Source: Anaerolineae bacterium UTCFX1
GTDB lineage: Bacteria; Chloroflexota; Anaerolineae; Anaerolineales; Villigracilaceae
DNA: 64,000 nucleotides
Assembly (NCBI GenBank): GCA_002050275.1
Contig: MWTB01000004.1
Span: 124,001-188,000 of the forward strand
Direction: 5' to 3'
Positions 1-64,000 of the stretch are shown here, in pieces. A program made the position numbers and the translations under genes. Below the pieces are notes generated by a model. That model did no database searches. It had not been told where the DNA came from and saw only the letters and a program-made list of their open reading frames with translations. How positions within the stretch are numbered: position 1 is the stretch's first letter; every line of letters starts with the position of its first letter.

Positions 1-2
1 CC

Positions 3-434
3 ATGTCCGCGCCGTTTCAGTTGCCGTTCGATTATCCAGTTTGGCTTCTGCGTCTTCTTAGCGCGTTCAAACGCTATGCGCCCAAAGGCAGCGCCGCTCC
101 CGGCAGCGGCTGGTTCGATCAAGCCGCTTATCGCGACCATATTTCTTACTCGCAAAACCCTATTCGGTCGGCGGCTGAATTACAGAAACTACTTGCCAAT
201 ATGCGCACAGCGTTGCCAGACGCGCAAGCGCCCGTTTTACTAATCCATTCCAAAGACGACGATTATGTGCCAGCCGACAATCTGGAGAAAATTCGCGCGG
301 CGCTGGTCAACGCAGCAAAGACGGAAACGCTCCTAGTCAGCGGATCGGGACACGTCGTCACACGCGACGCGGCGCGACGACAAGTATTCGAGGCAGCGTT
401 GCAATTTATTCAACGCGTGGAAGAGAACGCTTGA
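3..434 (+). CDS. alpha/beta hydrolase, C-terminal part (5' partial)
   Basis: This is the last 143 residues of a protein whose gene starts left of the window; the Met at the first codon is probably internal. The segment APVLLIHSKDDDYVP followed by the GSGHVVTRD segment is the usual end of an alpha/beta hydrolase fold, where the Asp after the 'IHSKDD' strand and the His of GSGH complete the catalytic triad; the nucleophile Ser would lie outside the window. It is probably a carboxylesterase or lysophospholipase-type serine hydrolase. The substrate cannot be told. It is followed after 75 bases by an MBL-fold gene on the same strand. Confidence 0.75.
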   Translation: MSAPFQLPFDYPVWLLRLLSAFKRYAPKGSAAPGSGWFDQAAYRDHISYSQNPIRSAAELQKLLANMRTALPDAQAPVLLIHSKDDDYVPADNLEKIRAALVNAAKTETLLVSGSGHVVTRDAARRQVFEAALQFIQRVEENA

Positions 435-508
435 ATTGAAGTCAGATATGGCATAATGGAGACGATACAACGCGCTCATTTGTATTTCAGCGCTGCGGAG
501 ACTGCTCT

Positions 509-1153
509 ATGCTCGAAATCGAACCCTTCACGCTCGGACCCGTGCAAACAAACGCCTATCTCGTCGCCGACTCAAATACGAAAGAAGCGGCGGTTATTGA
601 TCCTGCATGGGACGGTCTTACTATTCTGGAAACCGCGCGCAAACGCGGCTGGCGCATCGGTCATTTATGGTACACGCACGCGCATTTCGATCACATCGGC
701 GGCGCGGCTGAAATTGCCGATGCGTTAAATCCGCTTCCGCTGACAGCGTTGCATCCCAATGATCACGTTTTGTGGCGCGCGGGCGGGGGCGGCGCAGCCT
801 TCGGATTCGATATTGACCCGGGTCCCGAACCGACGATTGATTTTGAGCACAAGATGACCATGAAACTCGGCTCGGTAGAGTTCGAGATCTGCTTCACGCC
901 AGGGCATACGCTCGGTCACTGTATCTTATATGTTCCTGCCGCTTCGACCTGCTTTTGCGGCGACTTGATCTTCGCCGGTTCCGTCGGTCGCACCGACCTG
1001 CCCGGCGGCGATTGGCATTCACTCGAAAGAAGCATCCGCGAACAAATTTTCACCCTGCCCGACGACACTCGTCTACTGCCCGGTCATGGGCCGGAAACAA
1101 CGGTCGCGCAAGAGAAGCGAAGCAACCCGTTTGTAAATACCCTGAAAACATAA
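509..1153 (+). CDS. MBL-fold metallohydrolase (glyoxalase II-like)
   Basis: This 214-residue protein carries the full set of metallo-beta-lactamase-fold metal ligands. THAHFDH (HxHxDH) lies near residues 56-62, GHTLGH near 131-136, CGDLIFAGSVGRTD near 149-162 and the final LLPGHGPET near 193-201. The 'GRTDLPGGD' segment and the short length match the YcbL/glyoxalase II-like thioesterase branch, which typically binds zinc or iron and hydrolyses thioesters such as S-lactoylglutathione. The actual substrate is not known here. The ATG at 509 has GGAG about 8 bases upstream. The gene converges on rny, and the two share a hairpin terminator. Confidence 0.85.
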   Translation: MLEIEPFTLGPVQTNAYLVADSNTKEAAVIDPAWDGLTILETARKRGWRIGHLWYTHAHFDHIGGAAEIADALNPLPLTALHPNDHVLWRAGGGGAAFGFDIDPGPEPTIDFEHKMTMKLGSVEFEICFTPGHTLGHCILYVPAASTCFCGDLIFAGSVGRTDLPGGDWHSLERSIREQIFTLPDDTRLLPGHGPETTVAQEKRSNPFVNTLKT

Positions 1154-1183
1154 AAGAACCGCGCCTAAAAGGGCGCGGTTCTT
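1154..1183. terminator. bidirectional hairpin terminator between the MBL-fold gene and rny
   Basis: A perfect 12-bp stem (AAGAACCGCGCC at 1154-1165 with GGCGCGGTTCTT at 1172-1183) sits between two convergent genes, 1 base after one stop codon and 4 bases before the other. Read on the minus strand the stem is followed by TTTT, so it best serves rny; on the plus strand the trailing T-tract is weaker. Confidence 0.75.
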
Positions 1184-1186
1184 CAA

Positions 1187-2713
1187 TTATTTTGCGATGC
1201 CCGTCGCTCGCGTTTCGCGAATGACGGTCACTTTAATTTGACCGGGATACTGCATGGTCTCTTCGATTTTCTTCGCCACGTCGCGCGCCAATCGCACTGA
1301 AGCGAGATCGTCAATCGCATCAGGTTTGACGAGGATACGCACTTCGCGCCCAGCTTGAATCGCAAACGCTTGTTTGACTCCCTCAAACGACATGGACATT
1401 TCTTCAAGCGAGCGAATACGTTTAATGTAAGCCTCAAGGTCTTCGCGCCGTGCGCCCGGTCTCGCGCCAGAAATCGCGTCCGCCGCCTCTGTGATAACCG
1501 CCTCAACCGTCAGTTGATCCACTTCATGATGATGCGCTTCAATGGCATTCACAACGATCGAGTTGACGCCGTACCGCCGGCAGAATTCCGCGCCAAGCTT
1601 GGCGTGCGTGCCGTCTTGATTATGATCCATCGCTTTGCCGATGTCGTGCAGGAAGCCGCCCAATTTAGACAATTCGACATTTGCGCCGATCTCCGCGGCA
1701 AGGATGCCCGCCAGTTTAGAGACTTCCACCGCGTGCGCGAGTTGATTTTGCCCATACGATGTGCGAAATTTAAGCCGCCCCATCATGCGCAATACTTCTT
1801 GATGTAACCCTGAAACATTCGCTTCAAACGCGGCTTGCTCGCCCGCTTCGTTGATGATCTTATCCACCGCCCGCGTCTCATCTTCTACGATCTTCTCAAT
1901 ATGCGCGGGATGAATCCTTCCGTCCAATACTAATTTCGCTAGCGCGCGCCGTCCGATCTCGCGGCGCACCGAATCGAAGCATGAAATCGTGACCGAGTCT
2001 GGCGTATCGTCCACGATCACATCCACGCCGGCGGCTTGCTCGAAAGCTTTGATGTTGCGTCCATTGCGTCCGACGATGCGTCCCTTCATTTCTTCGCTGG
2101 GCAACGTCACGACCGCGCGCGTGACTTCCGCTACATGTTCCGACGCAACGCGTTGAATCGCATCCGCGATCAATTTACGAGCGCGTTTCTCGCCTTCCTC
2201 GCGCGCTTCCGCCTCAATCTGACGGATAATGCGCGCCATATCGCCGCGTGATTCCTTCTCGACGGCGGCAAATAAATCCTTTTTCGCTTCCTCGGCAGAC
2301 AATCCGGCGATCTGTTCAAGCTTGTTCACCTGATCTTCATGTAGTTTCTCTATCTCGTTATGGCGCCGATCAACTTGCGATTGACGACGATTGAGCTGTT
2401 GCTCGCGTTGTTCCATTTTGTCGAAGCGGCTGTCCAATTCAGCGCGGCGCTTATCGAGGCGTTCGGTCTCTCTGTTTAACTCATTGCGCCGTTCCTTATT
2501 CTCGCCTTCCGCCGCGCGGGTGATCTTCGTCGCGCTCTCGCGCGCCTGGCTCTCGATCAAGCGCGCCTGCTCATTCGCGCCTTTCAAAATATTATCAACT
2601 TTATCCTGCTGGTTTTTGAGCGCCTGCTCGACCTGATAACGATGAAAAAAGTATCCGGCAGCGGCGCCGACGAGCAAACCAATGATGCTCAGTAAAATAG
2701 TCACAGGGTTCAT
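1187..2713 (-). CDS. rny: ribonuclease Y
   Basis: RNase Y is a membrane-anchored endoribonuclease that starts mRNA decay. The 508-residue length is typical. The order of parts is: an N-terminal membrane helix (about residues 4-21), a long charged coiled coil (about 25-185), a KH RNA-binding domain with the loop GRNG at 215-218, and an HD domain with the metal-binding pair H356-D357 in GGFLHDIGK. The start ATG overlaps the recX stop as ATGA, so the two are probably translated together, with recX first. The 3' end is closed by the shared hairpin at 1154-1183. Confidence 0.95.
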   Translation of the reverse strand: MNPVTILLSIIGLLVGAAAGYFFHRYQVEQALKNQQDKVDNILKGANEQARLIESQARESATKITRAAEGENKERRNELNRETERLDKRRAELDSRFDKMEQREQQLNRRQSQVDRRHNEIEKLHEDQVNKLEQIAGLSAEEAKKDLFAAVEKESRGDMARIIRQIEAEAREEGEKRARKLIADAIQRVASEHVAEVTRAVVTLPSEEMKGRIVGRNGRNIKAFEQAAGVDVIVDDTPDSVTISCFDSVRREIGRRALAKLVLDGRIHPAHIEKIVEDETRAVDKIINEAGEQAAFEANVSGLHQEVLRMMGRLKFRTSYGQNQLAHAVEVSKLAGILAAEIGANVELSKLGGFLHDIGKAMDHNQDGTHAKLGAEFCRRYGVNSIVVNAIEAHHHEVDQLTVEAVITEAADAISGARPGARREDLEAYIKRIRSLEEMSMSFEGVKQAFAIQAGREVRILVKPDAIDDLASVRLARDVAKKIEETMQYPGQIKVTVIRETRATGIAK

Positions 2714-3366
2714 CCGATATCCTCTTCTCTGTAAAAGTGTTCATCTGTGCGGTGCGTTTCGTTCCACACCGTCGTTACAACGCGCGCGATAATCGCATAG
2801 GAAAAACCGCGTCGCGCAAGAAACTCCGATAACTTCTTGCGATAGTCTTGCCATTCCAGTTTCTCAAAGCGTGGCGCTTTTTTACGCGCGGCTTCATACG
2901 CCAACGCTTCATCGTCCGCATCTACAAGCGCGGCGGAGATAGTTTCCTCAGCGAGTCCTTTTTGGCGCAGTTCCAACGCCAACGCATAGCGGCTGCGCGG
3001 TCGGAACGTTGTTCGATTCTCGACCCACGCGCGAGCGAATTGTTCGTCGTCCGCCAACCCGTCGCGCCGCAGGCGCAAGATCGTTTCCTCGACGATCGCC
3101 TCCGGCGTTTCGTGCTTACGCAGGTTTTTACGAATCTCCGCTTCCGACCGGGCGCGATAACTTAGAAACAACGCCGCCTGTTGGAAAGCGCGTTCGCGCG
3201 CATCGCCTGCTTTCAGCCGCTCAATCTTCGTCTCATCCAGCGCGTCCCCCACATTCAGCCATGCCGCCGTAATGCGCGCTGCGCCGAAGGCGAACTCTCC
3301 ATCGAGATACACATTGACTCGATTAGGGTTTCGCGTCTGAACTTTGAGAGCGGTTATTTTTCTCAT
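2710..3366 (-). CDS. recX: RecX-family regulatory protein
   Basis: RecX proteins bind RecA filaments and limit recombinase activity. This 218-residue protein has the three-helix repeat pattern of the family: 'ALFLSYRARSEAEIRKNLRKH', 'DGLADDEQFARAWVENR' and 'DYRKKLSEFLARRGFSYAIIARV'. An N-terminal extension of about 60 residues resembles that of several Gram-positive-type RecX proteins. No Shine-Dalgarno sequence precedes the ATG at 3366, and the hairpin ending the candidate RNA upstream lies only 12 bases away, so the start or the mode of initiation is uncertain. It overlaps rny by four bases. No recA gene is in the window. Confidence 0.85.
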   Translation of the reverse strand: MRKITALKVQTRNPNRVNVYLDGEFAFGAARITAAWLNVGDALDETKIERLKAGDARERAFQQAALFLSYRARSEAEIRKNLRKHETPEAIVEETILRLRRDGLADDEQFARAWVENRTTFRPRSRYALALELRQKGLAEETISAALVDADDEALAYEAARKKAPRFEKLEWQDYRKKLSEFLARRGFSYAIIARVVTTVWNETHRTDEHFYREEDIG

Positions 3367-3369
3367 ATT

Positions 3370-3665
3370 TTAAAACACACAGCCGAGAACCGTTTACGCG
3401 GTTTCGGCTGTGGAAAGTTCCAGTTAGGTTGAGCGAACTCGATCTCGGCATGAGAAGGCTGAATCGAGTTAATCCGCCAGGCGAGGGGTTAAGTCACCAG
3501 CGGCGAACAGGTTGTGGGGGCGAAGTCAGATTGTGATTTAAGGTATACATAGCATTGACTTCTTGAAATAACTCCCAAAACAGGGGAGGTTCACGCTCAA
3601 ATATCTAGAGTAGTCCAACCAAAACCGCTATGCGGTGAAAGTTTCGCAAGCAATCCTTACGGATT
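3370..3665 (-). ncRNA. candidate structured noncoding RNA of about 290 nt, family not recognised
   Basis: This is the longest stretch without a plausible gene in the first 20 kb. On the minus strand a perfect TATAAT (3677-3672) would start a transcript near 3665, and a strong hairpin (3378-3412) followed by TGTTTT would end it near 3370. Between them are many potential stems: GCAATCC/GGATTGC (3648-3665), ACCGC/GCGGT near 3627-3637, GAAGTC/GACTTC (3522-3566 region), CCGC/GCGG with GU pairs near 3474-3505, and AACTCGAT/ATCGAGTT (3436-3470). A long-range pairing is also possible (TTTGGTTG near 3618-3625 with CAACCTAA near 3424-3431). I see no good -35 box at normal spacing. It lacks tmRNA ends and RNase P core motifs. 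A 6S-like role is possible but not shown. Confidence 0.45.
3378..3412 (-). terminator. hairpin terminator of the candidate RNA, upstream of recX
   Basis: The stem CACAGCCGA (3378-3386) pairs with TCGGCTGTG (3404-3412), and AACCG (3388-3392) with CGGTT (3399-3403), with one bulged G. On the minus strand it is followed by TGTTTT. It separates the candidate RNA from recX, whose start codon is 12 bases further on. Confidence 0.6.
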
Positions 3666-3709
3666 GCTTCTATTATACATGATTTCTTAAGATTCGGCGG
3701 GACAATTTC

Positions 3710-4000
3710 TCACCGGGGAGCGGCGCGCATCCAATCTTTATAACGCGCCGCAATCGGGATGAAAACAATCAGCGCGATTACGCCGCCCATCGCGACGATA
3801 CCGTTCGTCGAGCCGATCTCAGACAATTCTTCAGACGCAGGCGTAAGCGTCGCCTGTTGCACCAGCGCAGCGCCGGCGATATTGGACTGTTGCGACGCTT
3901 GCGAGGATTGGATCGCGGCGATTTGCGCGAACGCTGTAATTACTAAAGCCAACAGCAATGCAACAACCGCCATATATAAACGCCTGGTCAAACTTTTCAT
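3710..4000 (-). CDS. small membrane protein of unknown function
   Basis: I do not recognise this 96-residue protein. It has an N-terminal hydrophobic helix after a basic start (MKSLTRRLYMAVVALLLALV), a polar Gln/Ser/Ala-rich middle, and a second hydrophobic helix near residues 66-84 ending in basic residues. This suggests either a secreted, anchored protein or a two-helix membrane protein. The opposite-strand reading frame over the same bases has no such pattern. A TATACT box lies 9 bases before the ATG and there is no Shine-Dalgarno sequence, so the mRNA may be leaderless. It is divergent from the act cluster. Confidence 0.6.
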   Translation of the reverse strand: MKSLTRRLYMAVVALLLALVITAFAQIAAIQSSQASQQSNIAGAALVQQATLTPASEELSEIGSTNGIVAMGGVIALIVFIPIAARYKDWMRAAPR

Positions 4001-4094
4001 ATACGCTTAAGTATATCATGCGGCAAAAATGGCAGAGACTGCCCGGCGCCGCGCCAGCCATGCCTCAGTTGCTCTTCCACGGTCTTTTATAGGT

Positions 4095-4195
4095 TATAAT
4101 CTCGCTTCGTCAATTATGCCTTCGTTGCTGATATATCTCTGATACAACGTTTACAAAAAGGTAATGATTGAGTAAAATCGCGTGATATTTCACGC
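4095..4195 (+). promoter_or_regulatory. possible promoter and palindromic operator upstream of the act cluster
   Basis: A TATAAT box stands at 4095-4100, with only a poorly placed -35 candidate (TTGCTC at 4069-4074, spacing 20). At 4180-4195 there is an inverted repeat, GCGTGA-TATT-TCACGC, 25 bases before actA. The half-sites GTGA/TCAC resemble those used by CRP/FNR-type and Rex regulators, but the spacing fits neither consensus exactly. The regulator is therefore open. A rex gene is present at 27.4 kb. Confidence 0.4.
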
Positions 4196-4220
4196 ATAGA
4201 TCATCGTACCAGGAGCATGC

Positions 4221-4775
4221 ATGATCCGAAAATTCTTTAAATGGGCGTTCAGCCCAATGGGGCGAATCGCGGTCGCTATCGCGATTCTTTCCTTGTTTAG
4301 CCTTGCCGCATACGGCTTATACCAGACCCAGCAAGCCCCCGAGCAACCGATCCAATTTACGCACAAGTTGCACGTTGGGCTGGGGATTCAATGTCTCTAT
4401 TGCCATCCCGGCGCCCTGCGCGGACCTTCGCCCGGCTTGCCGACCATCAGCAAATGCTGGGGCTGTCATCAGCAAATTGCCAAGACACAAACCAGCGCGC
4501 TATTAAAGCCAATGGTTGAAGCCATGGATAAAGGCGTGGGCTTTACATGGGTTCCAGTCGCGCAAGTGCCGGACTTTGTCCATTTTACCCACCGGCCTCA
4601 CGTAGCGGCAGGCTTAAACTGTGAGAACTGTCACGGCGATATGACGCAAGTCACAATCGCCGTCAACCCGCAGGTTATGAATATGGGCTGGTGTTTAAGT
4701 TGCCACAAAGAAAGAGCGGCTGGCGACAAAGAAAAACTCACCAAACTCACTGACTGCGGAACCTGTCATTATTAA
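4221..4775 (+). CDS. actA: alternative complex III pentahaem cytochrome c subunit ActA
   Basis: ActA passes electrons from the iron-sulfur/quinol part of alternative complex III towards its periplasmic acceptor. The protein has one N-terminal membrane helix (about residues 15-34) and five CxxCH haem-attachment motifs at residues 58-62, 79-83, 134-138, 158-162 and 179-183, the last two residues before the end being C-H-Y. Five haems, small size and position at the head of the cluster match ActA of known ACIII. The ATG has AGGAG five bases upstream. actB1 follows after 23 bases. Confidence 0.92.
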   Translation: MIRKFFKWAFSPMGRIAVAIAILSLFSLAAYGLYQTQQAPEQPIQFTHKLHVGLGIQCLYCHPGALRGPSPGLPTISKCWGCHQQIAKTQTSALLKPMVEAMDKGVGFTWVPVAQVPDFVHFTHRPHVAAGLNCENCHGDMTQVTIAVNPQVMNMGWCLSCHKERAAGDKEKLTKLTDCGTCHY

Positions 4776-4798
4776 ACCGGGCAAAAAAGGAAAATTTC

Positions 4799-6994
4799 AT
4801 GAGCGAAAAAATTACCCGGCGTAACTTCCTCAAACTCACTACGGCAGGCGCGGCAACCGCCGCCATCATGACCGGTTGCGGTCCCTCTTCGCGTTATGTA
4901 ACGCGCGAACCGTATGTTAAAATGCCGGAATACACATACAACGGTTTGAGCACCTATTACGCCACCACATGTCGCGAGTGCGCGGCAGGCTGCGGCATCA
5001 TCGTCCGCACTATGCAAGGTCGCGCCATTAAAGTAGAAGGCAACCCGCAAAACCCCATCAACCTCGGCAAGACCTGCGCGCGCGGACAAGCGACGCTACA
5101 CGGTCTCTACAACCCTGATCGCGTAGAAAACCCCGTTCGACAGGGACGCTCAGCGCCGCAATTATCTACCGCTCAAGTTTCATGGGACGAAGCCATTCAA
5201 ACCGTCTCCGACGCGTTAAGCAAAACCAACGCTTCCGAAGTCGCTTTCTTAATGGGAACAGCGCCCGATCATCTCTTCGACCTTGTATCCGATCTCACCG
5301 ACGCGATCGGCGCGCCCGCCCCGCTCCGCTTCAGCGCATTAAGTATGTTCGAAGCGCGCGCAACATTAAGCAAAGCGGCTGAAGACCTGCTCGGGCAAGC
5401 TGGGCTTCCATTCTTCGATATATCGAATGCTGACGTCGTGGTCTCCTTCGGCGCCAACTTCCTCGAAACCTGGCTCTCGCCAGTCGCCTACACGCGCAGT
5501 TACGCAAAGATGCGGCGCAGCAGACCGAGGACGCGCGGCTACATGGTCCATTTCGAAACACAAATGTCGCAGACCGCCGCCAAAGCTGACGAATGGATTC
5601 CACTTCTACCCGGAACGGAAGGATTGGTCGCGCTCGCTCTCGGAAAACTCGTCGCCCAACTTAGAGGAATTTCCGCGCCGCGCGCGTTCGCCAGCGTAAA
5701 CGTTCAACAAGTCGTAGAAACCTCGGGCGTTTCTATGGAACAACTGACGCGCGTCGCCGAATTGATCGCCGAATCGCACGCGCCGATCGCCATCCCCGGC
5801 GGACAGGCGCTCGGTCAAAGCAACGGGCTCGCTGCCGCTGAAGCGATTCTCGCTCTCAACGCGCTCGTAGACAACTTCGGGCAGCCCGGCGGCGTATCGC
5901 TTTCACCGCTCGCTCCCAACGCAGGCGCTCACCACCGCCCCGCCAACGCACAGGAAATGTCCGACCTCGTCGCAAAGATGAAGAGCGGAAAAATCAAAGT
6001 CCTATTTATTCACGGCGTAAACCCACTCTTCGAACTGCCTCAATCGTTTGGCTTTGCAGAAGCGCTCCACGCGACGCCGACTGTGATTTCGTTTGCAACT
6101 TTCCCCGACGAGACCGCGCTCGCATCCGATTACATCTTCCCCGATCATCACGGATTGGAATCATGGGGTTACCAACGCTCGCAGACCGGCGTTATGCAAT
6201 CGGTTCTTTCAGGCTCGCAACCGGTCGTAGCGCCGAACTATAACACCCGCGCCACTGCAGACGTATTCATCGAAGCCGCGCGGCTGGCTGGCGGCAAGTT
6301 CGTGCAAGCGTTGCCATTCGCAGATGAAGTGGAATTCATTCAAAGCAAGATTGAAAATCTCATCGCCCGCACAGACGGATCTTTTATTGCGCCAGAGATC
6401 AACGCCTTCTCAGCCTATTTCCAACAACACGGCGGCTGGTGGGCGTCGTCCGCCGAAAGCGATTCGCTCTCTGCGGCGAACGCGCTCGGTAAGAGCTTAA
6501 ACGTCTCAAGCGCCGCCGCACCCATCGGCGAAAATGAGTTCTTCTTCCTGCCCTTCGTATCGCCCACATTAGGCGAAGCCGGCGCAAACAAACCCTGGTT
6601 GCAAGAACTGCCCGACCCCACGACGACCGTCATGTGGAACACATGGGTCGCCATGAATCCTAACACCGCGCACGAATTAGGCATCGAAAACGACGACGTT
6701 GTGCGCATCGTGAGCGAAGCCGGAAGCGTGGAAGCTCCCGTGTACAAATACCCCGCCATCCACCCGAACGCAGTCGCCATGCCGTTTGGGCAAGGACATA
6801 CCGCGTACGGACGTTTCGCCGCAGGGCGCGGCGCCAACCCCACCGACGTTCTCGCGCCGTCCTTTAACGAGGCGGGCGATCTCGCATTCGCAGGTATGAA
6901 AGTTCGCATCGAAAAAACTGGGAAACAACAACCTCTGTCCCGCCTCGAAAGCCGCATCGGCGTATATGGCGAGGGCATGTACGAGGAGAAATAA
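4799..6994 (+). CDS. actB: alternative complex III subunit ActB, molybdopterin-oxidoreductase-like half (B1)
   Basis: This 731-residue protein corresponds to the large N-terminal half of ActB, which is built like a molybdopterin oxidoreductase; purified ACIII is reported to lack molybdenum. A twin-arginine signal (RRNFLK, residues 7-12) is followed by a lipobox-like MTGC (C27), suggesting Tat export and a lipid anchor. A CX2CX3CX27C set (C58, C61, C65, C93) would bind one [4Fe-4S] cluster. In most ActB proteins this half is fused to the ferredoxin half. Here a TAA at 6992-6994 ends it, and the next gene continues in the same reading frame after a single ATC codon. Confidence 0.9.
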   Translation: MSEKITRRNFLKLTTAGAATAAIMTGCGPSSRYVTREPYVKMPEYTYNGLSTYYATTCRECAAGCGIIVRTMQGRAIKVEGNPQNPINLGKTCARGQATLHGLYNPDRVENPVRQGRSAPQLSTAQVSWDEAIQTVSDALSKTNASEVAFLMGTAPDHLFDLVSDLTDAIGAPAPLRFSALSMFEARATLSKAAEDLLGQAGLPFFDISNADVVVSFGANFLETWLSPVAYTRSYAKMRRSRPRTRGYMVHFETQMSQTAAKADEWIPLLPGTEGLVALALGKLVAQLRGISAPRAFASVNVQQVVETSGVSMEQLTRVAELIAESHAPIAIPGGQALGQSNGLAAAEAILALNALVDNFGQPGGVSLSPLAPNAGAHHRPANAQEMSDLVAKMKSGKIKVLFIHGVNPLFELPQSFGFAEALHATPTVISFATFPDETALASDYIFPDHHGLESWGYQRSQTGVMQSVLSGSQPVVAPNYNTRATADVFIEAARLAGGKFVQALPFADEVEFIQSKIENLIARTDGSFIAPEINAFSAYFQQHGGWWASSAESDSLSAANALGKSLNVSSAAAPIGENEFFFLPFVSPTLGEAGANKPWLQELPDPTTTVMWNTWVAMNPNTAHELGIENDDVVRIVSEAGSVEAPVYKYPAIHPNAVAMPFGQGHTAYGRFAAGRGANPTDVLAPSFNEAGDLAFAGMKVRIEKTGKQQPLSRLESRIGVYGEGMYEEK

Positions 6995-6997
6995 ATC

Positions 6998-7783
6998 ATG
7001 CAAATGACCGTTGATCTAAACCGTGTCGGCGCGAAAGGCGCGATTGCGGAAGCGGCGGAGGGCAAATGGGGAATGTCCATTGACCGCGACCTGTGCACAG
7101 GCTGCCAGGCGTGCGTCGCCGCATGCGCGATGGAAAACAACATCTCGTTCGTCGGCGAAGAAGACGCCGGGTATGGGCGTACGCAACACTGGATCCGTAT
7201 TGAACGCTTCTGGGAAGGCGCGTATCCCAATGTCAAAATAGCTGGCGGCTATCAACCTATGATGTGTCAGCAATGCGGGCACGCGCCCTGCGAGCCGGTC
7301 TGCCCGGTCTTCGCTACGCCGCACAGCGACGCCGAGCAGCTCAACTTACAAGTGTATAACCGTTGTATCGGAACGCGCTACTGCGCGAACAACTGTCCGT
7401 ATCAAGCGCGCTCGTTCAATTGGCGCGATTACCACACCATGCCTGAGCGCGGCAACATGGTGAACGGGAAACTGGTCTTCCCGCTGCACAACCAATTCAA
7501 CCCCGATGTAACCGTGCGCCGACGCGGCGTAATGGAAAAATGCACCTTCTGCATTCAACGCATCCACAAAGCGCAAGACAAAGCAAAATCGGAGGGACGC
7601 GAAGTGATGGACGGCGAATTCGCCCCTGCTTGCGCGCAAGCCTGCCCCGCAGATGCGATCACCTTCGGACGCATTGACCACAAAGACAGTCTCGTCAGCC
7701 AGCGCTCTAACGAAGGGCGCGGCGTAAAACATCTCGAAGATCTCAACACCCTCCCGCGTGTTACTTACCTTAAGGAAGGATAA
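6998..7783 (+). CDS. alternative complex III subunit ActB, four-cluster ferredoxin half (B2)
   Basis: This 261-residue iron-sulfur protein wires the complex internally. The cysteine groups are C33/36/39/43, C90/93/98/102, C123/129/133 and C182/185/212/216. The third group reads CIGTRYC, with Thr126 where a normal ferredoxin has Cys, which predicts one [3Fe-4S] and three [4Fe-4S] clusters, as in characterised ACIII. It has no signal peptide of its own, so it would need to travel with B1 (Tat hitchhiking) or be made as a fusion. AGGAG at 6984-6988 lies nine bases before the ATG and supports independent initiation. actC follows after three bases. Confidence 0.92.
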   Translation: MQMTVDLNRVGAKGAIAEAAEGKWGMSIDRDLCTGCQACVAACAMENNISFVGEEDAGYGRTQHWIRIERFWEGAYPNVKIAGGYQPMMCQQCGHAPCEPVCPVFATPHSDAEQLNLQVYNRCIGTRYCANNCPYQARSFNWRDYHTMPERGNMVNGKLVFPLHNQFNPDVTVRRRGVMEKCTFCIQRIHKAQDKAKSEGREVMDGEFAPACAQACPADAITFGRIDHKDSLVSQRSNEGRGVKHLEDLNTLPRVTYLKEG

Positions 7784-7786
7784 CTT

Positions 7787-9232
7787 ATGGCTGTCTTGTC
7801 CAAATATTTGCCCGGCGCGAAGAAAGCGCGCGAGGATCACTTCGAGAAAGACGATCCGCGCCAATACTTGATGCACGATCCCATCCCTCGCGGTCAGATG
7901 AACGAGATGGTGATGGAATCTATGCATGTCACCTCATGGAAGTTCTGGATGGTATTCGGCATCCTAAGCGTCTTAGTCGCCGTCTGCTTCTTCTATGCAT
8001 GGGGCTACATGATCGCCGAAGGCTTGTGGGTGGCTGGTGTTATGCGCCCCGCCTACTGGGGCATTTTCCTCGTCAATACCGTGTTCTGGATCGGCATCAG
8101 TCACGCTGGAACGTTCATCTCCGCGATCTTGCGCGTGTTCAAAGCGGAATTTCGACGTCCGTTCACTCGCGCAGCGGAACTAATGACTACCTTCGGCTTG
8201 ATTCAGGCTGGCGCGAGCATCTTCATGCACTTGGGACGCGTCTGGCTTTCTTACTGGATGTTCCCCCTCCCCAACCAACGCGAACTGTGGCCCAATTTCC
8301 ACTCGCCTCTCATGTGGGACTTGCTGGCGATCACCACATACGTTCTCGGCAGCACGATGTACTTATACCTGCCGCTCATCCCCGATCTTGCTATGGCGCG
8401 CGACCGCTCGACCGGCTGGCGAAAAACCTTCTACCGCATTCTGGCTCTCGGCTTCCGCGGCACAGAAGGCGAATGGCGACATCTTCATACCGCGATGAAC
8501 TTCTTCGCGTTCGCCATTATCCCGGTCATGTTCTCGGTGCATACCATCGTTTCTTGGGACTTCGCCATGGCGATGCGCCCGGGCTGGTCTTCCTCTGTAT
8601 TTGGACCTTACTTCGTTCTCGGCGCGCTCCATTCTGGCATGGGCGCGGTAGCGATCGTTCTGTTTATCATGCGTTATACGATGAAACATATGGACTATTT
8701 CATCCGCAAAGAACACTTCGACGCGCTCGGCAAACTTATGATGATGGTATCGTTTACCTATGCGTACTTCATCTTTAACGATTACATCATTCAATGGTAC
8801 GGCGGCAATCTGGCGACCGACAACCTCTTACATTGGTTGGAAGAAGGTCCCATGTCGTGGATGTTCTATCAGATGATCCTATTCAATATCGTGATTCCTT
8901 TTGCCGTACTCTGGATACCCAAAGTTCGCCAAACTCCTTGGCTGCTCGCCATCGTGGGGCTCTTAATCAATATCGGCATGTACTGGGAACGCTACATTAT
9001 TATCCCGGTCATGCTTACGATCAATAACATGCCTTTCACATGGAAGTTATATGAACCGCGCATTGAGATTTACCTAACCATCGGCACATTCGCGCTCTTC
9101 CTGCTGTTCTATATGGCTGCCTCGCGCCTGATCCCGCTCATCCCCGTTTGGGAAGTTCAAGAAGGGCAAATGGCGCACACCATGCGCAAGATCGGCAAAG
9201 CAAATGTTTCGACGATCAGCGACTTCGAATAA
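7787..9232 (+). CDS. actC: alternative complex III quinol-oxidising membrane subunit ActC (NrfD/PsrC family)
   Basis: ActC is the polytopic NrfD-like subunit that holds the quinol site. The 481-residue protein is strongly hydrophobic with about ten membrane helices, beginning near residue 45 (SWKFWMVFGILSVLVAVCFF). The start PRGQMNEMVMESM and the segment FWIGISHAGTFISAILRVF are typical of ActC/PsrC proteins. It lies three bases behind the ferredoxin gene and 12 bases before actD. Only one NrfD-like gene is present; the second one found in many act operons (actF) is missing from this cluster. Confidence 0.92.
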   Translation: MAVLSKYLPGAKKAREDHFEKDDPRQYLMHDPIPRGQMNEMVMESMHVTSWKFWMVFGILSVLVAVCFFYAWGYMIAEGLWVAGVMRPAYWGIFLVNTVFWIGISHAGTFISAILRVFKAEFRRPFTRAAELMTTFGLIQAGASIFMHLGRVWLSYWMFPLPNQRELWPNFHSPLMWDLLAITTYVLGSTMYLYLPLIPDLAMARDRSTGWRKTFYRILALGFRGTEGEWRHLHTAMNFFAFAIIPVMFSVHTIVSWDFAMAMRPGWSSSVFGPYFVLGALHSGMGAVAIVLFIMRYTMKHMDYFIRKEHFDALGKLMMMVSFTYAYFIFNDYIIQWYGGNLATDNLLHWLEEGPMSWMFYQMILFNIVIPFAVLWIPKVRQTPWLLAIVGLLINIGMYWERYIIIPVMLTINNMPFTWKLYEPRIEIYLTIGTFALFLLFYMAASRLIPLIPVWEVQEGQMAHTMRKIGKANVSTISDFE

Positions 9233-9244
9233 TGGAGCAATATT

Positions 9245-9766
9245 ATGGCTGACATCACCCTTCTAGCGCTTTTTGAAGATATTGACCCCGCCGCAGACGC
9301 GATCGAGAAGCTCCGCCACATGGGCGTCACAGACGATCACATCAACGTCCTCTCCGGCGCGCCAATTCCGTACAAAATGCTCGGTCGCCCGCATCCGCAC
9401 ACGAACGTCTCGAAACTATCGCTGGGCGGCGCGATCGCCGGCGCATTATTCGGCTTATTCCTCAACTTTGGAACGCCAAATATGTACTACATTCCGGTCG
9501 GCGGACAATATATCACGCCGATCCCGCCGGGCTTAATCGTCCTCTTCGAGATGACCATGCTCTTCGCCCTGCTCGCCACATTCCTCGGCGTATTCCTCGA
9601 CAGCTACTTCCCGAACTATCGTCCGATGGAATACACGCCCGAAATCAGCGACGGGAAGATCGGCATATTCTTCAAGTGCGCAGAAAATGAACAAACCAAA
9701 ATCGCAGACGCGCTCGGCGTTCTAGGCGCCGAAACGATTAAGCCTGTGGAGGCGCAACAACTATGA
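9245..9766 (+). CDS. actD: alternative complex III subunit ActD (DUF3341)
   Basis: ActD is a small membrane subunit of ACIII. The 173-residue protein begins with a soluble ferredoxin-like segment (ITLLALFEDIDPAADAIEKLRHMG), has two membrane helices at about residues 57-75 and 99-122, and ends in a second soluble segment. This layout is that of DUF3341. A GGAG lies 7 bases before the ATG. Its stop codon overlaps the actE start as ATGA, so the two are probably translationally coupled. Confidence 0.88.
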   Translation: MADITLLALFEDIDPAADAIEKLRHMGVTDDHINVLSGAPIPYKMLGRPHPHTNVSKLSLGGAIAGALFGLFLNFGTPNMYYIPVGGQYITPIPPGLIVLFEMTMLFALLATFLGVFLDSYFPNYRPMEYTPEISDGKIGIFFKCAENEQTKIADALGVLGAETIKPVEAQQL

Positions 9767-10275
9767 GACTTTTGAAACAATTATTTTGGGTTCTTCTCAC
9801 GCTTGGCGTTTTACTAGGCGCCACCGAACTCTTTCTATACGACGTCATCAAAATAGATTGGGTCAGTTTCATGGAGATCCAGCCGACGTATAAGCAGATG
9901 GAAAATCCGCTCCCGGTCCCAGCGCGCTCCATTCCCGTAGAAGGCGCGATCGCCATCCCCGGTATGGGCATGCCCCCAAATCCCACCGTCGCCGACGCAG
10001 CATCCATCCAACGCGGAGCTGAACTGTTCGCGATTAATTGTCAGATGTGCCATGGCGTCGCCGGTGACGGCAACGGATCTGTCGCTCCGTTCTTGATCCG
10101 ATTCAAACCCGCTAATCTCACAACAGACGTAGCGCAATCCAAAGAAGACGGTTCGCTCTTCTTGACCATCTCTAACGGCATTGAAGGTCGTATGCCGGCC
10201 TTGAACGAAAATCTCACGGTTTCTGAACGCTGGGATGTGGTCAATTTTCTACGCACGTTGAAAGCCGAAAAATAG
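9763..10275 (+). CDS. actE: alternative complex III monohaem cytochrome c subunit ActE
   Basis: ActE is a membrane-anchored c-type cytochrome of the complex. It is 170 residues long, with an N-terminal membrane helix (about 7-26), a linker, and a cytochrome c domain with CQMCH at residues 93-97 followed by GVAGDGNG. A likely axial Met is in EGRMPAL (M144). The C-terminal helix SERWDVVNFLRTL is typical of class I cytochromes. The start overlaps the actD stop (ATGA). Spacing to the next gene is 11 bases. Confidence 0.88.
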   Translation: MRLLKQLFWVLLTLGVLLGATELFLYDVIKIDWVSFMEIQPTYKQMENPLPVPARSIPVEGAIAIPGMGMPPNPTVADAASIQRGAELFAINCQMCHGVAGDGNGSVAPFLIRFKPANLTTDVAQSKEDGSLFLTISNGIEGRMPALNENLTVSERWDVVNFLRTLKAEK

Positions 10276-10286
10276 GACAGCCCGCC

Positions 10287-10934
10287 ATGACCGATATTCG
10301 CAAAATGATCTATGGAGCCTTGCTAGGGTTCCTCTTTGTGCTAGCCGTTTGGTTTTCCATCGTATATATCTCCGCTTGCGGGATGACATTTACATGCCAT
10401 AAAGCCGTTTCCATTGTCGAACGCACGCCCATTCCAACCTTGATCCCAGCGGGACAATCCGCAGCGCAGCCGCCGGCCGCGTCGAACGTTTTCGATAAAT
10501 GCGAAGTGTCCGCCGTCGAATTAATCGGTGCATGGGTCTCGGCGGGCAGCCCTGAAACGGATCCATTTCCATTCACCGACGCGCACGGAGCGCCATGCGA
10601 AGGAACGTACGCGCAGGATGTTCAACAGTTATTCGTTGAGAACAGCATGTGGTATGCGGGCGCAATCGGTTGCGTTAGCTGCCATAATTCTGAACTGTCG
10701 GCGCGCAGCGGCGGACTAGACTTAACCTCTTATGAAGCCATGTACATGGGCGCAGGGCGCGCGGATGCCAGCGCAAAAGGCAGCGATATTTTTGGCGAGG
10801 GCGTTTGGAATCGCTCCAGCCTGTACATGATCTTGACAACACAAGGCATGACCTCCACCGGGCATTCAGCCGATGTCGCGCCAAACGACTTCACATTTTA
10901 CGCCGGCACGGCGGTCGAAACGCCCGAACCTTAA
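10287..10934 (+). CDS. membrane-anchored monohaem cytochrome c-like protein, last gene of the act cluster
   Basis: This 215-residue protein has an N-terminal membrane helix (residues 8-30) and one CxxCH (CVSCH at 129-133); a second cysteine pair (CGMTFTCH, 31-38) is spaced too widely for a normal haem site. The segment between has a Pro/Ala-rich linker. Its position directly after actE and its single haem site suggest an accessory electron carrier or extra subunit of this ACIII. I cannot assign it to a known act letter. A strong terminator follows within 25 bases. Confidence 0.75.
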   Translation: MTDIRKMIYGALLGFLFVLAVWFSIVYISACGMTFTCHKAVSIVERTPIPTLIPAGQSAAQPPAASNVFDKCEVSAVELIGAWVSAGSPETDPFPFTDAHGAPCEGTYAQDVQQLFVENSMWYAGAIGCVSCHNSELSARSGGLDLTSYEAMYMGAGRADASAKGSDIFGEGVWNRSSLYMILTTQGMTSTGHSADVAPNDFTFYAGTAVETPEP

Positions 10935-10955
10935 TCCGCTAATCTCCCTTATAAA

Positions 10956-10984
10956 AACTCCCGCATTCGACGCGGGAGTTTTTT
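10956..10984. terminator. bidirectional terminator ending the act cluster
   Basis: AACTCCCGC (10956-10964) pairs with GCGGGAGTT (10972-10980) around a 7-base loop, followed by TTTT on the plus strand and preceded by a run of A, so it works in both directions. It separates the act cluster from the convergent P-loop gene. Confidence 0.85.
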
Positions 10985-10996
10985 ATTGTCTTCTTT

Positions 10997-11542
10997 TCAC
11001 GATAGGCTTTCCAGCCAGCGATCTGCCTCTTGCGGATGGCCGAACCGTATCAATTCCAAATGCCGATATTCCGGCAACGCCACAAGCTGCGGCGTTTCGC
11101 GCTTCCTGCGCCAATACGTCTTAAATAGCCAGTGGATTAACGAATCTTTCGACCATAGTTTAAAATGCCTCCAGAACAAATCATGGTTCGTCCCCCATAG
11201 CAATTCTTTCGTTCGCCAGCGGCGGTATATGCGACTCACAAGTTGCCGCAGAACCAGCCAAAGCGGATAATCCAGCCAGATAAGCGCTTGAGCGCGACTC
11301 CACACTAGGTCGCGAACAACGCTGTAATTTCCCGCAACGCACCATCGTTCAGCCTGAGTCGCCGCGCGGACGCGCTCACGGAACGTTTCAAGCAGCGCCT
11401 CCTGCCAATTCGGTTCCCAATAAAGCGCGTCAAGCTCGATGAAATCCAAATCAAATCGTTTCGCAATTTTCTCAGCAAGCGTGGATTTACCCGAACTCGT
11501 AACGCCAATGATAACGATGCGTTTGTATGGGAATGCGGACAT
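10997..11542 (-). CDS. P-loop NTPase, adenylate-kinase/topology-modulation-like
   Basis: This 181-residue protein starts with a basic stretch and a Walker A motif (GVTSSGKST, residues 13-21). It continues with DFIELDALYWEPNW and a LID-like region rich in Trp and Arg. This is the pattern of small nucleotide or metabolite kinase-like ATPases often annotated as 'topology modulation protein' (FlaR-like) or AAA family. The substrate is unknown. It lies 15 bases downstream of the PHP-domain gene on the same strand, so the two may be co-transcribed, and it ends at the bidirectional terminator. Confidence 0.75.
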   Translation of the reverse strand: MSAFPYKRIVIIGVTSSGKSTLAEKIAKRFDLDFIELDALYWEPNWQEALLETFRERVRAATQAERWCVAGNYSVVRDLVWSRAQALIWLDYPLWLVLRQLVSRIYRRWRTKELLWGTNHDLFWRHFKLWSKDSLIHWLFKTYWRRKRETPQLVALPEYRHLELIRFGHPQEADRWLESLS

Positions 11543-11557
11543 GAATAAACTATGCGA

Positions 11558-12619
11558 TTATTTCACATAGATCGGGTTGCTAAAAATCCAACCGCGTTGT
11601 TTACCAAGATACTTGCGGTAAACCTCCACGCGATAAACGCCCGGCTCGCTCGCGCTATACGTCGCGGCGTACGAATTCTTCCACACGCCTACAGGCTGGC
11701 CATCTTTAAGTAGGTGAATATCGGCTGGCTGAGGCGCGTGCGCGTGCAAGGTCACGCCGCCTTCGACGGAGATTTCTTCGCCCATAATCGCCGACTGCTC
11801 AAGCCCTTTCGCCTTAAAGGCAAATCCTCTCGTTGGCGCGGGCAGATCGTATGCGACGAAACAACGCCCTGCCGCAAGCGCTTCATAGATCATCTTCTTA
11901 TCCGTCACAACGTCGCCCGTTAATGGTTGCGGGATCAACGCATGTGTGTTAACGGCTCTAAAATGAAATTCATACGGATAAATAGTACGATGCAACGGAC
12001 CCAAACTCAGCCGTAAAGCGTGCGCGTCTGAACCGCCGATAGCCGCCACAGGACGCCCTTGTGCAAGCAACACATCCCAACGCTCAAGCGTTTTCCGTAG
12101 AGGTCCCCGCCCCACAAGTTGCGGGAAGAACGCATAAAAAAGTCCGTGCAACTTCGTTGGGATGACCGTTTTGAGTTCGCTCAAGCCGTTCCACAATTCG
12201 ATGCCAGTGTAATTTTGCGCGTCCCAATCTTCCCATGTGATATCCGTTTCGTTAAAGGCGGGAGCCGCCGGGTCGTCGGGATGCGCGATGAAACAAAGCC
12301 CGCCCGCCTGGCGCGCGCCGTCGATCAACTTCTGCGGATCGTCCGCGAGCACGGCTAGATCGCGCTCGGCGTTAAAGACGAGGAGGTGATTCTTTTGCGG
12401 CTGCCGGGCTTGGTCGTGAACTTCCTGTCCGACGAGGAGTAAGACGCGGCGCGGCTGGACGCGATAGTATCCTTCCACGCCTTGCACAAGCGTATTGTGG
12501 TCGGTCACAATGACCGCATCCAGTCCAGCCTGAAGCGCGGCGGCGGCAATTTCTTTGTGTGTGCCGCTGCCATCCGAATAGCGCGTATGCATATGTAGAT
12601 TAATGACAATCTCGTACAT
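11558..12619 (-). CDS. PHP-domain metal-dependent phosphoesterase
   Basis: The 353-residue protein has the PHP-domain metal ligands: INLHMHTRYSDGS near the start (HxH and D), VIVTDHNT near residues 38-45, CFIAHPDDP near 112-120 and GGSDAHAL near 198-205. PHP proteins are di- or trinuclear metal phosphoesterases. The C-terminal 100 residues form a beta-rich domain, perhaps Ig-like. The exact substrate is not known. It is divergent from secG, and a weak GAGG lies before the ATG. Confidence 0.8.
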   Translation of the reverse strand: MYEIVINLHMHTRYSDGSGTHKEIAAAALQAGLDAVIVTDHNTLVQGVEGYYRVQPRRVLLLVGQEVHDQARQPQKNHLLVFNAERDLAVLADDPQKLIDGARQAGGLCFIAHPDDPAAPAFNETDITWEDWDAQNYTGIELWNGLSELKTVIPTKLHGLFYAFFPQLVGRGPLRKTLERWDVLLAQGRPVAAIGGSDAHALRLSLGPLHRTIYPYEFHFRAVNTHALIPQPLTGDVVTDKKMIYEALAAGRCFVAYDLPAPTRGFAFKAKGLEQSAIMGEEISVEGGVTLHAHAPQPADIHLLKDGQPVGVWKNSYAATYSASEPGVYRVEVYRKYLGKQRGWIFSNPIYVK

Positions 12620-12630
12620 AGAACCTCGGT

Positions 12631-12660
12631 TTGACGTATATTCCGCCCAGCGGGTATAAT
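12631..12660 (+). promoter_or_regulatory. consensus sigma-A-type promoter of secG
   Basis: TTGACG (12631-12636) and TATAAT (12655-12660) are separated by 18 bases. Transcription would start near 12667, leaving a leader of about 25 bases that holds the AGGAGG of secG. Confidence 0.75.
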
Positions 12661-12692
12661 ACTCCCGCTTAATAAAAGGAGGCAGTTGTTTT

Positions 12693-12914
12693 ATGGTAAC
12701 CTATTTAAACTACGCGTTGATTATAATCTCGGTGTTGCTCATTATAAGCGTCATCATGCAGAGCAAGGGCGCAGGCTTGGGCGGTTTAACGGGCGCAGAT
12801 GCGGGAGGCGTATTCACCGCCCGCCGCGGCATCGAGAAGACTCTGTTTTGGATCACCATCATTTTGAGCGTCGTATTCTTCGGCTTGGTTATTGCGCAGT
12901 TGCTCATCTCGTGA
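12693..12914 (+). CDS. secG: preprotein translocase subunit SecG
   Basis: SecG is the small accessory subunit of the SecYEG protein-export channel. The 73-residue protein has the two expected membrane helices (about residues 3-20 and 51-70) joined by the conserved loop MQSKGAGLGG...GGVF. A strong AGGAGG (12677-12682) lies ten bases before the ATG, and a consensus promoter stands upstream. A hairpin that overlaps the start of the next reading frame probably ends the transcript. Confidence 0.93.
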   Translation: MVTYLNYALIIISVLLIISVIMQSKGAGLGGLTGADAGGVFTARRGIEKTLFWITIILSVVFFGLVIAQLLIS

Positions 12915-12936
12915 GTTAACTTAACTTCTTCGCTAC

Positions 12937-12985
12937 AAAGGCGCGTTCGTTCAGCGCAGATATGAACGCGCCTTTCCCTTTATTT
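12937..12985 (+). terminator. hairpin terminator after secG, overlapping the next reading frame
   Basis: A perfect 12-bp stem, AAAGGCGCGTTC (12937-12948) with GAACGCGCCTTT (12964-12975), is followed by CCCTTTATTT. The first possible ATG of the next gene (12962) lies in this hairpin, which argues that the gene really starts at the second ATG, 12986. Confidence 0.65.
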
Positions 12986-14680
12986 ATGAAACAATTACGT
13001 TGGCAGATTCTCATCGTTGCGATCACGCTGGTCATAGTGGCGGGTTTGCTGTTCACGCAACAAACTCAACAGACGATGGGCGGACTGATCCTTTCGCAAC
13101 CGGAGCAAGGCGGCATCTACACCGAAGCGTTGATCGGCTCATTAGGACGGCTCAACCCGTTGCTCGATTGGAACAACCCCGCCGACCGCGACGTAAATCG
13201 CCTACTCTTCAATGGGCTCGTAAAATTCGACGAGCGCGGAATGCCACGCGCCGATCTGGCGGAAGCTTGGGGCGTCGCCACCGACGGAACAATCTACAAC
13301 TTCAGCCTGCGTCCTAACGCCTTCTGGCACGATGGAACGCCCGTCACCAGCGACGACGTTCTCTTTACCATCGAACGCATGAAAAGCGACGGCTCGCTCG
13401 TCCCGCAAGACGTCAAGGATTTATGGAACAACGTCGCTGTCGAAAAACTCGACGATAAAAACATTAAATTTACGTTGCCCGAACCGTTCGTGCCCTTTAT
13501 AGATTATCTAACCTTCGGCATTCTGCCCAAACACCTGCTCGAAGCGATTCCGCCTGATCAGATGCCTAACGCGCAATTCAATATTCAGCCCATCGGCACG
13601 GGTCCTTATAAATTCGACCATTTGATTATCGAAAAAGGCAAGATCGCCGGCGTGGTATTAATACTCAACGCAGATTATTACGGCGGCGCACCCTTTATCG
13701 AACAGGTCGTCTTTCGATACTACCCCGACTCAGCCGCAGCATTAGACGCCTACCGGCAAGGCGATGTATTCGCCATTAGCCGCATTGCTTCAGAGCAATT
13801 GCCCGCCGCGCTCAAAGAACCGAATCTCTCAGTTTACTCAAGCCCGCTTCCACAAATTAGTTTTGTCTTTTTTAATCTCAAAAATCCCGACGTCGAGTTC
13901 CTCCAAAGCGTCAACATTCGCCGCGCATTAATGCTCGGCTTGAATCGCCCGGCTATCGTTAACGCGCTCCTCAACGGTCAGGCGATCCTCGCCAACGGGC
14001 CCATCCTGCCAAGCTCGTGGGCGTTTTATGACGGCGCGGAACAATATGAATATAATCCCGAAGAAGCGCTTCGTCTGCTAAAAGAGGAGGGCTACATTCT
14101 TCCCGCCGCAACAGAGACGCGCGCAAAAGACGGCTCGCCGCTCACTTTTACAATGTTGCATCCCGACGACGCGCTTCATACTCAAATCGCCCAGATGATC
14201 CAATCGCAATGGGCAAAGATTGGCGTGCGCGTCGAACTGCAAGCCGCGTCTTACGATCAACTGGTTCTCAATACTCTCGCCTCGCGCGCCTACCAAGCCG
14301 TCTTCATAGACTTAAATCTCTCACGCACACCAGACCCTGACCCATACCCCTTCTGGCACCAAGCCGAAGCCGCCAGCGGGCAAAACTACTCGCAATGGGA
14401 TAACCGCGCCGCCAGCGAATTCCTCGAACAAGCGCGCGTCACCGCAGATTACTCGTTGCGCGCTCGACTATACCGTAATTTCCAAGTCATCTTCGCCAAA
14501 GAACTTCCCGCTCTGCCTTTATATATCCCCGTATATTCCTACGGGGTGGATGCGCAAGTGCAGGGCGTACAAGTGGCGCCGCTCTATGACCCTAGCGACC
14601 GCTTCGCTACATTTACGCGCTGGTTCCTACTCACTCGCCGCGCTCTCCAATCCGGAGCGACGGCTACTCCCCTACCCTAA
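12986..14680 (+). CDS. peptide/oligopeptide ABC transporter substrate-binding protein (SBP family 5)
   Basis: This is a family-5 solute-binding protein, which captures peptides, nickel or similar ligands outside the membrane for an ABC importer. It has an N-terminal membrane helix (KQLRWQILIVAITLVIVAGLLF) without a lipobox Cys. The family pattern follows: LNPLLDWNNPADRDVNRLLFNGLVKFD, then WHDGTPVTSDDVLFTIERM, then LRLLKEEGY and the C-terminal EQARVTADYSLRARLYRNFQ. The ATG at 12986 is preferred because the alternative at 12962 lies inside a terminator hairpin; neither has a Shine-Dalgarno sequence. No permease or ATPase genes are adjacent. Confidence 0.85.
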   Translation: MKQLRWQILIVAITLVIVAGLLFTQQTQQTMGGLILSQPEQGGIYTEALIGSLGRLNPLLDWNNPADRDVNRLLFNGLVKFDERGMPRADLAEAWGVATDGTIYNFSLRPNAFWHDGTPVTSDDVLFTIERMKSDGSLVPQDVKDLWNNVAVEKLDDKNIKFTLPEPFVPFIDYLTFGILPKHLLEAIPPDQMPNAQFNIQPIGTGPYKFDHLIIEKGKIAGVVLILNADYYGGAPFIEQVVFRYYPDSAAALDAYRQGDVFAISRIASEQLPAALKEPNLSVYSSPLPQISFVFFNLKNPDVEFLQSVNIRRALMLGLNRPAIVNALLNGQAILANGPILPSSWAFYDGAEQYEYNPEEALRLLKEEGYILPAATETRAKDGSPLTFTMLHPDDALHTQIAQMIQSQWAKIGVRVELQAASYDQLVLNTLASRAYQAVFIDLNLSRTPDPDPYPFWHQAEAASGQNYSQWDNRAASEFLEQARVTADYSLRARLYRNFQVIFAKELPALPLYIPVYSYGVDAQVQGVQVAPLYDPSDRFATFTRWFLLTRRALQSGATATPLP

Positions 14681-14703
14681 TCTCTCGCCCACAGGAGAAT
14701 CGC

Positions 14704-16077
14704 ATGACCGATAACCGACAAGCCGCGCTCGACTACGCTCATCAGAACAACAATCGTTTTGTGGAAGAACTCAAAGAATTCCTCGCAATTCCTTCGATTT
14801 CTACAAACCCCGAACACGACGCAGATACGCTTCGCGCCGCAGAATGGACAGCCGCACAATTACGATCTATCGGGATGAAAAACGTGCGCGTCATGCCGAC
14901 GGGCGGGCATCCCGCCGTCTACGGCGAGCTTCTCCAAGCGGGGAAAAATGCGCCGACTGTCCTCATTTACGGTCACTATGACGTGCAACCGGTCGATCCG
15001 CTTGATCTATGGACAAGCGCGCCATTCAAAGCGGAAGTGCGCGGCGACAATTTATTTGCGCGCGGATCGTCCGATATGAAGGGACAAGTCATCGCAACGA
15101 TAAAAGCGGTTGAATCTGTAATAAGCGCAGGACGCTTACCGGTAAACTTAAAGTGGTTGATCGAAGGCGAAGAAGAGATCGGCTCGCGGAATCTCGGCGC
15201 TTTCATCAAAAAACACGCCAAATTACTCAAAGCAGATTTCTGTATTAACCCCGACGCTGGTATGCTCCGCGCAGACCTCCCCACGATCACATACGGTTTA
15301 CGCGGACTCGCCTACTTTGAAGTTCGCGTGCATGGACCAAATCGCGATTTACATTCAGGCTTGTTCGGCGGGGTTATTCACAACCCCGCGCAAGCGCTCG
15401 CCGAGCTGATCGCGGGCATGCACGATAAAAAAGGACGCGTCACATTGCCGGGTTTCTACGATTCAGTTCGCAAAGTGAGCAAGGCTGAACGCGCTGAAAT
15501 CGCGCGCCTGCCAATCAAGCCTAAAGATATCGTCAACATGACCGGCGTCTCAGCCTTATGGGGAGAAGATGGCTACACGCCAGAAGAACGTACCGGCATC
15601 CGTCCTACTTTAGAGGTTAACGGGTTGCTATCCGGCTTCACCGGCGAGGGATCGAAGACCGTTTTACCCGCGTGGGCAATGGCAAAAATTTCCTGCCGAT
15701 TGGTTCCCGATCAAACACCGGCGCAAATTGAAAAGGCGCTCAGGAAATACATGAAGGCAAATGCGCCAAAAACAATTCGCTGGGAGGTTGACGTAATGAC
15801 CGGCTCTGACGCTGCGCTTACGAACCGCGACAGCGCAGGCGTACAAGCCATAGCAAAAGGGCTCGAACTAGCCTGGGGAAAGCGTCCGCTCTTCAAACGT
15901 GAAGGCGGCTCGATCGGCGTCGTCGTACAATTGCAAAAATATGCCGGCGTTGATTCGGTGTTGACCGGCTTCGGCTTACCCGAAGATAACGCCCACTCGC
16001 TAAACGAAAAGCTGCACCTACCCACTTGGCGCAAAGGCATCGACGCGCTCATTCATACGATTTACAGCCTCGTATAA
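14704..16077 (+). CDS. M20-family dipeptidase/metallopeptidase
   Basis: M20 enzymes are di-zinc peptidases or deacylases. The 457-residue protein shows the metal and catalytic motifs in order: LIYGHYDVQPVDP (near residues 88-100), ARGSSDMKGQ (near 119-128), the catalytic EGEEEIGS (near 155-162), then a dimerisation domain and the C-terminal DNAHSLNEKL. The length and 'YGHYDVQPVDPLDLW' fit the dipeptidase/carnosinase-like subgroup. AGGAG lies 7 bases before the ATG. It directly follows the peptide-binding protein gene, so a role in peptide use is plausible. Confidence 0.88.
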   Translation: MTDNRQAALDYAHQNNNRFVEELKEFLAIPSISTNPEHDADTLRAAEWTAAQLRSIGMKNVRVMPTGGHPAVYGELLQAGKNAPTVLIYGHYDVQPVDPLDLWTSAPFKAEVRGDNLFARGSSDMKGQVIATIKAVESVISAGRLPVNLKWLIEGEEEIGSRNLGAFIKKHAKLLKADFCINPDAGMLRADLPTITYGLRGLAYFEVRVHGPNRDLHSGLFGGVIHNPAQALAELIAGMHDKKGRVTLPGFYDSVRKVSKAERAEIARLPIKPKDIVNMTGVSALWGEDGYTPEERTGIRPTLEVNGLLSGFTGEGSKTVLPAWAMAKISCRLVPDQTPAQIEKALRKYMKANAPKTIRWEVDVMTGSDAALTNRDSAGVQAIAKGLELAWGKRPLFKREGGSIGVVVQLQKYAGVDSVLTGFGLPEDNAHSLNEKLHLPTWRKGIDALIHTIYSLV

Positions 16078-16092
16078 TTTACAGAAGTGGAT

Positions 16093-16120
16093 GGCAGACA
16101 CACAGATCTGCCCCTACAAG
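16093..16120. repeat. short palindromic dispersed element, copy 1
   Basis: GGCAGA and TCTGCC flank an 8-base centre and are followed by CCTACAAG. The same element in the same orientation occurs at 55571-55598 with only transition differences over the first 25 bases. Confidence 0.5.
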
Positions 16121-16126
16121 GAATTC

Positions 16127-17008
16127 ATGGAAGACAAGATCATCTCCTACGGCGGACAAGCCGTCATTGAAGGCGTAATGATGCGCGGACAGAAAGCATT
16201 CGCGATCGCTATGCGCGCGCCTGACGGCGGCATCGTCGTTCACAAAGAAAATCTAGCGGCAATTTACCGCTCAAAAATCACGAAAGTTCCATTCCTGCGC
16301 GGCGTTATCATGCTTTGGGACGCGCTCGGTTTGGGGATGCGCGCGCTGACCATCGCCGCGAACACACAAACCGGCGAAGATGAAAAACTCGAAGGTCCCG
16401 CGCTTTACCTGACGCTCGCGCTCTCGCTAGCGATTGGAATCGGGCTTTTCATCCTATTGCCTGCCAGCATAGGCGGCGCAGCAGAGTATTACTTCGGCTG
16501 GCACAACCTCGCGCACAATTTGCTCGAAGGCTTGGCGAGGCTCGTCCTCCTCGTCGGCTATATTTGGGCGATCGGCTTCATGTCCGACGTCAAACGTCTA
16601 TTCGGATATCACGGCGCGGAGCATAAGACGATCAACGCTTACGAAGCAGGAGTAGACCTCACGCCGGAGAACGCAGCGAAATTTCCCTTGGAACATCCAC
16701 GCTGCGGCACCGCGTTCTTGCTGACCTTCGTTCTACTCTCCGTCCTTATCCATAGCCTGCTCGGCGATATGACTTTCTGGTGGCGACTCGCCAGCCGCGT
16801 CTTATTGATTCCCGTTATCGCAGGCATTGCCGTTGAGTATATCCGCTGGACGGCGAATCATTTGAATTCGCCTATTGTGCGCTTCCTCATCAAACCCAAT
16901 CTGGCGTTACAATCGTTGACTACACGCGAACCTGATACATCCATGTTAGAAGTAGCGATCGAATCGTTCAAGACGATGAGGATGGCGGAGCAAGAAGTTG
17001 CGACGTAG
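16127..17008 (+). CDS. DUF1385 membrane protein
   Basis: The start ISYGGQAVIEGVMMRGQKAFAIAMR is the signature of DUF1385 (YqhQ-like) proteins, whose biochemical role is not established. About four membrane helices lie in the middle and C-terminal parts, with the conserved segment RLFGYHGAEHKTINAYEAG between them. I chose the ATG at 16127, 293 residues, because AGGA precedes it and the upstream codons fall in a dispersed repeat; an in-frame ATG at 16091 also exists. It converges with a nuclease gene. Confidence 0.85.
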   Translation: MEDKIISYGGQAVIEGVMMRGQKAFAIAMRAPDGGIVVHKENLAAIYRSKITKVPFLRGVIMLWDALGLGMRALTIAANTQTGEDEKLEGPALYLTLALSLAIGIGLFILLPASIGGAAEYYFGWHNLAHNLLEGLARLVLLVGYIWAIGFMSDVKRLFGYHGAEHKTINAYEAGVDLTPENAAKFPLEHPRCGTAFLLTFVLLSVLIHSLLGDMTFWWRLASRVLLIPVIAGIAVEYIRWTANHLNSPIVRFLIKPNLALQSLTTREPDTSMLEVAIESFKTMRMAEQEVAT

Positions 17009-17109
17009 AGGGAGATGCGGTTAGCGGTCAACGAATAGCGGGCGGTTCGTGGAAAGTAGAAAGTTAACGTCATTGCGAACCGCGTAACAAACTCTCCTCG
17101 CAATAATAT

Positions 17110-17943
17110 TTAAAACGCGATCTCACCGATCTGCTCAAAGTCGAGGTTAAACGATTCGTCCGCTTCCAACTCCGCATCGGCTTCATCCGCTTTCCCCGCA
17201 TAAACGCCGCGCTCGCAATATGACCGATACGGGCAGTACAGACAACGGGCTTCATCATCCGTCAATGGGAAACCGTCCTGAGGTCGCTGAAGAGCGATTT
17301 GAATTTCATCGGCAAGTTTGAGAAGCGCGCTCCAGTCGCGTTCGTACTGCGCGGGCGTGTAGGCAAATCGCGCGGGGTCGTTGGGAAAGTCCGCGAACCA
17401 GTAGATCATCTCGATCTGTTCGGGTTCAAAAATATCGCCGCCATTAAGGCTTGCCCCCGCCTGAACCAATAGGGCGCGATAAACGCGCGTTTGCATCCGC
17501 GCGGCGAGCCATTCATTGCGCGGGCGCTTGCGGTAGGTCTTCCAATCATAGATAATCGCTTTATGTTCGCGCATTACAACGAGATCGTACTTCGCAAGCA
17601 AGCGGAAATTCCCAAGCGGCGCAGAAAGGGCAGATTCGGCATGAAGGTTTCCAAGGTCTTTAAGACCTTGAAGACTTGGGTCGGCTAGAAAATTATCCCA
17701 CCAGCGCTGAAGGTTCGGCGCATTCGCCAGTTTACCCACCCGCTCGCTTGAAATGCCCGTCAAATATTGCCGCACGAGCCGATGGAAAAATTCTCCTTCG
17801 CGCTGGCGCTGTTCGTTCTCCAGCGCAGGCTCTGACTCGATAGCAGGATAGGCAAGCCGATCCACATAACGAAGTTGAAAACGCCGTGGACAATCCACAT
17901 AATCCTGCAATGAAGATTGCGAAAGAGAAAACGGAACGGTCAT
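17110..17943 (-). CDS. PD-(D/E)XK nuclease family protein with iron-sulfur cysteines (RecB/Cas4-like)
   Basis: This 277-residue protein starts with SLSQSSLQDYVDCPRRFQLRYVDR, the usual first helix of RecB-type PD-(D/E)XK nucleases. The catalytic core follows in LVVMREHKAIIYDWKTYR, and the end has CLYCPYRSYC. Together with the first Cys this makes a four-Cys iron-sulfur set, as in AddB and Cas4. It probably acts in DNA repair. No cas genes or helicase neighbour is present. Residues 89-100 are encoded by a repeat-like palindromic DNA segment (see findings). Confidence 0.8.
   Translation of the reverse strand: MTVPFSLSQSSLQDYVDCPRRFQLRYVDRLAYPAIESEPALENEQRQREGEFFHRLVRQYLTGISSERVGKLANAPNLQRWWDNFLADPSLQGLKDLGNLHAESALSAPLGNFRLLAKYDLVVMREHKAIIYDWKTYRKRPRNEWLAARMQTRVYRALLVQAGASLNGGDIFEPEQIEMIYWFADFPNDPARFAYTPAQYERDWSALLKLADEIQIALQRPQDGFPLTDDEARCLYCPYRSYCERGVYAGKADEADAELEADESFNLDFEQIGEIAF
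17643..17679. repeat. in-frame palindromic repeat inside the PD-(D/E)XK nuclease gene
   Basis: AAGGTCTT and AAGACCTT pair as an inverted repeat, with CCAAG and CTTGG as imperfect outer arms. The DNA is unlike its surroundings and encodes the low-information segment LQGLKDLG. Confidence 0.45.
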
Positions 17944-17971
17944 AGAATCTGCAGAAGATTATAGCATTGTG

Positions 17972-20105
<2,134 letters not shown>

Positions 20106-20185
20106 AACAATTCTCCTCAATAAACCTCCCGAAGTTTACCATATTTTAATTCCGATGTCACACTCGCGGATGACGCAGGCTTCGT

Positions 20186-20214
20186 TTGACCCGCGCTTCT
20201 CTTCGTGTTAAACT
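20186..20214 (+). promoter_or_regulatory. sigma-A-type promoter placed directly before the 20229 gene
   Basis: TTGACC (20186-20191) and TAAACT (20209-20214) are 17 bases apart. The predicted transcription start is near 20221, which leaves only about 8 bases before the ATG at 20229 and excludes the upstream ATG at 20205 as the start. Confidence 0.6.
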
Positions 20215-20228
20215 TCCATGTTCGACTA

Positions 20229-20840
20229 ATGAAATTTCCTTTTTATCTCTCCTTCGTTATTCTGCTGTCGCTCACCGCACAAGATTCGCCTTCGGCGGCG
20301 ATCATCTCTCCCGCGGCGAATGATGCGTTGCGCGGCGAGGCCGCTATCGTTGGCTCGACAGATATGCCCGACTTTGCCTCCGCGCAACTGGATTTTGCAT
20401 ACGCCGCTAACAACGCCGATACCTGGTTCCCCCTCGCGACATTCTCTCTGCCTGCGCGTGAAACAACCCTTTACTTATGGGATACGACCTCCATCGCCGA
20501 CGGCGGTTATACATTGCGCTTGCGCGTCTTTCTCACGGATGGTTCGCTGCAAGAAGCGACCGTTCCTATTACGATCCAAAACGACACGCCTATCCCTTCC
20601 CCGACGCCCGTTTTTACCGCCGCACCCAGCCCCTTCGCCGACGCGCAGATCCCCACGCCGTTCTTCCTTGCCGCCTCGCCGACTCCTACTGAAGTCCCGC
20701 ACCCCACGCCAACTCCTCTGCCGCCTAACCCCATCTCTCTGACTCAGAACGCGATTCTCTCTTCCTTTGGGCGCGGAGCGCTCGTGATCCTTGGCTTGTT
20801 TATTCTCGCCTTCATCTTCCTCCGCCTCCGCAACAATTAA
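20229..20840 (+). CDS. secreted, membrane-anchored protein with Ig-like domain and Pro/Thr-rich linker
   Basis: I do not recognise a named family. The 203-residue protein has a signal peptide (KFPFYLSFVILLSLTAQDSPS), then a beta-rich domain of about 100 residues resembling an Ig-like fold (SPAANDALRGEAAIVGST...YTLRLRVFLTDGS). A Pro/Thr/Ser linker of about 50 residues follows, then a C-terminal membrane helix (RGALVILGLFILAFIFLRLRNN). It is probably displayed outside the membrane on a flexible stalk. The promoter predicts a nearly leaderless mRNA. pth follows 22 bases later. Confidence 0.75.
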   Translation: MKFPFYLSFVILLSLTAQDSPSAAIISPAANDALRGEAAIVGSTDMPDFASAQLDFAYAANNADTWFPLATFSLPARETTLYLWDTTSIADGGYTLRLRVFLTDGSLQEATVPITIQNDTPIPSPTPVFTAAPSPFADAQIPTPFFLAASPTPTEVPHPTPTPLPPNPISLTQNAILSSFGRGALVILGLFILAFIFLRLRNN

Positions 20841-20862
20841 CTTAAAACTTGGAACTTGACAC

Positions 20863-21447
20863 ATGACAATTGACACTTTCCTCCTCATCGGTCTCGGCAA
20901 CCCCGGGCGCGAATACGCTAACACGCGTCACAACTTCGGCTTCATGGCAATTGACCGCCTCGCCGTGCGACTCAACGCGCAAGGGATGAAAGTGCAATCG
21001 AAAGCCATCGTCACCAGCGCGATATATCAAGACCATAAACTCATCCTCGCCAAGCCGCAAACGTTCATGAACTTGTCGGGTCAATCCGTGCAGGGACTGG
21101 CTCACTTCTACAAGATTCCCAACGAAAACCTGATGATACTCTCCGACGATCTTGATCTGCCCTTCGGCACCATTCGCATCCGCGCCTCGGGCGGACCTGG
21201 CGGACAGCGCGGCTTGTCGTCCATTTTGGAGAAACTCGGCACGAAAGATGTCCCGCGCATGAGACTCGGTATCGGTCGCCCGCCTGGTCGCATGGACCCC
21301 GCCGACTACGTTCTGCAAAACTTCTCGCGCGATGATTTGAAATCCCTCTCCGAACTCCTCGACCGCGCCGCCGACGCCGCTCTCGAATTTGTGGTGAATG
21401 GTTTGAATGCCGCAATGAATAAATTTAATGGTGATGCAAGAGACTAG
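20863..21447 (+). CDS. pth: peptidyl-tRNA hydrolase
   Basis: Pth frees tRNA from prematurely released peptidyl-tRNA. The 194-residue protein starts with LIGLGNPGREYANTRHNFGF, which holds the conserved Asn and catalytic His. It continues with LAKPQTFMNLSG, LMILSDDLDLPFG and IRASGGPGGQRGL, all family signatures. The DNA around the start (20842-20885) is a string of ACTTGACA-like units of the dispersed repeat type found elsewhere in the window, so the first codons may be repeat-derived. Confidence 0.95.
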   Translation: MTIDTFLLIGLGNPGREYANTRHNFGFMAIDRLAVRLNAQGMKVQSKAIVTSAIYQDHKLILAKPQTFMNLSGQSVQGLAHFYKIPNENLMILSDDLDLPFGTIRIRASGGPGGQRGLSSILEKLGTKDVPRMRLGIGRPPGRMDPADYVLQNFSRDDLKSLSELLDRAADAALEFVVNGLNAAMNKFNGDARD

Positions 21448-21489
21448 AGACTAGATGACTAGAGACTAGTTCGAGATCACTGCGACAAT

Positions 21490-21562
21490 AATCCCGAAGG
21501 GATGAAACGATTGTAGACTCCGCGCACCCGTACCCCAAATCCCGAAGGGATGACATGATTGC
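21490..21562. repeat. two copies of a CCCGAAGGGATGA repeat upstream of mfd
   Basis: AATCCCGAAGGGATGA followed by three bases and GATTG occurs at 21490-21513 and again at about 21538-21562. Two related GC-rich hairpins (CCCTTCGGGG near 21578 and CTCCTTCGGAG near 21627) follow. A tandem GAGACTAG motif lies at 21439-21470. This fills the 210-base gap between pth and mfd; I see no gene in it. Confidence 0.6.
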
Positions 21563-21656
21563 ATTGAAATTATGACACCCCTTCGGGGTTGAAAACAACC
21601 TTCCGCAAAATCTATAGTCATTTCACTCCTTCGGAGTTGCTTGTAATAGCGTATTT

Positions 21657-24600
21657 ATGGAATTGATTCTCAATAACATTCGCTCTCTTCCTCAATATCA
21701 GAACCTCCTGTCCCAACTCAAAGCGGGAAAACAGATCGCTGGGCTGGGGTTGCCGCGCGCCGCGCGGTTGCCTGTCCTTGCGGCGTTGCTCGAAGATATG
21801 AAGCAACCGATCCTCTTCATCACCGACCGCGCCGACCATGCGCTTTCGATGTTCGATGAGTTGGGATTTTGGGTCAAGTCGCCGCGTTATCATTTTGCGG
21901 AACCGAATCCGCTGTTTTATGAACAAGCCGCATGGGGCGTGACTACTCGCCGCGACCGCTTGCAAGCGTTGACAACACTTTCCACTTTCCACTTACCATT
22001 TACTCAAAAGCCCGAATCACCTCCAGTTATTATCACCTCCGTTCGCTCGTTGATGACGCGCACCATGCCGCGACGAGAATTCCTCAAGGCGTGCAAAAAA
22101 TTATCGGTCAATCAATCCATTCAACCTGATACGCTGTTGCGGAGTTGGGCAGAGATCGGCTATCAGCGCGTCAACACCGTGCTTGAGCCTGGACAATTCT
22201 CCAGCAGGGGAGGGATTCTCGACATCTGGGCAACCGCCGAGACGATGCCCGTCCGCTTGGATTTCTTCAGCGACGAGATCGAAACGATTCGCAAGTTCGA
22301 CCCTGCCTCACAACGAACAATTGAGAAATTGGATTCGGTCCTCGTTACACCTGCGCGGGAATATCTTTCCGTTGGCGAACATGAAACTGAATTATCCGAA
22401 TTCCATATTCCTCTACTTCACTCGCAACCCGCGACACTGCTCGATTACCTCCCTCAAAAAGCCGTTGTGTTGATTGACGATCTGTCCATCATCGAATCGA
22501 TGGCGGAGGAGATCGAAGCGCAGGCGGTCAAGTTTAGGCAGGATAGTATCGCGGAAGAAACATTGTCCGCTGATTTTCCGTTGCCGTATGTTCCGTGGTC
22601 TGAGTTGCATGATGGCGTGCAGGGTGGTTTGGTAGAGTTTGGGTATTCGGGGGGAGAGAGATTGGAGATTAGAGAATTAGAGAATTCTTTGGCGTCGTGT
22701 TTCGGGCATGATGAGAGGTTTGGGGGGCGGCTAAAGCCGTTTATCGAGTACACAGCCTCACTCGTGGAAAGAGGCGAGAGCGTCATTGTCGTCTCGCGTC
22801 AATCCCCGCGTCTGCAAGAGCTTTGGCTTGAATCCGATACTCGTAAATCCGAAATCGAAAATCCAAAATTCGTCGAGTCCTCTTTATCCGAAGGATTCAT
22901 CCTCAATCTCCAATCTCCAGTCTCCAATCTCCAGTCTCCAATTACCAATTACCAATCTCTCCACCTCATCACCGACTCCGAAGTCTTCGGCTGGGAACGC
23001 CCTCAACCGCGCACGCGCCAGCGTCCCGCCGCTGAGACTCCCGAATCGGTGTATGCGGATTTGAATGTGGGCGATTACGTGGTGCATATTGATCACGGCG
23101 TTGGGCGCTTCGGCGGATTGGTGACGCGCGAACTGGATAACCACGCGCGCGAATTTCTCGCAGTGGAATATGACGGCGGCGGGCAGTTGTATGTGCCTGT
23201 GCATCAAGCGGATCGGCTCACGCGTTATGTTGGCGCGGAGGGCGCGATGCCCGCGTTGGATCGTTTGGGCGGGCAGGAGTGGCACGAGAAAAAAGGACGC
23301 GTCAAAGCGGCGGTGTTGGAAGTGGCGCAGGATATGTTGGATTTGTATGCGCGGCGAAATGTGGCGTTGGGATATTCTTTCAAGCCCGATACCGCGTGGC
23401 AAAAAGAGTTGGAAGATTCGTTTCCGTATGTGGAGACCGACGATCAAGTGCGCGCGTTGAACGACATCAAGCGCGACATGGAATCGGCGCGTCCGATGGA
23501 TCGTTTGTTGTGCGGCGACGTGGGCTACGGCAAAACGGAGGTCGCGTTACGCGCCGCGTTCAAAGCCGTGATGGACGGCAAGCAAGTTGCGATCCTTGTG
23601 CCAACAACGGTACTGGCGCAACAACATTACGAAACATTTTTACAACGACTCGCCGCGTTCCCTATAAAAGTGGAAATGCTTTCGCGTTTTAGAACTCCGC
23701 GCGAACAGACGACAATTTTGCACGGACTTGCCATCGGCGAAATTGACATCGTCATCGGCACGCATCGTTTGATCTCTGGCGATGTGCAATTCAAAGAACT
23801 TGGCTTGGTGGTCATTGATGAAGAACAACGCTTCGGCGTCACGCACAAAGAGCATCTCAAAAAACTTCGCACCGAAGTGGATGTGTTGACTCTCACCGCC
23901 ACGCCGATTCCCCGAACCCTCTACATGGCGCTCACGGGCGTGCGCGATATTTCGAATCTCAACACGCCGCCCGAGGAACGCTTACCCATCGTCACGCATG
24001 TCGGTCCGTATTCGCCGAAACTTGTGCGACAGGCGATCCTGCGCGAACTCGAACGCGGCGGACAAATTTTCTTTGTGCATAACCGCGTCCAAACTATTGA
24101 CGCGATGAAGGCGCATCTCAATCAACTCGTCCCCGAAGCGAACGTGGACATCGGTCACGGGCAGATGCCAGAGAATCAACTTTCGGATGTGATGCACCGC
24201 TTCAACAACGGCGACACAGATATTTTGCTCTCAACGACAATTATCGAATCTGGATTGGACATCCCCAACGCGAACACTCTCATCGTGGATCGCGCCGACA
24301 CCTTCGGGCTTGCTCAACTCTATCAACTGCGCGGTCGTGTTGGACGTGGAGCTGCGCGCGCCTACTCCTACTTTTTTCGCCACAACAAGCTGACCCCCAC
24401 CGTAGACGGTCAACAGCGGCTCGAGGTCATTGCCGAAAACACGCAACTCGGCGCGGGCTATTCGATCGCGATGCGCGACCTCGAAATTCGCGGCGCGGGC
24501 GAACTGCTCGGCACGCGTCAATCGGGACACATCCAAGCGGTTGGGTTTCATTTGTACACGAGGTTGTTGGCGGATGCCGTCCGACGTTTAAGGTTGGCAG

Positions 24601-25082
24601 GTTCCATGTTGAAAGTTGAAAGCCCTGCTCTGCAACCTTCCAACCTTCAAACTTTCAACTTGCAACCGATGTCAATGCCCGTCAACGTTGACCTTCCTCT
24701 CGCCGTCGGAATCCCCGCCGAGTACATCCCCGATCAAGATTTGCGCTTGCGTCTGTATCGCCGAATTGCAGACTTGCGCGACGAAACCGAGATTGATGCG
24801 CTCGCATCCGAGTTCAAAGATCGCTTTGGCGAATTACCCGAAATGACCGCGAATCTGTTTTACCAAATGCGCGTCAAATTACGGGCAGAGAAGGCGGGAC
24901 TATCCTCCATCAACTGGGAAAGCGGACAGATCGTCTTGCGGTATCCAACTCCTGCCAATGGGACAGAACCCAAACGCCTCGCCGATCTAGGCGCGGGGAT
25001 ACGAGGAGGCAAGTCCGCGTATTGGTGTTTGTTTGGAGAGCAGTGGGAGGGGAAGTTGTTGGAGGTGTTGGGGAGACTTTAA
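21657..25082 (+). CDS. mfd: transcription-repair coupling factor Mfd
   Basis: Mfd removes stalled RNA polymerase and recruits nucleotide excision repair. The 1141-residue protein has an N-terminal UvrB-like part, the RNA polymerase-interacting domain (VGDYVVHIDHGVGRFGGL), and superfamily 2 helicase motifs: Walker A CGDVGYGKTEVALRAA, the DEEQ box VVIDEEQRFGV and TLTATPIPRTLYMAL. The TRG domain follows (LYQLRGRVGRG), then the C-terminal domain. Four segments look like in-frame inserted repeats: residues about 105-116, 334-345, 396-435 and 978-1004. They fall in linkers, and the overall length is still normal. Confidence 0.95.
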   Translation: MELILNNIRSLPQYQNLLSQLKAGKQIAGLGLPRAARLPVLAALLEDMKQPILFITDRADHALSMFDELGFWVKSPRYHFAEPNPLFYEQAAWGVTTRRDRLQALTTLSTFHLPFTQKPESPPVIITSVRSLMTRTMPRREFLKACKKLSVNQSIQPDTLLRSWAEIGYQRVNTVLEPGQFSSRGGILDIWATAETMPVRLDFFSDEIETIRKFDPASQRTIEKLDSVLVTPAREYLSVGEHETELSEFHIPLLHSQPATLLDYLPQKAVVLIDDLSIIESMAEEIEAQAVKFRQDSIAEETLSADFPLPYVPWSELHDGVQGGLVEFGYSGGERLEIRELENSLASCFGHDERFGGRLKPFIEYTASLVERGESVIVVSRQSPRLQELWLESDTRKSEIENPKFVESSLSEGFILNLQSPVSNLQSPITNYQSLHLITDSEVFGWERPQPRTRQRPAAETPESVYADLNVGDYVVHIDHGVGRFGGLVTRELDNHAREFLAVEYDGGGQLYVPVHQADRLTRYVGAEGAMPALDRLGGQEWHEKKGRVKAAVLEVAQDMLDLYARRNVALGYSFKPDTAWQKELEDSFPYVETDDQVRALNDIKRDMESARPMDRLLCGDVGYGKTEVALRAAFKAVMDGKQVAILVPTTVLAQQHYETFLQRLAAFPIKVEMLSRFRTPREQTTILHGLAIGEIDIVIGTHRLISGDVQFKELGLVVIDEEQRFGVTHKEHLKKLRTEVDVLTLTATPIPRTLYMALTGVRDISNLNTPPEERLPIVTHVGPYSPKLVRQAILRELERGGQIFFVHNRVQTIDAMKAHLNQLVPEANVDIGHGQMPENQLSDVMHRFNNGDTDILLSTTIIESGLDIPNANTLIVDRADTFGLAQLYQLRGRVGRGAARAYSYFFRHNKLTPTVDGQQRLEVIAENTQLGAGYSIAMRDLEIRGAGELLGTRQSGHIQAVGFHLYTRLLADAVRRLRLAGSMLKVESPALQPSNLQTFNLQPMSMPVNVDLPLAVGIPAEYIPDQDLRLRLYRRIADLRDETEIDALASEFKDRFGELPEMTANLFYQMRVKLRAEKAGLSSINWESGQIVLRYPTPANGTEPKRLADLGAGIRGGKSAYWCLFGEQWEGKLLEVLGRL
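21971..22005. repeat. low-complexity repeat inside mfd (segment a)
   Basis: The bases form CACTTTCCACTTTCCACTTA-type units encoding STFHLPFT. Similar AAGTGGAAAGT units occur at 17050 and 58960. Confidence 0.45.
22657..22690. repeat. low-complexity repeat inside mfd (segment b)
   Basis: GAGATTGGAGATTAGAGAATTAGAGAATT-type units encode ERLEIRELENS, a peptide not expected in this region of Mfd. Confidence 0.45.
22843..22960. repeat. low-complexity repeat inside mfd (segment c)
   Basis: Here AAATCCGAAATCGAAAATCC units are followed by six related CTCCAATCTCCAGT / ATTACCA units. They encode the repetitive peptide LQSPVSNLQSPITNYQS. It is the clearest insert in the gene. Confidence 0.7.
24590..24668. 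repeat. low-complexity inverted repeat inside mfd (segment d)
   Basis: AAGGTTGGCAGG and GTTGAAAGTTGAAAG on one side, and CAACCTTCCAACCTTC and AAACTTTCAACTTG on the other, form a long imperfect inverted repeat. It encodes VESPALQPSNLQTFNLQP just before the C-terminal domain. Confidence 0.65.
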
Positions 25083-25174
25083 TAATTAGCCGTAGAGAAA
25101 ATACAGCCCCGCTTGAATTTCCAAGTTCAATTCTCCCTGTGGATATGTCTAGTTTGCGAGAGTTTATGATCAAC

Positions 25175-25804
25175 TCAATGTAAAGAAAGTGTAACCTTTT
25201 TCTTGGAGGCGCCAATGAGAAATCCAGAAATTATAGCTAACCCCCCAATGACCATAGCGTCAAATGCCGCCCCCATATTAAAATTAAGGTAACCGATAGT
25301 TGGATTTTGTTCGTCTGGCAATATGCGGAAATCCACAAAATCAGGGCTTATTGCTACATTCAAGGTGAGAGCTACTAAGTATATGAAGGGCATTATCAAT
25401 AACCCAATAATTATTGTGGGAATTATAATGCGACGAATGTCTGCTTTTTCAAAGAAAAGCTTTGTTGAGATTAAGTAACTGATGAAAAAGAAAACGGGGC
25501 AGACAAGAGCAACGTCTAAAGAATCAATAAATAAGTAATCAATAGCCGTGCCTGACAACCAATTTCCGAGAAATGCAATAGCGAAAAATACTGGGATGGA
25601 CAATAAGAAAAGAATTATAGTGCTCAATGAAAAGTACGCGCTAACAAGATTTTCGTCCTTTTCTTGCTTATCCTCAGATACTTTTTTGCCTGTCCGTTTT
25701 CGCTCAATCCGAGCAACACGAACAGCATAATATCCCGCGACCACTGATGTAATAACTGAAGTTATAGAGCCAAGAAGCGCAATTAGAATTTGGTAACTCT
25801 CCAT
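25175..25804 (-). CDS. AT-rich membrane protein of unknown function
   Basis: I do not recognise this 209-residue protein. It has about five hydrophobic helices, the first at residues 5-27, a charged loop (RIERKRTGKKVSEDKQEKDEN, residues about 33-53) and further helices at about 57-80, 87-112, 127-150 and 178-198. Its bases and codons are clearly more AT-rich than those of neighbouring genes, a sign of recent transfer. GGAG lies 6 bases before the ATG. It stands alone between mfd and the nucleotidyltransferase patch. Confidence 0.6.
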   Translation of the reverse strand: MESYQILIALLGSITSVITSVVAGYYAVRVARIERKRTGKKVSEDKQEKDENLVSAYFSLSTIILFLLSIPVFFAIAFLGNWLSGTAIDYLFIDSLDVALVCPVFFFISYLISTKLFFEKADIRRIIIPTIIIGLLIMPFIYLVALTLNVAISPDFVDFRILPDEQNPTIGYLNFNMGAAFDAMVIGGLAIISGFLIGASKKKVTLSLH

Positions 25805-25983
25805 GATAACTCCACCGCAAAATGAGATTAGGTGGGAAGATTATAGTACTAACTTCCTTGTTCTTCAACTCTTTTGTGCGTGAGTCGAATTACACTGTTT
25901 GCTTCCTCACAACGTCCCATCCCTCATCTTCCCGTCTTGTTCCCCAGCGAACGAACATCCTGAATCGGCTATAAACTTACGTT

Positions 25984-26054
25984 CATTCTACATCTTCACC
26001 GCCCGCGTGGCAATGTAATTGGGATGATATTTTGCCAGCGGCGAATCGGACATC
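25984..26054. repeat. 71-bp direct repeat, copy 1 (after the nucleotidyltransferase gene)
   Basis: It matches 26696-26766 at 67 of 71 bases. On the minus strand both copies encode the same 21-residue peptide, and all four differences are synonymous. Confidence 0.9.
25988..26053 (-). CDS. possible 21-residue peptide ORF, copy 1 (or remnant of a gene's 3' end)
   Basis: The ORF runs from ATG to TAG and ends SPLAKYHPNYIATRAVKM. Its ATG begins one base after the stop codon of the nucleotidyltransferase gene (TAA-G-ATG). Identical protein but different codons in the second copy suggest it is, or recently was, translated. It could be a small gene, or the 3' end of a longer gene that was duplicated and lost. 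I do not recognise the peptide. Confidence 0.35.
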   Translation of the reverse strand: MSDSPLAKYHPNYIATRAVKM

Positions 26055-26687
26055 TTACTCGGATTCGTTTTGCGTGCCCGTCTGCGCGCTGTGCCACAGC
26101 ATTTGAAAGGTTTCTCGCACCGATTCGTCCAATGATTCGGCAAGTTCAACGGGCAATTTCAATGTCGCGACCAAATCCTGCACGTCTGCCAAGTCGCGCA
26201 GGCGGTGCGGAGCGCTCATCCCCGAAGCCAATTTTAATTCGATCAGTTTTTCGATGGGAATGATGCGCATCCCGCCGCGTTCGGTAAAAACTCTGGCAGG
26301 GTCAGGAAATGCCACAGGTTTGGGTTTGCCGTCACCAGGATAATCCCCCGTAACTAAAATTTCGATCCGCACTTGTGTTTCAGCATCTCGAAATGTCTTT
26401 TGCGCGCCCGAAAATGCCAGCACGTATCCGCGCCCCTCAAATTTTTCTTTGAACGCTTCCAGCCCTTCACGGGTCATCAAAATGTCCACATCTTGCGTCA
26501 TGCGCACAAATCCATGCGCCGCCAATGCCAACCCGCCGACTAGCGCGTACGGGATATTTGCCTCCCCCAAACGACGCGTCAGGTTCTGCAACGTGGTGAA
26601 AACGTCTCCGCGTGTCATATAGTATTTGCTCGCTTCCTCGAGGAGCGCGAGATAATTGTCTTGCAAACGCGCTTCATAGGTAGTCAT
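26055..26687 (-). CDS. nucleotidyltransferase family protein (AbiEii/MNT-like)
   Basis: The 210-residue protein has the core of the polymerase-beta nucleotidyltransferase fold: YALVGGLALAAHG followed by RMTQDVDILM (residues about 47-72), that is, the GG helix turn and the DxD metal pair. A later segment, IPIEKLIELKLASGMSAPHRLRDLADVQDL, is typical of AbiEii/DUF6036-type proteins. Relatives act as toxins or NMP-transferases in toxin-antitoxin and phage-defence pairs, but no antitoxin gene is next to it. It lies precisely between two 71-bp direct repeats, 9 bases after one peptide ORF and 1 base before the other. Confidence 0.75.
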   Translation of the reverse strand: MTTYEARLQDNYLALLEEASKYYMTRGDVFTTLQNLTRRLGEANIPYALVGGLALAAHGFVRMTQDVDILMTREGLEAFKEKFEGRGYVLAFSGAQKTFRDAETQVRIEILVTGDYPGDGKPKPVAFPDPARVFTERGGMRIIPIEKLIELKLASGMSAPHRLRDLADVQDLVATLKLPVELAESLDESVRETFQMLWHSAQTGTQNESE

Positions 26688-26695
26688 AGTTAATC

Positions 26696-26766
26696 CATTT
26701 TACATCTTCACCGCCCGCGTGGCAATGTAGTTGGGATGATACTTCGCCAGCGGCGAATCGGACATC
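26696..26766. repeat. 71-bp direct repeat, copy 2 (before the nucleotidyltransferase gene)
   Basis: This is the partner of 25984-26054, with four differences (a stop codon TAA/TAG and three third codon positions). Upstream of it on the minus strand lies a TTCCGTGAAATTCAG-like segment of repeat character. Confidence 0.9.
26700..26765 (-). CDS. possible 21-residue peptide ORF, copy 2
   Basis: It encodes the same 21 residues as 25988-26053, ending in TAA. An in-frame stop lies seven codons upstream, so in the present sequence the ORF cannot be the end of a longer gene. No convincing ribosome binding site is visible. Confidence 0.35.
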   Translation of the reverse strand: MSDSPLAKYHPNYIATRAVKM

Positions 26767-26868
26767 GCAGATTCCACTGAATTTCACGGAAAAACCATAA
26801 AATTTTATTCCGTGTTGTTCGTAAAATCTGTGTACGAGAAATTATAAGTACAGCTTAAGAAACACTTT

Positions 26869-27399
26869 CTAAGCAGGAACGTAAGTCAACCTGATCGCGT
26901 CTTCGCCGATCCGATCGTGAGCTATGAGGCGAAGCGGCGGCTGAGGTCCGGCAAAATATGGTCTACCCTGACCAAGCACAATAGGGTGCAGGTAGATTCG
27001 GTATTCATCAATCAAACCAAGTTCAATGAGACTGTGCGCCAATGTCGGTCCGGCAATTTCGATCTCCCCGTCGCGCTCAGCCTTCAATTTTCGGATCGCA
27101 CCCTCCAGATCGCCCTCAATAAGATTGGCGTTGGGACCGACCGACTTCAACGATTTCGAGACAACCCATTTCGGATGACCTCTCCAAACCGCCGCGTAGG
27201 CACGTTCCTCCGCATCCCATTCAGGATGATCGTCGTCCCAGTAACGCATAATCTCATACATTTGACGGCCATACACACTGCCAGCCTGTCGCTTCGCCTC
27301 TTCAATGAAGTAACGGAAAAGCGTGGGGCTTGGCGCAAATGCTGTATGGTCAACATAGCCGTCCAAGGACTGGTTCATTCCGTACACAAGCCTAGCCAT
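26869..27399 (-). CDS. dihydrofolate-reductase-fold protein (RibD C-terminal domain family)
   Basis: The 176-residue protein has the pattern of stand-alone RibD-C/DHFR-like proteins (YyaP/YwjB type). The start VYGMNQSLDGYVDH is followed by GRQMYEIMRYW, then KWVVSKSLKSVGPNANLIEGDLEGAIRKLKAERDGEIEIAGPTLAHSLIELGLIDEYRIYLHPIVLGQGRPYF. These are NADPH-binding reductase-like proteins of mostly unknown substrate. It lies 26 bases downstream of rex on the same strand, but a shared function is not evident. Confidence 0.85.
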   Translation of the reverse strand: MARLVYGMNQSLDGYVDHTAFAPSPTLFRYFIEEAKRQAGSVYGRQMYEIMRYWDDDHPEWDAEERAYAAVWRGHPKWVVSKSLKSVGPNANLIEGDLEGAIRKLKAERDGEIEIAGPTLAHSLIELGLIDEYRIYLHPIVLGQGRPYFAGPQPPLRLIAHDRIGEDAIRLTYVPA

Positions 27400-27425
27400 A
27401 TTCTTCCGCTTCTTTTTTCCACATT

Positions 27426-28043
27426 CTACAAATAATACGTCATCCTCTGCAAATGCGTAACTGGATCAATGTATTGCACGCGCACATCCTCCGGCACGCT
27501 GATGCTCGCCGGCGCGTAATTCAAAATAGCTTTCACCCCAGCCCTCGCTAACCGATCCGCCGCTTCTTGCGCCGACGCAGCCGGCACGCACAACAACGCT
27601 ATCTTGATTCCGCGCGCCGAAATCTCATCTTCTATCGTCGCCGCATCTAACACTACAAAATCCGCCACTTTGCGTCCGATCTTCTTCGGGTCATTGTCGA
27701 ATGCCATACCCACGCGAAAGCCGCGATCCGCAAACCCGTTGAAGTGCGCCAACGCTTGACCGATGCCGCCCATCCCTACGATAGCTATCTCCCAAACGCG
27801 ATCCACTTTGAGGATGTCGCGCAATTTATCTATCAGAAAGGAGATCGAATATCCCGTTCCTTGCTTGCCGAATTCGCCAAATTGCGAAATATCTTTGCGG
27901 ATCTGCGCTGCCGAAATCCCCACTAACTCCCCCAACTCGCGCGAAGACGTAGTCAGCGCGCCCGCCTCCGCCAAACTTTGCAGCGCGCGCAAATAAATAG
28001 GCAACCGCCCAATGATAATATCTGGAATCTTCTCAGTGGTCAT
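27426..28043 (-). CDS. rex: redox-sensing transcriptional repressor Rex
   Basis: Rex represses respiration and fermentation genes and lets go of DNA when NADH rises. The 205-residue protein has the N-terminal winged helix (LPIYLRALQSLAEAGALTTSSRELGELVGISAAQIRKDISQFGEFGKQGTGY) and a Rossmann domain with VGMGGIGQAL (residues about 89-98) for NAD(H). The family's C-terminal swapping helix ends the protein. Possible targets in the window are the act genes, but the palindrome before actA does not match the classical Rex site exactly. Confidence 0.95.
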   Translation of the reverse strand: MTTEKIPDIIIGRLPIYLRALQSLAEAGALTTSSRELGELVGISAAQIRKDISQFGEFGKQGTGYSISFLIDKLRDILKVDRVWEIAIVGMGGIGQALAHFNGFADRGFRVGMAFDNDPKKIGRKVADFVVLDAATIEDEISARGIKIALLCVPAASAQEAADRLARAGVKAILNYAPASISVPEDVRVQYIDPVTHLQRMTYYL

Positions 28044-28155
28044 ATGCGTTATCCCTCGCCAAGCCGGAAAATCGAATTTAACTCTACCATAAAAATAGAA
28101 AACCTATGCCGCCCATCACAATCCGGCAGCCGTCGCAAAGAGCGAACTCGGCGGA

Positions 28156-29211
28156 TCACGGCAACTTGACCGTCGTCGTAAAACGGGTATATTGCAAATC
28201 GTTCATCGGCGCAGACTGAAATCGAATTATATATGTTAATGCGGGCGCGGTGAGAATCAGAACGGTTTCCCCGCACACAAGGTTTTGAATCGCCTTCCCC
28301 TCAACGATAACCTCCGCGATATACGACTCACTGCCCTGGCACTCCAACCGAATCGCTGCGCTCTCAGCCGACGAAACGAATTGGATCCAATCTTCAGCGT
28401 CGCCCATCGGCGAAGAGACGTCGCTCGAATACTGAAACAATCGCGTCCCCAACGAAGAAAGCGTCACACTCGCCGCTGGCGCAGAAGCAGAATCGCCGTC
28501 CTCCGGCGCGATGCGCTCCGCTGGCGCGGTCGCGGCGGTCAAGTTTGGCGGCGTCGCCGTTCCGATCAACTCGTTGTCCGATGAAACGATCGAAAGCGCG
28601 GTTATGTCCGTCGCATCTATGAACGCTGCGTTAACCCAACCTTTACCTTGCGGTCCGCTTGCGAATTCAATCTGCAACCATACGCCAGCGGCATCTTTCC
28701 CCGTCAACCAAACCGTATCCTTCACGTTCAATACGCCTAACGAATTAAAACTGACGCCTGGTCCGCTCCGCACATTAACTTGCTGTTGGACGACAGCGGA
28801 GGAGCCGGCCTTGATCACCGGAACGCTCGAAGCATCGTTCACGGCGACATATTCGGAAGTCACCCACCCCTGCCCTATCAGCGCTTGCGGGTAAACGATC
28901 AGCCACCAATTTCCTCCCAAATCTTTGCCGATGACTTCCACGCTTACATTCGCCGGGATAACGCCGAGCGGCTCGTTCGCCTTGGAAGGTTCGGCGCGCA
29001 CATTCACCTGTGTAAGCGTAACGCCCGCTATCGGAACGAACGTTTTCGTGGGCGGCGGAAGAGGCGTTGCGCTCGGCTTCAAAGTCGGCGACGGAAGCAA
29101 AGTCGCAGCGATCGTGGGTTGCGTTGCCGTCGGCGCTTCCAGAGTATTCGCGGAAACGCCGCAGCCTGCGCACAAGAGCGCCAGCCAGATGATCGGAATA
29201 TAATTCCTCAT
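28156..29211 (-). CDS. lipoprotein with two bacterial SH3 domains
   Basis: The ATG at 29211 gives a clear lipoprotein signal (MRNYIPIIWLALLCAGCG, lipobox Cys at residue 17) and 351 residues; an earlier in-frame ATG at 29322 would bury this signal and is less likely. A Pro/Thr-rich linker leads to two SH3b domains (VTLTQVNVRAEPSKANEPLGVIP... and VVQQQVNVRSGPGVSFNSLGVL...), which usually bind cell-wall or extracellular ligands. The last 100 residues resemble a beta-rich sugar-binding or pre-peptidase-like domain. Its function is unknown. Confidence 0.8.
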   Translation of the reverse strand: MRNYIPIIWLALLCAGCGVSANTLEAPTATQPTIAATLLPSPTLKPSATPLPPPTKTFVPIAGVTLTQVNVRAEPSKANEPLGVIPANVSVEVIGKDLGGNWWLIVYPQALIGQGWVTSEYVAVNDASSVPVIKAGSSAVVQQQVNVRSGPGVSFNSLGVLNVKDTVWLTGKDAAGVWLQIEFASGPQGKGWVNAAFIDATDITALSIVSSDNELIGTATPPNLTAATAPAERIAPEDGDSASAPAASVTLSSLGTRLFQYSSDVSSPMGDAEDWIQFVSSAESAAIRLECQGSESYIAEVIVEGKAIQNLVCGETVLILTAPALTYIIRFQSAPMNDLQYTRFTTTVKLP

Positions 29212-29320
29212 TGCGTAATTGTAATGTCTTTGACGCATGAAGGGATAGGGGGCTTTAGGGCTTGCAGTGATTCGGCGCCGGATAGGTAAAAGAGATTCGA
29301 AGCGCCGTCTCTTATAAGCC

Positions 29321-29339
29321 AAAAACCGCCTTACGGCGG
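29321..29339 (-). terminator. terminator after tRNA-Arg
   Basis: On the minus strand CCGCC (29335-29339) pairs with GGCGG (29326-29330) around GTAA and is followed by TTTTT, 12 bases downstream of the tRNA. Confidence 0.75.
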
Positions 29340-29350
29340 CTTCGGGCTTG

Positions 29351-29422
29351 CGCCCCCGCGCAGACTCGAACTGCGCTCTTCGGCTCCGGAGGCCGACACT
29401 CTGTCCACTGAGCTACGGGGGC
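29351..29422 (-). tRNA. tRNA-Arg (anticodon CCG)
   Basis: The 72-base cloverleaf has acceptor arms GCCCCCG and CGGGGGC, a D arm GCTC...GAGT (one GU pair), anticodon stem TCGGC/GCCGA around the loop CTCCGGA, which gives anticodon CCG, and a T arm CGCAG-TTCGAGT-CTGCG. The discriminator is G and CCA is not encoded. It reads CGG arginine codons. No integrated element is attached to it. Confidence 0.95.
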
Positions 29423-29480
29423 GATCTATAAAATTCTATCATGAACTCACGCAGAGACAGCCGCAACGCCTCTCGCAGTC

Positions 29481-30464
29481 CTACGCCTCCACCAGTGGAG
29501 CCAGTTTGACCAACTCTGCCCGATACTGTTCGATTATTTTATTGTTCCCGCCTTCGTCGCCGAGCCTCTCTAGCTGACTCTTTTTATGCGAAAGCTCGCC
29601 TAATACTTGGTAGAACCGTTTGGTTGTTTTGAAGTTTCCAGTAGCGAGCGCTTTTAAATGCGCCTGAATTTGAAAGAATGAAACGGCAGTCTTATATTGT
29701 CGCAGCGAGATTAAGCCGTTGTTCAGCTCTTCCACCAAGTAGCGTTTCAACCCATTGCGTTCGCGCATGATCATCCAAACGATGAACGCCGTTATCAGAA
29801 TATACCCGAGATAATCCACAAGGATGCCAAGGAAAAAACCTTGCGCGCCCCCAACCAGCGAGCCAAACGTATTATGAAACGCATGCGTAATCACCGCCAG
29901 CGCATATCCGGCAGGAATCGCTATAATTCTCAGAACGCCCTTACTCAGGCGCGCTAGGGCAAAGCCAATGCCTGTGAATGCCGTAAAGAACGGGTGCATC
30001 CATCCGACTAGAATGACGCGCACAATCACCAACGTCCAAAAGCCCTCCCAGCCGTTCTCCTGATACCCGTTGCGATAAATGTACAACACATTCTCGATCG
30101 CGGCGAATCCCAGCGCGGTCACGGCGCCATATACGATGCCGTCCAGAATCGAGTCAAATTCCTTGTAAAAGAATAGAAAGACTACGCCTACCGCGAGCCC
30201 TTTTAACAACTCTTCGATCACCGGAGCAATAATCGAGGCTGTGCCGAAGTCTGTCGCCGTTTCAGAGCCGGTCAATACATACACGCCGATCCCAAATGCA
30301 GTGTTCAAGACAAAAGCGCCGCCCCCGGCAATGACCGCACCCCACACAAACGCCGACCCTAGAAGTATCTTCGGCTCTTTTTCATATCGGTCGAGCCAAT
30401 TCACAAATGCCGCAAATAAAAGCATAGGTCCAAATCCAAATAGAAACGCTCCTAATAGTGCCAT
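29481..30464 (-). CDS. PrsW-family intramembrane metalloprotease
   Basis: PrsW proteases cut membrane proteins, in Bacillus an anti-sigma factor. The 327-residue protein has about eight membrane helices and the family motifs: the glutamates of APVIEELLKGLAVG (residues about 80-93), the GWMHPFFTAFTGIGFA segment and AVITHAFHNTFGS with its His residues. A C-terminal cytoplasmic part of about 80 residues (FKTTKRFYQVLGELSHKKSQLERL) is predicted to be helical. An ECF sigma/anti-sigma pair lies far away at 53-54 kb; a link is only speculative. Confidence 0.88.
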   Translation of the reverse strand: MALLGAFLFGFGPMLLFAAFVNWLDRYEKEPKILLGSAFVWGAVIAGGGAFVLNTAFGIGVYVLTGSETATDFGTASIIAPVIEELLKGLAVGVVFLFFYKEFDSILDGIVYGAVTALGFAAIENVLYIYRNGYQENGWEGFWTLVIVRVILVGWMHPFFTAFTGIGFALARLSKGVLRIIAIPAGYALAVITHAFHNTFGSLVGGAQGFFLGILVDYLGYILITAFIVWMIMRERNGLKRYLVEELNNGLISLRQYKTAVSFFQIQAHLKALATGNFKTTKRFYQVLGELSHKKSQLERLGDEGGNNKIIEQYRAELVKLAPLVEA

Positions 30465-30768
30465 TGCTCCTCCAATTTAATCGCATAAACGCCGGAAACT
30501 GAAGCCGCATCCGCCGCGCTTTTTGCCGGATAAACGCGAGTATACCATCTGCCGCGCATGTAAGGAGTGCGAAGCCTCTGGGAATTTTGTGGGGTAGATA
30601 ACGGCGCAAGTTATCGAAAATGAAAACTAAAACTGCAAGCCTGCTATATACGTCCTTTCGTCTTGCTAGTAGGATTCTCGTCAGCCGATGGTGAAATGTC
30701 TTCACGCCGCGCCAAGAGCATATTTTCACACAGCGGCGCATCAAGAATTTCGAATAAAGGAGAGCAAG
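30465..30768. other. 304-base divergent intergenic region
   Basis: This gap separates prsW (minus) from a lipoprotein gene (plus). It contains AAAGGAG just before the lipoprotein ATG and a TATACT-like box for prsW at 30544-30539 without a good -35. I see no other gene, repeat or structured RNA in it. Confidence 0.5.
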
Positions 30769-31404
30769 ATGAAACATTTTTTCTTACTGGCATTAGCACT
30801 TATATTGACAGCGTGCGCCAGCGCGCCAGCCGCGACGCCAGAGACTCTGGTCGTGACTGTCGTCGTCCCGCCAACGGAGGCGCCGCAACAGCCGCAGGCC
30901 GTAGTGGTTACAGTCGTCGTTCCAGCCACACCTGAGCCCGCCCAGCCTGCGGTTGTCCCGCCGACGGACGCGCCCGCCACGGCCGCGCCAGCCGATCCAA
31001 ACGCCCCCGCCGCGCCCATAACCTTGGATGATATCCTCGGCAAAGGCGTATTCAAGAACATCACCCTCTCGGGCAATGAGTTTACGTTGCGCTGTTTGCC
31101 GCGCGAATTAACCATCACTGCCACTGCGTCGTTAATTGACATCACAGCCGCCGAGCTTTTCTATCGCACGAGAGATTATCCAAAAGCGCTCTACGATTCG
31201 CAATGGCGCAGCGCCGGTAAAATGCAGAAAATGGGCAACGGCGTATTTTCGATCACACTAACGGGCGAATCGGTCCACCAAGACGCGCGACTCGATCCAG
31301 GCTGGTTCGATTTCCAGATCGTCGGCTTGAATAAAGGCGGCGGCGCCGTAGATCGCACGCAAAAAATCGAGCAATTGATCGTCTATCGCATCAACTGCCC
31401 ATAA
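30769..31404 (+). CDS. lipoprotein of unknown function with Pro/Val repeats
   Basis: The ATG at 30769 follows AAAGGAG and opens a lipoprotein signal (MKHFFLLALALILTACAS, lipobox Cys at residue 16). A low-complexity segment with the repeated unit VVTVVVPPTEAP / VVTVVVPATPEP and many Ala/Pro covers residues 25-80. A folded C-terminal domain of about 130 residues follows (LDDILGKGVFKNITLSGNEFTLRCLPREL...). I do not recognise that domain. The gene ends at a strong shared terminator. Confidence 0.75.
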   Translation: MKHFFLLALALILTACASAPAATPETLVVTVVVPPTEAPQQPQAVVVTVVVPATPEPAQPAVVPPTDAPATAAPADPNAPAAPITLDDILGKGVFKNITLSGNEFTLRCLPRELTITATASLIDITAAELFYRTRDYPKALYDSQWRSAGKMQKMGNGVFSITLTGESVHQDARLDPGWFDFQIVGLNKGGGAVDRTQKIEQLIVYRINCP

Positions 31405-31408
31405 CGAG

Positions 31409-31443
31409 AGAACATCCCGAAGGCTACGCCTTCGGGATGTTCT
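31409..31443. terminator. bidirectional terminator between the lipoprotein and yjbQ-like genes
   Basis: AGAACATCCCGAAGGC (31409-31424) pairs perfectly with GCCTTCGGGATGTTCT (31428-31443). The 16-bp stem reaches the stop codon of the minus-strand gene. A short TTATT follows on the plus strand. Confidence 0.8.
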
Positions 31444-31862
31444 TATTCTCCGATGACCTTTATCAAAACGCGCTTTCTTCGCCCGCCGTCAAATTCGCCA
31501 TAGAAGATCTGTTCCCATGGACCAAAATCCAGCTTGCTGCCCGTGATCGCGACGACGACTTCGCGTCCCATAATTTGACGCTTCATATGAGCATCGGCGT
31601 TATCCTCGCCAGTATCGTTGTGTCGGTATCGACTTATAGGTTCGTGCGGCGCAAGTTTTTCCAACCACTTTTCATAATCTTGGTGTAAGCCCGCTTCATC
31701 GTCGTTGATGAACACCGACGCCGTTATATGCATGGCGTTGACCAAAACGAGACCCTCCTTGACCTCGCTTTCGCGGAGCGCTTCGTCCACTTGCGGCGTG
31801 ATGTTGACAAACCCGCGTCGAGCAGGGATATTGAACCAGAGTTCTTTACGATAGGATTTCAT
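31443..31862 (-). CDS. YjbQ-family protein (UPF0047)
   Basis: The 139-residue protein is a close fit to the YjbQ family: [58 protein letters not shown], then [22 protein letters not shown] and the end [26 protein letters not shown]. Some members have a thiamin-phosphate synthase-like activity in vitro, but the true role is unsettled. The His residues of [19 protein letters not shown] are likely metal or substrate ligands. It stands alone. Confidence 0.92.
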
Positions 31863-31916
31863 GCAGCACTTCTATCTCTTACTCTTCATTGTCGTCTCAA
31901 CAACAAGGCAACAGCG

Positions 31917-32501
31917 TCAACGCAACGCCCGCTTATACGCGGCAATCTGAAGAAAGACCGTCAAAACGCCACAGATGACGGCGATCAACCAATTCATCCA
32001 GCCATTTAAGCGGAACGCGTATTGCGCAAAATACGTCCCTGCAAAGCAAGTCACGCCGCTAAGAATCGCGGCTTCACGCGCCTGATAAAAAGAGATGCTT
32101 GCCGTCTTGTATCTCGGCGGGAGCGTACGCGTCGTCCAACGGAACGCCTCCGCCAAATTTTGATTATGTTCAACCGCAAATTCTTTGATCTGATTCATCG
32201 CCAGCGCCGACTCGTACCAAGCTAAACGGAGTCTCGCCAATTGCAAGATAACGCTTGCACCCAGCAAGGTGAGCAGGAAGAAAACCGCGCTGATCGCTAA
32301 TTTAAACTCTAGCGCGAGAACGTCGAGATTTAAGAACTGCGCGCCAAAGAGCGCGGCGATCAACGACCCCACAGAGACAAAATAGAACGAGGAAACGCGC
32401 GCGCGGTCTTCATTCGCCTGCGCGGCGGTCTGCGCAATATAGTTGAACTCTTCCTTGAGGATTTCATCGGCAGAGATAGGGTAAGCGGTTCGCTTGGGCA
32501 T
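31917..32501 (-). CDS. membrane protein of unknown function, four helices
   Basis: I do not recognise a named family. The protein begins with a soluble helix (ISADEILKEEFNYIAQTAAQANEDRARVSSFYFVSVGSLIAALFGAQFL), which resembles the layout of small membrane sensors. It has helices near residues 40-60, 68-90, 147-165 and 170-188. I prefer the second ATG (32501, 194 residues), since the first (32507) adds only Met-Ile. It is divergent from the LexA-like promoter region that drives the 32645 gene, so that operator might touch both genes. Confidence 0.65.
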   Translation of the reverse strand: MPKRTAYPISADEILKEEFNYIAQTAAQANEDRARVSSFYFVSVGSLIAALFGAQFLNLDVLALEFKLAISAVFFLLTLLGASVILQLARLRLAWYESALAMNQIKEFAVEHNQNLAEAFRWTTRTLPPRYKTASISFYQAREAAILSGVTCFAGTYFAQYAFRLNGWMNWLIAVICGVLTVFLQIAAYKRALR

Positions 32502-32576
32502 GATCAAATTATAACCCTATCCTCTCCAAGAATCGCACGCACTGCAAAAACAACCTTTCAGCGTTCAGATTTACCC

Positions 32577-32605
32577 TTGACGAATTAGAACATCTGTTCT
32601 AAAAT
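32577..32605 (+). promoter_or_regulatory. promoter with a LexA-like operator in the spacer
   Basis: TTGACG (32577-32582) and TAAAAT (32600-32605) are exactly 17 bases apart. Between and overlapping them lies the palindrome TAGAAC-ATCT-GTTCTA (32586-32601), which has the GAAC-N4-GTTC form of the LexA/DinR box of Gram-positive-type bacteria. A repressor bound here would block the polymerase. Whether this organism's LexA uses this form is inferred. Confidence 0.6.
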
Positions 32606-32644
32606 CTCATGTGACAGTCACCTATTCAATTAAAGGAGATCAAC

Positions 32645-33403
32645 ATGACCACATACCGAAGAAACTCAGGGGATGGATTGCGAGCCTTATTCCGCGACCT
32701 CACACGCGGGAGACAGTTAAACCGCGGCGCGCTCTGGGGCATGATCATCCTCGTAGCGTTGGTCGCTTTCGAGGTCTCTAATTTCAACGCTACGCGTTTC
32801 GCCTTACAGGACATCCTCGGCGGGCTTTCCTTCGGCAGATTGCAGTGGGCGACCATTCTCGCAATTGCCTTCTGCGGCATAGATTTTGCCGGTATCGCCC
32901 GCGTGTTCACGCCCGAACAAGGCGCCGACGAGCCAAAAGAAGTCTATTATCTCTTCGGCGCGTGGTTGTTGGCGGCAGGCTTCAACGCCATCCTCACTTG
33001 GTGGGGCGTATCTATCGCGATCATCAATCATGCCAGCGCATCCGGCGGCGCAGTGATCAGCAACGAGACTCTGACAAAATTCGCGCCGATCTTCGTTGCA
33101 GCCATGATTCTGCTCATCCGCGTCATGCTTATCGGCTCATTCGCGCTGTCTGGCGACCGCATGTTCTCTACCGCAGAATCGAGCCGGGGTTATTCTCGCC
33201 CTGCTTCGCAACAGACCTATCGCCCAGCAACGCAATCGGCAGCATTACGTCCTGCTTCTAGTTTAAACCGCCCAGCGCCCACAATGCAAGGTCAATCATA
33301 TCGTCCTGCGACGAAGCCCGCGCAACAAGCGTCTTTTACGCGCGTTGAACCTACCTACCATTCGTTCAGCGACTCAGCGAGCGAACGTTCATACGACGCT
33401 TAA
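32645..33403 (+). CDS. four-helix membrane protein with disordered tail, behind the LexA-like promoter
   Basis: The family is unknown to me. A strong AAAGGAG lies 7 bases before the ATG. The 252-residue protein has a basic N-terminus, membrane helices at about residues 34-50, 73-90, 107-128 and 150-172, and a 75-residue Ser/Pro/Gln/Arg-rich tail (YRPATQSAALRPASSLNRPAP) that is probably disordered. The operator upstream suggests induction by DNA damage. The next gene, 82 bases downstream, encodes a lytic transglycosylase, so the two might act together on the envelope. Confidence 0.7.
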   Translation: MTTYRRNSGDGLRALFRDLTRGRQLNRGALWGMIILVALVAFEVSNFNATRFALQDILGGLSFGRLQWATILAIAFCGIDFAGIARVFTPEQGADEPKEVYYLFGAWLLAAGFNAILTWWGVSIAIINHASASGGAVISNETLTKFAPIFVAAMILLIRVMLIGSFALSGDRMFSTAESSRGYSRPASQQTYRPATQSAALRPASSLNRPAPTMQGQSYRPATKPAQQASFTRVEPTYHSFSDSASERSYDA

Positions 33404-33485
33404 CGCATCCGCTCTTTCGCCAATTGAATAATTCGCGCTCATCGAAGCTCGGGCTCTTACGCTTAAATTAAAGGAATCTACTACT

Positions 33486-34193
33486 ATGCCCCGCGCTCGT
33501 TCACAAAATCTTCCCGATCGGCAAACAGCCGCCGCAAACGATAATGCAAGCGGCTGTTTGTCTTTTTACGCCTTGCCGCCTCTTGCGGCGATTTTGATCA
33601 CATGCCTACTCGCCGCGCTGGCGTCAAACGCACCGCTTCAAACGTCCGCTTCGTTCGTCAGTCAGTCTGTTTCAAGTGCGCCGCCCGTCGCAAACGAACT
33701 CTCCCCTATCTTCACACGGGAAGTTCAGCGCTGGGGCAACGACATCCTCCGCTGGGCAAATGCTTCCTCTCTCGATCCTAACTTAGTCGCTACAGTGATG
33801 CAGATCGAATCATGCGGCGATCCGCGCGCGTTGTCGCGTTCAGGCGCGATGGGACTCTTCCAAGTGATGCCGTTCCACTTCCGCTACGGCGAAAACGGAT
33901 TCAACGTCGAAACAAACGCCTTACGCGGACTTGCCTATCTTGCAGATTCACTCCAAACCGCAAACGGCGATCCGCGCTTAGCGTTGGCGGGTTACAACGG
34001 CGGCATCAGCGCGATCAATCGCAGCGAATGGACGTGGCACGCTGAAACAGCGCGATATGTGCGTTACGGCGCGCCTATTTACAACGATGCGCGCAACGGG
34101 CTCGCATCCAGCGCCGCGCTAGACGAGTGGCATCAAAACTATGGCGCAGGATTATGCCGTCAAGCCGCGCAAAGATTAGGATTAGACAACTAA
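33486..34193 (+). CDS. lytic transglycosylase, SLT domain
   Basis: SLT-type enzymes cut peptidoglycan between N-acetylmuramic acid and N-acetylglucosamine. The protein has an N-terminal membrane or signal helix (residues about 28-48). The SLT core follows: LVATVMQIESCGDPRALSRSGAMGLFQVMP, with the catalytic Glu in QIES, then ALRGLAYLADSLQTANGDPRLALAGYNGG. The 235-residue length fits a small secreted transglycosylase. AAAGGAA precedes the ATG. It follows the membrane protein gene with the LexA-like promoter and may share its transcript. Confidence 0.9.
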   Translation: MPRARSQNLPDRQTAAANDNASGCLSFYALPPLAAILITCLLAALASNAPLQTSASFVSQSVSSAPPVANELSPIFTREVQRWGNDILRWANASSLDPNLVATVMQIESCGDPRALSRSGAMGLFQVMPFHFRYGENGFNVETNALRGLAYLADSLQTANGDPRLALAGYNGGISAINRSEWTWHAETARYVRYGAPIYNDARNGLASSAALDEWHQNYGAGLCRQAAQRLGLDN

Positions 34194-34207
34194 AAGTTGC
34201 TAAGCGA

Positions 34208-35569
34208 TTAAATTACCGGCAGCCAAACGGCGAACACTGTGCCTTGTCCCTCTTCAGAATTAACTTCGATCCTGCCGCCGTGTCGCTCAACAAGCCAATT
34301 GGCGATGGAAAGCCCGAGTCCAAAACCAACGCTCTTGCTGCGCGTGCGCGATTTCTCAGCGCGGTAGAAGCGCTCGAAGATATGGGTTAAATCCTCCGCT
34401 GGAATGCCAGGACCCGTATCGCGGCAAATAATGCGCGCCTGATCCTTTATTTTTTCAAGGCTAAGAAAGATTTCTCCGCCAGCAGGCGTGTATTGAATCG
34501 CATTCGCAACGAGATTAATGAGAACTTGTTTGAGCCGATCGCGGTCGCCTTTGACGATAACTTGATCAATCTCATTGAGATGTAAACGAACTTTATTCCC
34601 CGCCAGTACGCTCATTTCCTGAAAAACTTCGGCGAGAAGCAGATCGAGTTCTACAGGGCTTTCCGCCAGCGCGAGTTTTCCCGATTCAGCCTGCGCTAAC
34701 AACAACAATCCTCCCACAAGGCGCGAGAGACGCCCTGCTTCTTGATTTATACTGGTCAGCGATTCTTCGTCGAATTTCTTTATACGACGCATCAAATCCG
34801 CATTGCCTTTGATAACTGTAAGCGGCGTGCGCAGTTCGTGACTTACATCCGCAAGCAGGCGTTGCTGCGAGGTGAACAAAATTTCAAGACGTTCGAGGGT
34901 TTGGTTGAACGAATTCACTAAACTGCTAATTTCATTGGCAGGACCGTCGTATGGGATGCGGCGAGAAAGATCATCGGCGCGGTTGATCTGCTCCGTCGTC
35001 TGAGTGATGATTTTCAAGGGTTTCAACGCTTGACGAAGCGCCATCCATGCTATATTACCGGAGACTAGGACGGCGATCCCCCAAATCGCGATAAGTATTC
35101 TAAGCAATTCGCTGCTAGCCGCATCTACTGCGCTCAAATTTGCCGCAATCTGTAGAATCGCCACATGGCGGTCGTTATGCGTCAGAGGCGCGCTGACCAC
35201 TCGCAGGCGATATGTTCCCGAAGTTATATTGCTGTATACCGGAGCATTAAACTTAAACGCGCTCGGATCAAAAGGGCGGTCGGAAAAACCTTCCAACGTG
35301 CGCCAACCAGTTTGCAGCGTGTTATCCACGCCCCAGACTTGGATATACACATCGGAATTCAGCTCAATAACGGATAGGTCCACCGTAATCTCGTCAATCG
35401 GATTAACAGTCATGCCGCTGACGACAATATCCGCCGCCGTTGCAAGCTCATTGTCAATTCGGTTGATCAACATTGCCTTGAAAACAAAGATCGCCGCCGC
35501 CGCAAAGACGAGCAGAACCCCGCCTGTGAGCATCGCGTGGAGCAAAGTCAGGCGCAGGCGAAGAGACAT
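34208..35569 (-). CDS. two-component sensor histidine kinase
   Basis: This is the membrane sensor of a two-component pair with the 35604 regulator. It has two membrane helices (about residues 12-34 and 158-178) with a periplasmic sensor of about 120 residues between them, and a HAMP domain (ALKPLKIITQTTEQINRADDLSRRI). The HisKA motif is LLADVSHELRTPLTVIKGNADL, with the phospho-accepting His, and the ATPase boxes are NLVANAIQYTP, DTGPGI and GFGLGLSIAN. The signal is unknown. The gene lies 34 bases downstream of the regulator. Confidence 0.93.
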   Translation of the reverse strand: MSLRLRLTLLHAMLTGGVLLVFAAAAIFVFKAMLINRIDNELATAADIVVSGMTVNPIDEITVDLSVIELNSDVYIQVWGVDNTLQTGWRTLEGFSDRPFDPSAFKFNAPVYSNITSGTYRLRVVSAPLTHNDRHVAILQIAANLSAVDAASSELLRILIAIWGIAVLVSGNIAWMALRQALKPLKIITQTTEQINRADDLSRRIPYDGPANEISSLVNSFNQTLERLEILFTSQQRLLADVSHELRTPLTVIKGNADLMRRIKKFDEESLTSINQEAGRLSRLVGGLLLLAQAESGKLALAESPVELDLLLAEVFQEMSVLAGNKVRLHLNEIDQVIVKGDRDRLKQVLINLVANAIQYTPAGGEIFLSLEKIKDQARIICRDTGPGIPAEDLTHIFERFYRAEKSRTRSKSVGFGLGLSIANWLVERHGGRIEVNSEEGQGTVFAVWLPVI

Positions 35570-35603
35570 TATGATGCTTTAGTAGTTTTAGCGCAAATTC
35601 GGC

Positions 35604-36281
35604 TTAGGGGTTTTCGCGCATGACGTATCCAACGCCGCGCACCGTATAAAGCAAGCGCGGTTCGTCCTCCGCCTCCAGCTTTTGACGCAAATAACGAATG
35701 TATACTTCTAACACATTGCTCTCGCCGCCAAAGTCATACCCCCACACGCGATCGAAGATCACCTCGCGCGTCAGCACTTGTTTTGGATGTCGCAGGAACA
35801 ACTCGAGCAATTCATATTCTTTCGCCGTCAAGGAGATCGTGCGATTACCGCGCGAGGCTTGGCGCGTGCCAGTATCTAATGAAAGATCGGCAAATTTCAA
35901 TACCGGGATTCGCTCCGGTTGCGTCCTACGCAACAACGCGCGAACGCGCGCAAGCAATTCGTCGAGATTGAACGGCTTGACCATGTAATCATCCGCGCCC
36001 GCGTCCAATCCCTGAATGCGATCTTGTATCGTATCTTTCGCCGTCAACATCAAGATGGGAATCGAGCCGCCAGTGCGCAAACGATGGCACACTTCTAGCC
36101 CATCCATGCCGGGCAACATCCAATCTAAGATGACAAGATCGGGCGTATGATCGCGCGCAAGGATCAACCCCATGCGCCCATCGGTCGCCGAATCTACCGT
36201 GTAGCCTTCATAGGCAAGACCCCGTTGAAGCAGTTTAAGAATCTGCTGATCGTCTTCAATGATAAGGATGCGCTCGTTCAT
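35604..36281 (-). CDS. two-component response regulator, OmpR family
   Basis: The receiver domain has the acidic pair IIEDD near the start, the phosphorylated Asp in [13 protein letters not shown] (about residue 53), and the conserved Thr/Lys ([12 protein letters not shown]). The C-terminal OmpR-type winged helix includes [31 protein letters not shown]. The 225-residue length is typical. AGGAG lies before the ATG, and a possible promoter (TTACGA-N16-TATATT, 36326-36299) sits just upstream. It is probably transcribed with the kinase. Confidence 0.94.
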
Positions 36282-36378
36282 AGTAAACTCCTAAGCAAAA
36301 TATACCATAATTCGGCATAGTCGTAATGGGCGTTTCGCGCGATCTGGCAAAGCGCTTCTCGAAGAAAAGCTAGAACTA

Positions 36379-36406
36379 TTGACAATGCCCGCTTGACGCA
36401 TATAAT
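36379..36406 (+). promoter_or_regulatory. consensus promoter of the serS T-box leader
   Basis: TTGACA (36379-36384) and TATAAT (36401-36406) both match the consensus exactly and are 16 bases apart. The transcript would begin near 36413, just before T-box stem I. Confidence 0.85.
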
Positions 36407-36412
36407 TGAGGC

Positions 36413-36672
36413 GTCAAAGTTTGCGCGAAGACAAGTATCCGCTTCACTGTTCAGAGAGTCGTCGGTCAGTGCAAGACGATCAGCCGCCCGGAGAAATCCA
36501 CTTCGCCATCGCCCTTGCAGGTGCGAGAGTTCCCTCTCGCAGTAAGAGGGACGTGAGCGCCCGTTATAGCGCAATCTGAGATTGTTTTTTCTGGAGAGAA
36601 AGAAACGACAATAAATGCAGGTGGCACCACGAAACGCCCCTTCGTCCTGCGTACGGACGGGGGCGTATTTTA
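36413..36672 (+). promoter_or_regulatory. T-box riboswitch controlling serS (specifier UCC, Ser)
   Basis: A T-box senses uncharged tRNA and prevents early termination. Stem I is closed by GCGAAG (36425-36430) with CTTCGC (36501-36506). The distal loop motif CAGAGAG and GGTCAGTGCAAG follow in the usual order, and the specifier codon TCC (36497-36499) reads serine. The antiterminator has the T-box AGGTGGCACCAC (36619-36630), whose TGGC would pair with the GCCA end of tRNA-Ser. The competing terminator is ACGCCCC...CGTCC / GGACG...GGGGCGT (36634-36666), followed by ATTTTATT. All parts agree with the downstream gene. Confidence 0.92.
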
Positions 36673-36687
36673 TTCTCGAACCTTGCG

Positions 36688-36720
36688 AACCTTGCGAAGG
36701 TTTACAACCTTCGCAAGGTT
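36688..36720. repeat. perfect 15-bp inverted repeat between the T-box terminator and serS
   Basis: AACCTTGCGAAGGTT (36688-36702) and AACCTTCGCAAGGTT (36706-36720) are inverted copies around TAC. Two further partial CCTTGCGAA / CAAGGTTG units flank it. It looks like a dispersed repeat that landed in the leader. Confidence 0.7.
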
Positions 36721-36746
36721 GGGCAAGGTTGCACTGGAGGCGCTAC

Positions 36747-38015
36747 ATGTTAGACCTGAATTTGATCCGCGAGAAGCCAGACGTTATCCGCACGGCGTTG
36801 AAGAACCGCCAAATGGATTCTTTTTCGATCGAGGAGATTATTCAATTCGATGAGAAACGCCGCGCATTGCTCACCGAAGTGGAGCAGTTAAAGGCTGAAC
36901 GCAATTCCGTTTCGAAAGAAATTGGAAAAATGAAAGACGCGGCGGAACGCGAAAGGAAAATTGTTGCGATGCGCGAAGTGGGCGATAAGATCGCCGCACT
37001 CGACAAGGAGGTCGCGGAGGTCGAGGCAAGGTTAACGTCGCTAACAAGCGCCCTGCCTAATATTCCAGATGCACGTACGCCAATAGGCGCATCCGAAGAG
37101 GAAAACGTCGTCTTGCGCACGGTCGGGCAACTTCCCGCATTTGATTTCGAGCCGAAAGCGCATTGGGATTTGGGTCCCGCGCTGGGCGTCATTGATTTTG
37201 AACGCGGCACGAAGATCACGGGTTCGCGCTTTTATGTGTTGAGCGGCGCGGGCGCGAGACTGCAACGCGCGTTGATCGCGTTCATGCTCGATCTTCATGT
37301 TCGGCAAGGCTACACCGAAAAATATTTGCCGTTCATGGTGAAGACCGAGACGGTGTTCGGCGCGGGTCAGTTGCCGAAGTTCGCCGATAATTTATATAAG
37401 GATCACGAGGAAGATCTGTATTTCGTGCCGACCGCCGAAGTGCCGCTGACCGGTTTGCACATGGATGAAATTCTCGATGAGGCGCAGTTGCCGTTGCTCT
37501 ACACGGGATACACGCCATGCTTCCGCCGCGAGAAGATGAGCGCGGGGCGCGACGTGCGCGGGATCAAACGCGGACATCAATTCGATAAAGTTGAAATGTA
37601 CATGTATGCCAAACCCGAAGAGTCGGATGCGTTGCTCGAAAAAATGCGCGAAGACGCCGAAGCGACTTGCGCCGCGTTGGGACTCACGTATCGAGTCAAA
37701 CAACTTTGCACAGGCGATCTCGGTTTTGGCTCGGCGATCACATACGACATCGAAGTTTGGGCGGCGGGGTGCAACGAGTGGCTGGAAGTGTCATCGGTCT
37801 CGAATGTGCGCGACTTTCAGGCGCGACGCGCGAATATAAAGTATCGTCCTGCCGATGGCGGCAAGGCACGATTGCTCCACACGTTGAACGGATCGGGGCT
37901 GGGTCTGCCGCGTACGATGATCGCGGTGATGGAGAACAATCAACAAGCCGATGGCTCGATCCGTGTTCCTGAAGCCCTGCGCCCGTGGATGGGCGGCGTG
38001 GATACAATCAAATAA
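36747..38015 (+). CDS. serS: seryl-tRNA synthetase
   Basis: SerRS charges tRNA-Ser. The protein starts [22 protein letters not shown], followed by the long antiparallel coiled-coil arm (residues about 30-100) that grips the tRNA. The class II motifs include [31 protein letters not shown] (motif 2) and [34 protein letters not shown] (motif 3). GGAGG (36736-36740) stands six bases before the ATG at 36747, giving 422 residues; earlier in-frame codons lie inside the T-box. Expression is controlled by that T-box. The next gene starts directly after the stop codon. Confidence 0.96.
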
Positions 38016-38549
38016 ATGCTGCCTCCCGAATCTCTCTCCAACTGGCAGATCGTATGGATGTTCGTTCTCGATACGCTCACGCTTTTCTTTCTATTTGTAG
38101 GGTTGTTAGGATTAATTGTGCCGATCTTCCCGGGTCTCACCGTGATGTGGTTCGGCGCGCTGATCTACGCGCTAATTCAAAGTTTCGCGCAACATATGAC
38201 GTTTTGGGATTGGACGCTGTTCGCGATCATCACCCTGCTAATGATCGCCGGCAATATCGTGGATAACGTTATCATCGCTCGCAAAATGCGCGATAAATTC
38301 GTACCGTGGAGTTCGATCCTGCTGGCGTTCGCGGCAAGTCTAACCGCCAGTTTATTCCTCACGCCCATCGTCGGGCTGGCGAGCGCGCCGCTTGCGCTGT
38401 TTGGTCTGGAATATCGCCGACTACGCGATAAAACTGCGGCAATCGAGTCAACGAAAGCATATATGGTCGGCTGGGGCTGGTCGTTCGCCGCAAGGTTCGG
38501 CATCGGAATTTTAATTCTCGGCTCATGGATGTTATGGGCTTGGGTATAA
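38016..38549 (+). CDS. DUF456 membrane protein
   Basis: The 177-residue protein has about five membrane helices with the segment FLFVGLLGLIVPIFPGLTVMWFGALIYAL and a glycine-rich last helix, the pattern of DUF456. Its function is unknown. It begins immediately after the serS stop codon, so it is very likely co-transcribed and coupled with serS. Confidence 0.8.
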   Translation: MLPPESLSNWQIVWMFVLDTLTLFFLFVGLLGLIVPIFPGLTVMWFGALIYALIQSFAQHMTFWDWTLFAIITLLMIAGNIVDNVIIARKMRDKFVPWSSILLAFAASLTASLFLTPIVGLASAPLALFGLEYRRLRDKTAAIESTKAYMVGWGWSFAARFGIGILILGSWMLWAWV

Positions 38550-38574
38550 TTCATTATAGAAAAGGAGATTTATC

Positions 38575-38874
38575 ATGCCCCCTATCATTGGTGAATTGTT
38601 CGGTCTGTTCGGCTTTCTCGTCCGCGTTCTCGGGTTTCTTCTCTTCGGCTTCGCCATTGGGAAGTTCGTCCTCGATCAGTTCAAGAGCGCAGGCTGGCAA
38701 ACGCAAGTCGCATTAGCGCTCGGCTTCTTTGCGCTAGCGGCATCGTTCACACGCTATGCCACACCGGGCGCAGCAGGCGCGTTCGCGTTGGGCGCCGCCG
38801 CCGCTTTTCTAATGACATTTACGCCGAAGAAGAGCGAAGAGGAAGACAAGGAAGAAAAAGGCAAGAAGAAATAA
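38575..38874 (+). CDS. small membrane protein with charged C-terminal tail
   Basis: I do not recognise this 99-residue protein. It has a hydrophobic N-terminal half (helices near residues 8-30 and 44-58), an Ala/Gly-rich third helix (66-82) and a tail of almost only Lys and Glu (SEEEDKEEKGKKK). A strong AAAGGAG lies 7 bases before the ATG, and a terminator follows. It is probably the last gene of the serS transcript. Confidence 0.7.
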   Translation: MPPIIGELFGLFGFLVRVLGFLLFGFAIGKFVLDQFKSAGWQTQVALALGFFALAASFTRYATPGAAGAFALGAAAAFLMTFTPKKSEEEDKEEKGKKK

Positions 38875-38879
38875 ACGAC

Positions 38880-38900
38880 AGGCTCCCGTTTTGGGAGCCT
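38880..38900. terminator. hairpin terminator after the serS transcript
   Basis: AGGCTCCC (38880-38887) pairs with GGGAGCCT (38893-38900) around GTTTT. It lies between convergent genes, 5 bases after one stop codon and 3 before the other, with only a short T-rich tail. Confidence 0.65.
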
Positions 38901-38903
38901 GAA

Positions 38904-39368
38904 TTATTTCTTCGCATCTTGCACAGATCGGATCGCAATTTCTGTAAATTTTCTTCCCGTTGCATTTTCGTCTAAGCCGATAAACGACATCCCGTCTTCA
39001 GATACATCTGTGAACTTACCGTTGACATTGAGACCCGAGTCGGGAATCATTTTTGCAAACGATGATTGAGCATAATCTTGAATCGTCACATCGTTCAATT
39101 GCGCGGATAACACGGCAACCTGAGTCTTCGTTCCGCCCGTTGCCCACACCAGCCAACGGGGAGTGACGACCGCGCCCATGTATGTCGCCTCCGCCCCGCC
39201 AAACAATCCTTTTTTGACCTTTTCTGAATCCGTTTGGATGCACATCAACACATCAGACAAAATGTCGCCAAGAGTATATCGTTCAATGTGCGCGTTGATC
39301 GCCTGAGATAATTCAGGGCGCAAAGCGGTGAAATCAACTTCTTTTGTTACTCGTTTCCAATCAGGCAT
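38904..39368 (-). CDS. conserved-looking soluble protein of unknown function
   Basis: I do not recognise this 154-residue protein. It has no membrane helix, and it resembles small PH-like or lipid-binding folds in its alternating beta pattern (YMGAVVTPRWLVWATGGTKTQVAVLSAQLNDVTIQDY), but this is only an impression. The ATG at 39368 has GGGAG 6 bases upstream and overlaps the end of the M42 peptidase gene, so it is probably the last gene of that row. Confidence 0.6.
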   Translation of the reverse strand: MPDWKRVTKEVDFTALRPELSQAINAHIERYTLGDILSDVLMCIQTDSEKVKKGLFGGAEATYMGAVVTPRWLVWATGGTKTQVAVLSAQLNDVTIQDYAQSSFAKMIPDSGLNVNGKFTDVSEDGMSFIGLDENATGRKFTEIAIRSVQDAKK

Positions 39369-39369
39369 T

Positions 39370-40377
39370 TTATTCTCCCAGATCAACCTTCGCTCGCAAC
39401 ATCGCCGTCAACAACTTGACCGAGTTCTGCACGTCGGCAAAGTCCACTATTTCGGACGGCGAGTGAACATAACGCGTAGGAATCGAGAGGCAGCCGGCCG
39501 GCACGCCTGCGCGCGTAAGCTGCATGGCGCGCGCATCCGTCGAGCCGAACAACAGAACTTCGCGTTGATAGGGCAATTTATTTTTCTCCGCCGTACGAAT
39601 CATCCACTGTACGACGCGCGGATCGGCGATCATGCCCGAATCTTGGAATTTTATACAAGGACCTGCGCCCAATTTCATTTCCATTTTAGGCGCGTTGGGC
39701 GTATCCGCCGCCGCTGTAACATCAACCGCAATACCAAGATCGGGGTCCACGCCAAATGCGGAAGTCGTCGCGCCGCGTAAGCCCACCTCTTCTTGCGTGG
39801 TGAACACGAAATACACATCGTGCGGAGTAGACTTTAAGGCGCGCAGCGTTTCAATCGCAACCAGCACGCCCACGCGATCATCCATAGACTTGGCGGCAAA
39901 GCGGTTGCCCATCTCAGTGAAGGGGCGGTCGAACGCCGCGACATCGCCTACTTTTACAGGGCAGTCTCTTCGACTCGTCGCGCCAACGTCAATGTACATT
40001 TTATCCAACGCAGGCGTTTCGTTCATCTTCTCTAAACGGTCATGCCCGATAACGCCTGCAACGCCGTTCAAAAAGCGGACTCGCCCTCCCGGCGTATAAC
40101 GTCCAAACACACCGCCGATAGACGAGAAGCGCACAAAGCCATGCTCGTCAATGTAACTTGCCATCAGCCCAATCTCGTCCATGTGCGCGGCAATCATGAT
40201 CTTCTTCGTATCTTTTGTAACTTTCGAGGGGCGTTTGCGCGCAATGAGATTGCCGAGCGCATCCACCTTGATCTCGTCGGCGAGCGGTTTCACTTCGGCA
40301 TAGACCAGAGTGCGGATGTTTTCTTCATAACCCGATGGTCCAAATGTTTCAGTCAATTGCTTGAGGAGAATTTTCAT
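39370..40377 (-). CDS. M42-family aminopeptidase (third of three)
   Basis: M42 enzymes are large oligomeric di-zinc or di-cobalt aminopeptidases. The motifs here are IAAHMDEIGLMA (residues about 63-74), KSMDDRVG (about 168-175), TTQEEVGLRGA (about 203-213, catalytic Glu pair), a metal Asp in IAVDVTAA and the C-terminal IPTRYVHSPSE (His ligand). The length of 335 is normal. It is one of three neighbouring M42 genes read in the same direction. The gene after it overlaps its end. Confidence 0.92.
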   Translation of the reverse strand: MKILLKQLTETFGPSGYEENIRTLVYAEVKPLADEIKVDALGNLIARKRPSKVTKDTKKIMIAAHMDEIGLMASYIDEHGFVRFSSIGGVFGRYTPGGRVRFLNGVAGVIGHDRLEKMNETPALDKMYIDVGATSRRDCPVKVGDVAAFDRPFTEMGNRFAAKSMDDRVGVLVAIETLRALKSTPHDVYFVFTTQEEVGLRGATTSAFGVDPDLGIAVDVTAAADTPNAPKMEMKLGAGPCIKFQDSGMIADPRVVQWMIRTAEKNKLPYQREVLLFGSTDARAMQLTRAGVPAGCLSIPTRYVHSPSEIVDFADVQNSVKLLTAMLRAKVDLGE

Positions 40378-40491
40378 GAAAAGTTCCTTTAATAAGGGAG
40401 TTGGTCGTTAGAAGAACAATAAAAATCATCGCGTGGAACGGCTTTTCGTTTCTGTGGATAAAAAGCGCAACAAATCGCGTTCCATATGCGC

Positions 40492-41541
40492 CTATTCGCT
40501 TTTGATCAGATCCGTCGCGATCTTCTTCAGCGCGACGTGCAATAAATTCAACGTGTTCTTCCAGTCGTCTACCCGCGAAACGCTGAGGGGCGAATGAGTA
40601 TAACGATGCGGCACAGAAACGGACACGGTCGGAACGCCTGCGAGCGCACGTTGAATCGCCGCCCCATCTGTGCCGCCGCCGCCCGGCTGACGGAATTGGT
40701 AGGGAATCGATTCTGACTCCGCTACGGTTTGAAGAAAGCGAACCAACCGAGTGTCGTGCAGAGTCGAGCCGTCCGCGATATAAATCGCGGGACCGTGTCC
40801 AAGCTTCGTGTTATACGATGCGTTCTCGTCTCCGTCAAAGTGCGGCAAATCATTCGCTGGCGTCGAGTCGATCACAATCGCAAGATCGGGGTTGAAGTAA
40901 TGCGCCGCCACTTTCGCGCCACGTAAGCCAATCTCTTCCTGTACGGTGAACGCCGCGCACAGGTCAATGTTCGCTGGCGCATGTTTGAACAACTCGATCA
41001 ACGTCGCAACGCCGAAACGGTTATCAAGCGATTTCGCCATGATCGAAGGACCCACGCGACGAAACTTTGCGGCAAAACCAGCGCGATCTCCGATCTTTGC
41101 CTTGCCCGCGAGGCCGAGATCAATGCGCAATGAGTCAACAGGAACTTTGCGTGTGCGCTCATCCGACTCCATCAAATGGACAGGTTTGCCGCCGATCACG
41201 CCGGCGATGCGCTCTTTGCCGACGTAAACTTGTTTGCCCACTAGATGACGCGCGTCTATGCCGCCGACCGTTTCAAACGCATAGATACCTTCGCCTTCAT
41301 CGGCGACGATCATAAACCCGACCTCGTCCATATGCGCGTCGAGCATAACTCGAACGCGCTTCGTTCCGCGTCCGCGTTTGATCGCGAGGACGTTGCCCAG
41401 CGCATCCACTCGCATATCGTCGGCATATTCTCGAATTTCATCGAGGACGATCGCGCGCACTGCTCCTTCATCGCCGGAGACTGCGATAACATTACAGAGT
41501 TTTTCAAGCAATTTGATTTGAGAGATTCCGAGAGATGGCAT
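40492..41541 (-). CDS. M42-family aminopeptidase (second of three)
   Basis: The 349-residue protein has the M42 set: MLDAHMDEVGFMI, MAKSLDNRFGVA, TVQEEIGLRGAKVAAH, the metal-binding VIDSTPAND and VSVPHRYTHSPLSV. It differs from its neighbours in the PGGGGTDGAAIQRA segment. It lies 24 bases after the first M42 gene and 114 bases before the third, so at least the first two are probably one transcript. Different substrate preferences of the three are plausible but not visible from sequence. Confidence 0.92.
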   Translation of the reverse strand: MPSLGISQIKLLEKLCNVIAVSGDEGAVRAIVLDEIREYADDMRVDALGNVLAIKRGRGTKRVRVMLDAHMDEVGFMIVADEGEGIYAFETVGGIDARHLVGKQVYVGKERIAGVIGGKPVHLMESDERTRKVPVDSLRIDLGLAGKAKIGDRAGFAAKFRRVGPSIMAKSLDNRFGVATLIELFKHAPANIDLCAAFTVQEEIGLRGAKVAAHYFNPDLAIVIDSTPANDLPHFDGDENASYNTKLGHGPAIYIADGSTLHDTRLVRFLQTVAESESIPYQFRQPGGGGTDGAAIQRALAGVPTVSVSVPHRYTHSPLSVSRVDDWKNTLNLLHVALKKIATDLIKSE

Positions 41542-41565
41542 AATAGTATAGGGATAAGGTAGAGG

Positions 41566-42639
41566 TTAATCGTCCCAGACAATGCTTTCGACGAAATTTT
41601 CATCAAGCGAAGCGATGAATTCTGCCAGCAAGCGTCCTGTGCGCTGAATATCTTTGACCAAGACCACTTCGACCGGCGTGTGCATGTAACGAATTGGGAA
41701 CTCAACCAACGCAGTAGGAATTCCCTCCGCCGCGACCTGAATGGGGTAGGCATCCGTTCCCGAATGCGAGGGGGCGACGTCAAGGAACCAGGGGATCTCA
41801 AGGCGGTCCGCTAGAGTCGTCATTTTTCTGTGCAGGAATGGGTGCATATTTGGACCCATGCACAAGCCAACGCCTTTACCGACAGCATGCGTTCGCCAGC
41901 CATTTGCGCCCGGTCCTTTAGCAAAAGTGACGTCCATCGCAATTGCAATATCGGGTCGGATGTCAAATGCGGAAGTATACGCGCCGAGGAAACTCGTCTC
42001 TTCTTGTACGGTAGCCGCCGCCCAAACGTCCCACGCATGCGATTTCGATTGTAACTCCTCTAAGCAAACCGTCAACGCGGCGACAGATGCGCGATTATCA
42101 ACAGTATGACCTGAAAGCATGCCGCCGGCGAGTTCCATCGGTTCATTTGCAAACGAAACAAGATCGCCCACTTTGACCTTGCGTTCCACCTCGCGCTGAG
42201 TCAAACCCGTGTCTACCAACAGATAGCCAATTTCAAGCGCGCCGCTTCCAGCCAATTCGGGCAATAACTTCGGAGAGGGCATTGCAATTACGGCTGGGAG
42301 TTTGTCGCCGCTTGACGCGTAGACCGTCGCTTCCGCGCCGGGCAATACACGAATGTCAATCCCGCCAACGTCTGTAATGCGAAGAAAGCCGTCTTCGATC
42401 TGGCTGACTCGCATGCCGATAGCATCCATATGCGCGGCGAGCAAAACAGAAGGGCGTTTCCCTTTCCGCTTACTGAGCTCACCGCGCTTCAACCCGTGCA
42501 ATGAGCCGACACGGCTGAAGCGCGTCTCATCCACCAGCAAACGCCACCTTTCTTCAATAAGTTTTGCGACGGGCATTTCACTGCCCGACACCCCCGAAGC
42601 GGATAATAGCGTTTTTAGGAAAGGAAGGATATCTGTCAT
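41566..42639 (-). CDS. M42-family aminopeptidase (first of three, divergent)
   Basis: The 357-residue protein has LLAAHMDAIGMRV, where Ala replaces the Glu of the usual HMDEIG, then SGHTVDNRASVA, TVQEETSFLGAYTSAFD and EFPIRYMHTPVEV. The metal ligands are kept, but the TVDNR and ETSFLG versions make it the most divergent of the three paralogues. It may have a different specificity. It opens the row of three peptidase genes on the minus strand; no clear Shine-Dalgarno sequence is visible. Confidence 0.88.
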   Translation of the reverse strand: MTDILPFLKTLLSASGVSGSEMPVAKLIEERWRLLVDETRFSRVGSLHGLKRGELSKRKGKRPSVLLAAHMDAIGMRVSQIEDGFLRITDVGGIDIRVLPGAEATVYASSGDKLPAVIAMPSPKLLPELAGSGALEIGYLLVDTGLTQREVERKVKVGDLVSFANEPMELAGGMLSGHTVDNRASVAALTVCLEELQSKSHAWDVWAAATVQEETSFLGAYTSAFDIRPDIAIAMDVTFAKGPGANGWRTHAVGKGVGLCMGPNMHPFLHRKMTTLADRLEIPWFLDVAPSHSGTDAYPIQVAAEGIPTALVEFPIRYMHTPVEVVLVKDIQRTGRLLAEFIASLDENFVESIVWDD

Positions 42640-42644
42640 AGCGG

Positions 42645-43151
42645 TTAGGGCGTTCCTATCGGCGTGTTAAACGGCGTAATTGAAGATGTTAATGTGGCAG
42701 CCGGCGTCAGCGAAGGCGTGAGCGAAGGAGTTAACGAGGGCGTGAGCGAAGGGGTCAACGAGGGAGTGAGCGAGGGCGTGAATGTAAACGTCGGCGTAAG
42801 GCTCGGTGTAAATGAGGGGATGGGCGTTAAAGACGGCGTATTCGATGCTGGCTGAAAGTTCGTTGGGGAGGGCCGCGGGGTTATCGTCTCCGTCGGAGTC
42901 GGAGTAAAGGTCGGCGTATCGGTGGCGGTACCGGTCAAAATGAGCGGCGTGACGCTAACAGTCGAGATGTGAAGCGTTTCCGTTATCGTCGGCGCGATAA
43001 AAGAAGTTTCCGTCGGCGTAGGCGTGGCAGTTTTGACGTCAGGCGCGAGAGCTAGCGCTAACCATCCTACGCAATAGCAAGGCACAGTGGCAAGAACGAC
43101 GCTGATCAATGTAAGACGGCGACGGTTGGTCGCATTGGAGGTTTCGTACAT
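42645..43151 (-). CDS. single-helix membrane protein with (SLTP)n stalk
   Basis: This protein has one N-terminal membrane helix (LISVVLATVPCYCVGWLALALAP) and then only a Thr/Pro/Ser-rich chain of about 130 residues ending in repeated SLTP units. It has no recognisable domain. It is probably an anchored, extended surface stalk. I prefer the ATG at 43151 (168 residues); one at 43172 is also in frame. It is divergent from the SbcC-like gene, whose start is only a few bases away. Confidence 0.6.
   Translation of the reverse strand: MYETSNATNRRRLTLISVVLATVPCYCVGWLALALAPDVKTATPTPTETSFIAPTITETLHISTVSVTPLILTGTATDTPTFTPTPTETITPRPSPTNFQPASNTPSLTPIPSFTPSLTPTFTFTPSLTPSLTPSLTPSLTPSLTPSLTPAATLTSSITPFNTPIGTP
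42709..42780. repeat. six 12-bp tandem repeats encoding the SLTP units
   Basis: Six near-identical units of the form AGCGAAGGCGTG follow one another, each encoding SLTP on the minus strand. Units differ at a few positions, mostly synonymous. Copy number is expected to vary between strains. Confidence 0.85.
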
Positions 43152-43177
43152 AGCGGTTCGATTATAATCCATCGTAC

Positions 43178-45739
43178 ATGATTCCTCTTCGTTTATTCAT
43201 CTCTGGCTTTCTCTCCTATCGCGATCCCGTTGAGTTGGATTTCGAGACGTTCAATTTGGCATGCATTTCGGGGCAAAACGGCGCAGGGAAATCGTCTCTG
43301 CTAGACGCGATCACATGGTGTCTTTTTGGCGAGGCGCGCGGCAAAAACGCCGATGTGATCAATTTATACGCGGATGTGAAAGCCGCTGAAGCGGTCCTCG
43401 CGTTCAAGCACGAAGAAAATACATATCGCGTGCAACGGACGTTGCCGCGCGGAAAAAGCACAATACTGGAGTTTCAGATTCGGAGCGGCAATTCATGGAA
43501 GCCGCTCACTGAAAAAACAACCCGCGAAACGCAAGCGCGCATTGAACAGACGTTGCGGCTGGATTATGAGACGTTCGTCAACGCATCGTTCTTTTTGCAA
43601 GGCAAAGCGGATCAGTTCACGCAACAGACTGCGAGCAGGCGCAAGGAGGTCTTGAGCGCCATCCTTGGGCTTGAAATTTGGGACGAATATAAAAGCCGCG
43701 CCGCCGAACGAAGAAAGCAAATTGAATCGGAGGTTGAGACGATTGACGGACGCGTGGCAGAGATCGACAGGGAACTTGCAGAAGAAGAGCCGCGAAGGAT
43801 TCGGCTGGGAGAACTCGAATCGTCGCTGAAGCAGTTATCCGTAGCGCGCGAGGCGCAGGAATCTGCGATGAAAAATTTGGAACGAAACGCGGCGCTTGTG
43901 GAAGAGCAACGCAAGATGGCGTCTAGGCTCGCGACGGGACTCGAACGCGCGCGCGCAGCTCTCGCATCTTTGGAGAGTCGTCTTGATGAAAAAGAATCAG
44001 AGCGCGCATCGTACGCCGATCTGGCGAGTCGCGCAAAAGAGATTGAAGCGGATTTCAAGACATGGCAAAAAGCGCGCGAAGAGTTGGAAGCGTTGGATAA
44101 GATCGCGTCTGAATTTCACGAACATCAAAAAGAACGCGCTCCATTACAGGAACGAATCGCAGTGGAAAAAACGAAGTTAGAGGAAGAGCGTCGGGCGTTG
44201 ATGATTGAGGAAGGGGAGATTAGTAATCAGTTATCAGCGGACACTGAGTTGAAAGCGGGGATTGAGAATGCGCAAAAATTCTTAAGCGCCGCAGAGGAGA
44301 ACGTCCAACAACGCGCGGGGTTGGAGAGCCAGCGCAATTCAGCGCGGGAGACTCAAGCAACGTTGAAAGCGGAAAACAACGCGTTGAAAATTCAGATGGA
44401 TGACTTGAAAGCGCGGATTGACAAACTTGATTCTGCCGATGGGACCGAATGCCCGCTGTGCGGGCAGGAGTTGAGCAAAGAGCATCGCAAGTCCACGCTC
44501 AAACAGTTGGAAGAAGAAGGCAAGCAAAAAGGCGACGCGTACCGCGCGAATCAAAAAGAATCTTCTGAACTCACAGAGCAAATAAAGAGCCTTGAGGCTC
44601 AAATCTCCAATCTCTCCACCGCTGAAAAGGAACGCATGAAATATGCGGGTGAAATTTCGCAACTCTCCGAACGGTTGGAGAGGTCGCAGTCGGTCGTGAA
44701 AGAGTGGGAATCCTCTGGCAGGAAACGGTTGAAAGAAGTTGGGAAGGTTTTGGAAAGCGGTAAGTACGCGGCAGACGAACAGAAGCGCCTCGCTAAACTG
44801 GATAAGGAACTGTCGAAACTCGGCTATGACGCATCCGCGCATGATAAGGCGCGAGAGAAAGAAAGAGAATTAAGAGAAGTAGAGGATAAATATCGTAAAC
44901 TCGACTCGGCGAAGGAAGTGAACAAGCAGATCGAGGGTGAAATTGCAAATTTAGAAAAAGAAAGAAGAAAGAGGAAAGAGGAAGTCGAGGAGAGTGAGAA
45001 GCAATACGCCTCCGCATCTTCGGCGTTAAAGGAGGCGGAGGCGGGCGCGCCGAATCTCGACGAGGCGGAACGCGAGTTGTCTCGCTTACGCGAGGAGGAG
45101 AATCTCGCGCGCGGCGAACTCGGCGGGGCACAGCAACGCGTGGACGTGTTGAAGACTCAACGCGCGCGTAAAGCAGGCTATGAAAAAGAACGCGAGGAAT
45201 TCCAAAAACAGATAGCCTACCATCGTACGCTTGAAACGGCATTCGGCAAGAACGGCGTCCCTGCGCTGTTGATCGAACAGGCTCTGCCGCAGATCGAAGA
45301 AAAAGCGAACAATTTATTAGATCGCTTAAGCAACGGTCAAATGTCAATTCGGTTTGAAACGCAAGGGAAATATAAAGACGAAAAACGAAAAGATTTGAAA
45401 GAAACGCTCAATATCGTTATTAAAGACGGCGCAGGCGAACGCGATTACGAAATGTACTCGGGCGGCGAGGCGTTCCGCGTCAACTTTTCGATTCGGCTCG
45501 CGCTATCGGAGATCCTTGCGCAGCGCAAGGGCGCGCGCCTGCAAACGCTGGTTATTGACGAAGGTTTCGGCTCGCAAGACGCGCAAGGACGCCAGCGGTT
45601 GATCGAAGCCATTAACCTCGTCAAGAACGACTTCGCTAAAATCCTCGTCGTTACGCATCTCGAAGAACTGAAAGACGCGTTCCCCACGCGGATCGAAGTA
45701 GAGAAGACCGAACGAGGCTCGACTCTGCAAATTATCTAA
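43178..45739 (+). CDS. SbcC/Rad50-type SMC-like ATPase
   Basis: The 853-residue protein has a Rad50/SbcC layout. The N-terminal ATPase half starts IPLRLFISGFLSYRDPVELDF and has Walker A GQNGAGKSS (residues about 34-42). Long coiled coils flank a zinc-hook CPLCGQEL (about residue 426). The C-terminal half has the signature YSGGEAFRVNFSIRLALSEIL and Walker B TLVIDEGFGSQD. Such proteins normally work with the nuclease SbcD/Mre11 in double-strand break processing, but no SbcD gene is adjacent. A TATAAT box ends nine bases before the ATG, and there is no Shine-Dalgarno sequence. Confidence 0.88.
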   Translation: MIPLRLFISGFLSYRDPVELDFETFNLACISGQNGAGKSSLLDAITWCLFGEARGKNADVINLYADVKAAEAVLAFKHEENTYRVQRTLPRGKSTILEFQIRSGNSWKPLTEKTTRETQARIEQTLRLDYETFVNASFFLQGKADQFTQQTASRRKEVLSAILGLEIWDEYKSRAAERRKQIESEVETIDGRVAEIDRELAEEEPRRIRLGELESSLKQLSVAREAQESAMKNLERNAALVEEQRKMASRLATGLERARAALASLESRLDEKESERASYADLASRAKEIEADFKTWQKAREELEALDKIASEFHEHQKERAPLQERIAVEKTKLEEERRALMIEEGEISNQLSADTELKAGIENAQKFLSAAEENVQQRAGLESQRNSARETQATLKAENNALKIQMDDLKARIDKLDSADGTECPLCGQELSKEHRKSTLKQLEEEGKQKGDAYRANQKESSELTEQIKSLEAQISNLSTAEKERMKYAGEISQLSERLERSQSVVKEWESSGRKRLKEVGKVLESGKYAADEQKRLAKLDKELSKLGYDASAHDKAREKERELREVEDKYRKLDSAKEVNKQIEGEIANLEKERRKRKEEVEESEKQYASASSALKEAEAGAPNLDEAERELSRLREEENLARGELGGAQQRVDVLKTQRARKAGYEKEREEFQKQIAYHRTLETAFGKNGVPALLIEQALPQIEEKANNLLDRLSNGQMSIRFETQGKYKDEKRKDLKETLNIVIKDGAGERDYEMYSGGEAFRVNFSIRLALSEILAQRKGARLQTLVIDEGFGSQDAQGRQRLIEAINLVKNDFAKILVVTHLEELKDAFPTRIEVEKTERGSTLQII

Positions 45740-45748
45740 ACATACGTC

Positions 45749-46915
45749 ATGACCTATCTTGTCATTTCATCAATTCTTTGCGCGGGGGGAGCGATCGTCA
45801 TTTATTGGCTGCACAGCCAGTCCCAAATGGACATCGTTGTCGCGCCCGCGCTGCCGCCAACGCTCGCGCCGCTCATCTCAATCTGCATCCCTGCGCGGAA
45901 TGAAGAGCAGAATATCCGCGCATGCGTCGAAGCGGCGCTTACGCAAGATTATCCAAATTTTGAAGTCATTGTTTTAGATGATCGTTCCACTGACGCCACG
46001 CCGCACATTCTAGCGGATCTCGCCGCCCGCAACTCTCGTCTCCGCCTGATCAGCGGCTCAGAACTTCCGCCCGGCTGGATCGGCAAACCCCACGCTTTAC
46101 ACCAAGCCTCCGCCGCCGCGCGAGGCGTATGGTTATGCTTCATAGACGCGGATACCTTCCTCGCCCCGCAGGCGCTCTCCTCCTGTTACGTTAAAGCGTT
46201 AGAAGTTCAAGCCGATCTGTTCACTACGCTCCACCGTCAGATCATGGCGTCGTTCTGGGAGAAAACCGTCTTGCCCGTCGTCGTCACGGCGCTGTCGGTC
46301 GGATTCAGCCCGCGTAAAGTGAACGATCCAGCGCACAAAGACGCCGTCGCCAGCGGGCAATTCATCCTCATCCGCCGCGAGATTTACGAGAAGATTGGCG
46401 GGCATGCCGGCGTATGGGATCAGATCGTCGAAGACCAAGCTATCGCAGAACGCGTTAAATGGAGCGGATACCGACTCGCGCTCGCCGATGGATCGGCGCT
46501 CATCAGCACGCGGATGTATACGTCCTTAAGTTCCATGTGGGAAGGTTGGACCAAGAACATGTATCTTGGGCTTCGCAATCAACCCAATTTGCTATGGCTG
46601 GGAGTCGCCGGAGCATCGCTGGCGTTGATGGCGGCGTTATTTTTGCCAGCATGGCTGAGCTTAGGGTTGTGGTGGGCGCTCAACGGCGGAGGCATTATCG
46701 CACTGATCGTCCTTGTCGAAGCGCTGGCTGTCTGGTGCGTCGTGTTAATCGCACGCGGACGAACGGCGCGACGCATGGGCATCTCTCCGCTCTATTCGCT
46801 TTCCACGCCGCTCGGCGCGGGCGTTTTCGCCGCCATGATAATCGCTTCCGCATGGCTGTCGCTTTCAAGCCAAGGAGTCCAGTGGCGCGGAAGACGCTAC
46901 GTTCGACCAAAATAA
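45749..46915 (+). CDS. family 2 glycosyltransferase, membrane-bound
   Basis: The GT-A domain begins after one membrane helix: ISICIPARNEEQNIRACVEAALTQDYPNFEVIVLDDRSTD, with the DxD metal motif in CFIDADTFL (about residue 133) and an acceptor-site QIVEDQAIAERVKWSGYR. Two or three more helices follow at the C-terminus. The PPGWIGKPHAL segment and overall layout resemble carotenoid or lipid glycosyltransferases (CruC-like), but the acceptor cannot be told. It starts 9 bases after the SbcC-like gene. Confidence 0.82.
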   Translation: MTYLVISSILCAGGAIVIYWLHSQSQMDIVVAPALPPTLAPLISICIPARNEEQNIRACVEAALTQDYPNFEVIVLDDRSTDATPHILADLAARNSRLRLISGSELPPGWIGKPHALHQASAAARGVWLCFIDADTFLAPQALSSCYVKALEVQADLFTTLHRQIMASFWEKTVLPVVVTALSVGFSPRKVNDPAHKDAVASGQFILIRREIYEKIGGHAGVWDQIVEDQAIAERVKWSGYRLALADGSALISTRMYTSLSSMWEGWTKNMYLGLRNQPNLLWLGVAGASLALMAALFLPAWLSLGLWWALNGGGIIALIVLVEALAVWCVVLIARGRTARRMGISPLYSLSTPLGAGVFAAMIIASAWLSLSSQGVQWRGRRYVRPK

Positions 46916-46936
46916 TTTAATGAGAAGGGTTTGAAA

Positions 46937-47380
46937 ATGAAAAAAAGAATCTTCGTATTGCTCGCCGTTCTTCTGTTCAGCGCCGCCTGCGCGCCAAAAA
47001 CAGGGATCGAGGTTCGCGACGCGTGGATGAATCCCGCTTCGCAAGGCGCCACCGGTGGAGTGTATCTCACTATCCACAACTACGATAAAACTGACGACGT
47101 TCTCGTCAGCGTATCCGCCGAAGTTTCACAAGCGGCGGAAATCCACGAAAGCAAGCTGGAAAACGACGTGATGCGGATGCGCATGGTCGAATCGGCAGCG
47201 CTGCCAGCCGGCAAAAGCGTGGAGTTCGCACCGGGCGGCTGGCACATCATGTTAGTCAATCTGGCGCGTCCGCTGGCAGATGGAGACACGATCGAGATCA
47301 CTTTACACTTCCAACAGCATGCGGATATTCTCGTAAGCGTGATGGTGCATACAAACGCTTCTGAACATGAAGGTCATTGA
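46937..47380 (+). CDS. copper chaperone PCu(A)C-type lipoprotein
   Basis: PCu(A)C proteins bind Cu(I) outside the membrane and help load cytochrome oxidases. The protein has a lipoprotein signal (KKRIFVLLAVLLFSAACA) and the domain core VRDAWMNPASQGATGGVYLTIHN. The copper ligands are in AEIHESKLENDVMRMRMVE (H, M, M) and GGWHIMLVNL (H, M). The start at 46937 (ATG) is preferred over a TTG six bases earlier. A His-rich end (NASEHEGH) may add metal binding. No oxidase genes are in the window. Confidence 0.88.
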   Translation: MKKRIFVLLAVLLFSAACAPKTGIEVRDAWMNPASQGATGGVYLTIHNYDKTDDVLVSVSAEVSQAAEIHESKLENDVMRMRMVESAALPAGKSVEFAPGGWHIMLVNLARPLADGDTIEITLHFQQHADILVSVMVHTNASEHEGH

Positions 47381-47466
47381 GTTCATCGTCTCAAACTGAT
47401 AAGCCGTTCGAGACTGCGCGGGAACAATCACGCTCGCTTTTCGTCCAGTTCGTAAGGAGATATACG

Positions 47467-47910
47467 ATGAAAAAAACGCTGATCGTTCTACTAGCTCTCA
47501 TCCTAACCGCGTGTTCGGCGGACGAACTTTCGCGCAACCGACAGATTTGGGAAGACGCGGATATTTCGCATTATCGTTTCCAATTGCGCATAAGTTGCTT
47601 TTGTTCTTTCATGGAACAAATGCCGTTAACCGTCGAAGTGAGAGATGGCAAAGTCGTCGTAATGACCGCCAACGATGGGACCCCCGTCGCGACAGACGAT
47701 CTATCCTACAAATTCTTCGACAGCTTGGGGACGATAGATCGACTCTTTGCCGAACTCGAAAGGGCGCTGAAAGAGAGGGGACGCGGCGACATCAATATAA
47801 CGTATGACGCATCGCTCGGCTACCCCGTCAAAGCCAGCATTGATTACATCAAACAAGCGGTTGACGATGAGTTATATATCGAAATTTCAGGATTTGAGGC
47901 GCTCCCCTAA
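47467..47910 (+). CDS. DUF6174-like lipoprotein
   Basis: AAGGAG precedes the ATG at 47467, which opens a lipoprotein signal (KKTLIVLLALILTACSA). The mature part has RQIWEDADISHYRFQLRISCFC and later SLGTIDRLFAELERAL, matching DUF6174, a secreted domain of unknown function with a conserved Cys pair. The 147-residue length fits. It follows the copper chaperone gene by 86 bases on the same strand. Confidence 0.75.
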   Translation: MKKTLIVLLALILTACSADELSRNRQIWEDADISHYRFQLRISCFCSFMEQMPLTVEVRDGKVVVMTANDGTPVATDDLSYKFFDSLGTIDRLFAELERALKERGRGDINITYDASLGYPVKASIDYIKQAVDDELYIEISGFEALP

Positions 47911-47942
47911 ATCGAAACCGTCGTTTCATTGAGAGAACGAGA

Positions 47943-48449
47943 TTAAATCTCCCCGAGCAGAACTCGATCCGCTCCCCTATCCACTTCCCATGGATAGACG
48001 ATATAGGCATTGGTCACGGCGGCGTAATAATCAGGACGATGACTGCCAAACAAACTACGATATGGATTGAAATGCAACACGCACGTTTCAGGGAAGCCGC
48101 CCGCGGCAGACACGCGATTCTTGACCGCAGTGATGGTGCGTCCCGATCCCCAAATATCGTCAACAATAAGAGTTGGGCGCCCGCGCATTTTCTCATCGGC
48201 GGGAAATTGGATGAACTCGGGCCACGCCATAATGGATTTCTCTTGCGCCAGCTGCGCGGGGAAGTCCACTGCTGCAGTAAGGATGTGCGTAATATCCATC
48301 GCTTCAGCCAGCATACCGCCAGGGACGATGCCGCCGCGCGTAACAATGACCATCGCGGTAAATTCACGGCGGAACTGTGGAATAAGATGGTCAATGAGGC
48401 GATCTACTTCATCCCACGAGACGAGTTCGCGCCGAGGTTCAGGTTGCAC
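47943..48449 (-). CDS. phosphoribosyltransferase (xanthine/hypoxanthine type)
   Basis: The type I phosphoribosyltransferase motif for PRPP binding is TLIVDDIWGSGRTITAV (residues about 93-109). The N-terminal half has the RRELVSWDEVDRLIDHLIP and MVIVTRGGIVPGGMLAEA segments seen in Gpt-like enzymes of purine salvage. The assigned start is GTG at 48449 (168 residues), with no clear Shine-Dalgarno sequence, so it is tentative. The exact base (xanthine, guanine or hypoxanthine) cannot be told. Confidence 0.82.
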   Translation of the reverse strand: MQPEPRRELVSWDEVDRLIDHLIPQFRREFTAMVIVTRGGIVPGGMLAEAMDITHILTAAVDFPAQLAQEKSIMAWPEFIQFPADEKMRGRPTLIVDDIWGSGRTITAVKNRVSAAGGFPETCVLHFNPYRSLFGSHRPDYYAAVTNAYIVYPWEVDRGADRVLLGEI

Positions 48450-48516
48450 GAAAAGGAAACAGCCTTTCTCTTTCCTCTTTCTTTTTACGCGCTGAAAGAA
48501 GAAGGACTTTCATCTA

Positions 48517-49431
48517 TTATTTTAATACTGCAGCAAGCGGCATAGGCGCAGTCACATGAATATCTTGTCCGGCAGCCTGCGCTTTCTCTGCTTCACGCGC
48601 CCAAAGATATAAACAGGTGTGATAGGCGGCGTTCGTATACGATGAGATCACGCTTGCTATCACAACGAAAGCAAAGAAGAGGAACGCGCCAAGAGCAATC
48701 GCCGCGATCGAGATTGCGCCGAATCCATTCGTAACATATATCGCGCCGCCTGCAATGGCAAGCGCCGCCATGAAACCGCTAAAGCCGAGAACAAAGCCGA
48801 TCAACCCCGTCACCCAACGTACGCCCACGAAACCGACGCCAACTAACAACAGATTCTGCTTGGTAATATTCCAGATGCGCTGCAAGCCGTCCTTTAAGTT
48901 CAAATCATCTATCACCATCGCGGGCAAAACCAGATATGAGGTTTCCAACCATAACGCTTCCAGCGCCCCGCTGGATACACGCAAAATTCCCGTCACGACG
49001 TTTCCGAACAAATTACTGCCCCTGCGATTATTGCGAGCCGTATTCCGCAGCCAGGTAACGAATGTAGATACGAGCGCCAGCGAAAGAATGTCGAAGAAGT
49101 CACGGCGCACAATCGCCCACGCGCGATCCATGCGACCGTCGCCCTCCGCGAGATAACCGTAGATCAAGTACACGGTCATCGCCGAAAAAAGATAGGTGAT
49201 CACGTATTGAACGAAGATCATCAATAAACCGAGAATGCCCATGATGATCTGTCCGAATTGTGAATCGCCGAGCAAAAATGCTACAGCGATAATCGGAATG
49301 ATACCGATGACCGAAACGATCATTCCAACGATCAACGCATAGATGGACGGCTTCAATAGATCTTTATCTTTGAACGCCATGCTCCAGGCTTGTTTTAGAA
49401 ACGACCAACCGCGCGAAAATGCTTGCACCAT
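48517..49431 (-). CDS. DUF6159 membrane protein
   Basis: The 304-residue protein has about six membrane helices, starting SRGWSFLKQAWSMAFKDKDLLKPSIYALIVGMIV, and the loop GRMDRAWAIVRRDFFDILSLALVSTFVTWLRN. This pattern matches DUF6159, of unknown function. The segment LWLETSYLVLPAMVIDDLNLKDGLQRIWNITKQN is well kept in the family. GGAGG lies close to the ATG. It is probably transcribed alone or with the downstream phosphoribosyltransferase gene. Confidence 0.78.
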   Translation of the reverse strand: MVQAFSRGWSFLKQAWSMAFKDKDLLKPSIYALIVGMIVSVIGIIPIIAVAFLLGDSQFGQIIMGILGLLMIFVQYVITYLFSAMTVYLIYGYLAEGDGRMDRAWAIVRRDFFDILSLALVSTFVTWLRNTARNNRRGSNLFGNVVTGILRVSSGALEALWLETSYLVLPAMVIDDLNLKDGLQRIWNITKQNLLLVGVGFVGVRWVTGLIGFVLGFSGFMAALAIAGGAIYVTNGFGAISIAAIALGAFLFFAFVVIASVISSYTNAAYHTCLYLWAREAEKAQAAGQDIHVTAPMPLAAVLK

Positions 49432-49499
49432 GCGCCTCCATTATCTATTATAAAATAAATCTTTACGTTGAATACGCGTTACAGTAATATTCGTTGCAA

Positions 49500-51968
49500 T
49501 TACAACAGGTTGACCGGGTCTGTTTCCACACGCCAACCGTTCAATTTTACTCCACTCAGAGCCGCGCTCGGGTTCGATCCGCGCAGGATAATCTGCCAGC
49601 GATAGGCGCCGCCGACCTTTGCAAAGAAACATGGAACGGGACCGATCGCCGAAAACGATTCACCGCCGATCGTTGACAACTTCTCCCCCACACGCTTCGC
49701 TTCTTTCTCAGCCGCAAGCGGATCAGCATTTCGATATTCGAGTCGCACCAACCGCGCGAACGGCGGATAACCGAGTCGCCTGCGATTCTCCAATTCGTAG
49801 CGATAAAAGCCATCTACATCATGCTTCGCCGCAAATTGAATAACCGGATTCGTCGGGTCAAATGTCTGCAAGACAACCCTTCCGCCGCGTTCGCTGCGAC
49901 CCGCCCGCCCCGCTACTTGCGTCAACACTTGAAAGACGCGCTCGCCTGCGAACGGATCGGGCAACTGTAATCCTACATCCGCCAGCACAATGCCGACTAG
50001 AGTCACCAGCGGCAAGTCGAGCCCTTTAGCGAGCATCTGCGTGCCGACCAACACATCCGCTTTATGATTCGCAAAATGCGTAAGTATGATTTCATGCGCA
50101 TCTTTTTGGCGCGTAGTATCCCAATCCCAGCGAAGCGTCCGCGTTTTGGGGAACAACGCATTGACCTCTGCTTCGACTTTTTCACTGCCGAGTCCATACT
50201 CGCGGATCTGCTTCCCCCCGCATCGCGGACAACTCTTCGGTTTTTGTCTTTCGTATCCGCAGTGATGGCAGAGCAATCGTTCTTTATCTTCTATGTGAAA
50301 TGTGAGCGGCGTTTCGCAATTGGGGCATTTCAACACATACCCGCAATCGCGGCAGAACACATATGTGGACGTCCCTCGTCGGTTGAGAAAGAGAATCGCC
50401 TGCTCGCCGCGCTTGAGGGTCGAGTCGAGTTCGCTCAGCAGGAGTCGGCTAAAAATCCCGCGTTGACCCGCTTTGAGTTCGTCGCGCATGTCCACAATAT
50501 GAACGAGAGGGAGTCCCGTCTCGACAATGCGTTTAGGGAGGGAGAGCGACCTCACCCCGGGTCCCTTTCCTGCAAAGGGAGGTGAGTCTGTCTGAAATCG
50601 TTGCTCAACAGCCGGCGTAGCGGAGCCCATCACACAGACTGCGCTGCACAGACGCGCATATAGCCGCGCCGCGCTAATCGCATCATAAAACGGCGGCTCG
50701 GTTTGACGGAACGACGAGTCGTGACATTCATCTGCGACGATGAGTCCGATGTTTGGCAACGGTGCGAACAACGCGCTTCTCGCTCCGATGATCACTTTGA
50801 GTTTGCCCGCGCGAGCGCGTCGCCATGTGTCGTATCGTTCGCCTTCCGAAAGTTTCGAGTGGACAAGCCCCACCTGCCCAGGGAATCGATTCAAGAATCG
50901 CCGAACGATTTGCGGCGTGAGCGCAATCTCAGGCACAAGCACGATCGCTTGTCTGCCGCGCTTCACCGCTTCTTCTGCGGCGCGAAGATAAATTTCCGTT
51001 TTGCCCGAGCCTGTCACGCCGTATAAGAGAAAAGCGGCGTGCTTCATACTATGTATCGCATTTGTAATTTGACTTATCGAAGTCTCTTGCTCAAGAGTCA
51101 ATTCAATTTCCTTACTATTCTCTATCCCTCTATTCACCACTCTCTGCAATGGATCCCGAAATATCTCGCTCTCGAACAATCGAATCAGTCCGCGCTCTTC
51201 GAGTTCCTGCAAGTCGGCGAGATTGCACCCGCTTTCGGCGTACACCCACGAGACGTTGATCGCTTCAGGTTGCTGGATCAAGAATCTCAATGCGGATTGT
51301 CTGCGCGACAGTGTTTGCTTCGTCCCCAGATTCGGCATCTCAACTTCCGCCTCTGCTGGCGTGACGGCAAGCTGGGCGACACGAATGAACTTTGACCGCA
51401 CCCTCGGCGGCGGCAACACAGACCGCGCCGACAGCACGCCTTTCCGCACGAGAAATCCAGCCGTCTTGCGCCAATCCACTTTGGCGAAGTGCGCATCAAT
51501 TTGTCGTCCGCGCAAAGAGCCGCGAGTTCGCAACAAATTTAGGAGGCGATCTTCAATTGTCAATCGTTGAGTCTTCGGGCTGATGGATTTGGAATCAATC
51601 TGTGATTCGTAATTAGTAATTCGTAATTCGTACATGGTGTCAACTTGCTGACTCAACCCCACAGGCAAAAACAATCCCACCACCGCCGCCAACGGCGCAA
51701 GCGTGGACTCCGCCATCGCCTCCGCCAACGCAATTTGCGCTTGGGTCAGCACAGGTTCAGGGTCAACGAGTTCGATGACATCTTTCACATCGCGCACCGA
51801 GGGCTGGTGGATGAAACGGAGGACCACTCCCTGCGCGGTCTGCTTCCCAAACGGAACAATGACCAGATGCCCGACTCCTACTCTCCCCGCGAGAGATTCG
51901 GGTACGGCATAATCGAAGATGCCCACGATAGCTGGCACGTTGACGACGATTTGAACGAAGGAAGACAT
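49500..51968 (-). CDS. priA: primosomal replication helicase PriA
   Basis: PriA restarts stalled replication forks. The 822-residue protein has the N-terminal 3'-DNA binding domain and a winged helix, Walker A LLYGVTGSGKTEIYLRA, the DExH box VADECHDSS, and the zinc-binding segment CRDCGYVLKCPNCETPL...LLCHHCGYERQKPKSCPRCGG. The last motifs include GTQMLAKGLDLPLVTL. The box reads DECH where most PriA have DEEH. Two segments look like in-frame inserted repeats: residues about 112-134 and about 459-475. Confidence 0.95.
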   Translation of the reverse strand: MSSFVQIVVNVPAIVGIFDYAVPESLAGRVGVGHLVIVPFGKQTAQGVVLRFIHQPSVRDVKDVIELVDPEPVLTQAQIALAEAMAESTLAPLAAVVGLFLPVGLSQQVDTMYELRITNYESQIDSKSISPKTQRLTIEDRLLNLLRTRGSLRGRQIDAHFAKVDWRKTAGFLVRKGVLSARSVLPPPRVRSKFIRVAQLAVTPAEAEVEMPNLGTKQTLSRRQSALRFLIQQPEAINVSWVYAESGCNLADLQELEERGLIRLFESEIFRDPLQRVVNRGIENSKEIELTLEQETSISQITNAIHSMKHAAFLLYGVTGSGKTEIYLRAAEEAVKRGRQAIVLVPEIALTPQIVRRFLNRFPGQVGLVHSKLSEGERYDTWRRARAGKLKVIIGARSALFAPLPNIGLIVADECHDSSFRQTEPPFYDAISAARLYARLCSAVCVMGSATPAVEQRFQTDSPPFAGKGPGVRSLSLPKRIVETGLPLVHIVDMRDELKAGQRGIFSRLLLSELDSTLKRGEQAILFLNRRGTSTYVFCRDCGYVLKCPNCETPLTFHIEDKERLLCHHCGYERQKPKSCPRCGGKQIREYGLGSEKVEAEVNALFPKTRTLRWDWDTTRQKDAHEIILTHFANHKADVLVGTQMLAKGLDLPLVTLVGIVLADVGLQLPDPFAGERVFQVLTQVAGRAGRSERGGRVVLQTFDPTNPVIQFAAKHDVDGFYRYELENRRRLGYPPFARLVRLEYRNADPLAAEKEAKRVGEKLSTIGGESFSAIGPVPCFFAKVGGAYRWQIILRGSNPSAALSGVKLNGWRVETDPVNLL
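50545..50592. repeat. in-frame palindromic repeat in priA (segment 2)
   Basis: CCTCCCTTTGCAGGAAAGGG-type DNA (read on the minus strand), followed by ACCCGGGGTGAGG, encodes SPPFAGKGPGVRS. The short palindrome CCCTTTCCTGCAAAGGG is unrelated to helicase motifs, and the peptide is not expected in PriA. Confidence 0.6.
51567..51636. repeat. in-frame low-complexity repeat in priA (segment 1)
   Basis: Units of ACGAATTACGAATTACTA type (minus strand) encode YELRITNYES and following residues, in the linker after the N-terminal DNA-binding domain. It is of the same style as the mfd inserts. Confidence 0.7.
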
Positions 51969-52023
51969 CGTGTAGAATTGTAACTTGAAATTTATTTATC
52001 CCGCCTAATTTATTCTATATATC

Positions 52024-52845
52024 TTACCTCAACACCGCTCCCGCTCCATACCCCACAACGGACTTAAAATCTCCCGTCACATCGCCCGAGGTGGCGTGAC
52101 GTAAAATTTGCACTTTGCTAGCGCCGAGTTCACGCGACGCCCACAATACGGCGGCGACGACAGCATGCCCGCAGGCGAAGGCTTTGCCTGATTGCTCCGC
52201 TTCAAAAATGGATTCGGGATCGAACGACTCGAAGCGTTTGAGCATTTCAGCATCGAGCATGTTCGCGGTGGCTTGATCGTAAAAGTGGGAGAGGTCAGTG
52301 GAGGCGACAAGCAAGGCGTTTTTATCTTTCAGAACTTTCGCCAGCGCGAGACCGAGTTTCTTTGCCACGTCCACCTCCTGCGCGCGGATCATGATGGGCA
52401 ATAGCTTGAATTCGCCTGTCAATGCGCGCTGCAGAAACGGGAGTTCAATTTCAAGCGAATGTTCTTTGTCCGCAAAAATTGGCGTAATGGGAATATCGAG
52501 ATACGAAGACAATTCCGTCAATGCGGATTTATCCACTTCGATATTTCCTAACGGCGTGCCATATGCGTTGTGAGCGGTCGTAAGCAGGGCGTGGCTCGAT
52601 AAATTATGAAACGGGGCAATCACCGCGACCAAATCAGGCTGTAATTTTTTAACGGCGGCAAACGCATAGCCCGCCACCGCGCCTGAATAACGCTGACCTG
52701 CATGCGGCGCGATGACTGCAATTACCTCCCCGCTCAACTCAGGCAACTGCGCGTTATTCAAATAATCGTCAACAACTCGAGCCAACGTTTTTGCATTCCC
52801 CTCATACCAAGTCCCAGCGATCGGAGACGGACGAACGTCAAGCAT
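52024..52845 (-). CDS. MEMO1-family protein (AmmeMemoRadiSam system protein B-like)
   Basis: The 273-residue protein has the MEMO pattern: SPIAGTWYEGNAKTLARVVDDYL, then AVIAPHAGQRYSGAVAGYAFAAV, the LVASTDLSHFYDQATA segment, and ACGHAVVAAVLWASRELGA near the end, with the conserved His, Asp and Cys of the pocket. Bacterial relatives are often next to an AMMECR1-domain gene and a radical SAM gene, but neither is adjacent here. The ATG at 52845 gives the normal length; earlier in-frame codons overlap the NUDIX gene. Confidence 0.85.
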   Translation of the reverse strand: MLDVRPSPIAGTWYEGNAKTLARVVDDYLNNAQLPELSGEVIAVIAPHAGQRYSGAVAGYAFAAVKKLQPDLVAVIAPFHNLSSHALLTTAHNAYGTPLGNIEVDKSALTELSSYLDIPITPIFADKEHSLEIELPFLQRALTGEFKLLPIMIRAQEVDVAKKLGLALAKVLKDKNALLVASTDLSHFYDQATANMLDAEMLKRFESFDPESIFEAEQSGKAFACGHAVVAAVLWASRELGASKVQILRHATSGDVTGDFKSVVGYGAGAVLR

Positions 52846-53332
52846 ACAACGATTGTAACGCCTTTCGCGTAGCGCGAAAGGCAAGCGGCGGCAGGTGATT
52901 CCTATCGAACCATTCCACCGCGTCGGCATCGTCATCCGCCCGCAAATCGCCGCCGATAAACTCAGCAAGATAGATGATGACAAAATCTGCGCCGCGCGGA
53001 TGCTCGCGTCCCGACACTATATCAAACACGCGCAACGCTCGTACTGTGAGTCCCGTCTCCTCCAAACATTCGCGCGCGGCGGCAATAGCGGGATCTTCGC
53101 CGCTATTAACGAATCCCGCCGGCAGAGTCCACAGTCCGCGAAACGGTTCGTTGACGCGCCGCACCAATAGTACGCGCCCCGCTTGAACAACTAACGCCGC
53201 CGCCGCGACCTTCTGATCTTCAAAATAGATCCATCCGCATTGCGAACAGACTGGGCGGATGCGTCCAAATTTCTCGACCTTCGTCATCAATGCTCCGCAA
53301 CGGGGGCAGAAGTTAAAATCAGAATCCGTCAT
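52838..53332 (-). CDS. NUDIX hydrolase with N-terminal zinc ribbon
   Basis: The protein starts with a four-Cys zinc ribbon (FCPRCGALM...PVCSQCGWIYFEDQKVAAA, residues about 7-35), followed by the NUDIX box GFVNSGEDPAIAAARECLEETGL (about 75-97), which binds Mg. This layout resembles NADH pyrophosphatase-like or ADP-ribose hydrolases. The substrate is not determined. It overlaps the MEMO gene start by 8 bases, so the two are probably translated from one mRNA. Confidence 0.88.
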   Translation of the reverse strand: MTDSDFNFCPRCGALMTKVEKFGRIRPVCSQCGWIYFEDQKVAAAALVVQAGRVLLVRRVNEPFRGLWTLPAGFVNSGEDPAIAAARECLEETGLTVRALRVFDIVSGREHPRGADFVIIYLAEFIGGDLRADDDADAVEWFDRNHLPPLAFRATRKALQSLYA

Positions 53333-53368
53333 ACTTCTAAAGAACGGGATAGCGCGCCCCTTCTTACA

Positions 53369-53998
53369 TCATTTCCAACGATTGGAGGCGATGCGGCGCA
53401 ATATCGCCATAACCGCTCCGCATAACACGGCAACAAGAGCAAAGGCCATCTGCCATGTAGACGAAGTCAGCGATGTCATGGAACGTTCGTCGCCGGTTTC
53501 TCTGAGCTTCGCTGCGACGACTTCTTCCGTCGGCACGGGATTCGCCTCATCGGGCAGTGACGACAATTCGGGATTCGTCAAGCCGGGCGCAAAGGCGGGC
53601 ATGCTCTCGTCTGTTACGACGGCTTCTTGCGCAGCATATGGCGCCGGCGCGGCAGCTGCCGACAGTTGCATTGATCGTGAAGTCATCATATTCATACCAA
53701 ACGTGAAGAAGAATAATAATGTCGCCACAACCGTCGCAAACCGAAATATAAGATAAACGCGCGGGAGCGGAGGGTTGAGTCCTACCATATTCCGCGTAAG
53801 CGTAAAATTACGCGGCGCTCGGCGTTTAGGCAATTGGCGCAACACGGTCCGAACGGCGCGCAAATCGCCGAGAGTTGCGGCAAGTTCTTTATCAAATTCA
53901 AGGCGCGCTTCCAAGCGCGCCGCATCAGACGGGGTAATCTGTTGATCTAAATAAGCGGAGAGAAGTTCGAGGTCGCGTTGATTCATAAAACAATTCAT
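53369..53998 (-). CDS. anti-sigma factor-like membrane protein (metal ligands lost)
   Basis: The 209-residue protein directly follows the ECF sigma gene, its ATG overlapping the sigma stop as ATGA. Residues about 5-50 resemble an anti-sigma zinc-finger domain (LELLSAYLDQQITPSDAARLEARLEFDKELAATLGDLRAV), but the HxxxCxxC ligands are absent. A membrane helix near residues 98-118 and a second near 185-203 follow, with an Ala/Pro-rich extracytoplasmic part between. It probably holds the sigma factor at the membrane until a signal arrives. Confidence 0.75.
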   Translation of the reverse strand: MNCFMNQRDLELLSAYLDQQITPSDAARLEARLEFDKELAATLGDLRAVRTVLRQLPKRRAPRNFTLTRNMVGLNPPLPRVYLIFRFATVVATLLFFFTFGMNMMTSRSMQLSAAAAPAPYAAQEAVVTDESMPAFAPGLTNPELSSLPDEANPVPTEEVVAAKLRETGDERSMTSLTSSTWQMAFALVAVLCGAVMAILRRIASNRWK

Positions 53999-54615
53999 TT
54001 TGACGAACGCAGAGCGGCGTCGCTTATTAGACGATAAGATGCGGGCAAAAGTTCCGCAAAACCTTGTAGACATTCGCGCAATCTTAAGCGCGCGCGCGCG
54101 AGGCGGCTCTTAACGGTGCCAAGCGGCGCGCGAATCGCTATGGCAACTTCAGCGTAATCCATACCTTGAATATCCGCCATGACCACAACCGTTTTAAATT
54201 CAAGGGGCAGAGCGTCGAGGCAATGTTGGATCGCGTGTTCGACTTCGGCAGCTTCGGCTTGTTGAGCGGGAGTCGTGTTCGGGTCGACGAGCCAGCGCGG
54301 CGATTCAACTTCGTCGCCATCGTCGGCGTCAGGTTCGAGCGGAATCGTCGGTTGGCGTTTCTGGCGGCGCAATTCATCGTAGCATGCGTTGGTAACGGAG
54401 CGCATAAGCCACGCTTTAAACGATCCGCCGCGAAACGCAGCGATGCTTTTGAAGGCGGAGATGAACGTCTCTTGCGACGCATCGGCAGCTTGTTCCTCGT
54501 CGCCAAGGATGCGTAAAGCAACGTTAAACACGCTGTCTTGATAATGCAAGACGAGCGTGTTAAAGGCGTCCAGACTGCCATTTTTTACATCGGCAATGAG
54601 AGCCTGCTCGTTCAT
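53995..54615 (-). CDS. ECF-type RNA polymerase sigma factor
   Basis: This 206-residue sigma-70 family protein has region 2 (DAFNTLVLHYQDSVFNVALRILGDEEQAADASQETFISAFKSIAAFRGGSFKAWLMRSVTNACYDELRR) and region 4 (LPLEFKTVVVMADIQGMDYAEVAIAIRAPLGTVKSRLARARLRLRE). There is an acidic linker between them. It lacks regions 1 and 3 as expected for ECF factors. It overlaps its probable anti-sigma partner. The signal and regulon are unknown. Confidence 0.92.
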   Translation of the reverse strand: MNEQALIADVKNGSLDAFNTLVLHYQDSVFNVALRILGDEEQAADASQETFISAFKSIAAFRGGSFKAWLMRSVTNACYDELRRQKRQPTIPLEPDADDGDEVESPRWLVDPNTTPAQQAEAAEVEHAIQHCLDALPLEFKTVVVMADIQGMDYAEVAIAIRAPLGTVKSRLARARLRLRECLQGFAELLPASYRLISDAALRSSK

Positions 54616-54674
54616 AGGTTCATTTTGCTAAATCGTAAATATAGAAAGAAGACATTCACGAAAACACTGTTTGG

Positions 54675-55058
54675 CTATTTTTTACGTTTGAGGAAAAAGA
54701 AAAGATATATTCCACGCCAGAGCGCCATTCCCAACATGGACATACCGACCAGAATGTTCGCAAATATCAGCAACACCGTCGCCGCGCCAAGCAGGTTTGC
54801 GCGCAACTGCGCCGCAAAAGGCGCAGCGACCAGCATGATTAAGGCAGGACGCCAAAGCTGCTTCGGGTCTGAAATAATCTCCATTCGGAAGAGTCCTAAT
54901 CCGGGAGCGAGGGCAAACCACGCCGCAACGAGCGGAATGAAGATAATAAGAAAGCGTGGAATAACCGACCAGTCCATATCTCCATGAAAAATATATCCGA
55001 CGGCGGTGACGATCGCGATCGCGATCGCATCGCTAATAGCTAACGCTTTTCTCGACAT
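54675..55058 (-). CDS. DUF3054 membrane protein
   Basis: The 127-residue protein has four membrane helices and the segment GDMDWSVIPRFLIIFIPLVAAWFALAPGLGLF, typical of DUF3054. Its function is unknown. The ATG overlaps the stop codon of the upstream L7/L12-like gene (TAATG), so the two are translationally coupled. GGAGG lies just before. Confidence 0.8.
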   Translation of the reverse strand: MSRKALAISDAIAIAIVTAVGYIFHGDMDWSVIPRFLIIFIPLVAAWFALAPGLGLFRMEIISDPKQLWRPALIMLVAAPFAAQLRANLLGAATVLLIFANILVGMSMLGMALWRGIYLFFFLKRKK

Positions 55059-55546
55059 TATTTACCTCCAAGAAATAATACAACCGTCGCTATCCCGCAG
55101 GCGATCACTCCGCCCACTGCCGCAAGCAACAAAACAACGCGCGCGCCGCTTCCCTGATCTTGCGCAAACGGGTCGTTCTCAATCGCAGATTCATATGGCG
55201 CATTCTTTGATAGGTCGTGCGGCATAGCCGCTGCGATCCGAGTCACCGCGTCTTTTGCCTCTTTCAAGCCGATGCCGTATTCTTCGCGATAAATTTTCAC
55301 CGCTTCGATCTTCTTGCCTCTGGCGAGCATAGATCGAACCTTGCTTTCGAGAACGGGATTGTCAAAGTCGCGCGCGCTTGAGGGAGGTCTTGCCGCCTCC
55401 ATTCGCGCCATCTCTTCGATCGCTCGTTTCGCTTCCGCCAGATTAACGCCTGTCGCTTCGCGATACACTTGGATCGCTATAATAAGTTGCCCTGCGTCAA
55501 TCAACTCATGAATCTTTTGAACGTGCTGGGGTTGTAAACTCGGCAT
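55058..55546 (-). CDS. membrane-anchored protein with two ribosomal L7/L12 C-terminal-like motifs
   Basis: The 162-residue protein has two copies of a 35-residue helical unit: IHELIDAGQLIIAIQVYREATGVNLAEAKRAIEEM (residues about 12-46) and VRSMLARGKKIEAVKIYREEYGIGLKEAKDAVTRI (about 70-104). The 'GLKEAKDAV' part is the hallmark of the C-terminal domain of ribosomal protein bL12. A charged linker and one C-terminal membrane helix (VVLLLAAVGGVIACGIATVVLFLGG) follow. It might present a ligand-binding domain on the inner face of the membrane. Its role is unknown. Confidence 0.75.
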   Translation of the reverse strand: MPSLQPQHVQKIHELIDAGQLIIAIQVYREATGVNLAEAKRAIEEMARMEAARPPSSARDFDNPVLESKVRSMLARGKKIEAVKIYREEYGIGLKEAKDAVTRIAAAMPHDLSKNAPYESAIENDPFAQDQGSGARVVLLLAAVGGVIACGIATVVLFLGGK

Positions 55547-55570
55547 AACGACTCCTATGAAAATAGCCGG

Positions 55571-55598
55571 GGCAGACGCGCAAATCTGCTCCTATGGA
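55571..55598. repeat. short palindromic dispersed element, copy 2
   Basis: GGCAGA and TCTGC flank an 8-base centre, followed by TCCTATGG. It is the same element and orientation as 16093-16120, and here lies just after the lysS stop region upstream of the next transcript. Confidence 0.5.
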
Positions 55599-55599
55599 T

Positions 55600-57117
55600 T
55601 TATTCTTCCTTCCTCAACGCGGGGAACAATAGCACCTCGCGGATGGAATGTTTATCAAGCAACAACATGGCGAGACGATCCACACCCATGCCAAAGCCGC
55701 CATTGGGCGGCATTCCGTACCGCATAGCACGGAGGTAGTCTTCGTCGAGCGGATGTTTCTCGTCGTCGCCTTCCGCATAATCGCGTCCCATCTCAAGAAA
55801 ACGCTGTTCTTGATCGAGCGGGTCGTTCAGTTCGGTGAAGGCATTGCATAACTCAAAGCCAGCGACATAACCTTCAAAACGTTCCACTGTCAGCGGATCG
55901 CCCGGAATAGATTTCGCCAGCGGCGAAATGTCGCGCGGGTAATTATACAAGAAGGTCGGCTGGATTAACGTCGGCTCAAGAAATTCGCCGAGCAGAAAAT
56001 CAATCAACTTGCCGCGCGTCGCTTTCGGATCGGGCGCTTTGTTCGGATATTTCGCCCTGATCGCCTTGAACAAATCCTCGGCAGATTTACACTCATCGAT
56101 ATCAATGCCGCTGGTCTGTCGAATACCCTCGCGCATCTCAAGCCGCTTCCACGGAGGCGTTAGGTCAATTTCATCTTCTTTGTACTTGATCTTCATCGTC
56201 CCCAGCGTTTGTTGCGCGGCAAACGCCACCATGTTCTCGGCAAGTTCCATCACCTGCAAGTAATCTGCGTACGCCCAATAAAATTCAAGCTGCGTAAATT
56301 CAGGGTTATGTTTAAACGACACGCCCTCATTGCGGAAGTCGCGCCCGATCTCATAGACTTTCTCGAGATTGCCGACAAGCAGGCGTTTCAAATACAACTC
56401 GAACGAGATACGCAAATACATATCTTGATCGAGCTCATTGTGATGGGTCATAAACGGACGCGCCGCGGCTCCGCCATACAACGGTTGAAGGATGGGCGTT
56501 TCCACTTCGAGAAATCCTTTGCCATCCAGAAAATCGCGCAAGGCTTTGATGATCGTGGCGCGCTTACGGAACGTCTCACGGACCTCGGGATTCACCGCCA
56601 AATCTGCATAGCGCTGACGCGCGCGCAATTCGGGCTGCTCCAGCGCGGCATGACGGATAACAGTCCCATCTTCGAGAGTCTCATCTTTCGCAGCCGGCAG
56701 TGGGCTAATCGCTTTGGCGAGTATGCGAAAGTCGTGAACGTGAAGCGTCGCTTCGCCGCTTTTTGTGCGAAACATCATTCCTTCAGCCTGAATAAAATCG
56801 CCGAGGTCGAACATCTTGTTGAAAAGGTCAAGACGCTCTTTACCTACTTCATTAGCGCGGAGAAATAATTGAATTTTGCCCGCGCCATCTTCGATGTGCG
56901 CAAACGAAATTTTGCCCATCGTCCGCATCGCGCGGATGCGACCTGCAAGAACGGCGCGAACTTCCTTGCCATCTTTCTCGGCGGCTTCAAACGCGGCGGT
57001 CGCTTCGGCGCTGAGGTGCGTGCGTTGGACGCGCGTAGGAAACGGCTCCACGCCTTCTGCGCGAAGTTCTTCTAATTTTTGCAAACGGATTTTTTCAAGT
57101 TGAGTGTAATCAGCCAT
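55600..57117 (-). CDS. lysS: lysyl-tRNA synthetase, class II
   Basis: LysRS charges tRNA-Lys. The 505-residue protein has an N-terminal OB-fold anticodon domain (VLAGRIRAMRTMGKISFAHIEDGAGKIQLFLR) and the class II motifs: motif 2 YEIGRDFRNEGVSFKHNPEFTQLEFYWAYADY and motif 3 GMPPNGGFGMGVDRLAMLL near the end. The length is normal. There are two Met codons at the start; I take the second, though the first is equally possible. No T-box is visible upstream. Confidence 0.96.
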   Translation of the reverse strand: MADYTQLEKIRLQKLEELRAEGVEPFPTRVQRTHLSAEATAAFEAAEKDGKEVRAVLAGRIRAMRTMGKISFAHIEDGAGKIQLFLRANEVGKERLDLFNKMFDLGDFIQAEGMMFRTKSGEATLHVHDFRILAKAISPLPAAKDETLEDGTVIRHAALEQPELRARQRYADLAVNPEVRETFRKRATIIKALRDFLDGKGFLEVETPILQPLYGGAAARPFMTHHNELDQDMYLRISFELYLKRLLVGNLEKVYEIGRDFRNEGVSFKHNPEFTQLEFYWAYADYLQVMELAENMVAFAAQQTLGTMKIKYKEDEIDLTPPWKRLEMREGIRQTSGIDIDECKSAEDLFKAIRAKYPNKAPDPKATRGKLIDFLLGEFLEPTLIQPTFLYNYPRDISPLAKSIPGDPLTVERFEGYVAGFELCNAFTELNDPLDQEQRFLEMGRDYAEGDDEKHPLDEDYLRAMRYGMPPNGGFGMGVDRLAMLLLDKHSIREVLLFPALRKEE

Positions 57118-57225
57118 CATATCACCACAGAGTCAATCTTAAAGAACATGCGCAAGTATACAAGCAGATAGGCGCATAAGGCAAGCCGCTGCGCGTTTTT
57201 GCATTCGCCGCTTCCGCGCTAACAC

Positions 57226-57252
57226 AAAATAAAACCCCGCGTAGGGGCGGGG
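57226..57252 (-). terminator. terminator after greA
   Basis: CCCCGC (57252-57247 on the minus strand) pairs with GCGGGG (57240-57235) around a 6-base loop, followed by TTTTATTTT. It separates greA from lysS. Confidence 0.8.
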
Positions 57253-57273
57253 CTAGTGTCATCATTCTTGAAT

Positions 57274-57741
57274 CTATCCAATTTTCAAGATTTTTACATT
57301 ATGCGCCCCGCCGGGCGTCTCGACTTTTACACTATCGCCGACCTTATGATTTAAGATAGCTTTCCCAATCGGCGATTCGTTCGAGATCTTTCCCTCGCGC
57401 GGGTTGGCTTCCGCCGCGCCGACGATAGTGAATGTCTCCGCCTCAAAGTTGCCTTCCTTAATCGTCACCGTCGAGCCGAGACGCACAATGTCATTCTTCT
57501 TCTTGCCTATGTCTTCAATGATCTTAGCGGTCGCAAGCAATAAGTCTAATTCTTGAATGCGACCCTCTACAAACGCCTGTTCATTCTTCGCGGCTTCATA
57601 TTCGGCGTTCTCGATCAGTTCGCCGCCTTCCATAGCCTCGTGCAGACGATCGGCAACCTCCTGCCGCTTAACGGTTCGGAGGAAATCCAATTCATCCTGA
57701 AGTTTTTGATAACCTTCTTTAGTCAGAAAATTGTCAGCCAT
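57274..57741 (-). CDS. greA: transcription elongation factor GreA
   Basis: GreA rescues backtracked RNA polymerase by stimulating RNA cleavage. The 155-residue protein has the N-terminal coiled coil (FLTKEGYQKLQDELDFLRTVKRQEVADRLHEAMEGGELIENAEYEAAKNEQAFVEGRIQELD), whose tip holds the acidic residues that reach the active site, and the C-terminal FKBP-like domain (GSTVTIKEGNFEAETFTIVGAAEANPREGKISNESPIGKAILNHKVGDSV). A terminator follows. An imperfectly placed hairpin (57764-57786) lies just upstream. Confidence 0.96.
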   Translation of the reverse strand: MADNFLTKEGYQKLQDELDFLRTVKRQEVADRLHEAMEGGELIENAEYEAAKNEQAFVEGRIQELDLLLATAKIIEDIGKKKNDIVRLGSTVTIKEGNFEAETFTIVGAAEANPREGKISNESPIGKAILNHKVGDSVKVETPGGAHNVKILKIG

Positions 57742-57763
57742 CTCTGTTTCCTGCCAATATGAT

Positions 57764-57786
57764 TTTGTCCCGCAAAGCGGGACAAA
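57764..57786. repeat. hairpin between the PIG-L gene and greA
   Basis: TTTGTCCCGC (57764-57773) pairs perfectly with GCGGGACAAA (57777-57786) around AAA. No T-tract follows on the minus strand, so it may be an mRNA-stabilising hairpin or a weak terminator of the PIG-L gene. Confidence 0.45.
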
Positions 57787-57869
57787 TAAATCTTCTTAGG
57801 TTACTTTCCTAAAAAGCGGGCATACTATATCACGGATTGACGGTCAATACAAGTAAAATTCGAACCTGT

Positions 57870-58607
57870 CTACTCATATCGGTATGTGCGAATTCCTCGT
57901 CGTTTTGACCAGTAATTTCGAAGGGATTCTGTTGCTATTGCAGGGGTATTAAAGCCCTCTCCCAGCGCTGGCAGTTGAGACGTATACTGCAACGTCGCTT
58001 CGCTCCAGCAAACAAAGCTAGATTCAGCGATACTGACAACAGCCTCGCTCATCCTAGTCGTTTTGGCAGAAAGTTCCTCCGGCTTCAAGAGGACGTAAGG
58101 CACGTCTAGTATATACAGCAGCGATCTTCTTAATAATTCGGCGGCGCGGCGTGTGAGCGCGTGATCTACATGTGATCCAAGCCCAAGTTGGCAAACCAGC
58201 CTATCGTCGAGATTGAGACGAGCAGAGATAGCGGAGGCGACTTGCATAGGATAATCAGCGTCGGCTTCGTGAATCGCGCCAAAGACGTCGGAAGGATAAA
58301 GCCAGTCGCCATTTCTATCACGCCGGTAGATGCAATCTACAAAATCGAAATGAACGGCTTTCGCGCCAAGAATAGACGCGGCTAACCGATCTTCCTCGCG
58401 GCGTTTACAAACGGCTTCTTCCGCAGAAGAGAATCCCCATACGGAGTGAAGCGTTTGCGCAAACGGAGAACATTCACGCAGATGCGGATCGCCGCACATA
58501 ATCGTCCAGATTTCAACAGGAATGCCCGCTTGCGTTTGTTCATAAATTAAGCCACCCGCAGAAAAGACGGCATCGTCAAGGTGTGGAGAAAGATAAATCC
58601 AACGCAT
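57870..58607 (-). CDS. PIG-L/LmbE-family deacetylase
   Basis: PIG-L enzymes remove acetyl groups from N-acetylglucosamine-type substrates with a zinc ion. The 245-residue protein starts MRWIYLSPHLDDAVFSAGGLI, the PHxDD metal motif with the catalytic Asp. The third metal ligand is in LGSHVDHALTRRAA (about residues 144-157). Typical substrates include mycothiol precursors and sugar conjugates, but the substrate here is unknown. It lies 39 bases downstream of the GH13 gene. Confidence 0.9.
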   Translation of the reverse strand: MRWIYLSPHLDDAVFSAGGLIYEQTQAGIPVEIWTIMCGDPHLRECSPFAQTLHSVWGFSSAEEAVCKRREEDRLAASILGAKAVHFDFVDCIYRRDRNGDWLYPSDVFGAIHEADADYPMQVASAISARLNLDDRLVCQLGLGSHVDHALTRRAAELLRRSLLYILDVPYVLLKPEELSAKTTRMSEAVVSIAESSFVCWSEATLQYTSQLPALGEGFNTPAIATESLRNYWSKRRGIRTYRYE

Positions 58608-58646
58608 TGGGTAATTTAACTATAGACGCATATGACAGGTTATGAG

Positions 58647-61457
58647 TTAACGCTCGCTTACTCGCGTCTTCTTTGCAAGCGACTTCTTCGCCGCAGGTTT
58701 CTTTTTAGCGATAACCTTTTCCTTTACCGATTTTTTTACAGTAGGTTTTGCCTTGCTAGTTTTCGTCTTCTTTCTATTTTCCACTTTCTTTCTTCCTTCC
58801 CCTTTCGAGGACAATGTCTTCTTCACCGCCTTCTTCCTCGCCTTCTTGACCTTCACCTCTTCCAAAACAACTTCCCCTTTCACTCCAAACATCTCCTCCC
58901 ACTTCGCGGACATAGACTCCACCCCCGCCCCGCTCAACGCGTCGCAAATCACTTTCCACTCGCCACTTTCTACGAATTGAAAATCCATAAATACGTGATG
59001 TTGGTAGGCATGTAGTTCAACATACAGCCCCTTGCTCCAAAGTTCCTCGCACGAGCGGATGTATTCCAAGCGCGTGACATAATCTTTGAAGATGACAAAT
59101 CCTTCAAACGGAAGTCTCAGCGCTTCGGCTAAAGATTTCTGCCGCAAGTCTCCTGTAGATTTGTCGAGATACGCGGCGGAGGTTTTTATCCAGCCTTTGG
59201 TGTCGGCGAAGCGGTTGTGATAGAGGACGAGTCCGCGCTCATCTTGGTGAATGTTCGAGTACGCAAAAACATTTTCGTCAACACTTCCATTGGCGGTGAA
59301 GAGGTCGAAGAGGAAGAAATTTTCCACGTCAGCGAACAGGTAGCGGCGGTGAAGAAGCGGAAAGATCTTCCAATCGTGACCGGCGATCAAGCCTTCATTG
59401 GGAGTCTCGTCCCATTTCGGTTTACGGAACTCCATCCCATATTTTTCGCGGAAGCCCTCCACTTGTCCGTGACCGAACATCGGCAAGCCGGGCAAAGTTG
59501 ATAATACAGTTGCGATTCCAAAATATTTATCGCCATCGCCGAATTGCTCGATGGCGGTTTTTTCATCGGGGTTGTTCATGAAGTTGACGTAGCGCTTGAG
59601 AATTTGCGGATCGAACTCCAGCGTGTTCTTGATCGCGGCGCGATATTTGGCGTTGTCTTCATCTCTCAGCATGTGCATGAACGCGGAGTTGTACACGCGG
59701 TGCATTCCCAGCGTGCGGACGAAATATCCTTCGAGCAGCCAGAACGCTTCGGCGAGGAGCAGGGTATCGGGAACTTCCGCCGCGACTCGATCCACCACTT
59801 CGCGCCAAAACTCCTGCGGAATCGCCGCGTCAAATTCGGACCTCGTCATGCCGTGCTCGGACCTCGACGGAATCGCCCCCCCGGCGCCCGGCTCGGGAAA
59901 CCACAAGCGTTGGATGTGTTTCTTCGCCAACGTCATCGCCGCGTCAAAACGGATGACGGGAAAATTGCGCGCCACGTGCAAAATGGTTTGGATGATCGCC
60001 TCGCGCACTTCGGCTTTGGTGTAATCGAGTTGCGCGGTGTCGTTCCACGGAAAGGACGTGCCATCGTTGCCGTGATAGATATAGCGCACGTCGCCCGTGA
60101 AATGATCACGGCGTTGAAAGACGACGGCGGCGTCGGTCTTGTTGTAATAATGATCTTCGAGATAAATCCCCACTCGAATATCGTCGGAAAGATTTTCAGA
60201 CTTGAACGAATACGAAGGGTACGGCGAATACGGAAGCGACAAAAACCAATCGGGATGCTCGATCACCCACTTCGAGTCAATGCCCATGTGATTCGGAACC
60301 ATGTCGGCGGACAAACGAATCCCTCTCCCCCACGCGCGAGTTCTCAAATTCTCCAATGCTCCCCACCCACCTAAATCTTCTGCGATGTCATACGAAAAAA
60401 GAGAGTAGGCAGACGCAACCGCGTCCGCGTCACCCATGCGTTGTTTGATGCGCTGACTGGCGCGACTCCGCTCCCATAAGCCGATCAGCCATAAGCCCGT
60501 GAAGCCGCGATCGCGCAGGATGTCCAGTTCTTCATCGGGGATTTGGTCGAGAGTTTTTATCCAACGACCATATTTTCTCGAAAGTTGTTCGAGCCACACA
60601 TACGAATTCTTTGCGATGAGAATTAAGCGCGGCATCCACTCTTTGTCGGGGCTGTATCTTTCATATTCGGCATACTCGCCGCCTGAATAGGTTGCGACGG
60701 GGATGTCCGCTTTGAAATCGCCGTGCGCCAGTTGGTGACGGAGCGTCTCTTCGTGAAGATAGTCCACGCCGCGCAAGAGACGCGACACAAACTCGTCGCC
60801 GAGTAGGTTCCCCCATTTTTCAAGGATGAACTGCAACTGCCCTTCAAGCGAATCGGGAAAGGCTTCGGCGGGCGCGCGCAGGATTTCAAACAGAGATTCG
60901 GATGTTTCTGAGATGCCCGCGTTATCTTTCGCAATTTTCGCAAAGAAGGCGTCAAGGGCGGCGATCAAATTTTTATAAGCCGTCGGTTCGAGCGGCGCGT
61001 CGTCCACCAACTCGAGCATGGCGCTCACGGCTGGGTTGGCGTTATGCGTAAAGACGTAGATCAATTCTTCGGCTGATCTGACGCGCCCATTGGTAAGTTT
61101 GGCAAGATACTCGTCCACTGCCTGCTCGCCGCGATACACGCTTTCCGGCGGGAACTCGGCGACGAATCGTTTTTCCGCGCGGTCAACCGAATCCGCGCCA
61201 ACTTTTTCGCTGGCAGAGTTGACCGCCGTGTTCATCACTGGCGGCGGGGCAAAACGCCTCACGAGCGCGCGCAGAGCCTCGTCAATGAGCGATAAGGCGT
61301 AAAGGTCTGAAGCAGGCAGAGGGTATGAGCGCAATGCGCTGATCTGAGCGGCAAGTTCTCTTGCAGAGGCGAAGTCGCGAAAATAGACGTCTCCATCGTC
61401 GCGGAAGAAATCTGAAGAAAATCCATAAAGATCGCGTGAAGTTTTTGTAATGCGCAT
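58647..61457 (-). CDS. GH13 alpha-amylase-family enzyme with lysine-rich tail
   Basis: The 936-residue protein has a (beta/alpha)8 glycoside hydrolase 13 core: region I ADMVPNHMGIDSKW (about residue 385), region II PVIRFDAAMTLAKKHIQRLW with the nucleophile Asp, region III LLLAEAFWLLEG with the acid/base Glu, and a region IV-like FMNNPDEKTA. The C-terminal 70 residues are almost only Lys, Ala, Ser, Thr and Val (KKARKKAVKKTLSSKGEG...KKPAAKKSLAKK), like histone H1 tails. No signal peptide is seen, so it acts in the cytoplasm on glycogen or a related glucan. The exact activity (amylase, transferase, phosphorylase) is open. Confidence 0.85.
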   Translation of the reverse strand: MRITKTSRDLYGFSSDFFRDDGDVYFRDFASARELAAQISALRSYPLPASDLYALSLIDEALRALVRRFAPPPVMNTAVNSASEKVGADSVDRAEKRFVAEFPPESVYRGEQAVDEYLAKLTNGRVRSAEELIYVFTHNANPAVSAMLELVDDAPLEPTAYKNLIAALDAFFAKIAKDNAGISETSESLFEILRAPAEAFPDSLEGQLQFILEKWGNLLGDEFVSRLLRGVDYLHEETLRHQLAHGDFKADIPVATYSGGEYAEYERYSPDKEWMPRLILIAKNSYVWLEQLSRKYGRWIKTLDQIPDEELDILRDRGFTGLWLIGLWERSRASQRIKQRMGDADAVASAYSLFSYDIAEDLGGWGALENLRTRAWGRGIRLSADMVPNHMGIDSKWVIEHPDWFLSLPYSPYPSYSFKSENLSDDIRVGIYLEDHYYNKTDAAVVFQRRDHFTGDVRYIYHGNDGTSFPWNDTAQLDYTKAEVREAIIQTILHVARNFPVIRFDAAMTLAKKHIQRLWFPEPGAGGAIPSRSEHGMTRSEFDAAIPQEFWREVVDRVAAEVPDTLLLAEAFWLLEGYFVRTLGMHRVYNSAFMHMLRDEDNAKYRAAIKNTLEFDPQILKRYVNFMNNPDEKTAIEQFGDGDKYFGIATVLSTLPGLPMFGHGQVEGFREKYGMEFRKPKWDETPNEGLIAGHDWKIFPLLHRRYLFADVENFFLFDLFTANGSVDENVFAYSNIHQDERGLVLYHNRFADTKGWIKTSAAYLDKSTGDLRQKSLAEALRLPFEGFVIFKDYVTRLEYIRSCEELWSKGLYVELHAYQHHVFMDFQFVESGEWKVICDALSGAGVESMSAKWEEMFGVKGEVVLEEVKVKKARKKAVKKTLSSKGEGRKKVENRKKTKTSKAKPTVKKSVKEKVIAKKKPAAKKSLAKKTRVSER

Positions 61458-61504
61458 ATCGTAATGATAACCCCATTGAATGATTTCGAGTATACTTCGC
61501 GGCG

Positions 61505-63766
61505 ATGACGCCGCAACTATTCAATTTAATTGCATTGATAATTCTAGCCGCGCTGCACTTGCCCGCGCTGGCTCAGTTGCTCGGTCGGCGCGCCGGGCAA
61601 GACGCCGCCGCTGTGCTCTTCTCCGTCTATTTGATCTTCAACATGTTATTGACCGCAGCAGAAGGATTCTGGCGCGGAGGGCAGTTTACGCTTAGCGCTC
61701 AAACTGCGTTGGGTGTGCAAATCTTTGGCGCATTTATCCTATCTATTCTAACATTCATCGCCATTCGTTATTTTGTGCGCAGACCCATCAGCGGATGGAT
61801 TATCACAGGCGTTCTGTGGGGCGCGGTTTTCTTCGTCATTCGATCAAATCTCCTGCGGACAGGCGAAACTCTATGGACGAACGGAAATTTCACGCTCGCT
61901 TCCGATCAACTTGCATGGATATGGCTTGAAATAGGTTGGGCGATCTTTACGTTTAGCGCGTTCGCCAACATTCGTTCAGCGCACAACCGTTCGCGCCAGC
62001 CATTACTGCGCAATCGTCTTAATTACTGGACGCCGGTATTTTTGCTAGTTCTCATCAACGACGTCCTACTCTTTATCGGGCTCGGCATTGCCGGCAACCC
62101 CCTACGCCTGCTTGCGGCTGTTGTCGGCGCGATGATCATCGTAACGCACGATCCGCCCGATTTACGCGAGGTCGCGCGACGCATTCTTACGTATGTCATC
62201 ACTACGCTGGTCATCCTCATCTTTTATATCGCGGGAACGACCGCTTCGCAAACTGTCTTCAACGCCTTGCCCCTTTACAATCCGCTTTTGGTGGGCGCAG
62301 GCATCGCATTAATCCTCGCGCTAATCTTTACTTCATTGCTCGCCGCCGTACGACGCGTAGTAAACAGATGGTTTAACCTACAAGAATTTAATCCCAGCCG
62401 CACGCTGCACGCCTACAGCGAACAAATCAGCAACATTCTTGATATGCAGCGGCTTGCCAGCGTAGCCGTCGGCTTGATCATTGAAGCAATGGACATTTCA
62501 CGCGGCTTTCTTTTTCTAGTTGATCCCGATATCGTCAACGGCGAAAAACTCTACCGCTTGCGCGCAGTGCGTAATCAGGGCGAACGACAGATTCGCATCG
62601 TCGCATTAAGAAACGATCATCCTATCGCAAAATATTTTGCAGCGGAACAACGTCCGCTCCTTCAATACGACCTCGATCTTCTTCCCGCTTTTCGATCTGT
62701 CACTCAACCGGACCGGGAGTGGTTCAACCGGCTCGAAGCCGAAGTATATCTACCGATCTTTTCCAAACGCGAATGGATCGGCTTATTTGCCCTCGGCGCA
62801 AAAATTGCCGGCACACGCTACACGGAAGAGGATTTGGTCACTCTTTCGGCGCTCGCCAACCAGACCGCCGTCGCGCTCGAAAACGCTCGTTTGGTGGATA
62901 ATCTTGTGCAACTCAACACGGAACTGCGTCAAGCCTATCATAATCTCGATAAAGCCAACCGCGACCTCGAACGCCTCGACCAGACCAAATCTGACTTCAT
63001 CAGCATCGCCTCTCACGAACTCCGCACACCATTGACAACGATCATTGGCTACACAGGCATGTTGATCGAAGACCAAACTCTTCCAGCCAGCGTCCACTCA
63101 ATTCTGGCAAATATCTCCAAAGGGACATTGCGCTTACACGAGATCATGGATTCAATGTTCGACATTGCGCAACTCGACGCGCGCGCCATGCAGCCGCATG
63201 TAACGCCCGTGGACGCCGCCGCATTAATTCGCGAAGTCGGCGCGGGCATTGAGCGGACGCTGAAGGAACGGCGACAGGTCCTCACGCTTGATATTCCGTC
63301 TTTACCTATGGTCAAAGCAGATCCTAACTTGTTAAAAAAGCTATTCCAACATTTACTTAATAACGCGATTAAATTTACGCCCGACGACGGTAAGATCAAG
63401 GTAGAGGCGCATCAAATCACAAACGATTCGGATTTCCTCAATGGCGGCGTAGAGTTCATCATCAGCGACACCGGTATCGGCATAGACTCCGAATCGCGTG
63501 AGATCATCTTTAGCAAGTTCTATCAACCAAGCGAACTCAATAAGCATTCCACCAGCAAGACGCGTTTCAAAGGAAGCGGCGCCGGGCTTGGGTTAGCGTT
63601 GTCAAAAGGTATCGTGGAGGCGCACGGCGGGCGCATTTGGGCGGAGAGCGCGGGCTACGACGAGAAAAAATTTCCCGGCAGCCAATTCCATGTAACCTTA
63701 CCACTGAGCGATGCAAACGACAGAATCGCCCTTTGGGGAAATGACGCAAAGTTGCAGATAGGTTAG
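61505..63766 (+). CDS. GAF-domain sensor histidine kinase with seven-helix membrane sensor
   Basis: The 753-residue kinase starts with a membrane region of about seven to nine helices (residues 5-290), unlike classical two-helix sensors. A GAF domain (RLASVAVGLIIEAMDISRGFLFLVDPD...NQTAVALENARLVDNL) follows, then a short coiled coil. The HisKA is DFISIASHELRTPLTTIIGYTGML and the ATPase boxes are HLLNNAIKFTPDDG, DTGIGI and GSGAGLGLALSKGI. No response regulator is adjacent. A TATACT box stands 8 bases before the ATG with no Shine-Dalgarno sequence, which suggests a leaderless mRNA. Confidence 0.9.
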   Translation: MTPQLFNLIALIILAALHLPALAQLLGRRAGQDAAAVLFSVYLIFNMLLTAAEGFWRGGQFTLSAQTALGVQIFGAFILSILTFIAIRYFVRRPISGWIITGVLWGAVFFVIRSNLLRTGETLWTNGNFTLASDQLAWIWLEIGWAIFTFSAFANIRSAHNRSRQPLLRNRLNYWTPVFLLVLINDVLLFIGLGIAGNPLRLLAAVVGAMIIVTHDPPDLREVARRILTYVITTLVILIFYIAGTTASQTVFNALPLYNPLLVGAGIALILALIFTSLLAAVRRVVNRWFNLQEFNPSRTLHAYSEQISNILDMQRLASVAVGLIIEAMDISRGFLFLVDPDIVNGEKLYRLRAVRNQGERQIRIVALRNDHPIAKYFAAEQRPLLQYDLDLLPAFRSVTQPDREWFNRLEAEVYLPIFSKREWIGLFALGAKIAGTRYTEEDLVTLSALANQTAVALENARLVDNLVQLNTELRQAYHNLDKANRDLERLDQTKSDFISIASHELRTPLTTIIGYTGMLIEDQTLPASVHSILANISKGTLRLHEIMDSMFDIAQLDARAMQPHVTPVDAAALIREVGAGIERTLKERRQVLTLDIPSLPMVKADPNLLKKLFQHLLNNAIKFTPDDGKIKVEAHQITNDSDFLNGGVEFIISDTGIGIDSESREIIFSKFYQPSELNKHSTSKTRFKGSGAGLGLALSKGIVEAHGGRIWAESAGYDEKKFPGSQFHVTLPLSDANDRIALWGNDAKLQIG

Positions 63767-64000
63767 TTAAACGCCCTTCCGATACACGCGGTGATTCTTA
63801 TATTCCACGCCATTCAAATTCTTCAAGTCGGCGCGCATTTGTTCGGTGGTCTCGGCGACCTGCGTCATTTCGACATTCTCGAACTGGTTGAAGCCCAAAA
63901 CTGTTTTTCCCATTTCATAATATAGCAAAGCGTTGCCGCCTCGTCCTTGATATTCGGGCAAAATGCCCATGCCGTTGCCTGAGATCGTTTTGGTGCGCTT
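63767..64000 (-). CDS. GNAT-like acetyltransferase, C-terminal part (5' partial)
   Basis: The reading frame runs off the window edge; the visible 77 residues include the segment GNGMGILPEYQGRGGNALLYYEM. This is the acetyl-CoA-binding motif of GNAT enzymes (here QGRGG), and it is followed by EMTQVAETTEQMRADLKNLNGVEYKNHRVY. The ATG at 63970 is probably internal. It ends 1 base after the histidine kinase stop codon and converges with it. Confidence 0.6.
   Translation of the reverse strand, partial: KRTKTISGNGMGILPEYQGRGGNALLYYEMGKTVLGFNQFENVEMTQVAETTEQMRADLKNLNGVEYKNHRVYRKGV

Follow-up and report, generated by a model that had tools for sequence, protein, structure and literature searches.

Membrane proteins and cell wall hydrolases that halt division upon SOS induction are exemplified by YneA, DivS and ChiZ (PMC3989709), and YneA and FtsW provide a precedent for SOS-dependent division arrest (PMC13396833). 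The gene pair analyzed here, in which the gene for a membrane protein (MEM) precedes that for a lytic transglycosylase (SLT), has predicted LexA control and membrane or wall association in common with YneA of Bacillus, DivS of Corynebacterium, ChiZ/Rv2719c of Mycobacterium and SosA of Staphylococcus. The known SOS division inhibitors are mostly small and contain one transmembrane (TM) helix. In contrast, MEM, which has no sequence relation to YneA, DivS, ChiZ or SosA, spans the membrane with four TM helices, has a tail in the cytoplasm and occurs as two paralogues per genome. ChiZ is itself a reported cell wall hydrolase, whereas the hydrolase of MEM-SLT is a separate SLT-type gene of the same putative operon. 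The inhibitors of Firmicutes and Actinobacteria are preceded by operators of the GAAC-N4-GTTC type, as is MEM, and in Gram-positive bacteria this sequence is established as the LexA motif (PMC3323433). The motif core and its placement at the lexA and recA promoters are common to the Gram-positive boxes and those described here, but the MEM form is longer and overlaps the −10 element. A LexA box of the GAAC-N4-GTTC type is also present in Dehalococcoides of the same phylum. Outside the division inhibitors, phage holin-endolysin cassettes and SOS-linked explosive lysis by pyocin and maltocin endolysins likewise place a membrane gene beside a muralytic gene under damage control.

In the 64,000-nt stretch of Anaerolineae bacterium UTCFX1 DNA that was analyzed (the window), the MEM-A gene (32645–33403, plus strand) encodes a 252-aa four-TM membrane protein of an undescribed family, with an arginine-rich N-terminus and an R/P/S-rich tail containing EPTYH. 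Direct reading of the sequence upstream bore out the initial annotation, which had placed a LexA-like operator between TTGACG and TAAAAT at 17-base spacing: the promoter occupies 32577–32605 on the plus strand, with the −35 element TTGACG at 32577–32582, the −10 element TAAAAT at 32600–32605 and a spacer of exactly 17 bp (32583–32599). The spacer is filled by the predicted operator TAGAACATCTGTTCTA (32586–32601, no strand assigned), a perfect palindrome of 6-base arms around N4 whose final two bases overlap the −10 element, so that its placement on the promoter fits repression. The bare GAACN4GTTC motif showed no enrichment within the window or genome-wide (43 occurrences, mostly intragenic, compared to 41 for the reversed control in the 2.78-Mb genome), and by itself therefore constitutes weak evidence. 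Exact sites preceded by a TTGAC box and followed by a start codon, on the other hand, numbered three in this genome, belonging to lexA, MEM and the MEM paralogue. The MEM operators have the longer TAGAAC-N4-GTTCTA form overlapping the −10 element, which was the most complete operator found in the genome.

The lexA gene of this genome, located with the PF01726 profile, encodes the motifs of the self-cleaving LexA family (Ala-Gly in PIAAGPF, Ser in KGDSMIDAM and Lys in EYTLKYF). Its promoter reads TTGACA-CA-GAACAGGCGTTC-GAG-TATCAT, with an exact GAAC-N4-GTTC at the same promoter position as in MEM and a core identical to that of the MEM operator. The recA gene carries GAACATCTGTGC with one mismatch between TTGAC and the −10 element (L180:1349–1385). 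Inspection of these two promoters, which had been proposed as a check of the LexA assignment, thus yielded an exact site at lexA and a one-mismatch site at recA, and both recur in relatives. In the family, 27/30 lexA upstream regions contained the motif at ≤1 mismatch (22 exact), the three regions without it being truncated loci where the assumed start position fails, and 26/30 recA upstream regions contained it at one mismatch. The recA box keeps the same broken arm, GAAC-N4-GTGC, fused directly to TATACT (TATAC/TATAA) in 25/30 regions; this imperfect box is apparently a weak operator under maintenance.

A scan for TTGAC-N2-9-GAAC-N4-GT added recA, an Hsp20-like gene and one further gene, the latter two with poor second arms. 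The Hsp20-like site, TTGAC-AAA-GAACTTGCGT, is promoter-like and lies 71 bp upstream of the gene (L205:1501–1518; C11:124239 in the genome studied here). The Y-family polymerase gene had a one-mismatch site only, outside the TTGAC promoter setting. In one 96%-complete genome (G074), no LexA_DNA_bind match was found, yet boxes were kept at both MEM genes and recA (L275, L277 and L268). Because these boxes are retained, an assembly gap is likelier than loss of lexA, with a replaced LexA as the alternative.

Among 97 distinct MEM upstream regions, TAGAACNNNNGTTCTA was exact in 69, carried one mismatch in 26 and two mismatches in one, the last of which (L138) is truncated by a contig end. The 12 fixed letters were matched at ≤1 mismatch in 95/97 regions, which are related by descent and hence do not represent independent trials, compared to 0.06% of random windows drawn from the same loci and scored at the same threshold. 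The operator arms were constant while the four N4 bases varied freely, the box began 2–4 bp 3′ of TTGACN in 86/97 regions, and the −10 elements of the relatives were mostly TAAAAT, TATAAT or TATACT. Conservation of the site upstream of the membrane gene, on which the initial annotation had made its reading depend, therefore holds throughout the family, and all clades retain the box, also families of the class that are only distantly related, with MEM proteins as little as 26% identical. Some MEM promoters contained tandem LexA boxes about 30 bp apart (L024, L025, L028, L053, L101, L119, L123, L277 and L278), which suggests extra-tight repression. The MEM site stands above chance because of its promoter position, its sharing with lexA, recA and the paralogue, and its conservation in relatives. 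Taken together, the lexA and recA sites and the operator conservation argue strongly for the proposed LexA/SOS reading of the membrane and cell wall gene pair, and both MEM genes are very probably under LexA control.

Four TM helices with both termini cytoplasmic were indicated by hydropathy together with the placement of positive charges, in agreement with the four-helix protein with a disordered tail recognized at the outset. Over 77 MEM sequences, 16 positions were invariant, among them charged or polar residues in or at the membrane helices (E43, N46, D80, N114 and R159); their retention down to 26% identity places MEM under functional constraint. The R/P/S-rich tail was unstructured in the 18-sequence structure model described below, and EPTYH lies near the end of this otherwise variable, disordered segment in both paralogues (for example within 33178–33403 of the window). 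A P-T-Y-H motif was found at the tail end of 103/113 MEM proteins, and EPTYH is a probable docking site, as judged from this sequence pattern. No family match was obtained for MEM in Pfam, NCBIfam, PHROGs (MEM-A and MEM-B) or PADLOC, the last result also arguing against a defence system, and scattered Pfam and PHROG matches of single members look like membrane-protein noise. A first structure model built from 18 sequences was too poor for use (pLDDT 51.5), but an AlphaFold2 model of residues 1–178 from 77 sequences reached pLDDT 73 and pTM 0.61 and showed four long helices. The MEM profile found no relative among PDB sequences, and the second model found no significant match among PDB folds (best E 0.27; best second-look Z 7.0, below the noise level of helical bundles).

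MEM was present in 147/152 genomes of the family, representing 25/26 genera and 88/88 high-quality genomes, usually twice per genome. Of 400 genomes sampled evenly from across the phylum, 38 contained MEM, and apart from three marginal matches all of these belong to the same class. The relatives that carry a name are Anaerolineales/Anaerolineae genomes, Ca. Villigracilaceae among them. The paralogue in this genome (C6:1875–2594) is 49% identical to MEM-A and is preceded by the same strong operator. Paralogues of this type stand alone while retaining the LexA box (L147–L157 and L163), and in a tree of 77 MEM cores the SLT-linked copies clustered, with 5 label changes compared to 18.6 in shuffles.

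The peptidoglycan-cutting enzyme that the initial annotation had placed after the membrane gene corresponds to an ORF at 33486–34193 (plus strand) encoding the 235-aa SLT with an N-terminal membrane anchor or signal, which matched PF01464 at E 2.8e-19 (69.3 bits, curated cut-off 21.3). The catalytic Glu of the QIESCGDP motif (ES) was invariant in 90/90 SLTs compared, an N-terminal hydrophobic segment was present in 89/90, and two Cys were near-invariant, which together suggest an active enzyme anchored outside the cytoplasmic membrane. SLT shares with PF01464 transglycosylases the domain, the catalytic Glu, an AGYNGG-type motif and the single N-terminal anchor, but differs from the ordinary members in the two Cys and in its location in a putatively LexA-controlled operon with an undescribed four-TM protein. 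MEM was followed by SLT on the same strand in 93/116 distinct MEM loci, so that the pair looked for in relatives is indeed conserved, with a median gap of 84 nt as derived from a crude start-codon rule. At loci with the pair, this gap contained no separate LexA box for SLT; given the common strand and the box-free gap, SLT is the probable second gene of a MEM operon. Two families that are distant members of the class (L145/L146 and L159/L161) have the pair as well, and in one genome (L053) SLT was lost while MEM was kept. MEM-SLT appears to be a chromosomally encoded, conserved SOS operon whose membrane protein represents an undescribed family.

As to function, a reading of MEM-SLT as a LexA-repressed SOS operon acting as an envelope or division checkpoint has, in our judgement, about an even chance of being correct, and it is favored as the most likely role because cells usually hold division through SOS effectors of the membrane or wall; MEM-SLT would then work in the manner of YneA or ChiZ without being homologous to them. 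Upon DNA damage, RecA filaments would trigger LexA self-cleavage and the promoter would be vacated, leading to production of MEM together with the membrane-anchored SLT, which would work on peptidoglycan outside the membrane, while a second SOS promoter would supply the stand-alone MEM paralogue. MEM would then act within the membrane on the division or wall-synthesis machinery, with the cytoplasmic EPTYH tail as a probable docking site, and SLT would trim the wall at the place of MEM, so that division or septum completion would be held until the DNA is repaired. It is from sequence that we infer damage-dependent induction, joint transcription of the two genes, the location of their products and the checkpoint role. 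Several observations count against the checkpoint. MEM showed no homology to known division inhibitors (YneA, DivS, ChiZ, SosA, SidA or SulA type) in the Pfam and NCBIfam profiles; a set of four TM helices bearing conserved charges is more reminiscent of a channel, a transporter or a signalling core; the paralogue has no SLT neighbour; and the conserved two-component neighbour suggests a wider role in envelope stress.

Such a wider role, in which LexA would be one of several inputs to a general envelope-stress and repair module and MEM and SLT would remodel the envelope together with the two-component system, seems unlikely to us, if conceivable. It draws on the genes convergent with the pair: a sensor histidine kinase (34208–35569, minus strand) adjoining it in 70/80 loci and the partner OmpR-type response regulator (35604–36281, minus strand), found in 57/80 loci, some of which end before its position. 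The same two-component genes flank MEM at L164, where SLT is absent, and their conserved synteny makes them a possible functional partner of MEM-SLT. However, they lie on the opposite strand, synteny alone is no proof of joint function, and no control site other than the LexA box is recognisable at MEM. A PrsW-type intramembrane protease gene (PF13367; 29481–30464, minus strand) is located about 2 kb from the operon, but this neighbourhood is not conserved (1/80 loci).

SOS-triggered lysis or filament fragmentation, with MEM as a holin-like permeabiliser and SLT as an endolysin-like enzyme through which a damaged cell lyses or is cut from the filament, we regard as unlikely. The resemblance of the pair to a holin-endolysin cassette, the existence of damage-induced lysis by endolysins in explosive cell lysis (PMC4834629), the match of SLT to phage endolysin/transglycosylase profiles (phrog_669, E 1.6e-18) and the abundance in activated sludge of filamentous members of the Chloroflexota, ‘Ca. 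Villigracilis’ being one of the taxa discussed (PMC10746286), are all in keeping with it. Yet the SLT domain is also of an ordinary housekeeping type, and holin profile matches were inconsistent, with 1/77 MEM members at E 0.095 in Pfam and one at 0.42 in PHROGs. The highly conserved polar residues buried in the membrane are atypical of holins, and a core chromosomal gene, mostly in two copies and retained over a very long time, would be unusual for a suicide device. MEM had no copy in viral contigs, phage records (phages also being searched at E 10) or plasmid records, unlike the genes of the phage cassettes, and a prophage remnant or a phage or plasmid origin was rejected on these grounds. 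Of the three roles guessed in the initial annotation, a response to phage draws no support from these results, while division arrest and lysis are weighed here.

A bolder proposal, which we consider rather unlikely, combines these features in a class-wide, non-phage and LexA-driven device made of MEM and SLT plus the free MEM paralogue, in which a new membrane-protein family would carry out a damage response of no known SOS effector, sensing or gating through its buried charges, cutting the septal wall and isolating or removing damaged cells of the filament.

Damage-induced DNA exchange, with MEM-SLT opening the wall so that DNA can be taken up or released, is doubtful. Some DUF2637-type proteins belong to actinobacterial plasmid transfer. 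The MEM model (pLDDT 73) showed weak BFVD fold matches to four-TM phage proteins including DUF2637 (E 0.03–0.06, TM about 0.5), and a damage-induced lysozyme of Helicobacter pylori offers a precedent for DNA exchange (PMC2912397). On the other side, four-helix membrane bundles yield weak fold matches easily, and no competence or conjugation genes were found among the recurrent neighbours at 80 loci. A search of this genome with the DUF2637 profile (PF10935) returned nothing at E ≤10, and DUF2637 was rejected as the MEM family. Finally, a chance palindrome in front of genes that are not SOS genes, for which only the missing enrichment of the bare motif speaks, has a negligible probability and was ruled out by the near-complete retention of both arms around a freely varying N4 at a fixed promoter position and by the sites at lexA and recA.

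LexA regulation in itself is ordinary, and what is new here to the Pfam and NCBIfam profile libraries is the MEM family. We found no description of a four-TM protein paired with SLT as a class-wide core SOS operon in the searchable literature, and no paper on the LexA regulon of Anaerolineae in a search that covered few subscription papers. Within clear promoters of this genome, exact LexA boxes were found solely at lexA and the two MEM genes, the recA box having one mismatch; besides the LexA regulator and recA, the best-marked SOS output is thus an undescribed envelope protein in an environmentally abundant group. MEM provides a defined and well-conserved target for studying the connection between DNA damage and the cell envelope in Chloroflexota. 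In the Anaerolineae, a large and mostly uncultured group, it points to a new envelope or cell-division checkpoint that is now testable.
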